Shown here piece by piece: positions 1 to 44,430 of a stretch of 44,430 nucleotides of DNA. This DNA is from a virus. The stretch spans positions 1-44,430 of IMG/VR virus record IMGVR_UViG_3300042922_000561. One strand, written 5' to 3'. Below the pieces are notes generated by a model that saw nothing but the letters and a program-made list of their open reading frames with translations, made no database searches and was not told the DNA's origin. Numbering within the stretch: the first letter of the stretch is position 1; each line of letters starts with the position of its first letter. Made by a program: the position numbers and the translations under genes.

Positions 1-30
1 AAAAAAAAAGCGACTCTTTTAAAAGTCGCT
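1..30 (-). terminator. Intrinsic terminator after the resolvase-like nuclease gene
   Basis: Read on the minus strand, AGCGACT pairs with AGTCGCT around an A/T-rich loop and is followed by a run of nine T. The hairpin overlaps the TAA stop codon of the 19-675 gene. On the circle the next element is the promoter of the gene ending at 44036, so this terminator separates two transcription units. The same sequence recurs at 44304-44333 because of the end repeat. Confidence 0.8.
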
Positions 31-127
31 AGTTTTGTCGAATAGAATGTTAGAATTCTTTTTCTTTGCTTTGGGCCGTTTCATGGGTAACGGTATAAGG
101 TGTTGAATATCTTCCTTCTTTTTAAAA
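1..127. repeat. Left copy of 127-bp terminal direct repeat
   Basis: Bases 1-127 are identical to 44304-44430. A match of exactly 127 bp at the two ends is what a de Bruijn assembler leaves when a circular or circularly permuted genome is cut at a k-mer of 127. It therefore most likely marks closure of a 44,303-bp circle, not a biological terminal repeat. Genes and regulatory elements read coherently across the junction. Confidence 0.9.
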
Positions 128-675
128 GGCTGATCCCAACCCTTAATAAGATACTTCTTTTCTTTGATCATATCATAAGAAGTATATTTTTCAAATGGTA
201 ATGTAGGGTATCTTGTATGCATGCTGCGAAATCCGGCGTCATCCGATAGAACTTTAATCCTAACATGTGGATGATATTTGGCCATACGCTGCAATTTTAT
301 CTTGTCTTTGTTGGTGAAGTATGCTTTTACCTCGATAACTGTTTCACTATCGTCATTTTCAATGAGTGTGAAGTCAGGTTTGTAATTGTTTGTGCCTCTT
401 TTTATACCATCAAACCAATACGTTTTGTGTTCGTAATACCAGGCTTTAATTAGGCCCTGCTTTTTCAGGTATTCAAAGTAAAAAACTAAGTTTCTTTCCC
501 AGGTTGACCGGACGAATAACGGCCTATCACCGTCTATAACGATCCATCCATGTTGATATCCCTGGGCAATCTGTTTTTTTCTATGCTTTATTTCATCGAA
601 AACAGAAAGTTGGCGTTTGTTTTCCAACAGTTCGCCAACTTTAGTTTGTGATAATGCTTTACGGGTGAATTTCAT
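19..675 (-). CDS. PD-(D/E)XK nuclease, TnsA/Holliday-resolvase-like
   Basis: The protein has 218 residues. The visible catalytic pattern is Glu60 in STWERN, Asp101 in PDF, and Glu115-x-Lys117 in IEVK. This is the arrangement of PD-(D/E)XK nucleases of the TnsA N-terminal and phage resolvase type. The C-terminus is very basic (PMKRPKAKKK), fitting DNA binding. A likely role, inferred, is resolving branched DNA before packaging or acting on recombination intermediates, since no RusA or RuvC homologue was seen. It is the last gene of its operon, overlaps the upstream gene by 17 bp and ends in a terminator. The nuclease fold is fairly certain; the exact substrate is not. Confidence 0.75.
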   Translation of the reverse strand: MKFTRKALSQTKVGELLENKRQLSVFDEIKHRKKQIAQGYQHGWIVIDGDRPLFVRSTWERNLVFYFEYLKKQGLIKAWYYEHKTYWFDGIKRGTNNYKPDFTLIENDDSETVIEVKAYFTNKDKIKLQRMAKYHPHVRIKVLSDDAGFRSMHTRYPTLPFEKYTSYDMIKEKKYLIKGWDQPFKKKEDIQHLIPLPMKRPKAKKKNSNILFDKTSDF

Positions 676-940
676 CTTTAAACGTGTTTAATTCGTCGGA
701 CATAGCAACATCAATAATTTGTTCCCCTAAGCATAGAAGTGCATCCCTAAGCTTATTCTTTTCCTCATCGCGCAAATTAGTCTGTTTGTCCTTTTCCTGC
801 GTCGATTTGTTATTGATGCGGTGATATATACCGCCGGCCGGATTTATGTCAGTGAAGCTAGATAAAAGGGCCGACAATCGTACAATCTTGAATACATCCT
901 TAACGTTATTTATTTGCTTTTTTTCTTTATGCTTTGCCAT
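659..940 (-). CDS. Small charged hypothetical protein
   Basis: The protein has 93 residues and is rich in Lys, Asp and Glu, starting MAKHKEKKQ. No family was recognised. It overlaps both neighbours (17 bp and 14 bp), so it is probably translationally coupled between the small membrane protein and the resolvase-like nuclease. The middle section (LRDEEKNKLRDALLCLGEQ) looks helical. Confidence 0.6.
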   Translation of the reverse strand: MAKHKEKKQINNVKDVFKIVRLSALLSSFTDINPAGGIYHRINNKSTQEKDKQTNLRDEEKNKLRDALLCLGEQIIDVAMSDELNTFKDEIHP

Positions 941-1118
941 TTCTGTTTTTGTAATTTTTGTTAAAATAAATTAGTGCTATTAATAATGCAATACCCTCTG
1001 CTAATCCCACAAATATGATAGAGATTATAATTTTATCAGTTACTTGATATACGACATTAATTGAAAGCGCCGTTATCAGTAAGAAGTAAATTATTAGGGT
1101 GAATAACTTCTTGTTCAT
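927..1118 (-). CDS. Small two-helix membrane protein
   Basis: The protein has 63 residues, with two hydrophobic segments at about residues 5-24 and 30-50, and a basic tail (NKNYKNRNGKA). It overlaps the end of the GHKL-like gene by 62 bp, a long overlap for this genome. The start ATG and the clean two-helix profile support it as a real gene. A holin-like or host-membrane-modifying role is possible but cannot be shown. Confidence 0.55.
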   Translation of the reverse strand: MNKKLFTLIIYFLLITALSINVVYQVTDKIIISIIFVGLAEGIALLIALIYFNKNYKNRNGKA

Positions 1119-2394
1119 GATCCGATGTATTTGGTTGTTTTAATAATAAATCTGCATACATATCAATAAAATGCTGTTGAAATTCCCTGCTTTCATCAGG
1201 CATACCAGTTTTAACGTGCTCAAACTCTTCGATAATTGTCGAGGCTAGATAATTGTCATTTTTGTCATTTAGCATCTCGCTAAAAAACACTTCTTTATCT
1301 TTAGGATTTGCGCTTGCAATTATTTTTTTATCGTCGAATGATCCGATCTTAATTGATGTGTTCGCCGGCAAATAATAACCTTTCCTTTGTAACGTATATA
1401 TCATTGACATGATTCTTTTCCTCAGATGCAAGTTTTCATTTTCAAAAAACTCATATCTTCCGGCTTTCTTTGTTACTCCAAGTTCGGGGAAATTTCTTGT
1501 TATTATATCACATAACTCCTTACCTAGGATTAAGACATTAGATAGATCAATTGACTTATTAAACGCCATTAAAATTGAAATTTGGTTTGAAGTAGATACC
1601 ATTCTATTTCCTATTGCTTCTTTCCAACTACTTGAAAGTGTACTTCCCGACCAACGCCAATCCATCGAACTTTCAAAATGATCTTCTTGTACATTTTCAA
1701 TAAAGTACTTAATGACTTCTACTGGCGCATCACGTAGACACTTGTAGATTTCATATGAAACAGCGCCATTGTATTCCCTTAGTTCATTTAATTCAGCATC
1801 ATTTATATTATAGGAAAATACACTTGGATTACCTTTCATTTGCTTTATCAACACACCTTGTTTGAACAGCTTTATATCTCCTTTATTGTGGTAAATTGAC
1901 CGAACACCGTTTGAATGAATAGCTTTCTTGTCATGGATGAAATAATCATCCCAATTATCCATTACTAATTTGAATCCCTGGGTTAATTGGATGTAAAATG
2001 TGGTTTTATCTTCACACCCAAAACAAGTATCCTCAATTGAAATTGAATTACCACCTTCGTCAAGTGCATTACACCAAAGTTCACGAACAATCATCCATTC
2101 GATCCAGGCGTCCCCGCCCATATTTGTTGTAACGCTAGTTTTCTCCCCGTCTATATATATGATTTCAAACTCTTCGTTTCTGATAACTTCCTTTTCAGTA
2201 GTTATTGATACTTCTTTTGATCCGATGAACACACGGAAAGATAAATTATTTCTAAGCAACCAAGCCATTGAATATTTTAACCCGCTTCCCCACTGACCAA
2301 TCTTAAATTTATCATTTGCTTTAGTAGTCCCGCCCATTAATGATAATAGTCTAATATCTAATAGGCCGTCATTTTGGATTTTTAAGTACTTCAT
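1057..2394 (-). CDS. GHKL-type ATPase-like protein with permuted motif order
   Basis: The protein has 445 residues. The N-terminus carries a G1-like NDGLLD (residues 8-13) and a G2-like IGQWGSGLK (32-40). An N-box-like RELWCNALDEGG follows at 104-115, resembling the GyrB/Hsp90 box with Glu105, Asn109 and Asp112. In ordinary GHKL ATPases the N-box comes first, so this looks circularly permuted. The C-terminal part holds a conserved-looking cluster, IIEEFEHVKTG...DESREFQ (residues 387-406), which could bind metal. Nucleotide binding is inferred from the motifs and the cellular role is unknown. It has its own consensus promoter at 2431-2461 and lies just downstream of the DnaB gene. Confidence 0.6.
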   Translation of the reverse strand: MKYLKIQNDGLLDIRLLSLMGGTTKANDKFKIGQWGSGLKYSMAWLLRNNLSFRVFIGSKEVSITTEKEVIRNEEFEIIYIDGEKTSVTTNMGGDAWIEWMIVRELWCNALDEGGNSISIEDTCFGCEDKTTFYIQLTQGFKLVMDNWDDYFIHDKKAIHSNGVRSIYHNKGDIKLFKQGVLIKQMKGNPSVFSYNINDAELNELREYNGAVSYEIYKCLRDAPVEVIKYFIENVQEDHFESSMDWRWSGSTLSSSWKEAIGNRMVSTSNQISILMAFNKSIDLSNVLILGKELCDIITRNFPELGVTKKAGRYEFFENENLHLRKRIMSMIYTLQRKGYYLPANTSIKIGSFDDKKIIASANPKDKEVFFSEMLNDKNDNYLASTIIEEFEHVKTGMPDESREFQQHFIDMYADLLLKQPNTSDHEQEVIHPNNLLLTDNGAFN

Positions 2395-2430
2395 AATGTT
2401 GTTTTGTTTTGTGTTTTGTTAAATGTTGAT

Positions 2431-2472
2431 CAAATATAAGAACTATTTTATAACATACAAAATATTTTATAA
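2431..2472 (-). promoter_or_regulatory. Bacteroidota-type promoter with tandem repeat (P1)
   Basis: On the minus strand the -33 element TTTG (2458-2461) and the -7 element TATATTTG (2431-2438) are 19 nt apart, matching the Bacteroidota consensus TTTG-N17-23-TAnnTTTG. Two copies of a TTATAAAATA-type sequence lie 19 bp apart across the -33 box and spacer. An A-rich leader with AACAAAACAAAAC precedes the GHKL-like start codon. The DnaB stop codon abuts the element. Confidence 0.8.
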
Positions 2473-3909
2473 TTAAAATGGAAGTTCGGTTTGTTCGCCT
2501 TCATTCCCTTCATCGATTTCATCAGGAATGTCCGGGTGATCCTTAAGTGTCATTGTAGATAAGTCTATCCAAGAAGGTATACTTCGGGTTTCGCCGCCTC
2601 TACATTTTGCAATTATAAATACTAATAGGTTCTTTGGAGAAAATAAATTATTATATCCATTACATTGAATGTCCTTATCAATTTCATAGTATTCAGGACG
2701 CCATAAGAATAGAACATTGTCCGCATCCTGTTCAATAGAACCTGATTCACGAAGATCTGCAAGTATTGGTTTATACCCAGTTGCCCCCCTGGATTCCACG
2801 GCCCGGCTTAATTGGGCTAGGGCAATTATAGGAACATTGAATTCCTTGCAATAAATTTTAAGCTTTCTTGAAATCTGCGATACTGTTGCGGTATTATTTC
2901 CAAAACCTTTAGTCTCCGCTTCCAATAGTTGCAAATAATCAACTATTATCTTTTTTACTCCCAAAACATATACATAATAAGCTATCTTGAATCTTAATTT
3001 ATCAATGTTCAATGATGGTGAATCATCTATAAATATTGGGAGTTCTCCGAGATTACCATCAGCAAAGTACAAATGTTCTCTTTGGGTGTCCGTTAAATCA
3101 TTACGACGTATTTTTTTACCGTTTATCTTCACTTCATCAGCTTGAAAACGATAATACAATTGCTCAGCATCCATTTCAAGTGAAAATATAGCTACTGGCG
3201 TTCCTTCTACTGCACTAGCTTTTGCGGCCGCCAATGCAACCGCTGTTTTACCCATTGCGGGACGGCCGGCGATAACGGTAAGCTCCGGGGCCTTGAATCC
3301 GCCTATAGCTTTATCAAGTTCTTTTAATCCGGTCGGCAATCCGTCACGATCTACTTTTTTATTTCCTAATGATTCACGGTGATTTATGGCTTTTATTGCC
3401 AATTCTTTCATGGTGTGGAAATTCTTTTCCTCTCCTTTCCTAAGTGAAATCAATTCACTTGAAACATTTATGGCTATATCTTCCGGGTCTTGAAGTGCAA
3501 ATAATTCACCAATCTTTTGTTGGTATAGTTCGATCTGCCTACGGGCCAAGTAATGTTTACTGACAAGATCAACATGCTCTTCTAGGTTATCAGTTCCCAC
3601 AACACGGTCAGTAAGTTCAGTGAGATAATACAATCCGCCGATAATCTCCCCATTTCCGTGCTTATTTAGATCAGAAAAAACAGTAATTAAATCTACTTTA
3701 CGCGATTGACTGTGAAGTCTTAAAATTGATTCGGCAACTAGCCTATTAGGTTCTTTATAAAACATCTCAGAACTAAATTCCTTCGATACACGCATGAATG
3801 CATTTTTGTCGATAAGTATAGATCCAAGTATAATTTGCTCAGCATTTGCATCGTGTGGGGGTAAATACCCGCCATTGTGCTGTGGTAAAATTTTTTTACT
3901 ATTCCTCAT
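2473..3909 (-). CDS. dnaB: Replicative DNA helicase, DnaB family
   Basis: The protein has 478 residues, normal for a DnaB hexameric helicase. The N-terminal helical domain begins PPHDANAEQIILGSIL. Walker A is GRPAMGKT (215-222), followed by IFSLEM (241-246), and Walker B is IIVDYLQLL (321-329). The RecA-like core ends with GSIEQDADNVLFLWRP. The C-terminal EQTELPF resembles an SSB-type acidic tail. It should unwind DNA at the phage replication fork. It is preceded by a winged-helix replication protein that may act as initiator or loader, with a 12-bp gap. No primase or polymerase gene was seen, so host enzymes are presumably recruited. Confidence 0.97.
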   Translation of the reverse strand: MRNSKKILPQHNGGYLPPHDANAEQIILGSILIDKNAFMRVSKEFSSEMFYKEPNRLVAESILRLHSQSRKVDLITVFSDLNKHGNGEIIGGLYYLTELTDRVVGTDNLEEHVDLVSKHYLARRQIELYQQKIGELFALQDPEDIAINVSSELISLRKGEEKNFHTMKELAIKAINHRESLGNKKVDRDGLPTGLKELDKAIGGFKAPELTVIAGRPAMGKTAVALAAAKASAVEGTPVAIFSLEMDAEQLYYRFQADEVKINGKKIRRNDLTDTQREHLYFADGNLGELPIFIDDSPSLNIDKLRFKIAYYVYVLGVKKIIVDYLQLLEAETKGFGNNTATVSQISRKLKIYCKEFNVPIIALAQLSRAVESRGATGYKPILADLRESGSIEQDADNVLFLWRPEYYEIDKDIQCNGYNNLFSPKNLLVFIIAKCRGGETRSIPSWIDLSTMTLKDHPDIPDEIDEGNEGEQTELPF

Positions 3910-3921
3910 GTTATAAGCATA

Positions 3922-4641
3922 TTACATTTTTAAAACTTTAGATTCTTCAGCATCTTCTTTTTTGATATCATCCTTTACCCAGGAATATTTGAAAGATACC
4001 CAATTTCGAGAAATACAAATATCTACAGCATCAGACACTTTTATTTTATGCTTGTTACACTCATTTACCAATAATTCAAAAGATGAAAGGGAATTTACCC
4101 CTTTTTTTAGTTTTCTGATTCTTATCCAATCTTCTATTTTTTGACGTTCAACACCCTCTTCAATAAAACACTGAATGAAATCTTCATCAGTAAAATTTAA
4201 GCGTTTCGCTTCTTTTTCTTTTTGTTTATCATTTAGGTTATTACTAATAGTATTATTGGGTAAAGTTTCTTTACTACCTTTTGGTAAAAATTCTTTACCA
4301 CCACCGGTAAAATTATTTGACAACCCCTGACAAGATTCTTTACTACCAGTAATAATTTCCAATAATTCAAAATTCACTTGATATTGATTGAAGGTAATGT
4401 TGTTTTTAGTCTCAGAAAACTTCAATAAAAGACCGTCATCAACTAACTTTTTCAAAGTGTTAATAACAGTAGGCTTTGTCGAATTTGTTGATTCACAAAG
4501 ATATTTAAGTGACCCCTCAAATTTTGATTCATTGTCTTGAGAAAACCCAAATATAATTGCATATATAAACAGATCGTTCCCCTTTAGTTTTAATTTATTA
4601 ATCATCCATCCTTGGATATTAATGTAACTGGTATCTTTCAT
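3922..4641 (-). CDS. Winged-helix replication initiator/loader-like protein
   Basis: The protein has 239 residues. The N-terminal ~95 residues form a typical winged helix of phage replication proteins (YAIIFGFSQDNESKFEGSL, then STKPTVINTLKKLVDDGLL). A low-complexity Asn/Lys/Glu linker follows, then a C-terminal helical domain. This layout is that of DnaD/RepO-like replisome organisers encoded beside phage DnaB helicases. Origin recognition or helicase loading is inferred from this context. A terminator and inverted repeats lie upstream of the gene. Confidence 0.7.
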   Translation of the reverse strand: MKDTSYINIQGWMINKLKLKGNDLFIYAIIFGFSQDNESKFEGSLKYLCESTNSTKPTVINTLKKLVDDGLLLKFSETKNNITFNQYQVNFELLEIITGSKESCQGLSNNFTGGGKEFLPKGSKETLPNNTISNNLNDKQKEKEAKRLNFTDEDFIQCFIEEGVERQKIEDWIRIRKLKKGVNSLSSFELLVNECNKHKIKVSDAVDICISRNWVSFKYSWVKDDIKKEDAEESKVLKM

Positions 4642-4653
4642 GATTATTTAGAT

Positions 4654-4685
4654 AAAAAAAGCCTGTAGGTAAGGAACTACAGGCT
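4654..4685 (-). terminator. Intrinsic terminator upstream of the replication initiator gene
   Basis: On the minus strand AGCCTGTAG and CTACAGGCT form a perfect 9-bp stem with an 8-nt loop, followed by seven T. It lies between the 4785-5408 gene and the winged-helix gene. It should reduce read-through from the SSB operon into the helicase genes, or act as an attenuator. Confidence 0.8.
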
Positions 4686-4687
4686 CA

Positions 4688-4761
4688 AGCTTATTGGATA
4701 AGCTATATTTGATATGTCAAGCGAAATGCTCCTTACTTCATTTCGTTTGACTTGATATATC
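4688..4761. repeat. Inverted-repeat cluster between SSB-side and DnaB-side operons
   Basis: Two further inverted repeats lie beside the terminator. AGCTTAT/ATAAGCT (4688-4704) has a 3-nt loop. The second is longer and imperfect: 4711-4728 pairs with 4739-4761, with a 5-nt bulge. The region is A/T-rich and adjoins the initiator-like and DnaB genes, so it could be an origin, an operator or an mRNA structure. No clear iterons were found. Confidence 0.5.
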
Positions 4762-4784
4762 AAAGATAGAAAAATTTAGACTAC

Positions 4785-5408
4785 TTAAGATATTTTCTTA
4801 ATTTTTTCTTCGTCCTCTTCCGGGTTGCCGTCAAAGTCAATTTCAGCCTGTGCGGGCTCGCCTTGATATCCATCAAGGTATTGTTCCACCTGAGTTAAAA
4901 ACTTGTCAACAGCCTCTTCTAAATGCTTATAGAATGGGTACTTTTCTTCTTGATCGTTATTTGGATCAAAATCATAACGGATCATTGGCGGTACCATTGA
5001 AATAACACGGCCGTTTTTCAAGTTTTGGCGTCCAACAAGAATAACATGGTTATGGCCGTTTACTTCCTTGATGTGGATGCCTGTTACTTCGTATTCAGTT
5101 TTACGTCGAGTCCAATCTTTGTTTTTCCAGTACTTTTCATCAAAGTCATTGATGTTGGCCCGATCAGATGCAAACATAAAATGGGGAACAAATGCTTTCA
5201 ATGCTTTTGTTAGATCATTGTGAACCAATTGGCCGTTCTCATCCTTACTGTCGATCACCCTAACAGACGGTTTTTTTGAATTGTCATACTCAGTAATTTG
5301 TCTGTACTTAACATCAAGCACACGGCCTTGAACTTTTCCACCTTTTTTGAATTGTCTTGTCTTTGCGGTCAATACCTGCAATGTGACATCTTTTACATTG
5401 TTTTTCAT
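4785..5408 (-). CDS. Hypothetical protein with acidic tail, SSB-operon member
   Basis: The protein has 207 residues. The body is basic and mixed beta-like; the C-terminus is strongly acidic (residues ~185-203 rich in Asp and Glu), a layout often seen in DNA-binding phage proteins that regulate access to DNA. No family was recognised. It lies 51 bp downstream of the SSB gene with an A-rich leader, so a role in replication or recombination is inferred only from position. Confidence 0.65.
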   Translation of the reverse strand: MKNNVKDVTLQVLTAKTRQFKKGGKVQGRVLDVKYRQITEYDNSKKPSVRVIDSKDENGQLVHNDLTKALKAFVPHFMFASDRANINDFDEKYWKNKDWTRRKTEYEVTGIHIKEVNGHNHVILVGRQNLKNGRVISMVPPMIRYDFDPNNDQEEKYPFYKHLEEAVDKFLTQVEQYLDGYQGEPAQAEIDFDGNPEEDEEKIKKIS

Positions 5409-5459
5409 TTTCTACTTTTTTGTTTGTTAATGAATAAAGTTATACTAAATTATTGATAA

Positions 5460-5870
5460 TTAAAATGGAAGATCGTCGTCATCACTATAATTGTCAACTG
5501 TCGGCGGCGGAGTTCCGGTATTTTCAGATCTTTCCCGCGTTGTGTGGATGAGTTTAATATCATCAACACGCAAAGATAATACGCCTACAGCCTCTTTTGT
5601 GTTTTCATTTACGTAGGCTCGAACAGATGTCAATCCATAACAATAAACCTTAGATCCCTTTGTAAGGTATTTGGATAACTGTTCGGCCCCGTTGGCGCTT
5701 TTTATCCACCGGTTACATTCCACCCAGGTCGTACGCTCCTGTTTGTTTCCGTTGGCATCTTTCCATGTTTCAGAAGTGGCAACACTGAATTGTACCACAT
5801 GGAAATCATTTACTTTTCTTACTTCCGCATCTCGGCCCAATGCTCCGATAATTTCAAATTTGTTTAACAT
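5460..5870 (-). CDS. ssb: Single-stranded DNA-binding protein
   Basis: The protein has 136 residues, with an OB-fold SSB start (MLNKFEIIGALGRDAEVRKV) and the usual core motifs VVQFSVATSE and WVECNRW. It ends in the acidic tip DDDDLPF, the type of tail that recruits partner proteins. It coats single-stranded DNA during phage replication and annealing-type recombination. It sits in one operon with the annealing protein and the Fe-S nuclease. Confidence 0.97.
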   Translation of the reverse strand: MLNKFEIIGALGRDAEVRKVNDFHVVQFSVATSETWKDANGNKQERTTWVECNRWIKSANGAEQLSKYLTKGSKVYCYGLTSVRAYVNENTKEAVGVLSLRVDDIKLIHTTRERSENTGTPPPTVDNYSDDDDLPF

Positions 5871-5873
5871 ATT

Positions 5874-6500
5874 TTATTTTTTAAGTTTTGAATAAAGTTC
5901 CTCTGTAATATCAACTATAAAAGAAACATAAAAATCCGATGATTCTTGTATCTCTTTTAATGAGTTGAATTTGTCCCTGGAAAATACGCCACCTGCAATA
6001 GCAGAAGCAATTTGTAATTTGTGTTCGAACTCTTTTTCATTTTCTGTAAAAAGTGTCCGTTGCGGTTCGGCTCCTGATATCCATTTTTTAATTGCCTCAA
6101 AAGACTTGGTTTTAGTCAAATCAATTTTCGGAATGTAATCACCTTCATCAGGATTAATATTTTTTGATTCTGCGGCCTTATTTGCGGTTATTTCAGCTGA
6201 TGTTTTGGCAAATGATCTGTCAATTTTTGAAAGACGTACCATTTCAATCAATTTCTTAGCACCGGTCGCGCTTGAATCGAAGTTTGGGCCAATAGAATAT
6301 TCACCCTTAACCACTCCTTTTTCGAAATATCCGTTACGAACCGCTAAAGTAGATATCATTCTATCAATCCTATAATCAGTAGCAAGTCCGGCCAGTGAAA
6401 AATTATTCCCTTCGAATATTTCAGTTTGTGCATCTTTCAAAAAGTTCTGAACTTTTATAACTGCATCTATTCCAATTTGTTTTTGTCTTTGCTTTTTCAT
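5874..6500 (-). CDS. Winged-helix-like hypothetical protein
   Basis: The protein has 208 residues. The first ~75 resemble a winged helix: FSLAGLATDYRIDRMISTLA as recognition helices, then NGYFEKGVVKGEYSIG as the wing. The rest is helical and charged and was not assigned. It is 3 bp upstream of the SSB gene and overlaps the preceding gene by 4 bp, so it is probably co-translated with the recombination genes. A DNA-binding or regulatory role is an inference. Confidence 0.6.
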   Translation of the reverse strand: MKKQRQKQIGIDAVIKVQNFLKDAQTEIFEGNNFSLAGLATDYRIDRMISTLAVRNGYFEKGVVKGEYSIGPNFDSSATGAKKLIEMVRLSKIDRSFAKTSAEITANKAAESKNINPDEGDYIPKIDLTKTKSFEAIKKWISGAEPQRTLFTENEKEFEHKLQIASAIAGGVFSRDKFNSLKEIQESSDFYVSFIVDITEELYSKLKK

Positions 6501-6958
6501 AATAATTCAGCAAAATCTTCATAAACTTCCAACTTAGGCAAATAATTATTGCTATCTAAGTAGGGTAATGTATTTTTTGGATTTATATCTATAGTAGATA
6601 CATTTACAGTTTTTGCATAGCAATTGTAATTTTCTATATCTCCCTGTCTTAAGCAATCAATAGCAGTTTCAAAACTTCCTATAACATTTTTTGCTACTAC
6701 TATTTCAAAATTGTCCCCTGCTTGTGGTATAATATATTTCCTAGGCCCTTCCAATTCTTCATTAGGATTGAATTCTCCTATTTTGCAAATCCAATTTGTT
6801 GCCGCACAACCGTAACAACCCTTATAACCAATCCCCCCAAAAGAGTCCATAAAAACCTCATCTGTTACCGGGTGTCTTAATGAATCAACCATAGCCAATA
6901 CAATTTCCTTAGCGGTCATTGATTGGATCTTTTTTGCTAGTTTTACGTATTTGTTCAT
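6497..6958 (-). CDS. Cys-motif protein, paralogue of the 8070-8555 product
   Basis: The protein has 153 residues. It shares two blocks with the 8070-8555 product: KIQSMTAKEI..MV.SLR.PVT near the N-terminus and CYGCAATN.ICKIG.F in the middle. The CxxC plus a third Cys suggests metal binding. The two paralogues flank the Fe-S nuclease gene on either side. The function is unknown; the arrangement suggests partner subunits or modulators of the nuclease and annealing pair. It overlaps the next gene by 4 bp. Confidence 0.7.
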   Translation of the reverse strand: MNKYVKLAKKIQSMTAKEIVLAMVDSLRHPVTDEVFMDSFGGIGYKGCYGCAATNWICKIGEFNPNEELEGPRKYIIPQAGDNFEIVVAKNVIGSFETAIDCLRQGDIENYNCYAKTVNVSTIDINPKNTLPYLDSNNYLPKLEVYEDFAELL

Positions 6959-6960
6959 AG

Positions 6961-8067
6961 TTAAATATCAATTTTTATTTCTTCAATTTCAGGTAATAAA
7001 GATCGTGATTCACAATTTTCTGCAAAGTCACAGAATAAACAGCGATTAAACAAGGGTCTTGCCGGCCAGTCGTGTTTTTCCAAATTCCTAACCACATCAC
7101 GGGTATATTTCACAAGATTTTTATGGTTTTGAAAACCTACTGGGAAAATCCTATATCTTAAAAATTTAATCCATCCTGTTTCACCGACAATAAAAAAGTA
7201 GAATGGCGGATAGACTCCATGTTTCTTGTGATATATTTGAGTGTAGTGCGTGGCCTGAATCTTTGCATCTTCTTTTGTGTCCGGGTCTCCCCATCCATTG
7301 CGCCAATCGTCCAACTTTGTTTTTGTAAACTTCACATCATAGATAGCCACAAGTTCAGGATCTTCATAACAATGTGTAACCCAATCTAGGTGACCCGATT
7401 CGTCACCGGCCTTTATGAATACTTGCTTTTCACCTTCATTAACGTCAAGTCCCATTACTTCCAATATCTTTTTCGCGTATTCAACAAGATCTTTTAATGT
7501 GATTTCCTGTTTACTCATTTCCCCGGGGCTCATATCGGGCGGCAATGTTTGGATAAAATTAAAGTAATCTTCTTGAGTAATTTCAGGATCTCCCAAATCT
7601 TCCGGTAAATCATCGATGATCTTTATCAGATCTTCTTTAGTTGCCTTTTCGGGGACAGATCCACCCTTTGAAAAAATATATTCAATCAATACATTTTTTG
7701 ATGATGATGGTTTTGGCTTAAGATCCATTTGTTTACCAGTTCCGACAATCTTTGCTTCGGGTGATTTTTCAATAATGTATTCGATCATTGAATTTTTTGA
7801 AGCTGATTTTGTGGGCCTCAAGTCTTTTATGTTAACTTTTGGTATAACCGGTTCTTTGCCACCCCTGGTAGCGCCTAATAAATGCCACTCGAAGTACTGT
7901 CCGTATAATTGAGCGTCTGTTGTTTTGGTTTCCATACCTAAAACATACTTGAACTTTATCCATTTTGGACAGTGGGCCGGCTTAATTATTTCTTTGGGAT
8001 CACTACTATTTACAATCGCTATATCCTTGATAAGAGATTGGGAAATATTAACAGGTTTTGTTTTCAT
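6961..8067 (-). CDS. Cas4/RecB-like PD-(D/E)XK exonuclease with Fe-S cysteines
   Basis: The protein has 368 residues. The core shows GHLD (225-228), DVK (244-246) and QATHY (271-275), the Asp, Asp-x-Lys and QxxxY motifs of the RecB/Cas4 nuclease family. Cys33 near the N-terminus and Cys343, Cys346 and Cys352 at the C-terminus match the one-plus-three 4Fe-4S pattern of Cas4, Dna2 and AddB. An insert at ~85-200 carries a repeated SKN..IEYI motif. The likely role, inferred, is resecting DNA ends to give single strands for the Rad52-like annealing protein encoded two genes upstream. Confidence 0.85.
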   Translation of the reverse strand: MKTKPVNISQSLIKDIAIVNSSDPKEIIKPAHCPKWIKFKYVLGMETKTTDAQLYGQYFEWHLLGATRGGKEPVIPKVNIKDLRPTKSASKNSMIEYIIEKSPEAKIVGTGKQMDLKPKPSSSKNVLIEYIFSKGGSVPEKATKEDLIKIIDDLPEDLGDPEITQEDYFNFIQTLPPDMSPGEMSKQEITLKDLVEYAKKILEVMGLDVNEGEKQVFIKAGDESGHLDWVTHCYEDPELVAIYDVKFTKTKLDDWRNGWGDPDTKEDAKIQATHYTQIYHKKHGVYPPFYFFIVGETGWIKFLRYRIFPVGFQNHKNLVKYTRDVVRNLEKHDWPARPLFNRCLFCDFAENCESRSLLPEIEEIKIDI

Positions 8068-8069
8068 TT

Positions 8070-8555
8070 TTATAATGTGTTTGCGAAATACTCATAAAAT
8101 TTTAAATCTTCATCCGTAAAGGAATCTTCAATTACAGGTAAATAGTAATCACATCTAGGTATACTACTAAAACGCCCTTCGGCATACTCATTATATAAAT
8201 CTATATTACCCATTCTAAGCGCATCAATAGCCCATTCAAATTGCATAATTATACATTTAAAATCACAAATTTCAGTAGGATCATAAATTTCAACATGTCT
8301 ATATTGTCTGTATTCATCTACATCCAAAACAATTGAAGGGTCAAAACCACCAATTTTACAAATTGTATTTGTAGCAGCACACCCATAGCAAATATTTTTT
8401 TTCCCATTTTCTCCAAAAACATCTTTAAAGCCAAATGTAGACATATCTATTTTTGTTACCGGATTTCGCAATGATTCCACCATTGTCAGAATAATTTCTT
8501 TTGCGGTCATTGATTGAATCTTATCAACCAATGCCTTTAATTCTTCTTTTTCCAT
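8070..8555 (-). CDS. Cys-motif protein, paralogue of the 6497-6958 product
   Basis: The protein has 161 residues. It has the same two conserved blocks as the 6497-6958 product (KIQSMTAKEI and CYGCAATN.ICKIG.F) but differs elsewhere, so the duplication is old or the proteins have diverged to different roles. It lies 2 bp upstream of the nuclease gene and 1 bp downstream of the annealing protein gene. The function is unknown; the Cys motif may bind zinc. Confidence 0.7.
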   Translation of the reverse strand: MEKEELKALVDKIQSMTAKEIILTMVESLRNPVTKIDMSTFGFKDVFGENGKKNICYGCAATNTICKIGGFDPSIVLDVDEYRQYRHVEIYDPTEICDFKCIIMQFEWAIDALRMGNIDLYNEYAEGRFSSIPRCDYYLPVIEDSFTDEDLKFYEYFANTL

Positions 8556-8556
8556 A

Positions 8557-9150
8557 TTAATTCATTGGTTTTTCTTCACTTGGTTCATCTTTATAGAACC
8601 CGTTGTAATCGTCCTCTATTTTACGGGCAAGATCTGAACCGAATCTTTTACCTATCTTCTTTGCAGCATTCTTAATTGCGGCGGCGTACGCATTAGGAGC
8701 TGTAAGTTTACCGCCATCTTTACGCTTATACATAAAAAAATCTTGTATCGGTGTTCCCGCTTTTTGTTGGAACATACCGGCGCCAATACCGTCATAATTT
8801 AACCACTGATTGATTACCGGATGAAATACTTTTATCCGGGCGTGAACTACAAACTCATTTAAGATCTGCTGAAATGAAACTATTTCATATTGTACAAGAC
8901 CGAAAAAGCATTTGTCAAGATCTTTTTCAATTGATGAAATAGGAATGTAAGAAACGCCTTCATGCTGTAGCACTTTTTTAGGATCAGGGGCCCGATGTAA
9001 TGTTTTGTTGAATCCCTCAAGAGCCCGCCTGAAATCATCCCGCTTTTGTTTTTCGGATGCCAGTTCAATTTGATACTGTTCTTGCGGTGTAATGGTCTGC
9101 AATCCCGTTTCCTGATTGACAGTTTCCGGGTTTTTCCTTGGTCTACCCAT
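8557..9150 (-). CDS. Rad52/Sak-like single-strand annealing protein
   Basis: The protein has 197 residues counted from the ATG giving MGRPRKNPE. This start follows an A-rich leader (ACAAAACAAAAACAATT), whereas a longer frame has no such site. The core (SYIPISSIEKDLDKCFFG, then NAYAAAIKNAAKKIGKRFG) is typical of Rad52/Sak-type annealing proteins. It should anneal complementary single strands during phage recombination, together with the Fe-S nuclease and SSB of the same operon. It is the first gene of that operon, behind promoter P6. A RecT-type assignment is the main alternative. Confidence 0.75.
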   Translation of the reverse strand: MGRPRKNPETVNQETGLQTITPQEQYQIELASEKQKRDDFRRALEGFNKTLHRAPDPKKVLQHEGVSYIPISSIEKDLDKCFFGLVQYEIVSFQQILNEFVVHARIKVFHPVINQWLNYDGIGAGMFQQKAGTPIQDFFMYKRKDGGKLTAPNAYAAAIKNAAKKIGKRFGSDLARKIEDDYNGFYKDEPSEEKPMN

Positions 9151-9296
9151 AATTGTTTTTGTTTTGTGAATAATTAATTTATATATTTGAGGCATAAAGA
9201 CGCCCCGTCTTTACTTTTATACTACATAAGAGGTTTTGTTTTGTTAACTATCTAGGTGATATCGCTCATAACGGTATCACCTTTTTTTTGTTAAAA
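9151..9296 (-). promoter_or_regulatory. Structured 5' leader of the recombination operon
   Basis: This is the untranslated leader between P6 and the annealing-protein start. Two hairpins are visible on the minus strand: GGTGATA/TATCACC (9254-9280) right after the expected start of transcription, and TAAAGACG/CGTCTTTA with a GGG loop (9195-9213). An AACAAAACAAAAC stretch lies between them. On the plus strand the first hairpin is followed by eight T and would look like a terminator. The structures may stabilise the mRNA or control translation. Confidence 0.5.
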
Positions 9297-9331
9297 CAAA
9301 TCTATACAAAATATTTTATAAAATAAACAAG
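9297..9331 (-). promoter_or_regulatory. Promoter of the recombination operon (P6)
   Basis: On the minus strand a -7 element TAGATTTG (9297-9304) fits TAnnTTTG. It is preceded by one copy of the TTATAAAATATTTTGTA element found in P1-P5. The -33 box is only partial (CTTG at 9328-9331, spacer 23 nt), so this promoter may depend on an activator. Confidence 0.6.
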
Positions 9332-9405
9332 TAAAATCAAAAAAATATAAAATATGGGTTTTTTTATGTGTTTTTATGCTGTTTTACTACAAAAAACATA
9401 TAAAA

Positions 9406-9431
9406 TAAAAAAGCCGTACATAAATACGGCT
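9406..9431 (-). terminator. Intrinsic terminator after the 9452-9865 gene
   Basis: On the minus strand AGCCGTA pairs with TACGGCT around a 6-nt loop and is followed by six T and further A/T. It ends the late transcription unit ahead of promoter P6. The A/T-rich stretch 9332-9405 holds no gene. Confidence 0.85.
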
Positions 9432-9451
9432 CCTGTTATAAGTAATGTTTT

Positions 9452-9865
9452 TTATCCTTTTGGAATATCATCAATTTTATAATCGTGAGGGGCTTGACAT
9501 CCATAAACTAATTGTTGCGCTTCAACCTTTTTTAAGAATGCTGTTGATTTATACCCGTACCTAGTTTCTATAAGGGCATGAAGTTTTGCAATAGCTTGTT
9601 CGAATTTATCATTATACTCCTTATCTGTAGTAGAGCCAAACCAATCTTTAATATTAGCCAACAAGTCCAGCGGATTCATTGACTTAAGTACCACATTATT
9701 GCTTTTATCAAACGTAGCAACAGCAAAATGACCGTTTTCAATAAATCTTTCAATTAAAGAATCTCTAACATCAGGAATACCCGGGCTATTATCTTCCGTC
9801 TTTTCAATAATAATTACAGGTTTACCCGTTTCATGATCTACATGAATTAAAATCTTATTTCTCAT
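9452..9865 (-). CDS. Hypothetical protein at the end of the late operon
   Basis: The protein has 137 residues and starts MRNKILIHVDHETGKPVIIIE. No family was recognised. It stands alone between a double terminator upstream and a terminator downstream, so it may be expressed separately from the lysis genes, possibly from a weak promoter near 9985. No signal peptide or membrane segment is visible. Confidence 0.6.
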   Translation of the reverse strand: MRNKILIHVDHETGKPVIIIEKTEDNSPGIPDVRDSLIERFIENGHFAVATFDKSNNVVLKSMNPLDLLANIKDWFGSTTDKEYNDKFEQAIAKLHALIETRYGYKSTAFLKKVEAQQLVYGCQAPHDYKIDDIPKG

Positions 9866-9915
9866 TTTTTTTTATAATTTATCAGCGCCTACATTGGTCA
9901 CTGTAAAACAAAAAT

Positions 9916-9944
9916 AAAAAACCGAGCTGATAAAATCAACCCGG
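9916..9944 (-). terminator. Second hairpin terminator in the 9866-10072 gap
   Basis: On the minus strand CCGGGTTGAT pairs with ATCAGCTCGG using two G-U wobbles around TTT, followed by TTTTTTATTTTTG. A smaller hairpin CTAGG/CCTAG (9963-9983) lies just upstream. Together with the terminator at 10012-10042 they bracket a ~70-nt segment without an open frame. Confidence 0.6.
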
Positions 9945-10011
9945 CTTATTTCATTTTAAAAGCTAGGCCATTGCAAGACCTAGAATATTTTTCTTGTGGT
10001 AGAGCAAATAT

Positions 10012-10042
10012 AAAAAAAAGACCGCATATAAAATACGGTCTT
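10012..10042 (-). terminator. Intrinsic terminator after the lysis cassette
   Basis: On the minus strand AAGACCG pairs with CGGTCTT and is followed by eight T. It lies 31 bp past the stop codon of the 10073-10834 gene, so it ends the main late operon. The T run overlaps a -7-like TATATTTG. Confidence 0.85.
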
Positions 10043-10072
10043 AACGGCAAACTAAAAGATAGATATGAAAAA

Positions 10073-10834
10073 TTAAAAATCTATTAACTTGAATTTCCCT
10101 ATCACTATAGGGCGCCACTCTTTTTGATTCAGGTCATACACTCCGCCGGCCCCAATTGAAAGCCTACCTTTTCTAAGTGACCCCTCAAATCCGGCTGATG
10201 GATTCCGGTCGTAAATTGTAATTGCATTCAATTCGAAGTGTGTTTTGTCTGTAGGTACTATTTTTAGCCTCTTCACGCCATTTATTGTTGCGTTGGTATC
10301 ATTTACCCAAAAATCAATATAGTACTTCTTAGAAGCCAGGAAATTCTTTTTTTTCCAATACTCTGAATAATTGGCCTCAACGTTATAGGTGTAATTGAAA
10401 TAACTGCTTTTTGTCTTGTCTTTTGGAATCACAAACTCAAAGTTTGCCCATTTGTTTTTTGCTCTGAAAGAAGTATCACTTTCAATACTTGCAATCATAA
10501 AGCTGTCCCGCAAAGTAATGGCATATTGACGCCATTCGCGGAGCTGTTTATCTTTTATATTGAGAAGAGTAACAACACTGTCCTTTTCTCGCTTTGCACT
10601 GTCCCGTAATTTAGACACATCACCAACCGTATTTTCAATTTCGTCAATAACGGCGTGCTGAAATCCCTTTTTATCAATCTTGTAATTGACTCTTTTCACT
10701 TCCGCGCTAACCATATCCCGGGTTTCCGGTGATATATCATTCTTTGGAGTATCGGCAACAGGTTTGGGCCAAAAGTATTGACCCAAAACAATTGCCGATA
10801 GGATTAATATAATCCAGTTTTTGTAATTTTTCAT
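10073..10834 (-). CDS. Single-pass membrane protein of the lysis cassette (spanin-like)
   Basis: The protein has 253 residues. An N-terminal membrane anchor (WIILILSAIVLGQYFW, ~6-22) is followed by a charged helical stretch likely to form a coiled coil (~35-110) and a beta-rich C-terminal domain. This is the layout of the anchored late proteins common beside endolysins in Bacteroidota phages, and of inner-membrane spanins. A role in envelope disruption is inferred from its place two genes after the endopeptidase. It overlaps the preceding gene by 4 bp (ATGA). Confidence 0.65.
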   Translation of the reverse strand: MKNYKNWIILILSAIVLGQYFWPKPVADTPKNDISPETRDMVSAEVKRVNYKIDKKGFQHAVIDEIENTVGDVSKLRDSAKREKDSVVTLLNIKDKQLREWRQYAITLRDSFMIASIESDTSFRAKNKWANFEFVIPKDKTKSSYFNYTYNVEANYSEYWKKKNFLASKKYYIDFWVNDTNATINGVKRLKIVPTDKTHFELNAITIYDRNPSAGFEGSLRKGRLSIGAGGVYDLNQKEWRPIVIGKFKLIDF

Positions 10835-11151
10835 GACCGGTCACCCCCTTTCAAACTATCGATAACGATAGACTGGCCCTTAATCTGTGCGTCTTTTAAA
10901 ATTATGGCCCGTACATATGATTCTAGTTCGGCATTCCTTTCGCCTTCACGTAATTCCAGGGTTTCAACCCTTTTCTTAAGATATTCCACTTGTTTCATAC
11001 AATCGTCCTTTCCTGCTTTAGCGTTCCAAATAATAATACAAACTAAGATCCAAACTGCATTAACAGCAACAATTAATAAAATTGTAGTTGGGTGTGCTAT
11101 CCATTGCTTTAGGGAATATTTAGCCGCGGGATTTTCAGGAATTTCAGCCAT
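10831..11151 (-). CDS. Small membrane protein with coiled coil (holin/spanin-like)
   Basis: The protein has 106 residues, with one strong membrane segment (ILLIVAVNAVWILVCIIIW, ~24-42) followed by a charged coiled coil (YLKKRVETLELREGERNAELE). It sits directly after the endolysin gene. It could be the holin or one half of a spanin system. A typical multi-pass holin was not seen in this cassette, so the assignment stays open. Confidence 0.65.
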   Translation of the reverse strand: MAEIPENPAAKYSLKQWIAHPTTILLIVAVNAVWILVCIIIWNAKAGKDDCMKQVEYLKKRVETLELREGERNAELESYVRAIILKDAQIKGQSIVIDSLKGGDRS

Positions 11152-11169
11152 TTATATAATTTTTATAGG

Positions 11170-11676
11170 TTACAAAATAACGTATTCATTACCATTATTG
11201 TCGAGGGATTTATTTTTCTTTGATAATTCCCTCCAAGTATTACCAAAAGTCTTTTCAAAATGTGGACTATCCCGTTTTTTACCTGTCCAGTCTCCACCCC
11301 AAGACCATCCATTTGATTTAAAGAATGAAACAACTTTTTTCCAGTGTGAATTTTCAACCCAGTCAGCAGTCTCAAGCGTTCCATTACCGTCTTTATCGTA
11401 AAGTAGAACTATATCAAACGCTAAACCATATTCATGAATCGATTGTCCAGGCATTGCATATGTTACTATTTTGCCTGGTGTAGTTCTTCCTTGATTATAA
11501 AGAGACCTTTGGTATTCTGAGCTTCTTAATGTCTGTGAAAAACGAAGTCTTACACCTTTAGGAAGCATTGTATTTATTTGTAGATACAATTCTCTTACTT
11601 CAGATCTTATAGCCGGGTGCAATAACCCTATTCTTTCAAGGGTTATTGCGTCGGCCCATTGCAAACGTTTATCCAT
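11170..11676 (-). CDS. Endolysin, M15-family L-Ala-D-Glu-type endopeptidase
   Basis: The protein has 168 residues from the ATG giving MDKRLQWAD; the three residues before it would need a TTG start. Zinc ligands are visible: His81 and Asp88 in SIHEYGLAFD, and His139 in SPHF. This is the peptidase M15 (VanY/T5-endolysin) pattern, so it should cut peptidoglycan cross-bridges or stem peptides at lysis. A loop DKDGNGTLETAD (94-105) matches a 12-residue EF-hand calcium loop, reminiscent of the calcium-dependent T5 endolysin. No signal peptide is present, so release needs a holin. Confidence 0.9.
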   Translation of the reverse strand: MDKRLQWADAITLERIGLLHPAIRSEVRELYLQINTMLPKGVRLRFSQTLRSSEYQRSLYNQGRTTPGKIVTYAMPGQSIHEYGLAFDIVLLYDKDGNGTLETADWVENSHWKKVVSFFKSNGWSWGGDWTGKKRDSPHFEKTFGNTWRELSKKNKSLDNNGNEYVIL

Positions 11677-11677
11677 A

Positions 11678-12718
11678 TTAAACAATTTGGGTAATAACTA
11701 AGGCCCCGGCGTTCGAGACCGTTAAACGCCATCTTTTGCCGTCTGCTGATGGTACTACCAATCCATCTGACCTGAACTCAGGTGTGCTAGACCCAACAAG
11801 TTTTATACCTGGCTTACCGGCCGATAATTGTCCTAAATGTAATTCTGATCCGTTAGGATTTAATAATACTGGATCACCTACATTTCCAATTAAAACTCTG
11901 CCACCAAAACCATACTCAGCGTTTATTGTAGTATCTCCAAATCCACCAATAGATGTTCCTCTTTCACTATGTAGTGATAAATTTCCTGTTACTGCATTAA
12001 TGGTAATACCGATTGAACCCGCACTTATTCTTGTTTGCTCATCTTCCGAATACGTAAATCCTATACCTGATTGAACATCAAGTTTAATATTACTTACGGA
12101 CATTGATACACCCGACTGTGTTTGAGTAATAACTGCTTTAGTCATGTCAGGCATTCCGGCTGTTGAACTTGGAAAACCGTATAGAACACCACCGTCACCC
12201 GATCCGTACACTACAGTTCGGTATATTAGTCCAGGAGCCAACTCCATTTCATTACCTAGAACTATTTTTTTGTCGGCTACTCTATATGAAAGTCCGGTTC
12301 CGGCTGTTGTCGCGATAGTGCTTTCCAATACTGTTGTGATTCTTGTATTAATAAAATTCACAAGGTCTGTTTGATCTGCGACATTTCCGCTTATATCTCC
12401 CCATTCAATTCCCTTAAGGTCGATTGTAGTCTCTTGCCACCCTTCAACTTCATCATATTCCCATACAACGCCATTAGATTGCAAATAAAAGTCACCTTCA
12501 TTTGCCGGAAATGTAGGAACATCGTCACCCCAATACCATTTTGAACCGCCTTGAATGTTTTCACAGTTGCCAACAATGATATCTAGGACTTGTCTCAATG
12601 TCATATCAGGAGTAATTGGCAAGCCAAAGCAGTTACCACCACAACCGGTATAAACCACTTCCATATCAATTGTTTTACCCCAATGGGAGCTTTTCGAATT
12701 ATTACATCTATTGCACAT
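11678..12718 (-). CDS. Tail-fibre-like structural protein
   Basis: The protein has 346 residues. The N-terminal ~50 residues (W...D.EVVYTG, then TPDMTLRQVLDIIVGN) resemble the 13846-14196 product. The middle is beta-rich and repetitive, with Gly and Ser, as in fibres. The C-terminus GLVVPSADGKRWRLTVSNAGAL closely matches that of the 12731-13849 product. An early segment (WYWGDDVPTFPANEGDFYLQ) resembles small linker domains of phage fibres. It probably forms part of the host-contacting tip. It ends 1 bp before the endolysin start. Confidence 0.7.
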   Translation of the reverse strand: MCNRCNNSKSSHWGKTIDMEVVYTGCGGNCFGLPITPDMTLRQVLDIIVGNCENIQGGSKWYWGDDVPTFPANEGDFYLQSNGVVWEYDEVEGWQETTIDLKGIEWGDISGNVADQTDLVNFINTRITTVLESTIATTAGTGLSYRVADKKIVLGNEMELAPGLIYRTVVYGSGDGGVLYGFPSSTAGMPDMTKAVITQTQSGVSMSVSNIKLDVQSGIGFTYSEDEQTRISAGSIGITINAVTGNLSLHSERGTSIGGFGDTTINAEYGFGGRVLIGNVGDPVLLNPNGSELHLGQLSAGKPGIKLVGSSTPEFRSDGLVVPSADGKRWRLTVSNAGALVITQIV

Positions 12719-12730
12719 AATATTTAATTT

Positions 12731-13849
12731 TTAAGGTAATTTAGTAGTCGATAACGTACCGGTATTACTCACTGTTATTTTCCATCTTGATCCGTCGGGC
12801 GATTTTAACACAAGTCCGCCGCCGGCTGCGTCTACTTCCATTTCATTTTTAACCCAAGCTTTTCCCCCATGCGTAACATGGAAAGCATTCCCGCGAACTA
12901 TAGAACCGTCATCAGGGCCTTGGCCCGCTCCTACAATAAAAGCTTTACGTAAAGGGTTATCAATTCCAATCAGGGGTTCAATTAAATTGTATCTTCCACA
13001 AATAAACTGAGCTGAACCGTTTGATTCATTTCCCCGGCCGGTAACCAACGTGTAACTGTTGGATGCACCTACTTTACATAAAAGGCCGGCTATAATAGCA
13101 CTGTTCCATTTACCGGTTGAGGTTTGACCGTCCATTATTTCAGAATTATAACTAGCTATAATAGCGCTATTCTGACGAAGATTTCCAATTCTACACCCGT
13201 TCGCACCTATGATAGTGTTCCACCACGAATAATCACTAGCATTTGAAGTTATTGTAGATGCCCTTGAATTTATGATTACGTTTTGACTTGCCGGGAATGC
13301 AGTTTGTGTGATGTTTATACTTGAATTTTCACTTAACCAAACTGCTGATCTAGCACTATTTTTTATAAAAGAATTAGCGTCACTTCCCTGTAATGAGTCT
13401 CTTTTGTACTTATAATGGAAAAGATTTAATGCATCTGAATTATCTATCGGATTAGCTACTTGTAACCGCCCATCTTTTCTCAATGCTAATGCGTTATTAG
13501 ATTCAAAACTACCTACGTTGTATGTGGCCAACAGACCATTGTTTTGCCAATCTGTCCCATTTGCAACAGCCGCTGGCACACGGCGCCATTCAGGATTTGT
13601 GACCGCTGTATTTACTTTTAATTTTGCGGTGGTAACAGTCGGGTCTATTGTAGTAACCAAGCTGTCAACATATCGCTTCTTTGCAAGATTCATATATACA
13701 CCGGTTTTGCCCGTCCATAGATCGGCGTTCGGTGAAATAAAAATACTGCTTGAAAATGGCTTACTGCCAGTTGGCAAATTAGGCTGCGTTTGAGCCAAAG
13801 AAACCGTTAATAAAAACGGTGCTAAAAGTAATATTAAAAATTTTTTCAT
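12731..13849 (-). CDS. Fibre/adhesin-like protein with an N-terminal signal peptide
   Basis: The protein has 372 residues from the ATG at 13849, which overlaps the upstream stop codon as ATGA. The start, MKKFLILLLAPFLLTVSLA-QTQ, is a textbook signal peptide with a plausible cut after Ala. The middle contains repeated NSAII-type beta segments like trimeric adhesin or fibre heads. The C-terminus (GLVLKSPDGSRWKITVSNTGTL) matches that of the neighbouring fibre gene. A secretion signal is odd for a virion protein. It may be exported or surface-displayed, or the leader may act as a membrane anchor. Confidence 0.7.
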   Translation of the reverse strand: MKKFLILLLAPFLLTVSLAQTQPNLPTGSKPFSSSIFISPNADLWTGKTGVYMNLAKKRYVDSLVTTIDPTVTTAKLKVNTAVTNPEWRRVPAAVANGTDWQNNGLLATYNVGSFESNNALALRKDGRLQVANPIDNSDALNLFHYKYKRDSLQGSDANSFIKNSARSAVWLSENSSINITQTAFPASQNVIINSRASTITSNASDYSWWNTIIGANGCRIGNLRQNSAIIASYNSEIMDGQTSTGKWNSAIIAGLLCKVGASNSYTLVTGRGNESNGSAQFICGRYNLIEPLIGIDNPLRKAFIVGAGQGPDDGSIVRGNAFHVTHGGKAWVKNEMEVDAAGGGLVLKSPDGSRWKITVSNTGTLSTTKLP

Positions 13850-14196
13850 CGTATCTCTATAATTTGAAATTTCCAAACATTAACGGCAAGCTTCGTAAAT
13901 TCGAAGCCGTCCACATCATTATAAACAATTGCGCCCAATGGTGCGTCCGGGTGTTTTGTTTCAACCTCTTCACCCGTCATTGTGAACAATAATGAATTAT
14001 CAACTTTTATATATGGTGTATAATATTCTTTGTTATCGACATAATTTACAGCATTTATTAAAGCTTGTGTTACTGATTGATAATTGTCGTTTTGCCGTAT
14101 TCTAAACCCGGCGACATCAACCGTCAACCCGGTATATACTACATGAAAATCAACTGTAGAATCCCATGTATTATTTTGTGGACTAGCGCAACCCAT
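13846..14196 (-). CDS. Small structural protein related to the fibre N-terminus
   Basis: The protein has 116 residues. Its N-terminal region (W.S.VDFHVVYTGL, then SVTQALINAVNYV) resembles the first 50 residues of the 11678-12718 product, suggesting a shared virion-attachment module. Its start (MGCASPQ) contains a Cys but no preceding hydrophobic stretch, so it is not a lipoprotein. It is coupled to the adhesin-like gene by a 4-bp overlap. Confidence 0.6.
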   Translation of the reverse strand: MGCASPQNNTWDSTVDFHVVYTGLTVDVAGFRIRQNDNYQSVTQALINAVNYVDNKEYYTPYIKVDNSLLFTMTGEEVETKHPDAPLGAIVYNDVDGFEFTKLAVNVWKFQIIEIR

Positions 14197-14198
14197 AA

Positions 14199-14831
14199 TT
14201 AATATTTTGAAATGTTTTTAAGTTTTACACCTCTCCTTTGTTTTGTCCGGGCCTCATTTTTACAATGCTTGCAAGAACAATCCGTTATACAATCGCATAT
14301 ATTGCAATCTTTTATTACCTCACAATTTTTGACGCTGCAAAGATATTCCTTAGTCAATTTGAAATAATATTCCGCATTACTCCGCTGTTCAATGTCTATA
14401 TTTTTCAACTCTTTAGGATCTACAGGAACAGAATCCTGATTAAGTTTTTGAACTACTCCAAAAGGAGTATCAACAAAAGAATGCTTATGCATGTAAGCGC
14501 CGTATGCCCAATGAACCAATGACCTTTTTAAACCAAAATGCATTTTTGTTTCACCGTCACAAGCTTTATAGCGTCCGCCTATGAACAAATGTCTTAAAAC
14601 GTCCTCTTCCTGTTCGCTGCAAGTTCCGCTTTCACCTTTAATAGCATACCCTTGACAGTATTTCAATAACTTATCAAATAAACACGGGCCAATTTTATCA
14701 AGTAATGAAAGATTCTGTTGCTCCCGGATATACTGGGTTAACTGATCCCAATCACAAGACTTTGAAATCTGAACTATAGATTCAAAATCCTCTTTGCAAA
14801 TAAGCAGCGGTTCAAGTTCTCTATTTTTCAT
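14199..14831 (-). CDS. Cys-rich hypothetical protein next to the portal
   Basis: The protein has 210 residues and overlaps the portal gene end by 11 bp. The body is helical; the C-terminus has a dense Cys cluster (CEVIKDCNICDCITDCSCKHC) suited to binding metal. The basic tail follows. The family was not recognised. Its place after the portal fits a head-tail connector or accessory head protein, but that is only context. Confidence 0.6.
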   Translation of the reverse strand: MKNRELEPLLICKEDFESIVQISKSCDWDQLTQYIREQQNLSLLDKIGPCLFDKLLKYCQGYAIKGESGTCSEQEEDVLRHLFIGGRYKACDGETKMHFGLKRSLVHWAYGAYMHKHSFVDTPFGVVQKLNQDSVPVDPKELKNIDIEQRSNAEYYFKLTKEYLCSVKNCEVIKDCNICDCITDCSCKHCKNEARTKQRRGVKLKNISKY

Positions 14832-15999
14832 TTGTCCCAGTATTATTAATAATGTCGCTTACTCCTAATTGCGTGATAGAAAAATCACCATCAAAAAAAT
14901 TATCCATCATATAGGCAACAGCTTCACGTAGATGTAACGTTTCCTCGTTGTAATAACTAACAGCTTGTTTTAATGCTTCACCTGAATTTGCAAAAACTGA
15001 TTCCGTTTGATCTATTAGGATTTTAGGAATACAAAGGAACGCCTTTCTAATATTATTAGATATTGATTCTTTGTCTGTGTCAAAACGTTTTGTGTCGAAA
15101 TTTCCCTTTAATGAAACTGTAGTGAATAGTTTTTCGGGATCTTCAATCTCGCCTTGAGGTGTAAACAAATAAACTGATGCTGTATTTTCAGCACCAAGCC
15201 ACCCTTTGACATCTTTTGCCAATTCCTCCGCACTTTCTTCATCTAGGCCATTAGCAACCAAGATTGTTTTTTCAAGGAACCCATTTCGAACGTTACTATT
15301 CGTGTACAGTGAAAAACGATATTCAGAATCACAGTCATTGTAAACTGGATCTATCCAGGCATCAGAATAAACCTGATCATCATCTAAGTTTAAATAGAAA
15401 ACCTGTCCCCGGTAATCGGTCACTAAATTTGATTCGTCACTTGTTTCACGCTTTTTATCGGCAACGTCGGCGGCCCTTTGTTGAAGTATTACTTCATCGT
15501 TTCTGTTGAACGGATAAAACCACCGGCAAGAAGTATCGCTTTTACTAAACCCTTTGCCCTCATCTTCCCAATCTTTCATATAATAACACCCTGGAAATCC
15601 GTTGCTATCTTCTTTTGACTTTCTCATCTTTTTATAAGGAAGTACCTCAAGATAGTTTACTGATCCAAAGATGTCATAATTCACATGCACAAATACACCT
15701 CTATGAGTTGATAAAGATTTTGCAACTTTATTCAAAAACTGGTACCCTTTCATACCAGTTTTTGTATTTACAACAAGTTCGTTAAATTCTTTATTGACAA
15801 AACCCCTACCGACAATAAACGCGCGCATTTTCTTGGAAGCAGCGGAAGCGGTAACAGAATTTTTCTGAACCAACTCAACCCGGTTGGGGTAAAGGTTATC
15901 ACTGTCCTGTGAATAAATTCTATCTTCACCAGTCGGTACAACTTTCCTACTGAAAAGTTCAACTATTGAAGCTACGAATTTGCCGATCTTGTTTGCCAT
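14821..15999 (-). CDS. Portal protein
   Basis: The protein has 392 residues. It has typical HK97-type portal features: an N-terminal NLYPNRVELVQ, FIVGRGF, a middle beta region, and a C-terminal helical region with IPKILID and FANSGEALKQAVSYYNEE. The dodecameric portal forms the DNA channel at one capsid vertex and docks terminase. Its gene lies downstream of the capsid gene and about 14 kb from terminase, unlike the usual terminase-portal-protease-capsid order. Confidence 0.85.
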   Translation of the reverse strand: MANKIGKFVASIVELFSRKVVPTGEDRIYSQDSDNLYPNRVELVQKNSVTASAASKKMRAFIVGRGFVNKEFNELVVNTKTGMKGYQFLNKVAKSLSTHRGVFVHVNYDIFGSVNYLEVLPYKKMRKSKEDSNGFPGCYYMKDWEDEGKGFSKSDTSCRWFYPFNRNDEVILQQRAADVADKKRETSDESNLVTDYRGQVFYLNLDDDQVYSDAWIDPVYNDCDSEYRFSLYTNSNVRNGFLEKTILVANGLDEESAEELAKDVKGWLGAENTASVYLFTPQGEIEDPEKLFTTVSLKGNFDTKRFDTDKESISNNIRKAFLCIPKILIDQTESVFANSGEALKQAVSYYNEETLHLREAVAYMMDNFFDGDFSITQLGVSDIINNTGTNEK

Positions 16000-16006
16000 T
16001 TTTTAC

Positions 16007-16564
16007 TTATTTGCTGTCGTTGTTTTCGTTTTCTTTATTTTCATCACCTTCTTTGCTGTCAGCATCTGTAGAAGGTTCTTTTGCGCCTTCTTGTGCGGAC
16101 GCTGTAGGTTTACCTTTGCCTTTACGGTTTGAAGCTTTTGGCTTTGGCTCTTTAGCATCCGCGCTGCTGTTAGGTAATTTTGCAAAGAAAGCTTTTCTTT
16201 CTTTTACCTTTTCAGGTTCAGCCGGGTAATTGATCCAGGTATTCCACTCTTCATCACTTGAATTTTTATCAAGGATTTTTTCATCGAAAAACAATCTTAG
16301 TCTTTCATCTTTTAATTCATAAGTTGATTTTGAATTTGACATAATCTTTCTTTTTATAGTTTTACTGTTATTTAATACATATGTTCTCCACCGTCCAAAT
16401 GTTGTATTAAAGGAGCACCCAAAACAATTATTTGGGAGCTTGCAATCATGGTATAGTTCGCAAATATCCTCTTCAACATATTGTTTAAATAGGGAGAAAA
16501 GACCAGCGTCATTTCTGATCTTTTCTGAACCCATATTGATTAATTGCTCTTTTGTGTACTTCAT
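16007..16564 (-). CDS. Hypothetical Cys-motif protein with disordered acidic/basic tail
   Basis: The protein has 185 residues. The N-terminal part has CELYHDCKLPNNCFGC, a likely metal site. The last ~50 residues are low complexity (Lys, Glu, Asp, Ser, Ala). An internal ATG (Met75, at 16342) follows an A-rich stretch AAAAAGAAAGATT and could start a shorter product. It lies between the tail tube candidate and the portal, so a connector or decoration role is possible. Confidence 0.6.
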   Translation of the reverse strand: MKYTKEQLINMGSEKIRNDAGLFSLFKQYVEEDICELYHDCKLPNNCFGCSFNTTFGRWRTYVLNNSKTIKRKIMSNSKSTYELKDERLRLFFDEKILDKNSSDEEWNTWINYPAEPEKVKERKAFFAKLPNSSADAKEPKPKASNRKGKGKPTASAQEGAKEPSTDADSKEGDENKENENNDSK

Positions 16565-16565
16565 T

Positions 16566-17180
16566 TTATCCTAATGAATCGAACCAAGCCTTAGTTGTTG
16601 CGTAATCTGTTTTCAAGAATGTCAACGGCGGGTATGGCTCCAAATCAGGATCAAGTGAAGATAATGGAATAATAGAGTTACCGTTATTCTCATTAACTGC
16701 AAAAGCCATATCCGCAATTTTTAAACCTGCGTCCCATCCAAGAACTACGAATGCACTTGCTTTGTCAACACCTTTGAAATTTTGTTCCACAATAGCGATA
16801 ACCTCAGCACCATTTGCAAAGTCTTTGATATTACACAATGTTTGTTGCGACAACCCTTGAGCAAATAAGTTCACAGTATGTGTGAAGTATGTTCCGAAAT
16901 CGGTGTTTGTAGTTGTGAAACCAAAATCAAGTAAGCGTTTACCTGGAATACCCTGAACCGTAATAGCGGCCATTGTTCCTGGATCTGTTGCAGACGATGT
17001 GATTAAATTAGCACATCCTGTTGCCGGCGGAACCGGCGCGCGTGTTACTGTCCATTCTGTAGGATCAATATCACACCTGTTTATTAATTTAACGGTTTGA
17101 ACAATACCGCCGATTGCTTTATTATTACAATCGTAGGTCATATTGTTACTGACAACCGCGCAAATTCCTGTACATGCCAT
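16566..17180 (-). CDS. Probable major tail tube protein
   Basis: The protein has 204 residues, beta-rich, with no helical core, and rich in Cys (six). Length, composition and position next to the capsid gene fit a major tail protein or a head decoration protein. The segment FVVLGWDAGLKIADM resembles tail tube proteins of Bacteroidota phages as I recall them. The long-tailed assignment is supported by the large tape measure gene. Alternative: a capsid vertex or decoration protein. Confidence 0.55.
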   Translation of the reverse strand: MACTGICAVVSNNMTYDCNNKAIGGIVQTVKLINRCDIDPTEWTVTRAPVPPATGCANLITSSATDPGTMAAITVQGIPGKRLLDFGFTTTNTDFGTYFTHTVNLFAQGLSQQTLCNIKDFANGAEVIAIVEQNFKGVDKASAFVVLGWDAGLKIADMAFAVNENNGNSIIPLSSLDPDLEPYPPLTFLKTDYATTKAWFDSLG

Positions 17181-17199
17181 ATTTTTAAACCTCCCTTCG

Positions 17200-18270
17200 T
17201 TAAATTGCTAGTGCAAAATCTTTGTCAAAAATTACTTTCGCGTCGAACGATGTAGCTACGTCGATATAGATTTTTTTATCTTTTTTCTCGTACCACATAT
17301 CAAACTCGCGGAAGGCGTCGCCGTCACATGTACCCATTGGTTTATTGGCTTTGTAAGTCAATACTGCACGGTGTGGATTTGGCAAGTTTGCAGTTCCCGC
17401 AATTGATTGCTGCCACTCGATGATTCCCGCCCATTCGTTACGAACTACGATAGGAATACCCATGTAATTCAAGTTTGAGAATGCATATCGTGAAGCTGTT
17501 ACGCCGTCAGTTGCTGAAAAACAACAGTTCTCTTCTTTGTTAGTTTGAAGCCAGTTCAAATAGTTGAAGGCCAACGCCGGTGTCATATCAATATGCAAAT
17601 TGTTTTTGCTGAACAATTGAGGATTTACAATTGAGATGTAAGCCCAAAATTTACGCAAGATTTCAATAGCTCTGTCCGGCGCAAGGTTCATTTGGTCTGC
17701 AACTGTTGCCGCTGAATTTTCAGGAATGACATAACGGTTAGCCGCTGTAGGCGGAGCCAAAGCAATCCATTGTTGGAATAATCCGTCAATACCTGCATAA
17801 TCAGGGTTTGTATTTGTGCTTGTATCAAAATAACCGATACGCCATTGAGATGCGTTGAAAGATTTGTTTACCTGGTCTACTAAGAAAACCATATAGGCAT
17901 CTTTCATGTTTTTGTAATCGTGGCAATTCAAGCCCCAAAACTCGCGGAAATCACAAGCAAGATTTTGTTTACAGATCACTAAACGACAATCGTAGTCTTT
18001 AGGATTCCATAGCTTTTTTGAAGATGTAGTTCCAACGTCACAAGCATTACTTTCACAATTGCCCTTTGAAACTTTCATGAAACCGTAATCCGGTTTAGCG
18101 TCAATAATAGGGATTGGAGTATTAGCACGGATTTCAGTCATCACGTTGTGATGAGCCGGGAAACTTTCGTCCTCAAGATAAGAAGTAAAAACGGTGTTAC
18201 TGATGTTTAGTTTATCAGCATCACACAACGTATTTACGTTGTCTAATAAGTTATCGATGTTAATAGCCAT
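17200..18270 (-). CDS. Major capsid protein
   Basis: The protein has 356 residues. It follows directly after the protease/scaffold gene, the usual place for the capsid protein. It has no N-terminal delta domain, fitting a separate scaffold. Ten Cys residues are spread over the protein, including NCESNACD, CRLVICKQNLAC and ENCCF, which is unusual and could mean disulphide or metal stabilisation. Assignment rests on position, length and overall composition. Confidence 0.8.
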   Translation of the reverse strand: MAINIDNLLDNVNTLCDADKLNISNTVFTSYLEDESFPAHHNVMTEIRANTPIPIIDAKPDYGFMKVSKGNCESNACDVGTTSSKKLWNPKDYDCRLVICKQNLACDFREFWGLNCHDYKNMKDAYMVFLVDQVNKSFNASQWRIGYFDTSTNTNPDYAGIDGLFQQWIALAPPTAANRYVIPENSAATVADQMNLAPDRAIEILRKFWAYISIVNPQLFSKNNLHIDMTPALAFNYLNWLQTNKEENCCFSATDGVTASRYAFSNLNYMGIPIVVRNEWAGIIEWQQSIAGTANLPNPHRAVLTYKANKPMGTCDGDAFREFDMWYEKKDKKIYIDVATSFDAKVIFDKDFALAI

Positions 18271-18289
18271 TTTTTATTTAAATTTAAAT

Positions 18290-18856
18290 TTACTTTCCTT
18301 TTTGTTTGTACTTCATCACGTTTTCACGCAAGTTTTTGGTTTCAAGCGGCCCATCATCATTACCATTGCCGGCGCTTTTTGTACGGTCAGGGTTTTCCTC
18401 TTCGTCGTTAGCGGTTGTATATTCTGAGATAAGTCCGCCCAAGTTTTTCATTTTCAAATTAAGGCCCGATAAAGATTTCTTCATCTCTGCAATGTCTTTG
18501 CCTTGATCTTCCAACTTAGTATTTTGAGCGGCAAGTTCTTCTTTCAAACGTTGGTTTTCGGCTTGCAACTCTTCCATAGTTGTAGTCTCTTCCTCTTCTT
18601 TTTCAACGATTTCAGAAAGTACACCACTTGTGAAAACAAATGTACGGCCGTCGGCCATTAGGATTGATCCGTCCGCCGGTTTGCCGTCAATTTCACCTTT
18701 ATCACCAACGCTTGGTTCTTGACCCTCTTCCAGGTCAGGGAAAACTACAGGCTCATTTGTTGAAGTGTTTAATTCAACCGCGTTTTCAGCCTCAACAGAA
18801 TTAAAGGCTCGCATGAGTTTATTTAAAAACCCTTGATCAACTGGTTTCTTTTTCAT
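18290..18856 (-). CDS. Nested scaffold protein (internal in-frame start)
   Basis: Codon 199 of the protease gene is ATG, giving MKKKPVDQGFLNKLM and a 188-residue product. It is preceded by an A-rich stretch (ACAATAATACAAAT) like the translation leaders before other genes here. The Asn-rich linker of the long protein is simply this A-rich leader translated. Nested scaffolds inside the protease gene are known from lambda C/Nu3. Expression of the short form is inferred. Confidence 0.55.
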   Translation of the reverse strand: MKKKPVDQGFLNKLMRAFNSVEAENAVELNTSTNEPVVFPDLEEGQEPSVGDKGEIDGKPADGSILMADGRTFVFTSGVLSEIVEKEEEETTTMEELQAENQRLKEELAAQNTKLEDQGKDIAEMKKSLSGLNLKMKNLGGLISEYTTANDEEENPDRTKSAGNGNDDGPLETKNLRENVMKYKQKGK

Positions 18857-19450
18857 ATTTGTATTATTGTTTTTATTGTTATTTGTGTTTGCAATTTTTC
18901 TTGTTAGGGACTGAACCAAAGCAGCCGGGCGAACTATCTCTTCGATTTCAGTTGCGAATCTGATACGTACGCATTCATCAGGTTCGATAAATGTATCGGC
19001 GTTCATCCATTCGCGGGCCTCTTCATAGGTGAGTTCAGTGTGTTCAGCGTAAAACAAACCGATTTTCTTATTGATCATCTCCAAATCAGCCGCATCCTTT
19101 TGCAGTTGGTTTGCATCACCTACAGTATAGGCCCAAGCGTTGTGAATAAAAGGAGATAAATATCTGTTTGCTATACGAGAATCGCCGGCCAGGAAGATAA
19201 CAGTTGCTATTGAGTAGCACCGGCCCTTTGCGTATGTAGTGATATGGGCCTCATATTTAGCCGCATACTTTCTTAATGCAACATACATCATGAAACCCTC
19301 ATCGACATCACCGCCGGGAGAATTTATGTTAACTATCAAATCGTCTCCATTAGCGTTTTCAAGCTGCCTATCTAATTCGGCACAACAGTAATACCCCTGA
19401 TATCCGTCGTACGGTATTACTTCACCTGATATATTAATTTCAAATGCCAT
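18290..19450 (-). CDS. Prohead protease (ClpP/S14-like) fused to a scaffold domain
   Basis: The protein has 386 residues. The N-terminal ~180 residues are a ClpP-like serine protease: oxyanion motif NINSPGG (41-47), nucleophile Ser80 in RCYSIA, His103 in FIHNAW, and a third residue probably Asp119 or Asp122. An Asn-rich linker (~188-198) leads to a scaffold-like part with a coiled coil (LQAENQRLKEELAAQNTKLE). It should mature the prohead and guide capsid assembly. A nested start at Met199 is likely. A perfect hairpin lies 8 bp upstream of the start codon. Confidence 0.88.
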   Translation of the reverse strand: MAFEINISGEVIPYDGYQGYYCCAELDRQLENANGDDLIVNINSPGGDVDEGFMMYVALRKYAAKYEAHITTYAKGRCYSIATVIFLAGDSRIANRYLSPFIHNAWAYTVGDANQLQKDAADLEMINKKIGLFYAEHTELTYEEAREWMNADTFIEPDECVRIRFATEIEEIVRPAALVQSLTRKIANTNNNKNNNTNMKKKPVDQGFLNKLMRAFNSVEAENAVELNTSTNEPVVFPDLEEGQEPSVGDKGEIDGKPADGSILMADGRTFVFTSGVLSEIVEKEEEETTTMEELQAENQRLKEELAAQNTKLEDQGKDIAEMKKSLSGLNLKMKNLGGLISEYTTANDEEENPDRTKSAGNGNDDGPLETKNLRENVMKYKQKGK

Positions 19451-19458
19451 ATAACAAA

Positions 19459-19483
19459 ATTGACCAATAAAGCATTGGTCAAT
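19459..19483 (-). promoter_or_regulatory. Perfect hairpin just before the protease start codon
   Basis: ATTGACCAAT and ATTGGTCAAT form a perfect 10-bp stem with a 5-nt loop, followed on the minus strand by TTTTG and then the ATG at 19450. It could be a weak terminator or attenuator, or could lower translation of the protease relative to the capsid genes. The rest of the gap 19451-19557 shows no gene. Confidence 0.55.
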
Positions 19484-19557
19484 TCAGTCAATATTCTGAT
19501 GTAATGGAATGAAAATGTAAGTTGCTGATAATTAGTTAAGTTAAATTTGAAGTTAAT

Positions 19558-19800
19558 TTAATTAGGCGCCGGGCTTTCCATTACCTTAATAGCTCTTTGA
19601 ACTGTGCTAACACTTGTTTTTGTGACATCAGCTGTGTAAAATTCTCTTTTTCTCTTAGATCCGAGCTTTTTACAGTCAACGAAAACGACATAAATATTTA
19701 GATATGTCAAGTATGTAGGTGGGACGGCTCCTATTTTAATAAGCCTTCTTACAACTTCAAGATTGTCTTGTATTAATTCATGTGTTTTCATATATCCCAT
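19558..19800 (-). CDS. Small helix-turn-helix-like protein
   Basis: The protein has 80 residues; a second ATG three codons in is an alternative start. The C-terminal TADVTKTSVSTVQRAIKVM reads as a helix-turn-helix of the type found in small regulators. It lies between the tail genes and the head genes and overlaps the upstream gene by 13 bp. It might tune head gene expression, but no operator was found. Confidence 0.55.
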   Translation of the reverse strand: MGYMKTHELIQDNLEVVRRLIKIGAVPPTYLTYLNIYVVFVDCKKLGSKRKREFYTADVTKTSVSTVQRAIKVMESPAPN

Positions 19801-20078
19801 TTTTTAAGTTTGCAAGTTTCTTCAAATTGTCTTGTGAGGTATGGAAGTGAGCACCCGCAAACGCCACAACAACGTTCACTTATATGGGGTAAAACTTCAT
19901 CTTTTATACGTAATTCAGGAATAGGCTCTTCAACATTATGTGGACAGGTCTTACAAACTTCCGCCCTTATTTCAGCAACTTCATCAGCTAGTCCCGTTGT
20001 CATATTATGGCGCCCCTTAAGGACGCCTTTAATATTTACATTCTTTAATTTTTTTAATACGCTTTCAAGTTTATTCAT
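19788..20078 (-). CDS. Small zinc-binding-type protein
   Basis: The protein has 96 residues. Four or more Cys in CKTCPHN and CCGVCGC form a rubredoxin or zinc-ribbon-like pattern. The N-terminus is basic. No known phage family was identified. It sits right after the tape measure gene, so it may be a tail or assembly accessory protein. Confidence 0.6.
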   Translation of the reverse strand: MNKLESVLKKLKNVNIKGVLKGRHNMTTGLADEVAEIRAEVCKTCPHNVEEPIPELRIKDEVLPHISERCCGVCGCSLPYLTRQFEETCKLKKWDI

Positions 20079-20102
20079 ATCGTTTATAAAATTAATGAAA
20101 AA

Positions 20103-23100
20103 TTATGATGCTGACAATCTACTGATTAAAGATGAGGTTGTAGCATCGTCTACACCTTGACGAGTTCCGGCCCGGCTGCCTGCTTGAGAACCTTCACGAA
20201 CCGCATCACTAATTGTTTTTGCAAATGTGTCGTCAATTTGTTTCAATATTGTATTCTGAACCGTTGGTAAAACTGTAGTTCCCCCTACAACACCGCCAGT
20301 GGCATATCCTTTAATACCCAAAGCCCTGAAAGTAGCATCACCACCAAGGGCCGCTTGTTGTTTATCATTTAGAATAATTTCACCTTTCCTGGCCGTTATC
20401 AATACGTCGTCTCCATTACTCCGCTTTATAGGTATTCCGGTCACTACCTTACCACCTGTTGCAAATGGTGGCACCGCGTTAAGTGGCACAACTTCCTGAG
20501 CAACGGGCGCCGATTCAGTAGGATTTGAAGGTACTTCAATGCTAGTATTACCGCCGGTTATTCCAGTGATATTTGCAACACTTGCTAGACCAGTAGCCAA
20601 AGTAGTAGCCGCGGCAATCCACGACGCCGGTGGCGGCAAAGTCGCTAAAGCTTTGGTAACACCCAAGTATGTATTGATAGTGGCCTGGGCAATAGCTGCT
20701 GCTTTTCCGGCAATAGTTTCTTCACCTAATAATTGAGAAAGGGCGCCGGCAAGATCCGCCCGGCTTTGCCAAATAGCTTCATTCTTTTCTTTCTCAAGAA
20801 TCATTTCTGAGTTCTTTGCCTGTTGATTAATGTTCAATATGGCCTGATCTAACATAACTTGGTCGGTGTATGTTTGTCGGGCCTGGGCAAGATCTCGTTC
20901 CCTGGTCTGTTTAATTTGCTGTTCGCGGATCTCCCATTCATTTGCAAACCGTGCTTCAAGTGCTAACCGGTCACGTTCCTGGGCAAACTCAAGATTTTGA
21001 GCAGAACGTTCTTTCAATAACTCATCAGTCTCTTTGCGCAACTCAATTTCTTTTAATTGAAATTGATGCTGAATCTTGAGTGCATTATCTCTATAAGTTT
21101 GCTCATCAATAAGTCCCTTCTTAAACCGTTGAGACTCATAAGCCGCCCGCGCATCAGCTACAATTTTAGCTTGCCTAAGCTCCTCTTCCACCAGGGCCAA
21201 ACCTTTTGCTTTGGTCATAGTCAACTCAAGCTCGCTTTGATCTTCTATACGGGAAAGCTCGTAATCAAGATTAGCTTGAGCAATTTCAGCTTGACGTTCA
21301 CGTAACTGATTCGCTAATGTTACCATTGCGATATTAAATTCAGTTTGAGTGATTAGCCTGTTTTTCAATTGCTGCTTAAGAATCTTTTCTTGTCGTTGAG
21401 CGTATTCCTGTTCAAGTTCAAGTTGCTGTTCTAAGGATTTTGCCCGGCCATCGCCTTGAAGTTTGAATAGCTCAAGTTCATCTTGCATTTGTTTGATACG
21501 AGCCTCAGCGGCCGCCTTTGCTTGTTCAGCAGCTTCTTTTTGAAGAGCAACCCGATTTGTCAATTGTTCTGATTCCTGGCTTGTTATGCGTTCAGTAATT
21601 TCAAGCATTGCTTTCATTGCTTCCGCTTGAGCGTCCAAGTTTTCCTTAGTGGCATCATCTTGTTTTATCCTAAGATTGGCTACTTCCAAAGCCTGGGCCG
21701 CAATCCTTTGCTCAACTGCAAGCTGTTCTTTCAATAGGGCCGCAAGATCTTCATTAGCTTTTTGCCTTTGGGCAATAGTCAGATTTTCGTTATCCCTGAT
21801 TTGACGAAGCTTTTCCGCGTCCTGTTGGTATTTCAATTGCATTATCCCTTGCTTTCGTTGGGCCTCAGTAAGGTTCTGTTGCAACTTGGTCAAATGTTCC
21901 GCGTTCTTGGCGGCCGTCTCCATTTCCTTATTGAAATTTTTCATACCCTGGGCCGCTTTATCAAATCCGAGGAACTCCAAGGCGTTTGCAATATCGTCGA
22001 TTGCTTTTGTCGCAATTTGACCTAGCTTCTCAAAGCTCGCTATGAGTACATTCAATACAAACTCTCCAAGCGGTTCCAGGTAATCTAAAAGTTTTGCAAT
22101 TATACCGCCCAACTTTCCAAGAATTACACCAAGCTTGTTGCTTGCTTTTTCACTACTTGAAAGATATGCGACAAGTGAACCTAACAACACAACTATGGCC
22201 CCGATACCGGTACCGATCAAAGCAACCTTCAATAACTTCATTGATCCTGACAAAAGATTACTTGCAATGGCACTTGCTTTCTGAGCGCCGGTTAATCCCT
22301 CGGTTCCGGCTGTCAGATTCTTAAGGCTGTCAAAACCTTCTTTGAATTGGTTTTTCAAATTACCAAACACCGGGCCGAACGCCTGGAACACACCCCGCAT
22401 CTGATCGAATTGGCCATTGAATAAATCCATGTCGCCCAATGCGTCCTTTATGGCGTTGGCATAATCACCAATACCCATTTTTTGTTGCTCCATTTGGGAT
22501 ACGTTTGACTTGATGGTAGCGGTGTTCTCATCAATGCGTTGGTTCAAAAGAGCAATTTGCTTTTGGCCCTCTTCCGTGGTATGATCAATTTCATTACGGA
22601 TCTTTATCAACTCTGAATTCTGAGCTCGCAATTCCTTAACTCCCCGGGCCTCATTTGCCAAAGCTTTTTCAATACGCTCTTCAAGTGTTAATTCCTGTTG
22701 CAATTCACTACGTCGAGCCTTTATAGATGCAACGTTTGCATTGATCTGTTTGTTAAGCTCATTCAATAAAGCGGCGCCCTCTTCGGTACTACTGTCAACC
22801 CTGTCTCGTAAAGTTACCAAGGCTTTATTCTGTTCTTGAAGCTCGGTAATAGTGTTCGCGCTCCTGGCCATTATCTGATCAAATGCTTGTTGCTTTGTTA
22901 TAGCATCATTCGATGCATTAACGTTTGCCTCAAGGGCCTCATTTAGATTGTCAACGGCCTGGGCAGTGTTTTGCGTTGATGTAGTTCCGGTTTCCATGCT
23001 TTGATTCAACCGGTCGTTGGCTGTAGCAGCATTTATGATAATTTGAGTTTCATTAGTTAGCTGCTGTTGCAACAAATTATTCATGCCTGCCAATTCTCTA

Positions 23101-23330
23101 CTCTTTTCTACTACTCTGCTCAGTATTCTAAAATGAGAATTTAAAGATTTTTCAAGTTTGTTTATAGAAACTACGTTATCAGCAAAAGCCTTGTCCAATT
23201 GTTTGCCCTGCTTAATAAGGTCTAATTGTTCCTTTTTAAGCTTTTCAATGGAATCTTGAAGCTTTGCAATATTGGTTTCTAAGGCATTCACATCAATTGA
23301 AAATGATGCCAGTTCAATTTTCTCTGCCAT
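20103..23330 (-). CDS. Tail tape measure protein
   Basis: The protein has 1,075 residues. The first ~300 and the middle (~480-860) are long coiled coils rich in Gln, Glu, Lys and Ala. A hydrophobic region at ~360-400 (VALIGTGIGAIVVLLGSLVAYL) and one near ~890-960 fit membrane-active segments. The C-terminus has Gly-rich FATGGKVVTGIP and GYATGGVVGG repeats typical of tape measures. It sets tail length and helps inject DNA. At the usual ~0.15 nm per residue it would suggest a tail of roughly 160 nm. Confidence 0.95.
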   Translation of the reverse strand: MAEKIELASFSIDVNALETNIAKLQDSIEKLKKEQLDLIKQGKQLDKAFADNVVSINKLEKSLNSHFRILSRVVEKSRELAGMNNLLQQQLTNETQIIINAATANDRLNQSMETGTTSTQNTAQAVDNLNEALEANVNASNDAITKQQAFDQIMARSANTITELQEQNKALVTLRDRVDSSTEEGAALLNELNKQINANVASIKARRSELQQELTLEERIEKALANEARGVKELRAQNSELIKIRNEIDHTTEEGQKQIALLNQRIDENTATIKSNVSQMEQQKMGIGDYANAIKDALGDMDLFNGQFDQMRGVFQAFGPVFGNLKNQFKEGFDSLKNLTAGTEGLTGAQKASAIASNLLSGSMKLLKVALIGTGIGAIVVLLGSLVAYLSSSEKASNKLGVILGKLGGIIAKLLDYLEPLGEFVLNVLIASFEKLGQIATKAIDDIANALEFLGFDKAAQGMKNFNKEMETAAKNAEHLTKLQQNLTEAQRKQGIMQLKYQQDAEKLRQIRDNENLTIAQRQKANEDLAALLKEQLAVEQRIAAQALEVANLRIKQDDATKENLDAQAEAMKAMLEITERITSQESEQLTNRVALQKEAAEQAKAAAEARIKQMQDELELFKLQGDGRAKSLEQQLELEQEYAQRQEKILKQQLKNRLITQTEFNIAMVTLANQLRERQAEIAQANLDYELSRIEDQSELELTMTKAKGLALVEEELRQAKIVADARAAYESQRFKKGLIDEQTYRDNALKIQHQFQLKEIELRKETDELLKERSAQNLEFAQERDRLALEARFANEWEIREQQIKQTRERDLAQARQTYTDQVMLDQAILNINQQAKNSEMILEKEKNEAIWQSRADLAGALSQLLGEETIAGKAAAIAQATINTYLGVTKALATLPPPASWIAAATTLATGLASVANITGITGGNTSIEVPSNPTESAPVAQEVVPLNAVPPFATGGKVVTGIPIKRSNGDDVLITARKGEIILNDKQQAALGGDATFRALGIKGYATGGVVGGTTVLPTVQNTILKQIDDTFAKTISDAVREGSQAGSRAGTRQGVDDATTSSLISRLSAS

Positions 23331-23332
23331 AT

Positions 23333-25228
23333 TTACCTGTTATTTATTTTTGTACATTTTGCTATTGACAATTGCCCCTTCTTATACGATAACTCATTAA
23401 GCATGTAGTATGCGGATTCTTGCCTGAAAAAATACGCAACCGTTTGGTCTAGCTGCATAATATCTGTTTGCGATAGATTCAATTCAAAGATATGATACCT
23501 TGTGTCATTAGTAACCTGATTCAATGGTGACCAATTATCTGTATTAAAACCACCACTGAAAGCATCAGATATAATTATCTGATCCGTAAAGTTTACGGTA
23601 TCTTTCAACGTGTAACTTCCAAAGTATGCAGTTGCTGGCCAGGGCCTAACTTGAACCCAAAAATTCCTTTGTTCGGTTTTTAAGTTGTTAGTATTGTCGA
23701 TAGTGTATGTTTGAATACCTTTCACTAATACATCATTTGATGATGATGTTGAACCGCCCAGGCTGAATGCAGCGGTGTTCTGACTTGGTACATAAACGTT
23801 ACTTGTTATCAACGGTTTTTCAATTGGAAGATTCAAGTTATTTGACTGAATGTTTGCATCATAATAATTTGCACCTTCTGTGACATACTTATGTTTGATT
23901 AGGTTATTTTGATTAAACCCGATATCATAAGTTTCCTCAATACGGCGTACGTACTTGTCAGACCAGTCTACAGAATTTGCAGAGTTTAATACATTTCCAA
24001 TCTGTTTAAATTCTATGAAGTTACCCCGCTTAAATCCAATTAATGCAAATCTATACATGAACTCCTTTACATAATCTGCAAGCTTGAAATTCAATATCTC
24101 TTTAGCTGCTTCGTCATTGATTGCAACACGGGTAATTTTCAACGGCGAATTGAACTGGTAGTAATTCCAAAATGCACCGGAATCAATCGTTACATATCTA
24201 ACCACATGTACAGTGAAATCATCTCCAAATTGAAAATCTTGCACAGCGTTCACGAAAAATGTATCGCTTGACGTGTCATTCATTGACGCTTCAAACCTAA
24301 AGAACTCGTTCCCGTTTTTCCTTAAAATTACGGTCATAGGGAACAATATATTTTGCCCGTTAACATTTCCCTGACCATATGCATAGAACTTATCAAAAGT
24401 GAAATTGTATAACCCACCGCCAGTACATGTAATATTCATGCCTGATTGGGTGAACTCGCTTCCAAATGACCCAGTGTATGCACTGTTTATTGCAGGTTGA
24501 TTTGACGCCGGCAAGTTTTGATATTGCTCTGAAACAGTTGTTGAAAAAACTTGTGTACCGAAAGCACCAATGCTATTTAGTGGTGGATATGGGAAACTAA
24601 AATACTGGTTTTGAAATTTAGTTACCGGTATATCCGATGTATCGTTTGCAACGCCTATAAGTTCAAAAATTCTATTCCACAAATATTGTATGTGGTACAA
24701 TAGAGGCATGCAGTCAACATTTACGTATTTGTCTCCTGATTGCACAAAATGGGTTATCCCACCATAATTTGCAACCGCAAATATCGTATCAGTAAAGGCG
24801 CCGTCATATATCGCCATTGCGGCAACAGTATCAGCAGTTTTGAACGGTAATGACATTCGTATAATTGGAATGTCTGCAAAAGTCTTGTCCCCTAACAATT
24901 GGAATATGTCGCGTGTTCCGCTGATCACAGTTACATAATAATACAGATCATCTGTTTTGATACAGATCATTGATCCGGTATAAATGTAATTGTAATCGGA
25001 CAATACATCTACGTTGTTGATATTGTAGGGCAATGTACTGGTGTCCGAAGGTATGCCTAGCGCTTCAAATATCTTAACAACAGTTTGCGACAACCTGGGA
25101 ATCTGAAAAGCCTCAGTATAATTTGACATACTCAAACTTAGATTCGCAATTTGACCGGCGTTGAAAGAAAACTGAATATCATCTTCCAGGTTTATTACAG
25201 ATCCGTTAATTACAATTTGTGATGCCAT
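23333..25228 (-). CDS. Tail tip/baseplate protein
   Basis: The protein has 631 residues, mostly beta-rich with aromatic residues, and lies next after the 25233 tail gene and before the tape measure gene in transcription order. Parts such as LSLSMSNYTEAFQIPRLSQT look like baseplate hub proteins of Bacteroidota phages. A tail-tip role is inferred from size, composition and position; no enzymatic motif is visible. Confidence 0.65.
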   Translation of the reverse strand: MASQIVINGSVINLEDDIQFSFNAGQIANLSLSMSNYTEAFQIPRLSQTVVKIFEALGIPSDTSTLPYNINNVDVLSDYNYIYTGSMICIKTDDLYYYVTVISGTRDIFQLLGDKTFADIPIIRMSLPFKTADTVAAMAIYDGAFTDTIFAVANYGGITHFVQSGDKYVNVDCMPLLYHIQYLWNRIFELIGVANDTSDIPVTKFQNQYFSFPYPPLNSIGAFGTQVFSTTVSEQYQNLPASNQPAINSAYTGSFGSEFTQSGMNITCTGGGLYNFTFDKFYAYGQGNVNGQNILFPMTVILRKNGNEFFRFEASMNDTSSDTFFVNAVQDFQFGDDFTVHVVRYVTIDSGAFWNYYQFNSPLKITRVAINDEAAKEILNFKLADYVKEFMYRFALIGFKRGNFIEFKQIGNVLNSANSVDWSDKYVRRIEETYDIGFNQNNLIKHKYVTEGANYYDANIQSNNLNLPIEKPLITSNVYVPSQNTAAFSLGGSTSSSNDVLVKGIQTYTIDNTNNLKTEQRNFWVQVRPWPATAYFGSYTLKDTVNFTDQIIISDAFSGGFNTDNWSPLNQVTNDTRYHIFELNLSQTDIMQLDQTVAYFFRQESAYYMLNELSYKKGQLSIAKCTKINNR

Positions 25229-25232
25229 GTTT

Positions 25233-26180
25233 TTAAATTAAAGTTTGTACGTACGGACGTGGGTATTCAAATTGAAACTCAAGTTCGGCCATGCTTCGTT
25301 TATAAAGTATTCTATTAAACTCAACATCGGTTTGTCTTACTTTTATCCAGTATTCAGGCCCCATTGTAGTGGCTCCGGCTAAATATGTGTCAACCCATGC
25401 ATCATTTAAAATATATACTTCCGGGCTTCTTACCAACGATCTGAATAAATGCCAATATTCTCTTTTTACGACATCCCTTACAGTGAATTTTTCAGTAGCG
25501 TTATACCCAACTGTCCATTCATTACTCCCTTTGTATGGCTCGAAAATATCCCGGGGAACTTTATAAATTTCTTCAGCTTCGTCTACCTCTTCACGTCCTT
25601 TGGGGAATAACCAATAATAATAATATCCGTATTCGTTCAGCCACTTCATATATGACCCTCTACAGATTCTTGTCTCATATTCTATTTGCCAGGCTGATAC
25701 CGATGGTGGTGTAGTCGCACTTGGCAGTAAATATAATGATGATCTATCATACATAATGTGAAATGAATACGGGAACCCCCTCCACATCTTAACATTACGG
25801 TCATTGGCATCTACATACCTTCCACCTTGCAACGCACATTTGACGAAAGTCTTGGTTATTGATTGTACGTGTGTGTTACCACCAAGCCCATCATCTTCAA
25901 CAAAATTTATTGTTAAGTCTGTTTCTTGTTCATTTATATTTTCAAACGCCCAGGTCTTATAATATACCCTAGTGTCAAAAAACTCATGCATACCTATCTT
26001 GACCCAGGGTGAAAGATCAATATAATAAACCCCGTCTTTTTGGTACATCCTACCACTGCCAATTACTTCAAAACCCTTTTGCACCGAAAATGTCATGTTC
26101 GGGTACATTTCCGGCGTTACCCTTACAGGTATTGGAGTATAAGCGCAATAGAAATTATTTTCAAGCCCTATGATTGCCAT
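25233..26180 (-). CDS. Tail protein, distal-tail-like
   Basis: The protein has 315 residues, beta-rich with many Tyr and Trp. It lies 4 bp upstream of the tail tip gene. Position and composition fit a distal tail or tail-tip component; no named family was recognised. The segment YGYYYYWLFPKGREE is notable for its aromatic run. Confidence 0.6.
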   Translation of the reverse strand: MAIIGLENNFYCAYTPIPVRVTPEMYPNMTFSVQKGFEVIGSGRMYQKDGVYYIDLSPWVKIGMHEFFDTRVYYKTWAFENINEQETDLTINFVEDDGLGGNTHVQSITKTFVKCALQGGRYVDANDRNVKMWRGFPYSFHIMYDRSSLYLLPSATTPPSVSAWQIEYETRICRGSYMKWLNEYGYYYYWLFPKGREEVDEAEEIYKVPRDIFEPYKGSNEWTVGYNATEKFTVRDVVKREYWHLFRSLVRSPEVYILNDAWVDTYLAGATTMGPEYWIKVRQTDVEFNRILYKRSMAELEFQFEYPRPYVQTLI

Positions 26181-26181
26181 A

Positions 26182-26646
26182 CTATAACTTTTTAAACATT
26201 GTTAATAATTCGTCCTTAATCCTATTTTGGTAATATTCTTTAATGCCTTGCGCGAATATGTCCATAGTTTCCTTATCATCCAGGACTTGCAATAAGTCCG
26301 TCCCACCCTGTTTATATATTTCAGTTCCTTCATTTTTAATTTTTGTTGCAACGGCCCATGCAATTCTTTGGCCCCGCTTTCCGGTTATACCAAGTTTGTT
26401 TTGAACCCATTTTTTAATCGGATCTACCGGCGGCATAGGCCCGCTTTCCCGGCCATTAACTAACTGCTCGGTATATTTCACACCTAAGATCGTCCCCTTT
26501 GTCGGGCTATCAATTCGAACTTCAAGACCCTCGGCCCATTCACTGGAAGCACGAAGGCCCAATTCGTCGTATTTCCTAATCAAGACGTCTATGACCTTAT
26601 TCAAGGCATAAAATATAACTTCGTTAGGTGCGTTACTTAAATCCAT
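26182..26646 (-). CDS. HK97 gp10-like tail completion/neck protein
   Basis: The protein has 154 residues. The segment YTEQLVNGRESGPMPPVDPI followed by KKWVQNKLGI and AWAVATKIKNEGTEIY is typical of gp10-like tail-completion proteins, which join head and tail. The motif order (substrate-like loop, then helix) fits. It is 1 bp from the next gene. Confidence 0.7.
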   Translation of the reverse strand: MDLSNAPNEVIFYALNKVIDVLIRKYDELGLRASSEWAEGLEVRIDSPTKGTILGVKYTEQLVNGRESGPMPPVDPIKKWVQNKLGITGKRGQRIAWAVATKIKNEGTEIYKQGGTDLLQVLDDKETMDIFAQGIKEYYQNRIKDELLTMFKKL

Positions 26647-26649
26647 GAT

Positions 26650-27165
26650 TTACAATAATGATTCCCTTATCCTTACAAACATTTGCCACCCGTCGAGATT
26701 CTTGTCAGTATAGTTCATTTTCATTTTGCCTGAACTGGCCTTAACTTCAATTTCTCTACAGCCACCGCAACCGACATACATATTACAAAAATCAGCTTCG
26801 AAATCTGATAAGCAGCAGATCAACGGTGATAGATATTTCACCCATTTTGAATTGTCAATATCATCCGGGTTAACTTCATTGAAAAATTGTAAGTCCATCC
26901 GGGCCGGAATACCAAAAAACAATTCAAGATTCCAATCCTTAGCAATTTTGACCCCAAATTGGCTTTGCTCTTCATATACGTCTGTAAAACCAATGTCCAG
27001 GACACCGACCCGGACACAACAATCATTATAATCACATTCGTCTGCACTATCCCTTTCATTATTGAAATAGTCCGACCGGCCACCGAGCACCAATTTAAAA
27101 CATAGGTCGCAATCGCTATCTTGCAACTGCTTGACCAATCCTATCATTATTCTGCCAACGTCCAT
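26650..27165 (-). CDS. Cys-rich tail-completion-like protein
   Basis: The protein has 171 residues with about ten Cys, mostly in pairs (DCDLC, ECDYNDCC, ICC, GCGGC). The N-terminal MDVGRIMIGLVKQLQDS and its place beside the gp10-like gene suggest a tail terminator or head-tail joining protein. The fold was not recognised. It shares one base with the next gene. Confidence 0.6.
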   Translation of the reverse strand: MDVGRIMIGLVKQLQDSDCDLCFKLVLGGRSDYFNNERDSADECDYNDCCVRVGVLDIGFTDVYEEQSQFGVKIAKDWNLELFFGIPARMDLQFFNEVNPDDIDNSKWVKYLSPLICCLSDFEADFCNMYVGCGGCREIEVKASSGKMKMNYTDKNLDGWQMFVRIRESLL

Positions 27166-27698
27166 TATTTTCTATTATGTTTGTCAATAATTATTTTATT
27201 ATACGCTTTTTGTATTTCCCCGTGTTCCTTGTCCATGTACAAGCGGGTGAATATCTTATTGAAACTTATTTCGCTGATCTCATCCCACTTTGTAGGATTC
27301 TTTTCAATTGCATAATACACATTGTAAACCCCGAACTTGTCCAGTTTATCAATACCGGCGTTGACAAGATCAATGTCCGGTTCTGTTTTCAATAGATCCA
27401 GGAATCCAACGATCTTTTCAATTTCATTTATCAGGTGACGGAACACTGAACAGAATTCAGCCGCCTTCATTTGCATTATTTGCCCTGGATCAAGGCCCAG
27501 TTGCTTTTTAAAAACAGTTTCAACTATTGCAATATCGTTCATTTGCAACAATTCAATTGCATCACAATACGGCCATTCAATTATATCAATGATTTCCTTA
27601 CCATCAACCGTATTAGATGGAATAGAATTTTCAATAAGGATATGTATCTCTTCCATTGACAGGAAAGTGTACATTTCACTAACCGTATTTATTTGCAT
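27165..27698 (-). CDS. Hypothetical tail-module protein
   Basis: The protein has 177 residues, mostly helical and acidic, with segments such as EIIDIIEWPYCDAIELLQMND. It has no membrane segment. A tail assembly chaperone is one possibility because this module precedes the tape measure gene, but no frameshift site was identified. Confidence 0.55.
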   Translation of the reverse strand: MQINTVSEMYTFLSMEEIHILIENSIPSNTVDGKEIIDIIEWPYCDAIELLQMNDIAIVETVFKKQLGLDPGQIMQMKAAEFCSVFRHLINEIEKIVGFLDLLKTEPDIDLVNAGIDKLDKFGVYNVYYAIEKNPTKWDEISEISFNKIFTRLYMDKEHGEIQKAYNKIIIDKHNRK

Positions 27699-28155
27699 CT
27701 TTCCGCCATTTTAGATATTTCACTACCATTAGAATAAATCCAATTGCATATTGGATTACGATGGTTTGCAATATTGAAAGTAAAAAAGTGTTTTCCCGGT
27801 AAATTCGGAGACAACTAAATATAAATGCAAATAGTGCAAGATTTACCAAAACTGCCTTGGTTGTTTGTTTACGGTGCTTTTTCATATTATTTTTAAGTTT
27901 TTCAGTTTCAATTTCAATAGTTGCAATTTCCAGTTCCAACCCTTCCTTTTCAAGGGCATTTTCAACTTTTTCCTTAATCATTTCAAATTTTGTTTCAATT
28001 TCAATATCAAAAATCGTTTTTGAAGTGTCAATAATTTCAATTGAAACTGATTTTGCAATATAACTTGCAATCTTATCTGAAACATTTAACTTGTTTTTAA
28101 CCCAATTGAATAGGTTTTTTTCAAGGTCATCCCTTTCAAATTTTTCATTTCTCAT
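27679..28155 (-). CDS. Coiled-coil membrane protein
   Basis: The protein has 158 residues. The first ~100 residues are a charged coiled coil (KEKVENALEKEGLELEIATIEIETEKLKNN region); two hydrophobic segments follow at ~105-120 and ~127-146. It overlaps both neighbours, by 20 bp downstream and 11 bp upstream. Its role among the packaging and tail genes is unknown. Confidence 0.55.
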   Translation of the reverse strand: MRNEKFERDDLEKNLFNWVKNKLNVSDKIASYIAKSVSIEIIDTSKTIFDIEIETKFEMIKEKVENALEKEGLELEIATIEIETEKLKNNMKKHRKQTTKAVLVNLALFAFIFSCLRIYRENTFLLSILQTIVIQYAIGFILMVVKYLKWRKDANKYG

Positions 28156-28528
28156 CTTCTTTCATTCTTTTAAGTTTATCCTTTAAAATATTTGACATCA
28201 GCAGCACTCTTTCATATTGCTCCATTTTCAAATACTGCTGTAGTTGCTCATTCGCATCGATCAAATATTCAATATTTTTCAATCGACCTTCTTGCTTAAC
28301 CAGTTCCATATTCAGTGGCTCATTAACCATAGCTAATGAATCTTCAAATGTAATTTGAGGCATGCACCTCAATGGCATTTGCGGTAATGGCTCTAAAATA
28401 GTGTTGAAATTCGGATCTTCATTTAATCGCGTTGGCCTTACAAATGGTGTGAAAGCTTCGCTTGCCGGCTTATTTAAAAGCTCTTTGGCGTCTGATATAA
28501 ATTCTTCAATATTGAAATGTCTATTCAT
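28145..28528 (-). CDS. Hypothetical protein after terminase
   Basis: The protein has 127 residues from the ATG giving MNRHFNIEEF; this start has an AGGGGAG Shine-Dalgarno-like site and follows the terminase stop codon by 1 bp. A longer frame would overlap terminase by more than 150 bp. The C-terminal half looks helical (NEQLQQYLKMEQYERVL). No family was recognised. Confidence 0.6.
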   Translation of the reverse strand: MNRHFNIEEFISDAKELLNKPASEAFTPFVRPTRLNEDPNFNTILEPLPQMPLRCMPQITFEDSLAMVNEPLNMELVKQEGRLKNIEYLIDANEQLQQYLKMEQYERVLLMSNILKDKLKRMKEDEK

Positions 28529-28529
28529 T

Positions 28530-29759
28530 TTAATAACTCCCCTTTCCTGATATAAGTTTATTGTTGTCCAAATAATGTATTTTGTACCCGTATGCCTCGG
28601 TAATGTGATCGTAGCCGCTGTTTTTGTCAGGCTCGCCATTATCATCCCAGGTAATGTTTTCAAGCGCCTCGCAAAGCGTTGGACACTCATCGATGTTGAT
28701 ATAGCTCTTTTTATTCATGAACCCGCTGTTGACCGAGTTTACACGGTCTTTCACGAATGGATTGGCCGGCTTTGCCTTCACTTCAAAACCTGCATCTTTC
28801 AATAATTGGTGATCACTGTATTTAGAAGAGGTCTTTCTATTCTTGCCTGATGCATCCGGGTAAATGGTTATCTTACTGTGAGCCGCGCCAAACCTTTCTT
28901 TGATAGCTTTGATCATATCGAATGTGTCGTATATCTTGCTAAACTCCGCACAGGTGAAAGTATTAAAGCCCTCTTTGACCGCAACAGTAGCGTTCATATT
29001 GGTGACGTTAAAGTCCATCCCAATGTGAAGGTGTTCGCCCGGTTGGATCTTCCTGTTGGTGTTATTGATGTCCCGGTCAAACTGGCTGTAAACGCTTCCA
29101 CTTGTCAGGTTGACAAACTCCCCTTTCAAATAGGCCCTAAGCTGTTCAGGAGAATAAACCTTTTTCAAAGTATCGACGTACGTATCAGAAAGGAAATAAT
29201 TGTCCTCAGTCTTTCCCCGGGTCAATACGCGGTCAGGCGTTGCGTTCTTGACAAAGAAATTGTAAAACCATTTGAAACCCTCGGGTGTTCCTACCACATC
29301 AGTGATGTTTTTAAGCCCATCAGGCAATTGCAAACGGTTACGGCCTATTATCTTATCGAAAACCTCATCCATCTTTTTCTTAGGCAAGATATCCGTTTCA
29401 TCAATCAACGAATAACCAACTTCATAACCTACGATATTGTCCGGGTTATTCATCGATCTCAAGTGAATCTTTCCATAGGGTGTTGTAAAGTCGTGTTCAG
29501 ATTTATTCAAAGTGAATGGTATTCCTTTTTCAATAAACAAGGCTTTGAATTTTGGATAGGCCACATCGCGTATCAGTCCATACGTTGGAAGATAATAAGC
29601 AACCGGGATATCCGGGCCCAACATCAATTTCTTATGGATCGTCTTGATCACACCGGCCTGGCTCTTACCGCATCCGTAACCGCCAACCAGTCCGTTATGC
29701 AGCGCGTCCGAAAAGAAAAAATCATCTTGATGCTCAAATAAGTCCCAAACTATTTCCAT
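28530..29759 (-). CDS. terL: Terminase large subunit
   Basis: The protein has 409 residues. Walker A GGYGCGKS (26-33), Walker B YSLIDETD with Asp120 and Glu121, the coupling motif region VVGTPEGF, and nuclease acidic residues beginning at Asp249 (HIGMDFN) are visible. It drives DNA into the prohead and cuts it. It shares one base with the small-subunit gene. The plus-strand frame of 287 codons inside it is a shadow. Confidence 0.95.
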   Translation of the reverse strand: MEIVWDLFEHQDDFFFSDALHNGLVGGYGCGKSQAGVIKTIHKKLMLGPDIPVAYYLPTYGLIRDVAYPKFKALFIEKGIPFTLNKSEHDFTTPYGKIHLRSMNNPDNIVGYEVGYSLIDETDILPKKKMDEVFDKIIGRNRLQLPDGLKNITDVVGTPEGFKWFYNFFVKNATPDRVLTRGKTEDNYFLSDTYVDTLKKVYSPEQLRAYLKGEFVNLTSGSVYSQFDRDINNTNRKIQPGEHLHIGMDFNVTNMNATVAVKEGFNTFTCAEFSKIYDTFDMIKAIKERFGAAHSKITIYPDASGKNRKTSSKYSDHQLLKDAGFEVKAKPANPFVKDRVNSVNSGFMNKKSYINIDECPTLCEALENITWDDNGEPDKNSGYDHITEAYGYKIHYLDNNKLISGKGSY

Positions 29760-30301
29760 TACTCTTTTGGTTTAGCAGGTTTGACAAGGCGATTAACAGT
29801 AACGGTAATTTTGCTGTCAGGTGATATTTTCAATTCCTTTTCATTGTCGTACATTCCCAGTTCGCGAGCAATAATATTTTCCTTCAAGGCCCCGACGGCC
29901 GCACCACTGAACTTTTGATTCCACATAACTTGATTTATGCGCGTGATGACTCCGAGAAAATCGTCATACGCCCCATTCCTGTTTTGCCTGTAATCTTCAA
30001 TTGAAGAAATTATTCTGTGCTTTATTAAGTATTCATCTAAGCCGGCCCATGTATAAGGCATCATTGAATTTAATGAAACCTTCTTTCCTGCTTTATCTCC
30101 GCCTCTTATGAACTCTTCACGTTTGAAGGGGTTGTTGTCTACTTGTTCAAAGTATTCACATGCGTATTCCCAAAGCTTTTCAGGGCTTTCAATTTTACGG
30201 GGCCTTCCTAGCTTGGTTTCTTTTATGGCTTCAACTCCGGCTTCTTTCATATACTGCCAGTAATTTTTGTCGCCCTTATTCGGTATTGTGGTTTTAGACA
30301 T
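29759..30301 (-). CDS. terS: Terminase small subunit
   Basis: The protein has 180 residues. An N-terminal DNA-binding-like part with a GRPRKIESPEKLWEYACEYF stretch is followed by a helical middle (YLIKHRIISSIEDYRQN) and a C-terminal beta tail (ITVTVNRLV). This is the pattern of gp3-like small terminases. It recognises the packaging start site and activates the large subunit. It is the first gene of the late operon. Confidence 0.85.
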   Translation of the reverse strand: MSKTTIPNKGDKNYWQYMKEAGVEAIKETKLGRPRKIESPEKLWEYACEYFEQVDNNPFKREEFIRGGDKAGKKVSLNSMMPYTWAGLDEYLIKHRIISSIEDYRQNRNGAYDDFLGVITRINQVMWNQKFSGAAVGALKENIIARELGMYDNEKELKISPDSKITVTVNRLVKPAKPKE

Positions 30302-30346
30302 ACTATTGATTTTTTGTTTTATACGAAATTAGAGAATTTTTTTCAT

Positions 30347-30379
30347 AAAAAAAGCAAGGTACCGATTACGATACCCTGC
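30347..30379 (-). terminator. Intrinsic terminator ahead of the terminase genes
   Basis: On the minus strand GCAGGGTATCG pairs with CGGTACCTTGC, with two wobbles, followed by seven T. It lies between the early gene block and the terminase operon. Because a promoter-like -7 box lies upstream of it, it might work as an attenuator overcome by antitermination. Confidence 0.8.
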
Positions 30380-30410
30380 TCTTAGTAGAAAGATGGGGAT
30401 GAGTGTGACC

Positions 30411-30442
30411 CAAATATAAAAACTTATTTACAAAACCACAAT
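30411..30442 (-). promoter_or_regulatory. Possible late promoter upstream of terminase
   Basis: The -7 element TATATTTG (30411-30418) is exact. The -33 box is partial (ATTG at 30439-30442, spacer 20 nt). The tandem repeat of P1-P5 is absent, so it may be another class of promoter. It lies just upstream of a terminator, which makes its role uncertain. Confidence 0.4.
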
Positions 30443-30823
30443 ACGGATGGTTAAATTGAACCCTTTATTTTCTAACATTCTCACTGATGAAATAAATCTA
30501 TCATAATCCTCATTAGTGGTGTAATACATAGGGTCAACTTTTATACATTCGATTGTGCCCTCTGATAGTTGTTCGCTTTCAACTTTAAAATTACCATTCA
30601 GGTAATTATACATAATACCTTTACAATCTAAATAGATGCTACAATGTTGTAAATCCTCAATCCTTTCACGTGATTTTTTAATTTCATCCCTTAGATTGTC
30701 AACATTTGCTTTTAACTTAGATATTTCTAGGTTCTTTTTTTGTTCAATGTTATTCATTTCTTTTTGTTTTAATTCGTTAATTAGAGAATAGCGGCTTGGG
30801 CCGCAACAACATTTATTGCACAT
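30428..30823 (-). CDS. Hypothetical protein, Cys-rich start and coiled coil
   Basis: The protein has 131 residues, starting MCNKCCCGPSRY, with a coiled coil at ~25-60 (EISKLKANVDNLRDEIKKSR) and a mixed C-terminus. The N-terminus resembles MCNRCNN of the 11678-12718 fibre protein. It is the last gene before terminase; function unknown. Confidence 0.6.
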   Translation of the reverse strand: MCNKCCCGPSRYSLINELKQKEMNNIEQKKNLEISKLKANVDNLRDEIKKSRERIEDLQHCSIYLDCKGIMYNYLNGNFKVESEQLSEGTIECIKVDPMYYTTNEDYDRFISSVRMLENKGFNLTIRIVVL

Positions 30824-30826
30824 AAT

Positions 30827-31189
30827 TTATAATCTATTATTGTTTAAAAACTGTGAAATTTCTTTCATTTTCTTGAATACCGTGCTACAGTTATCTGTTG
30901 ATAAATCAAATTCTCCTGGCATTTCATGCATAAATTCATGAATATTATGTAAAAGATCTCTAGCGGCTCTAAACCTGTTGTATTCTTCTTCGATTTCATC
31001 CAAAAAGATAATTTCAGCAGTCATATAGTTGCCAATTGTCTGATCAATTTGAAGTACCTCTATAAGCCTTTTGTTTCCGTCTTGGCCTTTTAGGAATGGT
31101 TTACCATCAGTTTGTCCGGTAACATTGTCCCTTACCTCTGAATCTATATGAAACATTAATAAGAAAGAATTATCGCTTGTCTTTTTCAT
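30827..31189 (-). CDS. Hypothetical protein
   Basis: The protein has 120 residues counted from the ATG giving MKKTSDNSF; eight codons further upstream only a TTG is available. The middle is acidic (IFLDEIEEEYNRF). No family was recognised. It overlaps the upstream membrane-protein gene by 20 bp. Confidence 0.55.
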   Translation of the reverse strand: MKKTSDNSFLLMFHIDSEVRDNVTGQTDGKPFLKGQDGNKRLIEVLQIDQTIGNYMTAEIIFLDEIEEEYNRFRAARDLLHNIHEFMHEMPGEFDLSTDNCSTVFKKMKEISQFLNNNRL

Positions 31190-31391
31190 ATATAATTCTG
31201 TTTTGATAATCAATCAATCTTTTTTGATTGTTTATTATTGAATCTTTTTCACTAATCAATTCTGACATTTCAGATTTATTCTTATCAGATTCAATTTCTC
31301 TAAACCCTTTTCTCATTTCAGCAAGTAGACTATAAATCACAATCCATGCGAATGCCACAACTAGCATAACAAATAAATCATATCTATCCAT
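31170..31391 (-). CDS. Small membrane protein with coiled coil
   Basis: The protein has 73 residues, with one membrane segment (LFVMLVVAFAWIVIYSLL, ~6-23) and a charged helical tail (SELISEKDSIINNQKRL). This resembles phage proteins that act at the inner membrane. It overlaps both neighbours. Confidence 0.6.
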   Translation of the reverse strand: MDRYDLFVMLVVAFAWIVIYSLLAEMRKGFREIESDKNKSEMSELISEKDSIINNQKRLIDYQNRIIYEKDKR

Positions 31392-31599
31392 TGTCGAATA
31401 ACTTAGGTTTTCTAATGCGTTCGATCACCTCATCAAGATCCCGTTCAGCCTCTTTGCATTCTTTTAATACTCCGATGTTACGGGTCTTATAATATTCCTT
31501 TTGCAATGATCTTACATTGGCAGTTTTATTCAGTAACACATTGAATAATGTTTCCTCATGCGTTGACACGGGTTTACCGTTTGTTGTTTCTGTTCCCAT
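31384..31599 (-). CDS. Small hypothetical protein
   Basis: The protein has 71 residues from the ATG at 31599, which overlaps the upstream stop codon as TGATG; a GTG one codon earlier is the alternative. It is helical and charged (YYKTRNIGVLKECKEAERDL). Function unknown. Confidence 0.55.
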   Translation of the reverse strand: MGTETTNGKPVSTHEETLFNVLLNKTANVRSLQKEYYKTRNIGVLKECKEAERDLDEVIERIRKPKLFDNG

Positions 31600-31823
31600 C
31601 ACTTTAAGTATTTTCTTAGGATTTTTAAATCGTGTGGATAATTTGACTTTTGGCCTAATTCTCTAAACTTGTCGTCATCAATATTCATTTGCTTTGAACA
31701 TGATGAATTTGACTCTTTATTGTAATATGAGCTATTTTGTAAAAGCCTTTCAATAACAAGTTCCTTTTGTTGGTCTAGCAATATTTCCAATTGCGTCAAC
31801 GTTATAGTTATCTCGCTTGACAT
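31599..31823 (-). CDS. Small hypothetical protein
   Basis: The protein has 74 residues from the ATG giving MSSEITITLTQ, 1 bp after the upstream stop codon. A longer frame would need a TTG start. It is helical with a Ser/Asn-rich middle. No family was recognised. Confidence 0.5.
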   Translation of the reverse strand: MSSEITITLTQLEILLDQQKELVIERLLQNSSYYNKESNSSCSKQMNIDDDKFRELGQKSNYPHDLKILRKYLK

Positions 31824-31824
31824 A

Positions 31825-32076
31825 TTACACCAATTTTTGATCAATCATTGAATGTTCGAACTTTTGGAAGTTGATCAAATGGAACGTACCCATAAACTTG
31901 CCTATGCAGTCTTTACGTGGCTGCTTGTACACGATGCGTTCAGTCATCAGGATATCCATACAACTAAACACTTTGTGATGTTGCTCCTTTGGAAAACGGG
32001 CCAAAATGTTAGCCTTTGTTGTGGCCTCGCCGGCGTCTTGCATATTGTACAAGATTGTTAACAGTTTTTGTTTCAT
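31825..32076 (-). CDS. Small winged-helix-like protein
   Basis: The protein has 83 residues. The N-terminal part (LLTILYNMQDAGEATTKANILARFP, then HKVFSCMDILMTERIVYKQ) reads as a winged helix. It could regulate the early genes. The start codon overlaps the upstream stop codon. Confidence 0.55.
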   Translation of the reverse strand: MKQKLLTILYNMQDAGEATTKANILARFPKEQHHKVFSCMDILMTERIVYKQPRKDCIGKFMGTFHLINFQKFEHSMIDQKLV

Positions 32077-32627
32077 GATTTTTGATTTAAATATTTATGT
32101 TCTATTAATTGTATTTGATATGAGTTGCTAAACTCATGTATACGTTCTTTCAATACCGCATCAATTATATATTCAGTCATCGTTTCTTTTGCAACTCTTT
32201 TGATAAGCGGTGATACATTTAAGTATTGACAGGTGGTAAAGTCATTAAGTAATAAATTAACTCCATTGATACGGTTATGAATCCTAAAGTTATCTATCAT
32301 TAAATCAAGACGCTCTTCAAGCATTATGATTTCTTCACTAGGGACATAAACAAACTCTTCGTACTCAATTGGATCTTCATCAAAATAATATTCATCAGCC
32401 CATTTTTCCCACTCATCAAGCTCCATAAATCCCTTGCCTTTACAGCATTCACAATCGCCCCCGCTTGGAACTTTATGATATGGGTCGTGTCCACAAACAG
32501 GACAACCAAGCCTTCCAATGTCACCAGGCATGGCCGATATAAAACCGTGATCAGGATTAGTACAAGTGTCCTTTCCGTCACCACCGCAACAGAAACAAAC
32601 ATAGAATGCGGGTTTTATAGGCTCCAT
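32073..32627 (-). CDS. DnaJ-like zinc-finger protein
   Basis: The protein has 184 residues. The first ~70 carry CxxC-type repeats (CFCCGGDG, CPVCGHD, CECCKGKGF), resembling the DnaJ Cys-rich zinc domain. The rest is acidic and helical. It may bind a host or phage protein; no J domain is present. It overlaps the upstream gene by 13 bp. Confidence 0.65.
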   Translation of the reverse strand: MEPIKPAFYVCFCCGGDGKDTCTNPDHGFISAMPGDIGRLGCPVCGHDPYHKVPSGGDCECCKGKGFMELDEWEKWADEYYFDEDPIEYEEFVYVPSEEIIMLEERLDLMIDNFRIHNRINGVNLLLNDFTTCQYLNVSPLIKRVAKETMTEYIIDAVLKERIHEFSNSYQIQLIEHKYLNQKS

Positions 32628-32998
32628 ACCGTAGTTGTGCTATTATCTTTAATAATTAAACATGTCTTGAAAGATTCTACTACTTTTTTGAAAGTGTTAA
32701 CATTTCTATGGTGATACTCAGATATCTTGTCCTTAATACTTAGAATTGTTTCATCAACCTTTCGAGGGTGGCAATAGGCTTCAAACCTAACATCATTGAA
32801 ATTATTACGCCACTGTTCGTTTATAGAAGCGGTCTCAACTAATACATGAGGCACTAAACGTTTGACCCATATAGATGCTCCATTACTATCTATAACTTTA
32901 AAACTCTTAGCCGTTTCTTTTACTTTAAGTTCAGTTACTTTTATCTCGAACTTATCCTGATCCAGGATACCAACAATGTAATAAATAATTGTATTCAT
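32615..32998 (-). CDS. Hypothetical protein
   Basis: The protein has 127 residues with a beta-rich start (TIIYYIVGILDQDKFEIKV) and a helical end. No family was recognised. It begins 2 bp after the 33001 gene ends. Confidence 0.55.
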   Translation of the reverse strand: MNTIIYYIVGILDQDKFEIKVTELKVKETAKSFKVIDSNGASIWVKRLVPHVLVETASINEQWRNNFNDVRFEAYCHPRKVDETILSIKDKISEYHHRNVNTFKKVVESFKTCLIIKDNSTTTVWSL

Positions 32999-33000
32999 GT

Positions 33001-33249
33001 TTAAAATGGTTTAAATTCTTTGATTGTTATTTCAATCGGGCTTTTATCCGATTTTCTCCTGTTAGTTTGACTTGCAACAATTGGCTTTTTTATTTCCCCG
33101 TCGAAGTTAACAAGGCCAATTGCGCCGTGTGTTTCTAATCCGTAATCGTGTGAACCTTTTTCAGGTTGTCGATTTTTTATTAAACTGTTAGCTATTTCAA
33201 GAACAGTGTCAGCGCTTAGGCCCATCTTATCAATTATTACTATCTTCAT
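33001..33249 (-). CDS. Small hypothetical protein
   Basis: The protein has 82 residues, starting MKIVIIDKMGLSADTVLEIA, and overlaps the upstream gene by 20 bp. No family or motif was recognised. Confidence 0.5.
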   Translation of the reverse strand: MKIVIIDKMGLSADTVLEIANSLIKNRQPEKGSHDYGLETHGAIGLVNFDGEIKKPIVASQTNRRKSDKSPIEITIKEFKPF

Positions 33250-33478
33250 TTTTAATCCAGTTTTTAAATACGATTCCTTTTTTAATATCGTCCGCCTTGT
33301 TGGTGAACGTTTTCAATGTTCCTACCTCGCGCCATAGATATAAAGGTTCTTTTAATTTTGTAGTACCTTCCTTTGTTTTAATATTTACTAATTCAACTTG
33401 AGTGCTTAAATAGGTAATGTTGAAAATAGTACCAGGTACAAGGCTGTCAATTATCTTTTGTACTTCTTTTTTATCCAT
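33230..33478 (-). CDS. Small hypothetical protein
   Basis: The protein has 82 residues with a basic, beta-like middle (VPGTIFNITYLSTQVELVNI). No family was recognised. It overlaps neighbours on both sides, as is usual in this block. Confidence 0.5.
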   Translation of the reverse strand: MDKKEVQKIIDSLVPGTIFNITYLSTQVELVNIKTKEGTTKLKEPLYLWREVGTLKTFTNKADDIKKGIVFKNWIKNEDSNN

Positions 33479-33908
33479 TTTTTATATTTTTTAATTCAAT
33501 TAAATTTATGTCTATGGCTAAACCTTTTTGAATCAAACCAAACACGTCGAAGTGATTTTTGAAAAACAATTGATATTCTTCGTATGATATAGCCGTCCAT
33601 CCTATAAATTTATCGCATACCTCAACAGAAAAGTGATTGTGTTCAGGCTCACAATTTATAAGAAAATCAACAATATCTTCGTCAATATTTTCTTTAAAAA
33701 AATCAACTGTAATTTCTGACATAGGCCTAAGTATTGGCTTTATTGCAAAGCTAAGACGCTCCCAATCAATGTTAACTATTGATGTTAATGATAATATAGT
33801 TTTTTTATTGAATGGATTAAGGGAAATCACTTCACACTTTAAACCATACGGCAAGTATGGCACTAGATGTTCTAATGTTAGTACTGGCGCTTTATTTTCG
33901 TTATTCAC
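33471..33908 (-). CDS. Hypothetical protein with GTG start
   Basis: The protein has 145 residues. The only plausible start is GTG, overlapping the upstream TAA stop codon by translational coupling. Beta-rich N-terminus (LEHLVPYLPYGLKCEVISLN) as in other small phage proteins. Function unknown. Confidence 0.55.
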   Translation of the reverse strand: MNNENKAPVLTLEHLVPYLPYGLKCEVISLNPFNKKTILSLTSIVNIDWERLSFAIKPILRPMSEITVDFFKENIDEDIVDFLINCEPEHNHFSVEVCDKFIGWTAISYEEYQLFFKNHFDVFGLIQKGLAIDINLIELKNIKNG

Positions 33909-34197
33909 CGTATACCTCCTTTCTTGCTTTTAGCAACTTGTCAGCGATACTATATGACTCATCATATATTTCAGCGTAGGTTCCTTTATGAGCTATAATA
34001 AGAGCGTTAAGCGCCAACCCTGCGAAGCTGTCACGAAGTTTATTATCATCATCTGTGACATTTATACTTTTAAATTCAGATTTAATTTCATCTATAGATT
34101 GAAGATGTTTTAACTGATCATCTTCATGTTTTGCGAATGCTTTCAAAGACTCTATATCGTCTTTATGTTCGCCTTCTTTTTTCATCCAATTATTCAT
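33901..34197 (-). CDS. Small helical hypothetical protein
   Basis: The protein has 98 residues and is helical and charged (DDIESLKAFAKHEDDQLKHL). No family was recognised. It overlaps the UDG-like gene by 8 bp. Confidence 0.5.
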   Translation of the reverse strand: MNNWMKKEGEHKDDIESLKAFAKHEDDQLKHLQSIDEIKSEFKSINVTDDDNKLRDSFAGLALNALIIAHKGTYAEIYDESYSIADKLLKARKEVYGE

Positions 34198-34630
34198 TTA
34201 TAAATAGTTTAATAGATTTCAAAATATTTTCCTTGTCATTCCGGTATGCAAATATGTTCCTGCGTGATGGGTGTATAGTTTCCAATACTTCCAAGTTGCA
34301 AGACCAGGTGCGGGGCTGTTTGTCTATGAAGTTCTTTGCAACGCTTCCAAGAATCCAAACCTTGTTTGCACATTCCATTTTTGTTTGCAATACTTCATCC
34401 CAATACTTTTTCATTTGCTTTTGGGTGGGTGGCTTATGGCCACTTTGCTTTGTGTGTCCTGGGAACTCATACCCATATACCGCATCAAACTCAAACATGT
34501 CTTGAGCTTGTTCGATACTTATGTTGCACGCTTCTTGTAGCCAATCATACAACATAGTGCTGTCGTATGGTACAGTTTGTTGTTTTGCCGGAAGGGCCTG
34601 GCCTATGATTAATATTTTTTGCTTTTTCAT
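34190..34630 (-). CDS. Uracil-DNA glycosylase-superfamily-like protein
   Basis: The protein has 146 residues, shorter than most uracil-DNA glycosylases. It has a motif-A-like ILIIGQALPAKQQ (6-18) and a motif-B-like HPSRRN (120-125), the two uracil-binding loops, plus VWILGSVAKNF between them. It may remove uracil or another modified base from DNA, or bind it. The catalytic residue of motif A is not clearly conserved, so activity is uncertain. It overlaps the upstream gene region only by spacing of 1 bp. Confidence 0.6.
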   Translation of the reverse strand: MKKQKILIIGQALPAKQQTVPYDSTMLYDWLQEACNISIEQAQDMFEFDAVYGYEFPGHTKQSGHKPPTQKQMKKYWDEVLQTKMECANKVWILGSVAKNFIDKQPRTWSCNLEVLETIHPSRRNIFAYRNDKENILKSIKLFINE

Positions 34631-34631
34631 T

Positions 34632-35174
34632 TTAATTATGATAAGTTGTTTTAGCCGCTTCTTTCAAAGTCGGTTTATGTCCAATTGATTTTTCAGTACG
34701 GTTGAAAGATGTTTCCCAAAGCTTAAGGGCTTTTGATGGTTTAATACTTTCAACGCTCGCATGAGCTAAATGAAGTATGCCTTTAAAACCTACTTTAAAA
34801 AAGTATTTAGCCGGAAGCTTAACACAAAAACAAAGTTCGGGTATTGGGGCTTGTCTTGTCACAACATGGCTGTCGGGGCCAAAGTATTGCACCCAGGCAA
34901 TTGTTTTACCATCTACTTTATATCGAAGTCCAGTGTTCTTTTCATCCAATGACTCAAGATAAAATCCGTTGGCTAAAGCCCATTCAAGAACTGATTCTTT
35001 GTTCAAGTTAGGAAATTGCAAAGAAACTATAAACGATCTCTCAGGAATGACCAATTTATCAGGACTTACTATTGTAACCCATCCAATGCTTTCGGGTTTC
35101 TTAGCGAATATTGCGGCGAATGTACAACCAATATTTTTGCTGTTTATCATCCACTCTTTATTTAAATCTTTCAT
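34632..35174 (-). CDS. Hypothetical protein
   Basis: The protein has 180 residues with a mixed fold (IGWVTIVSPDKLVIPERSFI). No family was recognised with confidence. It has an A-rich leader (AAAACAAAACG) and follows a GC-rich hairpin. Confidence 0.6.
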   Translation of the reverse strand: MKDLNKEWMINSKNIGCTFAAIFAKKPESIGWVTIVSPDKLVIPERSFIVSLQFPNLNKESVLEWALANGFYLESLDEKNTGLRYKVDGKTIAWVQYFGPDSHVVTRQAPIPELCFCVKLPAKYFFKVGFKGILHLAHASVESIKPSKALKLWETSFNRTEKSIGHKPTLKEAAKTTYHN

Positions 35175-35199
35175 AATACGTTTTGTTTTGTACCACCAA

Positions 35200-35217
35200 A
35201 GCCCCAGTTAAGGGGCT
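35200..35217 (-). other. Intercistronic GC-rich hairpin
   Basis: AGCCCC pairs with GGGGCT around a 6-nt loop (minus strand AGCCCCTTAACTGGGGCT). It lies between the 35229 and 34632 genes and is one of a set of similar hairpins. The T run is poor, so it is more likely an RNA stability or processing element than a strong terminator. Confidence 0.5.
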
Positions 35218-35228
35218 GTATTGGGAAG

Positions 35229-35612
35229 TTACTTCGATAATTCAATTAATTTTTCAAGACAGGCGTAACGGGCTTGTTCGTAGGTATTAAAAAACATAAT
35301 TCTACCTTTTTCTCTTATGTAATTATCTCCATCAAAAATATAGTACCTCCCACCTTTGTCTTTCATAGTTTCAATGTGTCGTTCATGCTTCTCCCTAAAC
35401 CAATCAAATGCCTGTTGCCAAAGTGGCGCGGAAACATTATACCAATAACCCACAAGACAAGAATTGCTACAACCTTTTAAGTTTTCATAATCTATATAAT
35501 CTAATGTAGCTAATTCGCTTCCATCTCTTTTATACACTGCTAAACACTCTTCATCAAATCCCAACTCTTTAAGTTTAACTGCAAACTCATAAGGGACGAA
35601 TTGATTTTCCAT
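35229..35612 (-). CDS. Conserved Bacteroidota phage hypothetical protein
   Basis: The protein has 127 residues. It resembles a small protein commonly seen in phages and mobile elements of Bacteroidota (FVPYEFAVKLKELGFDEEC, APLWQQAFDWFREKH, TYEQARYACLEKLIELSK), as I recall it. No enzymatic residue is obvious. It supports the host assignment. Confidence 0.7.
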   Translation of the reverse strand: MENQFVPYEFAVKLKELGFDEECLAVYKRDGSELATLDYIDYENLKGCSNSCLVGYWYNVSAPLWQQAFDWFREKHERHIETMKDKGGRYYIFDGDNYIREKGRIMFFNTYEQARYACLEKLIELSK

Positions 35613-35631
35613 AATTTTAAATTTTAATCAA

Positions 35632-35649
35632 GGCGGCTTTTACACCGCC
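35632..35649 (-). other. Intercistronic hairpin
   Basis: GGCGG pairs with CCGCC around an 8-nt loop, between the 35662 stop codon and the next start codon. Same position type as the other hairpins of this block. Confidence 0.45.
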
Positions 35650-35661
35650 ATTTTGGTTTAC

Positions 35662-35826
35662 TTAATCTATAAATATCGCATGCGCCTCGTCTACACACTC
35701 ACAAAAGTAAGTTGTACCATCTCTTTTAATTTGAAGATTTTTCTCCCCGGGTACGTAATTACCGTGTTTTACAATTTCAAATCCTGCTAAAACTAACTCT
35801 TCGATTTTTTGTTCTTGACTTTTCAT
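35662..35826 (-). CDS. Small hypothetical protein (54 aa)
   Basis: A 54-residue gene, MKSQEQKIEELVLAGFEIVK..., ending ...CECVDEAHAIFID. It fills an otherwise empty gap, has an ATG with an A-rich leader, and lies between two hairpins like its neighbours. It may be a small zinc- or protein-binding factor; unknown. Confidence 0.6.
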   Translation of the reverse strand: MKSQEQKIEELVLAGFEIVKHGNYVPGEKNLQIKRDGTTYFCECVDEAHAIFID

Positions 35827-35841
35827 GATATTTTTATTTAA

Positions 35842-35857
35842 AGCCCCCGAAGGGGCT
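35842..35857 (-). other. Intercistronic hairpin with a TTCG loop
   Basis: The minus strand reads AGCCCCTTCGGGGGCT, a very stable stem with a UUCG-type loop, followed by TTTAAAT. It repeats at 38175-38190. It may be a weak terminator or an mRNA-stabilising element. Confidence 0.55.
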
Positions 35858-35862
35858 GTTTA

Positions 35863-36189
35863 TTACTTAATTTTTAACCAAATCCCATTTATAACTGTCC
35901 TTGTTCTTTGGGAATCTTTCTGATCGTAAGAGTTATTGTTTGCTTCTAGTAATATTGTCTTAAGCAATTCGACTTCCTCATTAGTCAGTGTCACTGGTTT
36001 AATGCTTTCAACAACTTCAACATTCAGGTTAGCATTATTCCGGATGCTCTTAACATGCTTGTCCTGGCTATCGCTTACATTGTAGTAGTTGATTGTGTTT
36101 GAGTTGATGTCTCTAACCATGTAGACCTTTGCTCTCTTTGGGCCAACGAAATTGAACATTTGGCCCTTTTGTAATTCAAATAACTTCAT
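35863..36189 (-). CDS. Small hypothetical protein behind promoter P2
   Basis: The protein has 108 residues from the ATG giving MKLFELQKGQMF; the longer frame lies in the promoter region. Beta-rich N-terminus (KVYMVRDINSNTINYYN). No family was recognised. P2 drives it and the genes that follow. Confidence 0.65.
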   Translation of the reverse strand: MKLFELQKGQMFNFVGPKRAKVYMVRDINSNTINYYNVSDSQDKHVKSIRNNANLNVEVVESIKPVTLTNEEVELLKTILLEANNNSYDQKDSQRTRTVINGIWLKIK

Positions 36190-36210
36190 AATAATTTTGT
36201 TTTGTTGACT

Positions 36211-36254
36211 CAAATATAAGAACTTTTTTATAACGTACAAAATATTTTATAAAA
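36211..36254 (-). promoter_or_regulatory. Bacteroidota-type promoter with tandem repeat (P2)
   Basis: On the minus strand TTTG (36238-36241) and TATATTTG (36211-36218) are 19 nt apart. The TTATAAAA-type repeat occurs twice with a 19-bp period. An AACAAAACAAAATT leader follows. Confidence 0.8.
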
Positions 36255-36264
36255 TATTTTAAAT

Positions 36265-36294
36265 AAAAAAAAGCCCCCTTTTTCAAGGCGGCTT
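36265..36294 (-). terminator. Intrinsic terminator upstream of P2
   Basis: On the minus strand AAGCCGCCTT pairs with AAGGGGGCTT with one mismatch around GAAA, followed by eight T. It separates the 36418-36948 transcription unit from P2. The 36295-36417 stretch holds no convincing gene. Confidence 0.8.
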
Positions 36295-36417
36295 TTCTAT
36301 CATCCAAATAATATTATGAAAATTTTGCTAATTCGCATCACTGCGTTTTCCCTAAGCTTATACAATATTAAAAAATGTTTTATGAAATATCAAATTTATT
36401 TTACCGTTTGTAATTCA

Positions 36418-36948
36418 TTACTTTAATAATTTAAGTATTTGTTTCAGTTCAACCAAAGTATTATTTTCATCATATTCGGTTTTGACTTTGTAGATAAGAC
36501 CATTTAACCGTGATCGGGTGTTTAAAGAGTTATGATAGTATTTTGAAAGCAATTTATTAGTTAGATCTAATTTTGTTTTGTGCATGAAAGGGGCCCGTTT
36601 AATAACTTCAAAATCCGCATATCCAGTATTTACGTATATAAGTCCTGCATAGTCGGGAACTTCATAAGATTTTATTAATCCTTTAGGACAGGCAAAATAA
36701 AACTTGTGAGGAACATTATTATAATTACCCAAGTGACCAAGCTTACATCCCGTAAATGTTATGTGCTTTCCTTTTTTGAAGTCAGCAAAAAAATCAGACC
36801 TGGAAACTTTTACTTCGATCTCAACTGCATAACCTGATTTTGATAATCCAAAGACGTCGCTTTCCCAATCGAATATAAAAACGTTACTCAAAACATAATT
36901 ATAGTTATCCAGGAATAGCCTGGCCCCTTCATATACCCTATCAATCAT
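36418..36948 (-). CDS. MmcB-like PD-(D/E)XK nuclease
   Basis: The protein has 176 residues. The core EIEVKVSRSDFFADFKKGKH and the later YAGLIYV match the MmcB DNA repair nuclease family, with acidic residues Asp31 and Glu45 and Lys47 as likely active site. It is the third PD-(D/E)XK-type protein in the genome. It may process phage or host DNA; the exact substrate is unknown. Confidence 0.65.
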   Translation of the reverse strand: MIDRVYEGARLFLDNYNYVLSNVFIFDWESDVFGLSKSGYAVEIEVKVSRSDFFADFKKGKHITFTGCKLGHLGNYNNVPHKFYFACPKGLIKSYEVPDYAGLIYVNTGYADFEVIKRAPFMHKTKLDLTNKLLSKYYHNSLNTRSRLNGLIYKVKTEYDENNTLVELKQILKLLK

Positions 36949-36949
36949 A

Positions 36950-37393
36950 TCATAAAAAATTATAGTTTTTGAACTTATTATTTTTACATCTGTTGATTAC
37001 GGTATTTACAGACGTTTTAAGACACTTTGCGGCCTTACTGGCGTTATCATACTCCACACCATCAATTATGACGCCACGGCCAGTTTTTGGGGCCTTATTC
37101 TTATTGATATCAACTTTAATGGTATGAGTATACCCGTTTTCCGTTTTATCGTCAATCGGATCTACTTTTATATGCTTGATATAATCCGTTGAAGTTTTGA
37201 AATAAGACTTTATTTCATCCGGGGTTAATCTCCTGATTAAACATATTTTTTTGCCCCGGGACGTGGTGAACTCTTCCGCCGTTTTCAAAACATACTGGCC
37301 CTTAACTAAAGGGATTTTTTCGGACGTTGCTTTATTGAAAACGTTGCCTTGATCATCAATCAGATAGTCCGGCAATTTTGAATGTTGTTTCAT
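36950..37393 (-). CDS. NUMOD-domain DNA-binding protein without nuclease domain
   Basis: The protein has 147 residues from the ATG giving MKQHSKLPDYL. The C-terminal 40 residues (GVEYDNASKAAKCLKTSVNT region, then VINRCKNNKFKNY) form a NUMOD1-type helix-turn-helix normally attached to homing endonucleases. The N-terminal DYLIDDQGNVFNK resembles a NUMOD4 start. No HNH or GIY-YIG motif is present, so it may be a nuclease remnant or a regulator. Its start overlaps a small frame (37356-37484). Confidence 0.6.
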   Translation of the reverse strand: MKQHSKLPDYLIDDQGNVFNKATSEKIPLVKGQYVLKTAEEFTTSRGKKICLIRRLTPDEIKSYFKTSTDYIKHIKVDPIDDKTENGYTHTIKVDINKNKAPKTGRGVIIDGVEYDNASKAAKCLKTSVNTVINRCKNNKFKNYNFL

Positions 37394-37484
37394 GATCTGT
37401 TTTCTTTGACTTCTTTTTATCAATGTACTGCTTCCAGGTATAAATTCTGTAAACATATCCTTTTGGTGTCACTAATGTTTTCAT
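37356..37484 (-). CDS. Possible small protein overlapping the NUMOD gene
   Basis: A 42-residue frame, MKTLVTPKGYVYRIYTWKQY and onwards, has an ATG and fills the gap upstream of the NUMOD gene, overlapping it by 38 bp. It is rich in Lys and aromatic residues. A functional product is plausible but unproven; a frameshifted upstream part is the alternative. Confidence 0.4.
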   Translation of the reverse strand: MKTLVTPKGYVYRIYTWKQYIDKKKSKKTDHETTFKIAGLSD

Positions 37485-37501
37485 TAATAGTCTATCTAAA
37501 T

Positions 37502-38146
37502 TTACTGTAATAACTTATTGCTTTGAGCTGCTAGTTCTAAAAATCTATCCTCAGAATTACACAACTCTTTGAGGAACTCAATCAAATTTTGGGTTTTAGA
37601 ATAAAGACTTTCGATTGTTTTTCTATTTTCCGGTGTATCTGCTAATATCACGCCCTTAAAATGATACCCAATGTCAACAGCATATTCCTGACGTTTACCA
37701 CCTATTAACTGTTCTTTAAAATATCTTTTTTCAGTTCCTTCAGATGTAGAAACCTCATGGCAATATAAATATGCTATCTTATACCCAATAAAGGATTTAG
37801 TTACAGTTGGCCCCGATCCAAATTGAACTGTATCATCAAAATAAATTACTATTACTTCCCTGGTAGTTGTTTGCAATTCTTTGATTTTTACTAAAGTTGA
37901 AGGAACTTTATTAATTAGGCTTACTTCTAGGTCTGAATATATAACGTGTTTTATTACACCGCCACGTAATCGTCTTAAAGTTATTCCTAAATCTTTCCAT
38001 TGTTCCTCTAACATTTTAACTGTTTCAATTAGATCTTCGGGGATATCTATAAAGAAACATCCGCTGTCATAATGAATATCTGTTGATAGATGTTCTAATT
38101 GTCCCTTTACTCTAAAAGAGAATAAATGCTTTTTTATCTTTGCCAT
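37502..38146 (-). CDS. Hypothetical protein
   Basis: The protein has 214 residues, mixed alpha/beta, starting MAKIKKHLFSFRVKGQLEHL. No family was recognised. It is preceded by a hairpin with a TTCG loop and an A/T-rich leader. Confidence 0.6.
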   Translation of the reverse strand: MAKIKKHLFSFRVKGQLEHLSTDIHYDSGCFFIDIPEDLIETVKMLEEQWKDLGITLRRLRGGVIKHVIYSDLEVSLINKVPSTLVKIKELQTTTREVIVIYFDDTVQFGSGPTVTKSFIGYKIAYLYCHEVSTSEGTEKRYFKEQLIGGKRQEYAVDIGYHFKGVILADTPENRKTIESLYSKTQNLIEFLKELCNSEDRFLELAAQSNKLLQ

Positions 38147-38174
38147 TTTTAGAATTTTATAATGAATTGAATAA

Positions 38175-38190
38175 AGCCCCCGAAGGGGCT
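38175..38190 (-). other. Intercistronic hairpin with a TTCG loop
   Basis: Identical core to the hairpin at 35842-35857 (AGCCCCTTCGGGGGCT on the minus strand). It follows the stop codon of the 38197-38454 gene. Confidence 0.55.
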
Positions 38191-38196
38191 TGTAAG

Positions 38197-38454
38197 TTAA
38201 TCTTTCATGAACTTGTGACCGGCGTTTGATGCTTCAACCTCAATCACGTCGATTTCGTTTCTAATTGCAAGGGCATCTTCAATGTCGCATTCGAAAACGA
38301 AATTACCATCTTCGTAATAAGGCGATTCATAAGTCCTGGCTTTCAAGATTCGGGCGCGTTTTCCAATGATTTCTTTTGCTTTTTGGAAGTTGACAATTCT
38401 AACCGCTAGGCTAAAAGTGTGCTCGGCGTATAAGCCTTTTGCTTTCTTTTTCAT
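38197..38454 (-). CDS. Small hypothetical protein behind P3
   Basis: The protein has 85 residues, starting MKKKAKGLYAEHTFSLAVRI, with a ferredoxin-like alternation of strands and helices. No family was recognised. It is the first gene after P3. Confidence 0.6.
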   Translation of the reverse strand: MKKKAKGLYAEHTFSLAVRIVNFQKAKEIIGKRARILKARTYESPYYEDGNFVFECDIEDALAIRNEIDVIEVEASNAGHKFMKD

Positions 38455-38482
38455 ATTTATAAGAACGTTTTGTTTTGTTATT

Positions 38483-38525
38483 CAAATATACAAAGTTTTT
38501 TATAAATACAAAACTTTTTATAAAA
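38483..38525 (-). promoter_or_regulatory. Bacteroidota-type promoter with tandem repeat (P3)
   Basis: On the minus strand TTTG (38509-38512) and TATATTTG (38483-38490) are 18 nt apart. The repeat TTTATAAAAA..TTTGTA occurs twice with an 18-bp period. The leader contains AACAAAACAAAACG. Confidence 0.8.
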
Positions 38526-38551
38526 AAAGTCCCAATTTTTTTGGGACTTTT
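38522..38551 (-). terminator. Intrinsic terminator after the coiled-coil gene
   Basis: On the minus strand AAAAGTCCCAA pairs with TTGGGACTTTT, followed by a T run that merges into P3. It ends the transcription unit of the 38574-39650 gene. Confidence 0.8.
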
Positions 38552-38573
38552 GGTTATAGTGTGTTTTATGGAC

Positions 38574-39650
38574 TTATTGACCGGATTTCTTGCGTTCGAA
38601 TTCAGCATTGTTTCGGGTCACATACTCGTCTTTATCGATTTGGGCAATAAGTAATGCGGCTGCAAACTTTAATCTATCTTCTTGACTTGAACGTCGTATT
38701 TTATTTTTGAACTTATCATTCCATTTACTAGGGTAAATATGATCATTTGACTCATTGCCTTCTACAAGACAATATAATGCTGCTTGAGCAAGTTCGGCCC
38801 CTGGATTGTTCAATACATCTTTTTCAATCTTTATTCCTTTTTTGAAATGTGAAAGCCTTTCTTCCGCGACAAGGGCCAACCCATAAGAATGAATTGTTTC
38901 ACCACCAATGTAAACGCGACCGCTATTTTTCAATTGGTTCAACTCATTTTGGTATACGGAACACGTCGCTTCTAATCCGTCCCTTTCTAACTTTGTTGAC
39001 TTAAGTACTTCTTGAACTTCCAATAAATTCACTTCCGCCTGTTTAGCCAACATCTCCATTTCTTTGAGCTGTTCGATTGCTTTTTTATGTTTTTTACGAG
39101 TCTTTTTGAAGCCCTTTAGCTTCATTACTTTTTTTCGGAGAACATCGTTTTCGGCAATAAGTACTTCGTTCATCTCTTTGAGGCTACTAACTTGTGCGGG
39201 GTCGGAAGGAATGTTTGATCTGAGGTCTTGAATTGTTTTTCGCAATACAGTTACGTTTTCAGTTTCTGCTTTTAGATTGGCAGATAAAGAACCAATGTAA
39301 GCTTCTTTTTCATTCAGTTCCCTTCTTAATTCACAGTTTTTATTAGACTCTTCTAAATACATCCTATCTGCATTTGAAAGATGTCTTTTTAGTTCTTCAA
39401 TTTCTTTTCGGTAATCAGGTTCTATTTTATCTTCCACTACAAAAGGAATTTCTGTTTTTCCCATATTATAATAAATATCTTCCAAGGATTCAATTAATGA
39501 CTTTAATTGATTTGGGTCTAATTGTGCCGCACAATATCTTTCATAAACCCATGTTTGCAATTCAACTATATCATTACCAAAACAACCGGTAATTAACTTG
39601 ATGACACTATCATTATCAATGATAATTGATACTTCTTTTCTTACTGACAT
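38574..39650 (-). CDS. Long coiled-coil protein with a C-terminal phage domain
   Basis: The protein has 358 residues. A long coiled coil (~85-245) follows a helical N-terminus. The C-terminal ~100 residues (SYGLALVAEERLSHF, NNPGAELAQAALYCL, DRLKFAAALLIAQIDKDEY) resemble a domain common in phage proteins of unknown role. It could scaffold a complex. Function unknown. Confidence 0.65.
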   Translation of the reverse strand: MSVRKEVSIIIDNDSVIKLITGCFGNDIVELQTWVYERYCAAQLDPNQLKSLIESLEDIYYNMGKTEIPFVVEDKIEPDYRKEIEELKRHLSNADRMYLEESNKNCELRRELNEKEAYIGSLSANLKAETENVTVLRKTIQDLRSNIPSDPAQVSSLKEMNEVLIAENDVLRKKVMKLKGFKKTRKKHKKAIEQLKEMEMLAKQAEVNLLEVQEVLKSTKLERDGLEATCSVYQNELNQLKNSGRVYIGGETIHSYGLALVAEERLSHFKKGIKIEKDVLNNPGAELAQAALYCLVEGNESNDHIYPSKWNDKFKNKIRRSSQEDRLKFAAALLIAQIDKDEYVTRNNAEFERKKSGQ

Positions 39651-39662
39651 TTTTTTTGATTT

Positions 39663-39851
39663 TTAAGATTTATAAATGTTTTGTTTTGCCTGGGTTAACG
39701 ATATGATTATGTTATCTATATCGTCAGGGTTTAAACAAGCATATTCATTATTATTAATTGAAATGAATACGCACTGTTGCTTGGTGTCCTCTTCTATCTC
39801 TACGATATCAGAGTTTTCCGTCTCAATTGTTTTTGTTGTAATTACTGACAT
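39663..39851 (-). CDS. Small acidic hypothetical protein
   Basis: The protein has 62 residues, acidic, starting MSVITTKTIETENSDIVEIE. No family was recognised. Its start overlaps the upstream gene by 29 bp. Confidence 0.5.
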   Translation of the reverse strand: MSVITTKTIETENSDIVEIEEDTKQQCVFISINNNEYACLNPDDIDNIIISLTQAKQNIYKS

Positions 39852-40191
39852 CTTTACGTGTTATTATATGTTCTACATGTTCTGTTTTGATCAAAAATGT
39901 TTTTTTAGTTGTCCTACCACCGATAGTACAATTTGAACTTGTAAGTATTGGTTCAGGCCCTTGTTCTCCTACGATATATTCGGTTTCTTTCTTAACAAAT
40001 CCAGGGATCTTATATTGTTTTTTCGGAATTGTTATTCTGCCTATATACTCTCGAGTTAACATCCACAACCCCAAGTGCGTCCGGGGCCGCCGTTTTGGGT
40101 ACATACCAACAGAATTAAAACGCTTTTTTAGCTTAAACCAAGCAACTGTTGCTTCGATTTCGCTTACTGGGTATTTTCGTTTTCTTTTCAT
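39823..40191 (-). CDS. Basic hypothetical protein
   Basis: The protein has 122 residues with a basic N-terminus (MKRKRKYPVSEIEATVAWFK) and a beta-rich end with YIVGEQGPEPILTSS. Possibly nucleic-acid binding. No family was recognised. Confidence 0.55.
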   Translation of the reverse strand: MKRKRKYPVSEIEATVAWFKLKKRFNSVGMYPKRRPRTHLGLWMLTREYIGRITIPKKQYKIPGFVKKETEYIVGEQGPEPILTSSNCTIGGRTTKKTFLIKTEHVEHIITRKDVSNYNKNN

Positions 40192-40198
40192 TTTTTAC

Positions 40199-40411
40199 TT
40201 AAGGTGTTGCGGTGAAAATTAAGTTCATATCTTTTACCTTTCCTGGATGCTTAGATTTTAATTCAAGGTCAAAAGATCCATCGGAAAAGTATGTCCCCGA
40301 TACTTCATGTCTATCAAGAATAACCAACGAAGCCAATACAATTTCCCGGTCAATTGGTTTATCATAAACGTGCACTGTGCCGTTTTCAATGATCGTAACA
40401 TTACCTAGCAT
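40199..40411 (-). CDS. Small hypothetical protein
   Basis: The protein has 70 residues from the ATG giving MLGNVTIIENG; the longer frame would need a TTG. Beta-rich. It overlaps the upstream gene by 11 bp. Confidence 0.5.
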   Translation of the reverse strand: MLGNVTIIENGTVHVYDKPIDREIVLASLVILDRHEVSGTYFSDGSFDLELKSKHPGKVKDMNLIFTATP

Positions 40412-41021
40412 CAGATATTTGGATAAGATCTTCAATTTCGGATAACTCCGCCTTCAATTTATTCATAAATTTCAATTCACTTTGATAAGAATTACTATCT
40501 TCTTTTAATTCTAAAAGCTTTGATTCGGAACTTTTGATAATTCTTTTTAGTTTTTGGGTCTTGTCAAAGAAAACATAATTATCAATCATCAATTCACCCG
40601 GGGACGGAACAATATTTTCTAATGAAATCTTTGCTTCAAGATCTTTGATTTGCTTTTTTACAATCTCTTTAAGCTCATCGCGTAGACTTCCATCAATTTC
40701 ATGGAAATGTTCACGATAACATTTTAGGAATGCGAATAACTGAGCTTTGTAATTAGTACTTGAAATAATACATTCAGCATGTTTAAGTGCAAATCCAATT
40801 ATATCAACCAAGTTGTTGATGAGATTATCCATGTCAGTTGAGTTGATGATTCTTTGATCGGCGTTCTCTTCATCAATAGTAAATGAAACGATACATTTTT
40901 GACCACCATACTCAACAACTTCTTTACCATCATATATAGACATTTTAAAGCAATGTTGTAGCCCTGAACCGCCAATAGAATATTTACCGACGTGATTAAC
41001 GTTAATTTTGATTGTTTTCAT
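40401..41021 (-). CDS. Hypothetical protein with coiled coil
   Basis: The protein has 206 residues. Its N-terminal half is mixed; the C-terminal ~80 residues are coiled coil (SSESKLLELKEDSNSYQSEL). No family was recognised. An A-rich leader precedes the start. Confidence 0.6.
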   Translation of the reverse strand: MKTIKINVNHVGKYSIGGSGLQHCFKMSIYDGKEVVEYGGQKCIVSFTIDEENADQRIINSTDMDNLINNLVDIIGFALKHAECIISSTNYKAQLFAFLKCYREHFHEIDGSLRDELKEIVKKQIKDLEAKISLENIVPSPGELMIDNYVFFDKTQKLKRIIKSSESKLLELKEDSNSYQSELKFMNKLKAELSEIEDLIQISDAR

Positions 41022-41052
41022 AATGATTTTTTGTTTTGTCTTTTACTGGCAA

Positions 41053-41070
41053 AGGCCCATTTAAGGGCCT
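41053..41070 (-). other. Intercistronic hairpin
   Basis: AGGCCC pairs with GGGCCT around a 6-nt loop. On the plus strand it is followed by six T. On the minus strand it lies in the leader of the 40401-41021 gene, as in other hairpins of this block. Confidence 0.45.
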
Positions 41071-41078
41071 TTTTTATG

Positions 41079-41288
41079 TTATTCACCTTTAAGGGTGTAT
41101 AGACTAAAGAAATTCTTTAAGGATATTCTATGAGTAGAAACCCTTCTACCTGTTGATGTTCCGTAAGTGCTTCCATCTTTCATGACTACCCACTTTTCAG
41201 AAACATTAACTATTTCATTTTCATCTTGCCATTTGATGTGGATAGCTATTTTTCCAACTTGTACTTTGTTTGTGTCTTGAGTTTTCAT
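41079..41288 (-). CDS. Small hypothetical protein behind P4
   Basis: The protein has 69 residues, beta-rich and basic (IAIHIKWQDENEIVNVSEKW). No family was recognised. It is the first gene after promoter P4. Confidence 0.55.
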   Translation of the reverse strand: MKTQDTNKVQVGKIAIHIKWQDENEIVNVSEKWVVMKDGSTYGTSTGRRVSTHRISLKNFFSLYTLKGE

Positions 41289-41290
41289 AA

Positions 41291-41354
41291 TGTTGTTTTG
41301 TTTTGTTATTCAAATGTACAAAACTTTTTATAAACTCCAAATATTTTTATAAAA
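41291..41354 (-). repeat. 64-bp direct repeat containing P4
   Basis: Identical to 44230-44293. On the minus strand it carries TTTG (41338-41341) and TACATTTG (41311-41318) 19 nt apart, the tandem TTTATAAAAA repeat and the start of the AACAAAACAAAAC leader. It is a duplicated promoter cassette placed before an unrelated gene. Confidence 0.9.
41311..41341 (-). promoter_or_regulatory. Bacteroidota-type promoter (P4)
   Basis: Minus-strand -33 TTTG (41338-41341), 19-nt spacer and -7 TACATTTG (41311-41318). It should drive the 41079-41288 gene and the genes downstream. Confidence 0.8.
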
Positions 41355-41366
41355 TTATTTTTATAA

Positions 41367-41531
41367 CTATCTAAACAAGCCGGCCCATCTAAAGAAAAAG
41401 AAAAGTATAACGGTAACAATAACGGCCTCAAGGAAACTGTATTTTGTTTCCTTCTTTTGTCCATCCTTAGCGAGATTAATACCTAGGTTTACCGCCCAGG
41501 ACACAATCATAATTATTTCGGGTGCACTCAT
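41367..41531 (-). CDS. Small membrane protein (54 aa)
   Basis: A 54-residue gene, MSAPEIIMIVSWAVNLGINL..., with a hydrophobic N-terminal stretch and a second one near the end (LEAVIVTVILFFFFRWAG). It fills the gap between P4 and the HNH-like gene. It could be a small holin-like or membrane-modifying protein. Confidence 0.6.
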   Translation of the reverse strand: MSAPEIIMIVSWAVNLGINLAKDGQKKETKYSFLEAVIVTVILFFFFRWAGLFR

Positions 41532-41542
41532 GTCAATATATT

Positions 41543-42049
41543 TTATAATCCTAAGTATTTGTAAGCTTTTAATTTTTCTTGTTCTGTTAATAAATGTTCA
41601 AATTTCCTGAACCTTTCAATTGCCAGGTCATACACTGACATAGACTTCCTTTTATTCGCATCCTGATTGTCCCAGTTGCCGTGACCGTAACACCCGCTAA
41701 AGCAGCACATAAACACTTTGTTTGATGGATGCGTTGCAACGGATGGAAATCCACCGGATGCGGTTTTAGGTAAAATATGACACGTTTGCGAACGCCTTGT
41801 GAATGATCCAGTATTTAACAGCTTTTCGCCACAATTCTCGCAGTACACTGGAAATACTAAACTTGCATCTGCAAAGAAAACATTGAGCTCTTTTGATGAT
41901 TCTTTTTTCTTTGATTTTGATTTTATTGGAGTCTTACCAATGCAATCTTTGCAGCATGCCTGTTGTATTACCTGGCCGGTATTCTTGTTTGTTCTTTTAG
42001 ACTTCCAAAGCTGTTTTACTTCATGTTGTCCAACTTCACAATACTTCAT
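41543..42049 (-). CDS. HNH-like zinc-binding protein
   Basis: The protein has 168 residues. After a Cys-rich start (CEVGQHE, ACCKDC) there is an HNH-like region: CENCGE, TCHILPK, HPSNKVFMCC and GCYGHGNWDN. The spacing of Cys, His and Asn fits a zinc-stabilised HNH nuclease or a NinG-like recombination protein. Function uncertain. Confidence 0.6.
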   Translation of the reverse strand: MKYCEVGQHEVKQLWKSKRTNKNTGQVIQQACCKDCIGKTPIKSKSKKKESSKELNVFFADASLVFPVYCENCGEKLLNTGSFTRRSQTCHILPKTASGGFPSVATHPSNKVFMCCFSGCYGHGNWDNQDANKRKSMSVYDLAIERFRKFEHLLTEQEKLKAYKYLGL

Positions 42050-42051
42050 AC

Positions 42052-42222
42052 CTACATGTCCCCGAAATGGTAATACGTTGTGTCATTTGAAGTGTCAATA
42101 GTAGGTTCTGATTTCTTAACCTGTTCTTTGACCGGTTCCACCTGGATTAATTCGTCTTTTGTACAAGATTGAATAGTAATTACTACAATCACTAATAGTG
42201 ATAATTTTAATAGATTTTTCAT
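42052..42222 (-). CDS. Small lipoprotein with probable surface-export signal
   Basis: A 56-residue gene. The N-terminus MKNLLKLSLLVIVVITIQSC is a lipoprotein signal peptide with Cys20 as the lipidation site. The next residues, TKDEL, resemble the Bacteroidota lipoprotein export signal that places lipoproteins on the cell surface. The mature part is only ~37 residues. It lies in the early gene block, away from the lysis genes. A superinfection-exclusion or receptor-masking role, as known for T5 Llp, is an inference. Confidence 0.65.
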   Translation of the reverse strand: MKNLLKLSLLVIVVITIQSCTKDELIQVEPVKEQVKKSEPTIDTSNDTTYYHFGDM

Positions 42223-42249
42223 TTTGTTCTTATTTTGTTTGTTAAAAAT

Positions 42250-42477
42250 TTAGCTGCAAATAAACTGATCGCCGCAAGTAAAATCGTCATTTATTTTTGA
42301 ATTTCTTGTTATTGTTATGTTGTTTTCTGAATTTGGATCTTTAAATTTTGTCAGCTCGTTTACTTGAAAACATACGGTATTTATATTGACACATGCAGTT
42401 TTAGCAATTCTATTGTAAGGCATCTTTAAACCAAGTCGCATAATACAAATTAAAGCCTTTGTTCCCTTATCTAACAT
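42250..42477 (-). CDS. Small hypothetical protein
   Basis: The protein has 75 residues. The N-terminal half (IMRLGLKMPYNRIAKTACVN, then INTVCFQVNEL) reads as a helix-turn-helix. Cys residues near the end (TCGDQFICS). It could be a small regulator. Confidence 0.5.
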   Translation of the reverse strand: MLDKGTKALICIMRLGLKMPYNRIAKTACVNINTVCFQVNELTKFKDPNSENNITITRNSKINDDFTCGDQFICS

Positions 42478-42499
42478 GTTTAAATTTCCATTTTTGGTT

Positions 42500-43123
42500 T
42501 TAAAATTCCAAAAGTATTACATTTAATTCCACAAGTTTAACAAAACATTCCCGACAAGCTGATGTGTCGCAAAATGCGTCGTGGGCCCCTTGCATTTCCT
42601 TTGCAAAAAGGAACTTGTATAACTCTTCGAGTTTTGGCCACTTATATCCATTGCCCCGGGCGTTGGGTATTTTACAATAATTCGTTGATTCCTTCATCGT
42701 GCATACCTCAACTAGCTTTGCGGTTACCTTCTTTTGATAGCGGATCATATCAGCCTTTAGAGTTGGGACATCAAACGCCGCGTTATGGCATACTATTAAA
42801 GTACATCTGTTCATATCATCAACAAGAATATCGTAAACCTCAGTTGCCGGCTTTCCTTCCGCCTCGCATCGTTCAGTTGACATATTGTTTTGTACAAAGA
42901 AATCTTCATCCGGTATAGTCCATCCATCCGGCTTTATGAAAGATTGGTATTTTTTAATTACTTCACCTGTCATAAGATCCAAAACCTCCCATGCTATTTG
43001 GGTAATGTTTGGAAAGTTTCCCAGGGTTGCGGCCCGGTTCCTGTTTAAGTTTTCCTGGGTAAGAGCAAGACGAAAATCTTTGATTTTTCCGTTTGTCTCG
43101 GTGTCAAGTATTATTGCTTTCAT
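42500..43123 (-). CDS. DnaQ-like 3'-5' exonuclease
   Basis: The protein has 207 residues. The DEDDh active site is clear: Asp7 and Glu9 in LDTETNG, Asp118 in HNAAFD, and His181 and Asp186 in GAHDAFCD. It belongs to the polymerase III epsilon/exonuclease family. Without a phage polymerase it may proofread for the host enzyme or trim DNA or RNA ends. It overlaps the upstream gene by 4 bp. Confidence 0.9.
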   Translation of the reverse strand: MKAIILDTETNGKIKDFRLALTQENLNRNRAATLGNFPNITQIAWEVLDLMTGEVIKKYQSFIKPDGWTIPDEDFFVQNNMSTERCEAEGKPATEVYDILVDDMNRCTLIVCHNAAFDVPTLKADMIRYQKKVTAKLVEVCTMKESTNYCKIPNARGNGYKWPKLEELYKFLFAKEMQGAHDAFCDTSACRECFVKLVELNVILLEF

Positions 43124-43548
43124 TTGTATAAGGGTTTTTTATTGTTTGAAATTCTAATGTGTGTAATGCAAGGCATACCAATAAGAGATAAAACGAAAAA
43201 TACACCTTCCACGCCCCAAATAATATCGTCGTTTTCCGCATCGTATAGATCATAATAAATACCATCCTTAACGGATGCGGTATTTTCGTCATCAATAAAA
43301 TCCCATCCGTTATTATCTTCTAATCCATTTAAAGAGATAGGACGATGACCAGCAAGTTCAGAAGAGAAATCAAATGTTTTTTCAATATTTTCTTCACCGA
43401 ACATTTGTGAGGGTGTTTTTGATTCTTCGTATCTTGTGAAATACATGAACCCATTGTTTTTAATTATCCCTCTTTGGGCGGCGGGGTCTATAGAGTCCCA
43501 ATGTTTACCGTAAGCCGAAATTATGGCGCTTTCTTTTGTTCCTTTCAT
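43120..43548 (-). CDS. Hypothetical protein
   Basis: The protein has 142 residues. The middle is acidic (YYDLYDAENDDIIWG) and the end hydrophobic (VFFVLSLIGMPCI), perhaps a membrane-associated segment. No family was recognised. Confidence 0.55.
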   Translation of the reverse strand: MKGTKESAIISAYGKHWDSIDPAAQRGIIKNNGFMYFTRYEESKTPSQMFGEENIEKTFDFSSELAGHRPISLNGLEDNNGWDFIDDENTASVKDGIYYDLYDAENDDIIWGVEGVFFVLSLIGMPCITHIRISNNKKPLYK

Positions 43549-43763
43549 TAGTCAATATTTAATGTTTTCAATTCGTTGGTTATTGGATCAAATTTGCAAA
43601 TGCAAATACTGTCAATTCCTTTGCTTGCAATAGTTCCTTGGAGTATTGTGGTCTCTACTTTCTTGTATTTTACACATTCTTCCTTTCTATTATGCTTCAT
43701 CATTATTAATGACCATCCGCCAATTAATGGAATTGCAAAAAATAATATAGTTCTAGGGTGCAT
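43548..43763 (-). CDS. Small membrane-anchored protein
   Basis: The protein has 71 residues with an N-terminal anchor (TILFFAIPLIGGWSLIM, ~5-21) and a short soluble part with Cys (SICICKF). No family was recognised. Confidence 0.55.
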   Translation of the reverse strand: MHPRTILFFAIPLIGGWSLIMMKHNRKEECVKYKKVETTILQGTIASKGIDSICICKFDPITNELKTLNID

Positions 43764-43768
43764 TTTTA

Positions 43769-43990
43769 TTAGTTTAAAAGTGAAATGAAATATTCTGAAA
43801 TTCTTTCTATCTCCTTATACGAGAATACATATCTAGCTCGCTCATCAATCTGAATATGATGGGATATTTCATGTATTTCGCATGTGGTAGTGTTATAATG
43901 CAAAGTTGTTACCGCATACTTATTAGACGCTTGAACATATATACCAGTTGGACTAAATGCCAATAGGATGAAATTTTTAGGCTTTATCAT
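43769..43990 (-). CDS. Small hypothetical protein
   Basis: The protein has 73 residues, mixed and beta-rich at the start (NFILLAFSPTGIYVQASNKY). The segment TCEIHEISHHIQIDERARY has several His. No family was recognised. Confidence 0.5.
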   Translation of the reverse strand: MIKPKNFILLAFSPTGIYVQASNKYAVTTLHYNTTTCEIHEISHHIQIDERARYVFSYKEIERISEYFISLLN

Positions 43991-44014
43991 AATAAGTTTT
44001 ATTTATGAGAATAA

Positions 44015-44030
44015 GCCCCGGTTAAGGGGC
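44015..44030 (-). other. Intercistronic hairpin
   Basis: GCCCC pairs with GGGGC around a 6-nt loop between the 44036 and 43769 genes. It belongs to the same set as the hairpins at 35200, 35842 and 38175. Confidence 0.5.
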
Positions 44031-44035
44031 CTATA

Positions 44036-44224
44036 TTATCTTAGTAAATAGATATCATTTCCACTTGTAGCATATACCGCTAAAGAAGAGAATGAGCCGT
44101 ATAAATCAAAATTTGGAGTAGTTACTATTAAAAAGCAATTTCCAACTTTAGAACGTTTAACCAATTTTGTGAAAGATGAATCTTTAATAACTTCGTTTGC
44201 TTTTGCTAATATTTGAGTTTCCAT
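44036..44224 (-). CDS. Small hypothetical protein behind P5
   Basis: The protein has 62 residues, starting METQILAKANEVIKDSSFTK. Its first residues resemble MKTQ of the 41079-41288 product, whose promoter is nearly identical, but the rest does not. It is the first gene of the early block on the circle. Confidence 0.55.
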   Translation of the reverse strand: METQILAKANEVIKDSSFTKLVKRSKVGNCFLIVTTPNFDLYGSFSSLAVYATSGNDIYLLR

Positions 44225-44229
44225 AATGC

Positions 44230-44293
44230 TGTTGTTTTGTTTTGTTATTCAAATGTACAAAACTTTTTATAAACTCCAAATATTTTTATAAAA
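44230..44293 (-). repeat. 64-bp direct repeat containing P5
   Basis: Identical to 41291-41354, 2,939 bp away. It carries the promoter, the tandem TTTATAAAAA repeat and the leader start. The flanks differ, so only the promoter cassette was copied. Confidence 0.9.
44250..44280 (-). promoter_or_regulatory. Bacteroidota-type promoter (P5)
   Basis: Minus-strand -33 TTTG (44277-44280), 19-nt spacer and -7 TACATTTG (44250-44257). On the circle it follows the terminator of the 19-675 gene and opens the early gene block. Confidence 0.85.
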
Positions 44294-44303
44294 ATAATTT
44301 TAT

Positions 44304-44430
44304 AAAAAAAAAGCGACTCTTTTAAAAGTCGCTAGTTTTGTCGAATAGAATGTTAGAATTCTTTTTCTTTGCTTTGGGCCGTTTCATGGGTAACGGTATA
44401 AGGTGTTGAATATCTTCCTTCTTTTTAAAA
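44304..44430. repeat. Right copy of 127-bp terminal direct repeat
   Basis: Identical to bases 1-127. It repeats the terminator and the 3' end of the 19-675 gene. Trim one copy to obtain the 44,303-bp circle. Confidence 0.9.

Follow-up and report, generated by a model that had tools for sequence, protein, structure and literature searches.

A phage protein family with a block-permuted GHKL-type ATPase domain and an altered minigluzincin-like domain

The stretch of DNA analysed here, a virus contig of 44,430 bases (hereafter the window), encodes a 445-residue protein that is almost certainly a GHKL-type ATPase with permuted blocks. Gyrase, Hsp90, MutL, MORC and histidine kinases belong to the GHKL ATPases, whose motifs follow one constant order in all the members that we know of. 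The textbook order is N-box, G1, G2, K/T; the order that we observed in the window protein is G1, G2, N-box, K/T. The best explanation of our results is a permuted GHKL ATPase with an S5-like middle part and an altered peptidase domain that may act as an ATP-gated clamp. We assign a probability of about 0.6 to this reading as a whole, a compromise between the near-certain permuted identity, the likely loss of classical protease activity and a clamp function at somewhat less than even odds.

The open-access papers searched do not describe a permuted GHKL or Bergerat domain, and the text of the paper on Lydia and the Mesyanzhinovviridae mentions neither GHKL, Hsp90 nor metallopeptidases. As far as these papers go, the permuted version is undescribed and yet carried by hundreds of phages. 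The displaced N-box also explains why these proteins escape the standard GHKL models; most of them carry the label hypothetical, even in well-studied phages (YuA, M6 and Lydia, for example). A displaced N-box in so large a natural family would show that the Bergerat fold can bear block permutation and would test which connections matter for ATP-driven clamp closure. Conventional versions exist in a sister subfamily, so that the two forms can be compared directly.

The gene and its relatives

The minus-strand reading frame described in the first-pass annotation is present (Table 1) and contains every motif quoted there: NDGLLD (N8 to D13), IGQWGSGLK (I32 to K40), RELWCNALDEGG (R104 to G115) and IIEEFEH (I387 to H393) followed by DESREFQ (D400 to Q406). 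The claimed succession of G1, G2 and N-box was likewise confirmed. The stop-to-stop frame spans 453 codons, against 445 residues in the reading frame. Because it opens only 8 codons before the ATG, no in-frame N-box has been missed upstream; a hidden N-box due to a wrong start is further ruled out by homologues that share the start position and by a promoter-like site located there. A small hydrophobic reading frame (927-1118, minus strand, 63 aa) shares about 60 bases with the 3' end of the gene.

Table 1. Positions of the gene, its promoter-like site and the parts of the encoded protein in the window
Feature	Position	Strand	Basis
Gene for the 445-aa permuted GHKL-type protein (phrog_8203 family)	1057..2394	minus	Reading frame; phrog_8203 match, E 6e-46; homologues in 72 isolated-phage records
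Bacteroidota-type -33/-7 promoter, TTTG-N19-TATATTTG	2431..2461	minus	About 36 nt upstream of the start codon; pattern count; shared spacer and leader
Block B, residues 1-83: G1-equivalent strand, lid segment, G2 helix, three strands	2146..2394	minus	hhalign with conventional relatives; structure model
G1-like motif NDGLLD, residues 8-13, Asn8 for the usual Asp	2356..2373	minus	Conservation in the 57-member alignment (A2)
G2 motif IGQWGSGLK, residues 32-40	2275..2301	minus	G33, G36 and G38 in 57/57
Block A, residues 84-122: strand, N-box helix, strand	2029..2145	minus	Separate hhalign match, E 7e-8; order tests
N-box RELWCNALDEGG, residues 104-115	2050..2085	minus	R104, E105, N109 and D112 in 57/57
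Block C, residues 123-222: K/T strand (T131), then YNI...NELR (E204, R206), S5-like middle part	1729..2028	minus	Colinear with conventional relatives; T131, E204 and R206 invariant
C-terminal minigluzincin-like domain, residues 322-418	1141..1431	minus	VIA-align, Foldseek, hhalign
EExxH replacing HExxH, residues 389-393	1216..1230	minus	E389 and E390 in 57/57, H393 in 56/57; HExxH in conventional relatives
DESREFQ, residues 400-406, counterpart of D-x-T-R-x-F-E of intact peptidases, with E replaced by Q406	1177..1197	minus	A2 and hhalign

The profile match to phrog_8203 (E 6e-46) was accompanied by a match of the first 60 residues only to positions 45-102 of phrog_6077 (E 4e-9). Using tblastn, relatives were identified in 72 records of isolated phages, of which 65 match across 80% or more of the protein, with 21-30% identity. 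These include Yuavirus, Bordetella, Stenotrophomonas, Synechococcus and Bradyrhizobium phages, and most are annotated as hypothetical, with a few labelled "HATPase", "ATP-binding protein" or "metallopeptidase". Among viral contigs, a profile search yielded 343 relatives among 380 pattern matches, and the best 80 of these 343 were carried forward; scanning the same contigs with the window protein as a single sequence returned no matches, and an alignment query was needed. Bacterial genome contigs contributed 22 relatives, the closest being from Chitinophagaceae such as Niabella. The window protein matched no GHKL model in Pfam, no sequence in the PDB at an E-value of 10 or below, and no defence family in PADLOC; its identification as a known defence protein was rejected on the last count.

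Conservation was assessed on an alignment of 57 diverse members (A2) sharing 22-45% identity with the window protein. Eighteen positions are invariant in all 57: G21, K25, G33, G36, G38, T89, G93, W97, R104, E105, N109, D112, T131, E204, R206, E389, E390 and D400. Three more are nearly so (N8 in 54, H393 and Q406 in 56 each). We take G33, G36 and G38 to be the G2 glycines and T131 to be the K/T motif, and E105 and N109 are presumably, by analogy with GHKL proteins, the catalytic base and the Mg ligand of the N-box. In the middle domain, R206 may sense the gamma-phosphate. Conservation of this kind goes beyond chance, and homologues lacking conserved Gly and Asn motifs, which the first-pass annotation named as a refutation, were not what A2 showed. 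Its G1 assignment stands in part: NDGLLD is there, but the usual Asp is replaced by Asn8, the position being Asn in 54 and Ser in 3 of the 57 members, and the second G1 Gly is I, L, V, F or A. The Asp of G1 reads adenine in known GHKL proteins. All other residues of the nucleotide pocket are invariant in A2.

At two loci, L025:875-1675 and L026:4001-4801 (267 aa), the first half of the permuted ATPase is joined to the end of a DNA methyltransferase-like sequence, either by fusion or by rearrangement.

Order of the ATPase blocks

Relatives with conventional motif order, in Xanthomonas phage phiXF1 and Escherichia phage LNA4, were reached by way of weak tblastn hits across the G2 region. Both proteins match phrog_6077 (E 1e-103 and 6e-136, respectively), and their similarity to HATPase_c_3 is weak and below the cut-off. 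A plasmid protein of Aneurinibacillus also has the conventional order, matches HATPase_c_3 above the cut-off and ends in HEQVH...DRTREFE. We divided the conventional domain into blocks A (N-box), B (G1 to G2 and strands) and C (K/T strand to RDR), with cut points chosen from the alignment. Block B, which is second in ordinary GHKL proteins, comes first in the permuted protein, and block A, which is N-terminal in ordinary ones, is relocated.

When aligned to the native A-B-C order with hhalign, the permuted family scored 136.4 (E 1.3e-20) with the N-box skipped, and residues 85-115 separately matched the N-terminus of the conventional relatives (E 7e-8). The B-A-C reordering produced a single colinear match of 201 columns with a score of 192.5 (E 1.6e-29). 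Scores for the remaining block orders were 97-142, and shuffling the N-box (A) columns within B-A-C gave at most 149 in 30 trials; the orders B-C-A, A-C-B, C-A-B and C-B-A and the shuffled columns, all clearly below the B-A-C score, were rejected. The comparison was repeated over the full length with a second set of 13 phage proteins (from loci L126-L143), which are conventional GHKL proteins with an intact HExxH in most. Here B-A-C scored 284.3 (E 5.1e-37, 398 columns) versus 232.0 for the native order, and the whole protein is therefore homologous to its conventional relatives, with one block moved. Strictly, the rearrangement is a block swap: C keeps its position, and the A+B unit alone is in effect circularly permuted.

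The window protein is clearly a GHKL relative by descent. It has the Glu and Asn of the N-box (E105 and N109, in all 57 members; profile E 7e-8) and the GxxGxG of G2 (G33, G36 and G38, likewise in all 57). Two textbook features are absent, namely a G1 motif DxGxG with Asp and the usual motif order. Because the G1 Asp and Gly are not those of the superfamily, we file the permuted family as a derived offshoot rather than as a canonical GHKL member.

In a maximum-likelihood tree of 54 rows, all 26 permuted rows fall on one side of a branch with support 100/100, which is consistent with a permutation that probably arose once. The permuted protein appears to descend from a conventional-order protein combining GHKL and minigluzincin domains. 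We rejected a reading of the protein as two half-domains of a tandem array, since each block is present once. Two megaplasmid proteins (L014:2285-5161 and L121:1506-4820) carry two or three tandem conventional GHKL domains followed by a C-terminal HExxH domain, and in Aneurinibacillus the tandem-GHKL protein starts part-way through a domain, next to a group II intron gene (ltrA). Tandem arrays such as those of Alkaliphilus and Aneurinibacillus might be a setting in which the permutation could arise by duplication and trimming.

Predicted structure

AlphaFold2 run on A2 returned a model with a pLDDT of 92.5 and a pTM of 0.84. Its elements are E3-9, H14-17, H38-48, E53-57, E60-71, E74-81, E84-89, H99-113 (N-box), E117-121 and E130-136. 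The model of the conventional relative L128 (pLDDT 81.8) comprises E3-10, H19-31 (N-box), E37-42, E45-50, H57-62, H78-89, E94-98, E101-110, E115-124 and E132-136. Each ATPase element of one model has its counterpart in the other, the first three having moved (order 4-9, 1-3, 10 onward).

Foldseek ranked Hsp90/TRAP1 first for the permuted model, and its fold relatives include MORC2, GyrB and Topo II. With VIA-align, the permuted model begins to align at residue 151/166 of TRAP1, 81 of Hsp90 and 66 of GyrB, beyond the N-boxes of these proteins, at Z 6-7, values that for a sequential alignment of the ATPase part lie within possible background (a Z below 8 alone is unconvincing). The L128 control aligns from residue 21/26 of Hsp90 with Z up to 12.3. 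A sequential aligner drops just the relocated part, as a permutation predicts. Because Z 6-7 can be background, our case for the fold depends on the profile tests and the L128 control. The mapping of predicted elements onto L128, itself at Z 12.3 to Hsp90, supports a Bergerat fold for the permuted protein, and the model predicts that a nucleotide pocket like that of ordinary GHKL proteins forms despite the B-A-C order. The first-pass annotation had proposed a rearranged Bergerat fold to be compared with Hsp90, GyrB and MORC; the predicted fold is related to theirs, and the proposal is well supported by profiles, structure prediction and the conventional-order relatives.

The C-terminal domain

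Residues 322-418 have a minigluzincin fold. VIA-align matched them to abylysin, selecase and jannalysin at Z 7.2-7.8 over 87-92 residues and to Wss1 at Z 7.0, Foldseek gave selecase a probability of 1.00, and hhalign aligned them to bacterial HExxH domains at E 2.4e-10. The zinc motif HExxH itself is absent, its first position being Glu in 57/57 members. Conventional bacterial and phage relatives mostly have HExxH...D-x-T-R-x-F-E, versus EExxH...D-x-[TS]-R-x-x-Q in the permuted family, which places Q406 at the probable position of the third ligand. A classical metalloprotease was rejected on account of the replaced HExxH, and it is likely that classical zinc protease activity has been lost. 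The strict conservation of E389, E390, H393, D400 and Q406 in the main group nevertheless argues that the site may still do something specific there.

This conservation does not extend to the whole family. None of 17 loci examined outside A2 has EExxH, and nearly all keep the G2 and N-box motifs, so that the ATPase is the constant part of the permuted family. Seven loci (L027, L028, L029, L033, L035, L045 and L050) form a permuted subgroup that has lost EExxH and carries a distinct basic C-terminus (..FKALKRLIKF..KNFKKILFG). The C-terminal cluster that had been singled out as conserved and possibly metal-binding is thus a feature of the main group. It has a relative among HExxH metallopeptidases, but with Glu as the first ligand and probably Gln as the third, a metal-binding enzyme is doubtful.

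Promoter and genomic neighbourhood

The first-pass annotation had given the gene its own strong promoter and a place next to replication genes. A promoter-like sequence of its own is supported: the pattern TTTG-N19-TATATTTG occurs 9 times in the window where 3.0 would be expected, a count reached by none of 100 shuffles. The site upstream of the gene is one of five near-identical minus-strand copies (2431-2461, 36211-36241, 38483-38512, 41311-41341 and 44250-44280), which share the spacer TTATAAAA and an A/C-rich leader with AACAAAAC repeats ahead of the start codon. These five copies possibly constitute a phage regulon. The promoter type, together with the closest bacterial relatives in Chitinophagaceae, points to a probable host among the Bacteroidota.

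The neighbourhood was also borne out. In the window, the permuted gene lies downstream of genes for DnaB, SSB and other early-type genes and is followed by an endonuclease-like gene; in Yuavirus and Stenotrophomonas phages it comes shortly after the primase gene. No constant gene partner was found around the 80 viral relatives (best 80 of 343), whose neighbourhoods vary, and a conserved operon partner was rejected.

Possible functions

Clamp or remodelling activity is a tentative part of our proposal. ATP binding would close a dimeric GHKL-S5 clamp, in which ATP hydrolysis, dimerisation and clamp action are all presumed. E105 would act as the base, N109 would hold Mg and R206 would sense the gamma-phosphate. 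The C-terminal domain would be a pseudoprotease docking arm that captures a protein or a DNA-bound partner as its putative target. The gene has a promoter-like site of its own beside the replication genes, and the client might be phage DNA, the replisome or one of the host's defence proteins.

It is possible, at somewhat less than even odds, that the protein is an accessory factor of replication or recombination, closing on phage DNA or the replisome in the manner of MutL, MORC or gyrase. The proximity of DnaB, SSB and the endonuclease-like gene in the window, the position after primase in Yuavirus and Stenotrophomonas phages, and fold relatives that include MORC2, GyrB and Topo II all agree with such a role; the surrounding gene content, however, varies without a single conserved partner, and no DNA-binding domain was recognised in the protein.

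Another reading is an anti-defence or host-takeover effector, whose C-terminal domain would bind a host defence or housekeeping factor that ATP-driven clamp closure then locks. Besides the occurrence in many phages without a fixed partner, the promoter-like sequence of its own, the variable C-terminal regions of some members and the weak fold match to RIIA-like proteins speak for an effector. We consider it rather unlikely, given that the proximity of DnaB, SSB and primase fits a replication role equally well and that PADLOC found no defence-family match for the window protein.

An ATP-controlled metalloprotease, in which EExxH...Q would bind a metal through other ligands and cut host or phage proteins, much as a Wss1- or SprT-like protease joined to an ATPase would, is improbable. 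The fold does match minigluzincins and Wss1, E390 and H393 are kept in a site that is nearly invariant in the main group, and HExxH is intact in bacterial and phage conventional relatives; yet the first His ligand is Glu in 57/57 members, Gln occupies the probable third-ligand position in 56/57, and the 17 loci outside A2 lack EExxH while nearly all keep the ATPase motifs. We also see little chance that the block permutation is stably inherited together with a changed nucleotide preference (G1 Asp to Asn, for example for guanine) and a new EExxH...Q chemistry, used by hundreds of phages during infection. Finally, short motifs could have fallen into this order by chance in a protein unrelated to GHKL, a view that can draw on the lack of Pfam GHKL matches to the window protein. 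Against it stand the profile matches to conventional relatives (E 1.3e-20 and 7e-8; some of these relatives match HATPase models), the invariant pocket residues and the structure model with its conventional control, which make its probability negligible.

Comparison with known systems

T4 RIIA-like proteins are phage GHKL-type ATPases with a variable C-terminus, like the permuted family, and their GHKL domain is N-terminal (PMC7824862). Foldseek matches between the permuted model and RIIA-like proteins are weak (E 3e-4 to 1e-1) and a close sequence relation was not found, which gives an RIIA orthologue little support. Hsp90/TRAP1, GyrB and MORC2 have the Bergerat and S5-like arrangement of the permuted protein, with the N-box Glu and Asn, the G2 glycines and the K/T Thr; they differ in block order and in having the G1 Asp where the permuted protein has Asn. 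The minigluzincins abylysin, selecase and jannalysin, as well as Wss1, share the fold of residues 322-418 but have HExxH and Glu in place of EExxH and Gln.

The conventional proteins that combine GHKL and HExxH domains (phage contigs L126-L135 and plasmids of Alkaliphilus, Aneurinibacillus and Streptomyces) are homologous to the permuted protein over nearly the full length, as judged from full-length alignment for the phage proteins and from the C-termini for the plasmid proteins, and have the same middle and C-terminal peptidase-like domains. In contrast to the permuted protein, they present an N-terminal N-box, an intact HExxH and mostly a D-x-G-x-G G1 motif, with tandem GHKL domains in some. 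Those from L126-L135 gave no Pfam match above the cut-off among the proteins tested.

Members of phrog_6077 (Seunavirus, Abidjanvirus, Xanthomonas phage phiXF1 and Luteibacter phage Pluto) have the same ATPase elements as the permuted family and similar motifs (W..A.REL.QNA.D, IG.FGEG.K, YVGGL and YD/N...RDR). They differ in that the N-box comes first (A-B-C), no HExxH-type domain was recognised in them and the G1 Asp is Ser in most. Within Mesyanzhinovviridae, the small gene upstream of the permuted gene (Yuavirus AN14) is homologous to the one upstream of the conventional HExxH-free gene in Abidjanvirus (51% over 47 aa), and this small-gene flank is the only one common to Yuavirus and Abidjanvirus. 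Because a homologous small gene precedes each, this suggests that the permuted and conventional forms may have the same role in Mesyanzhinovviridae and that the peptidase domain may be dispensable for it.
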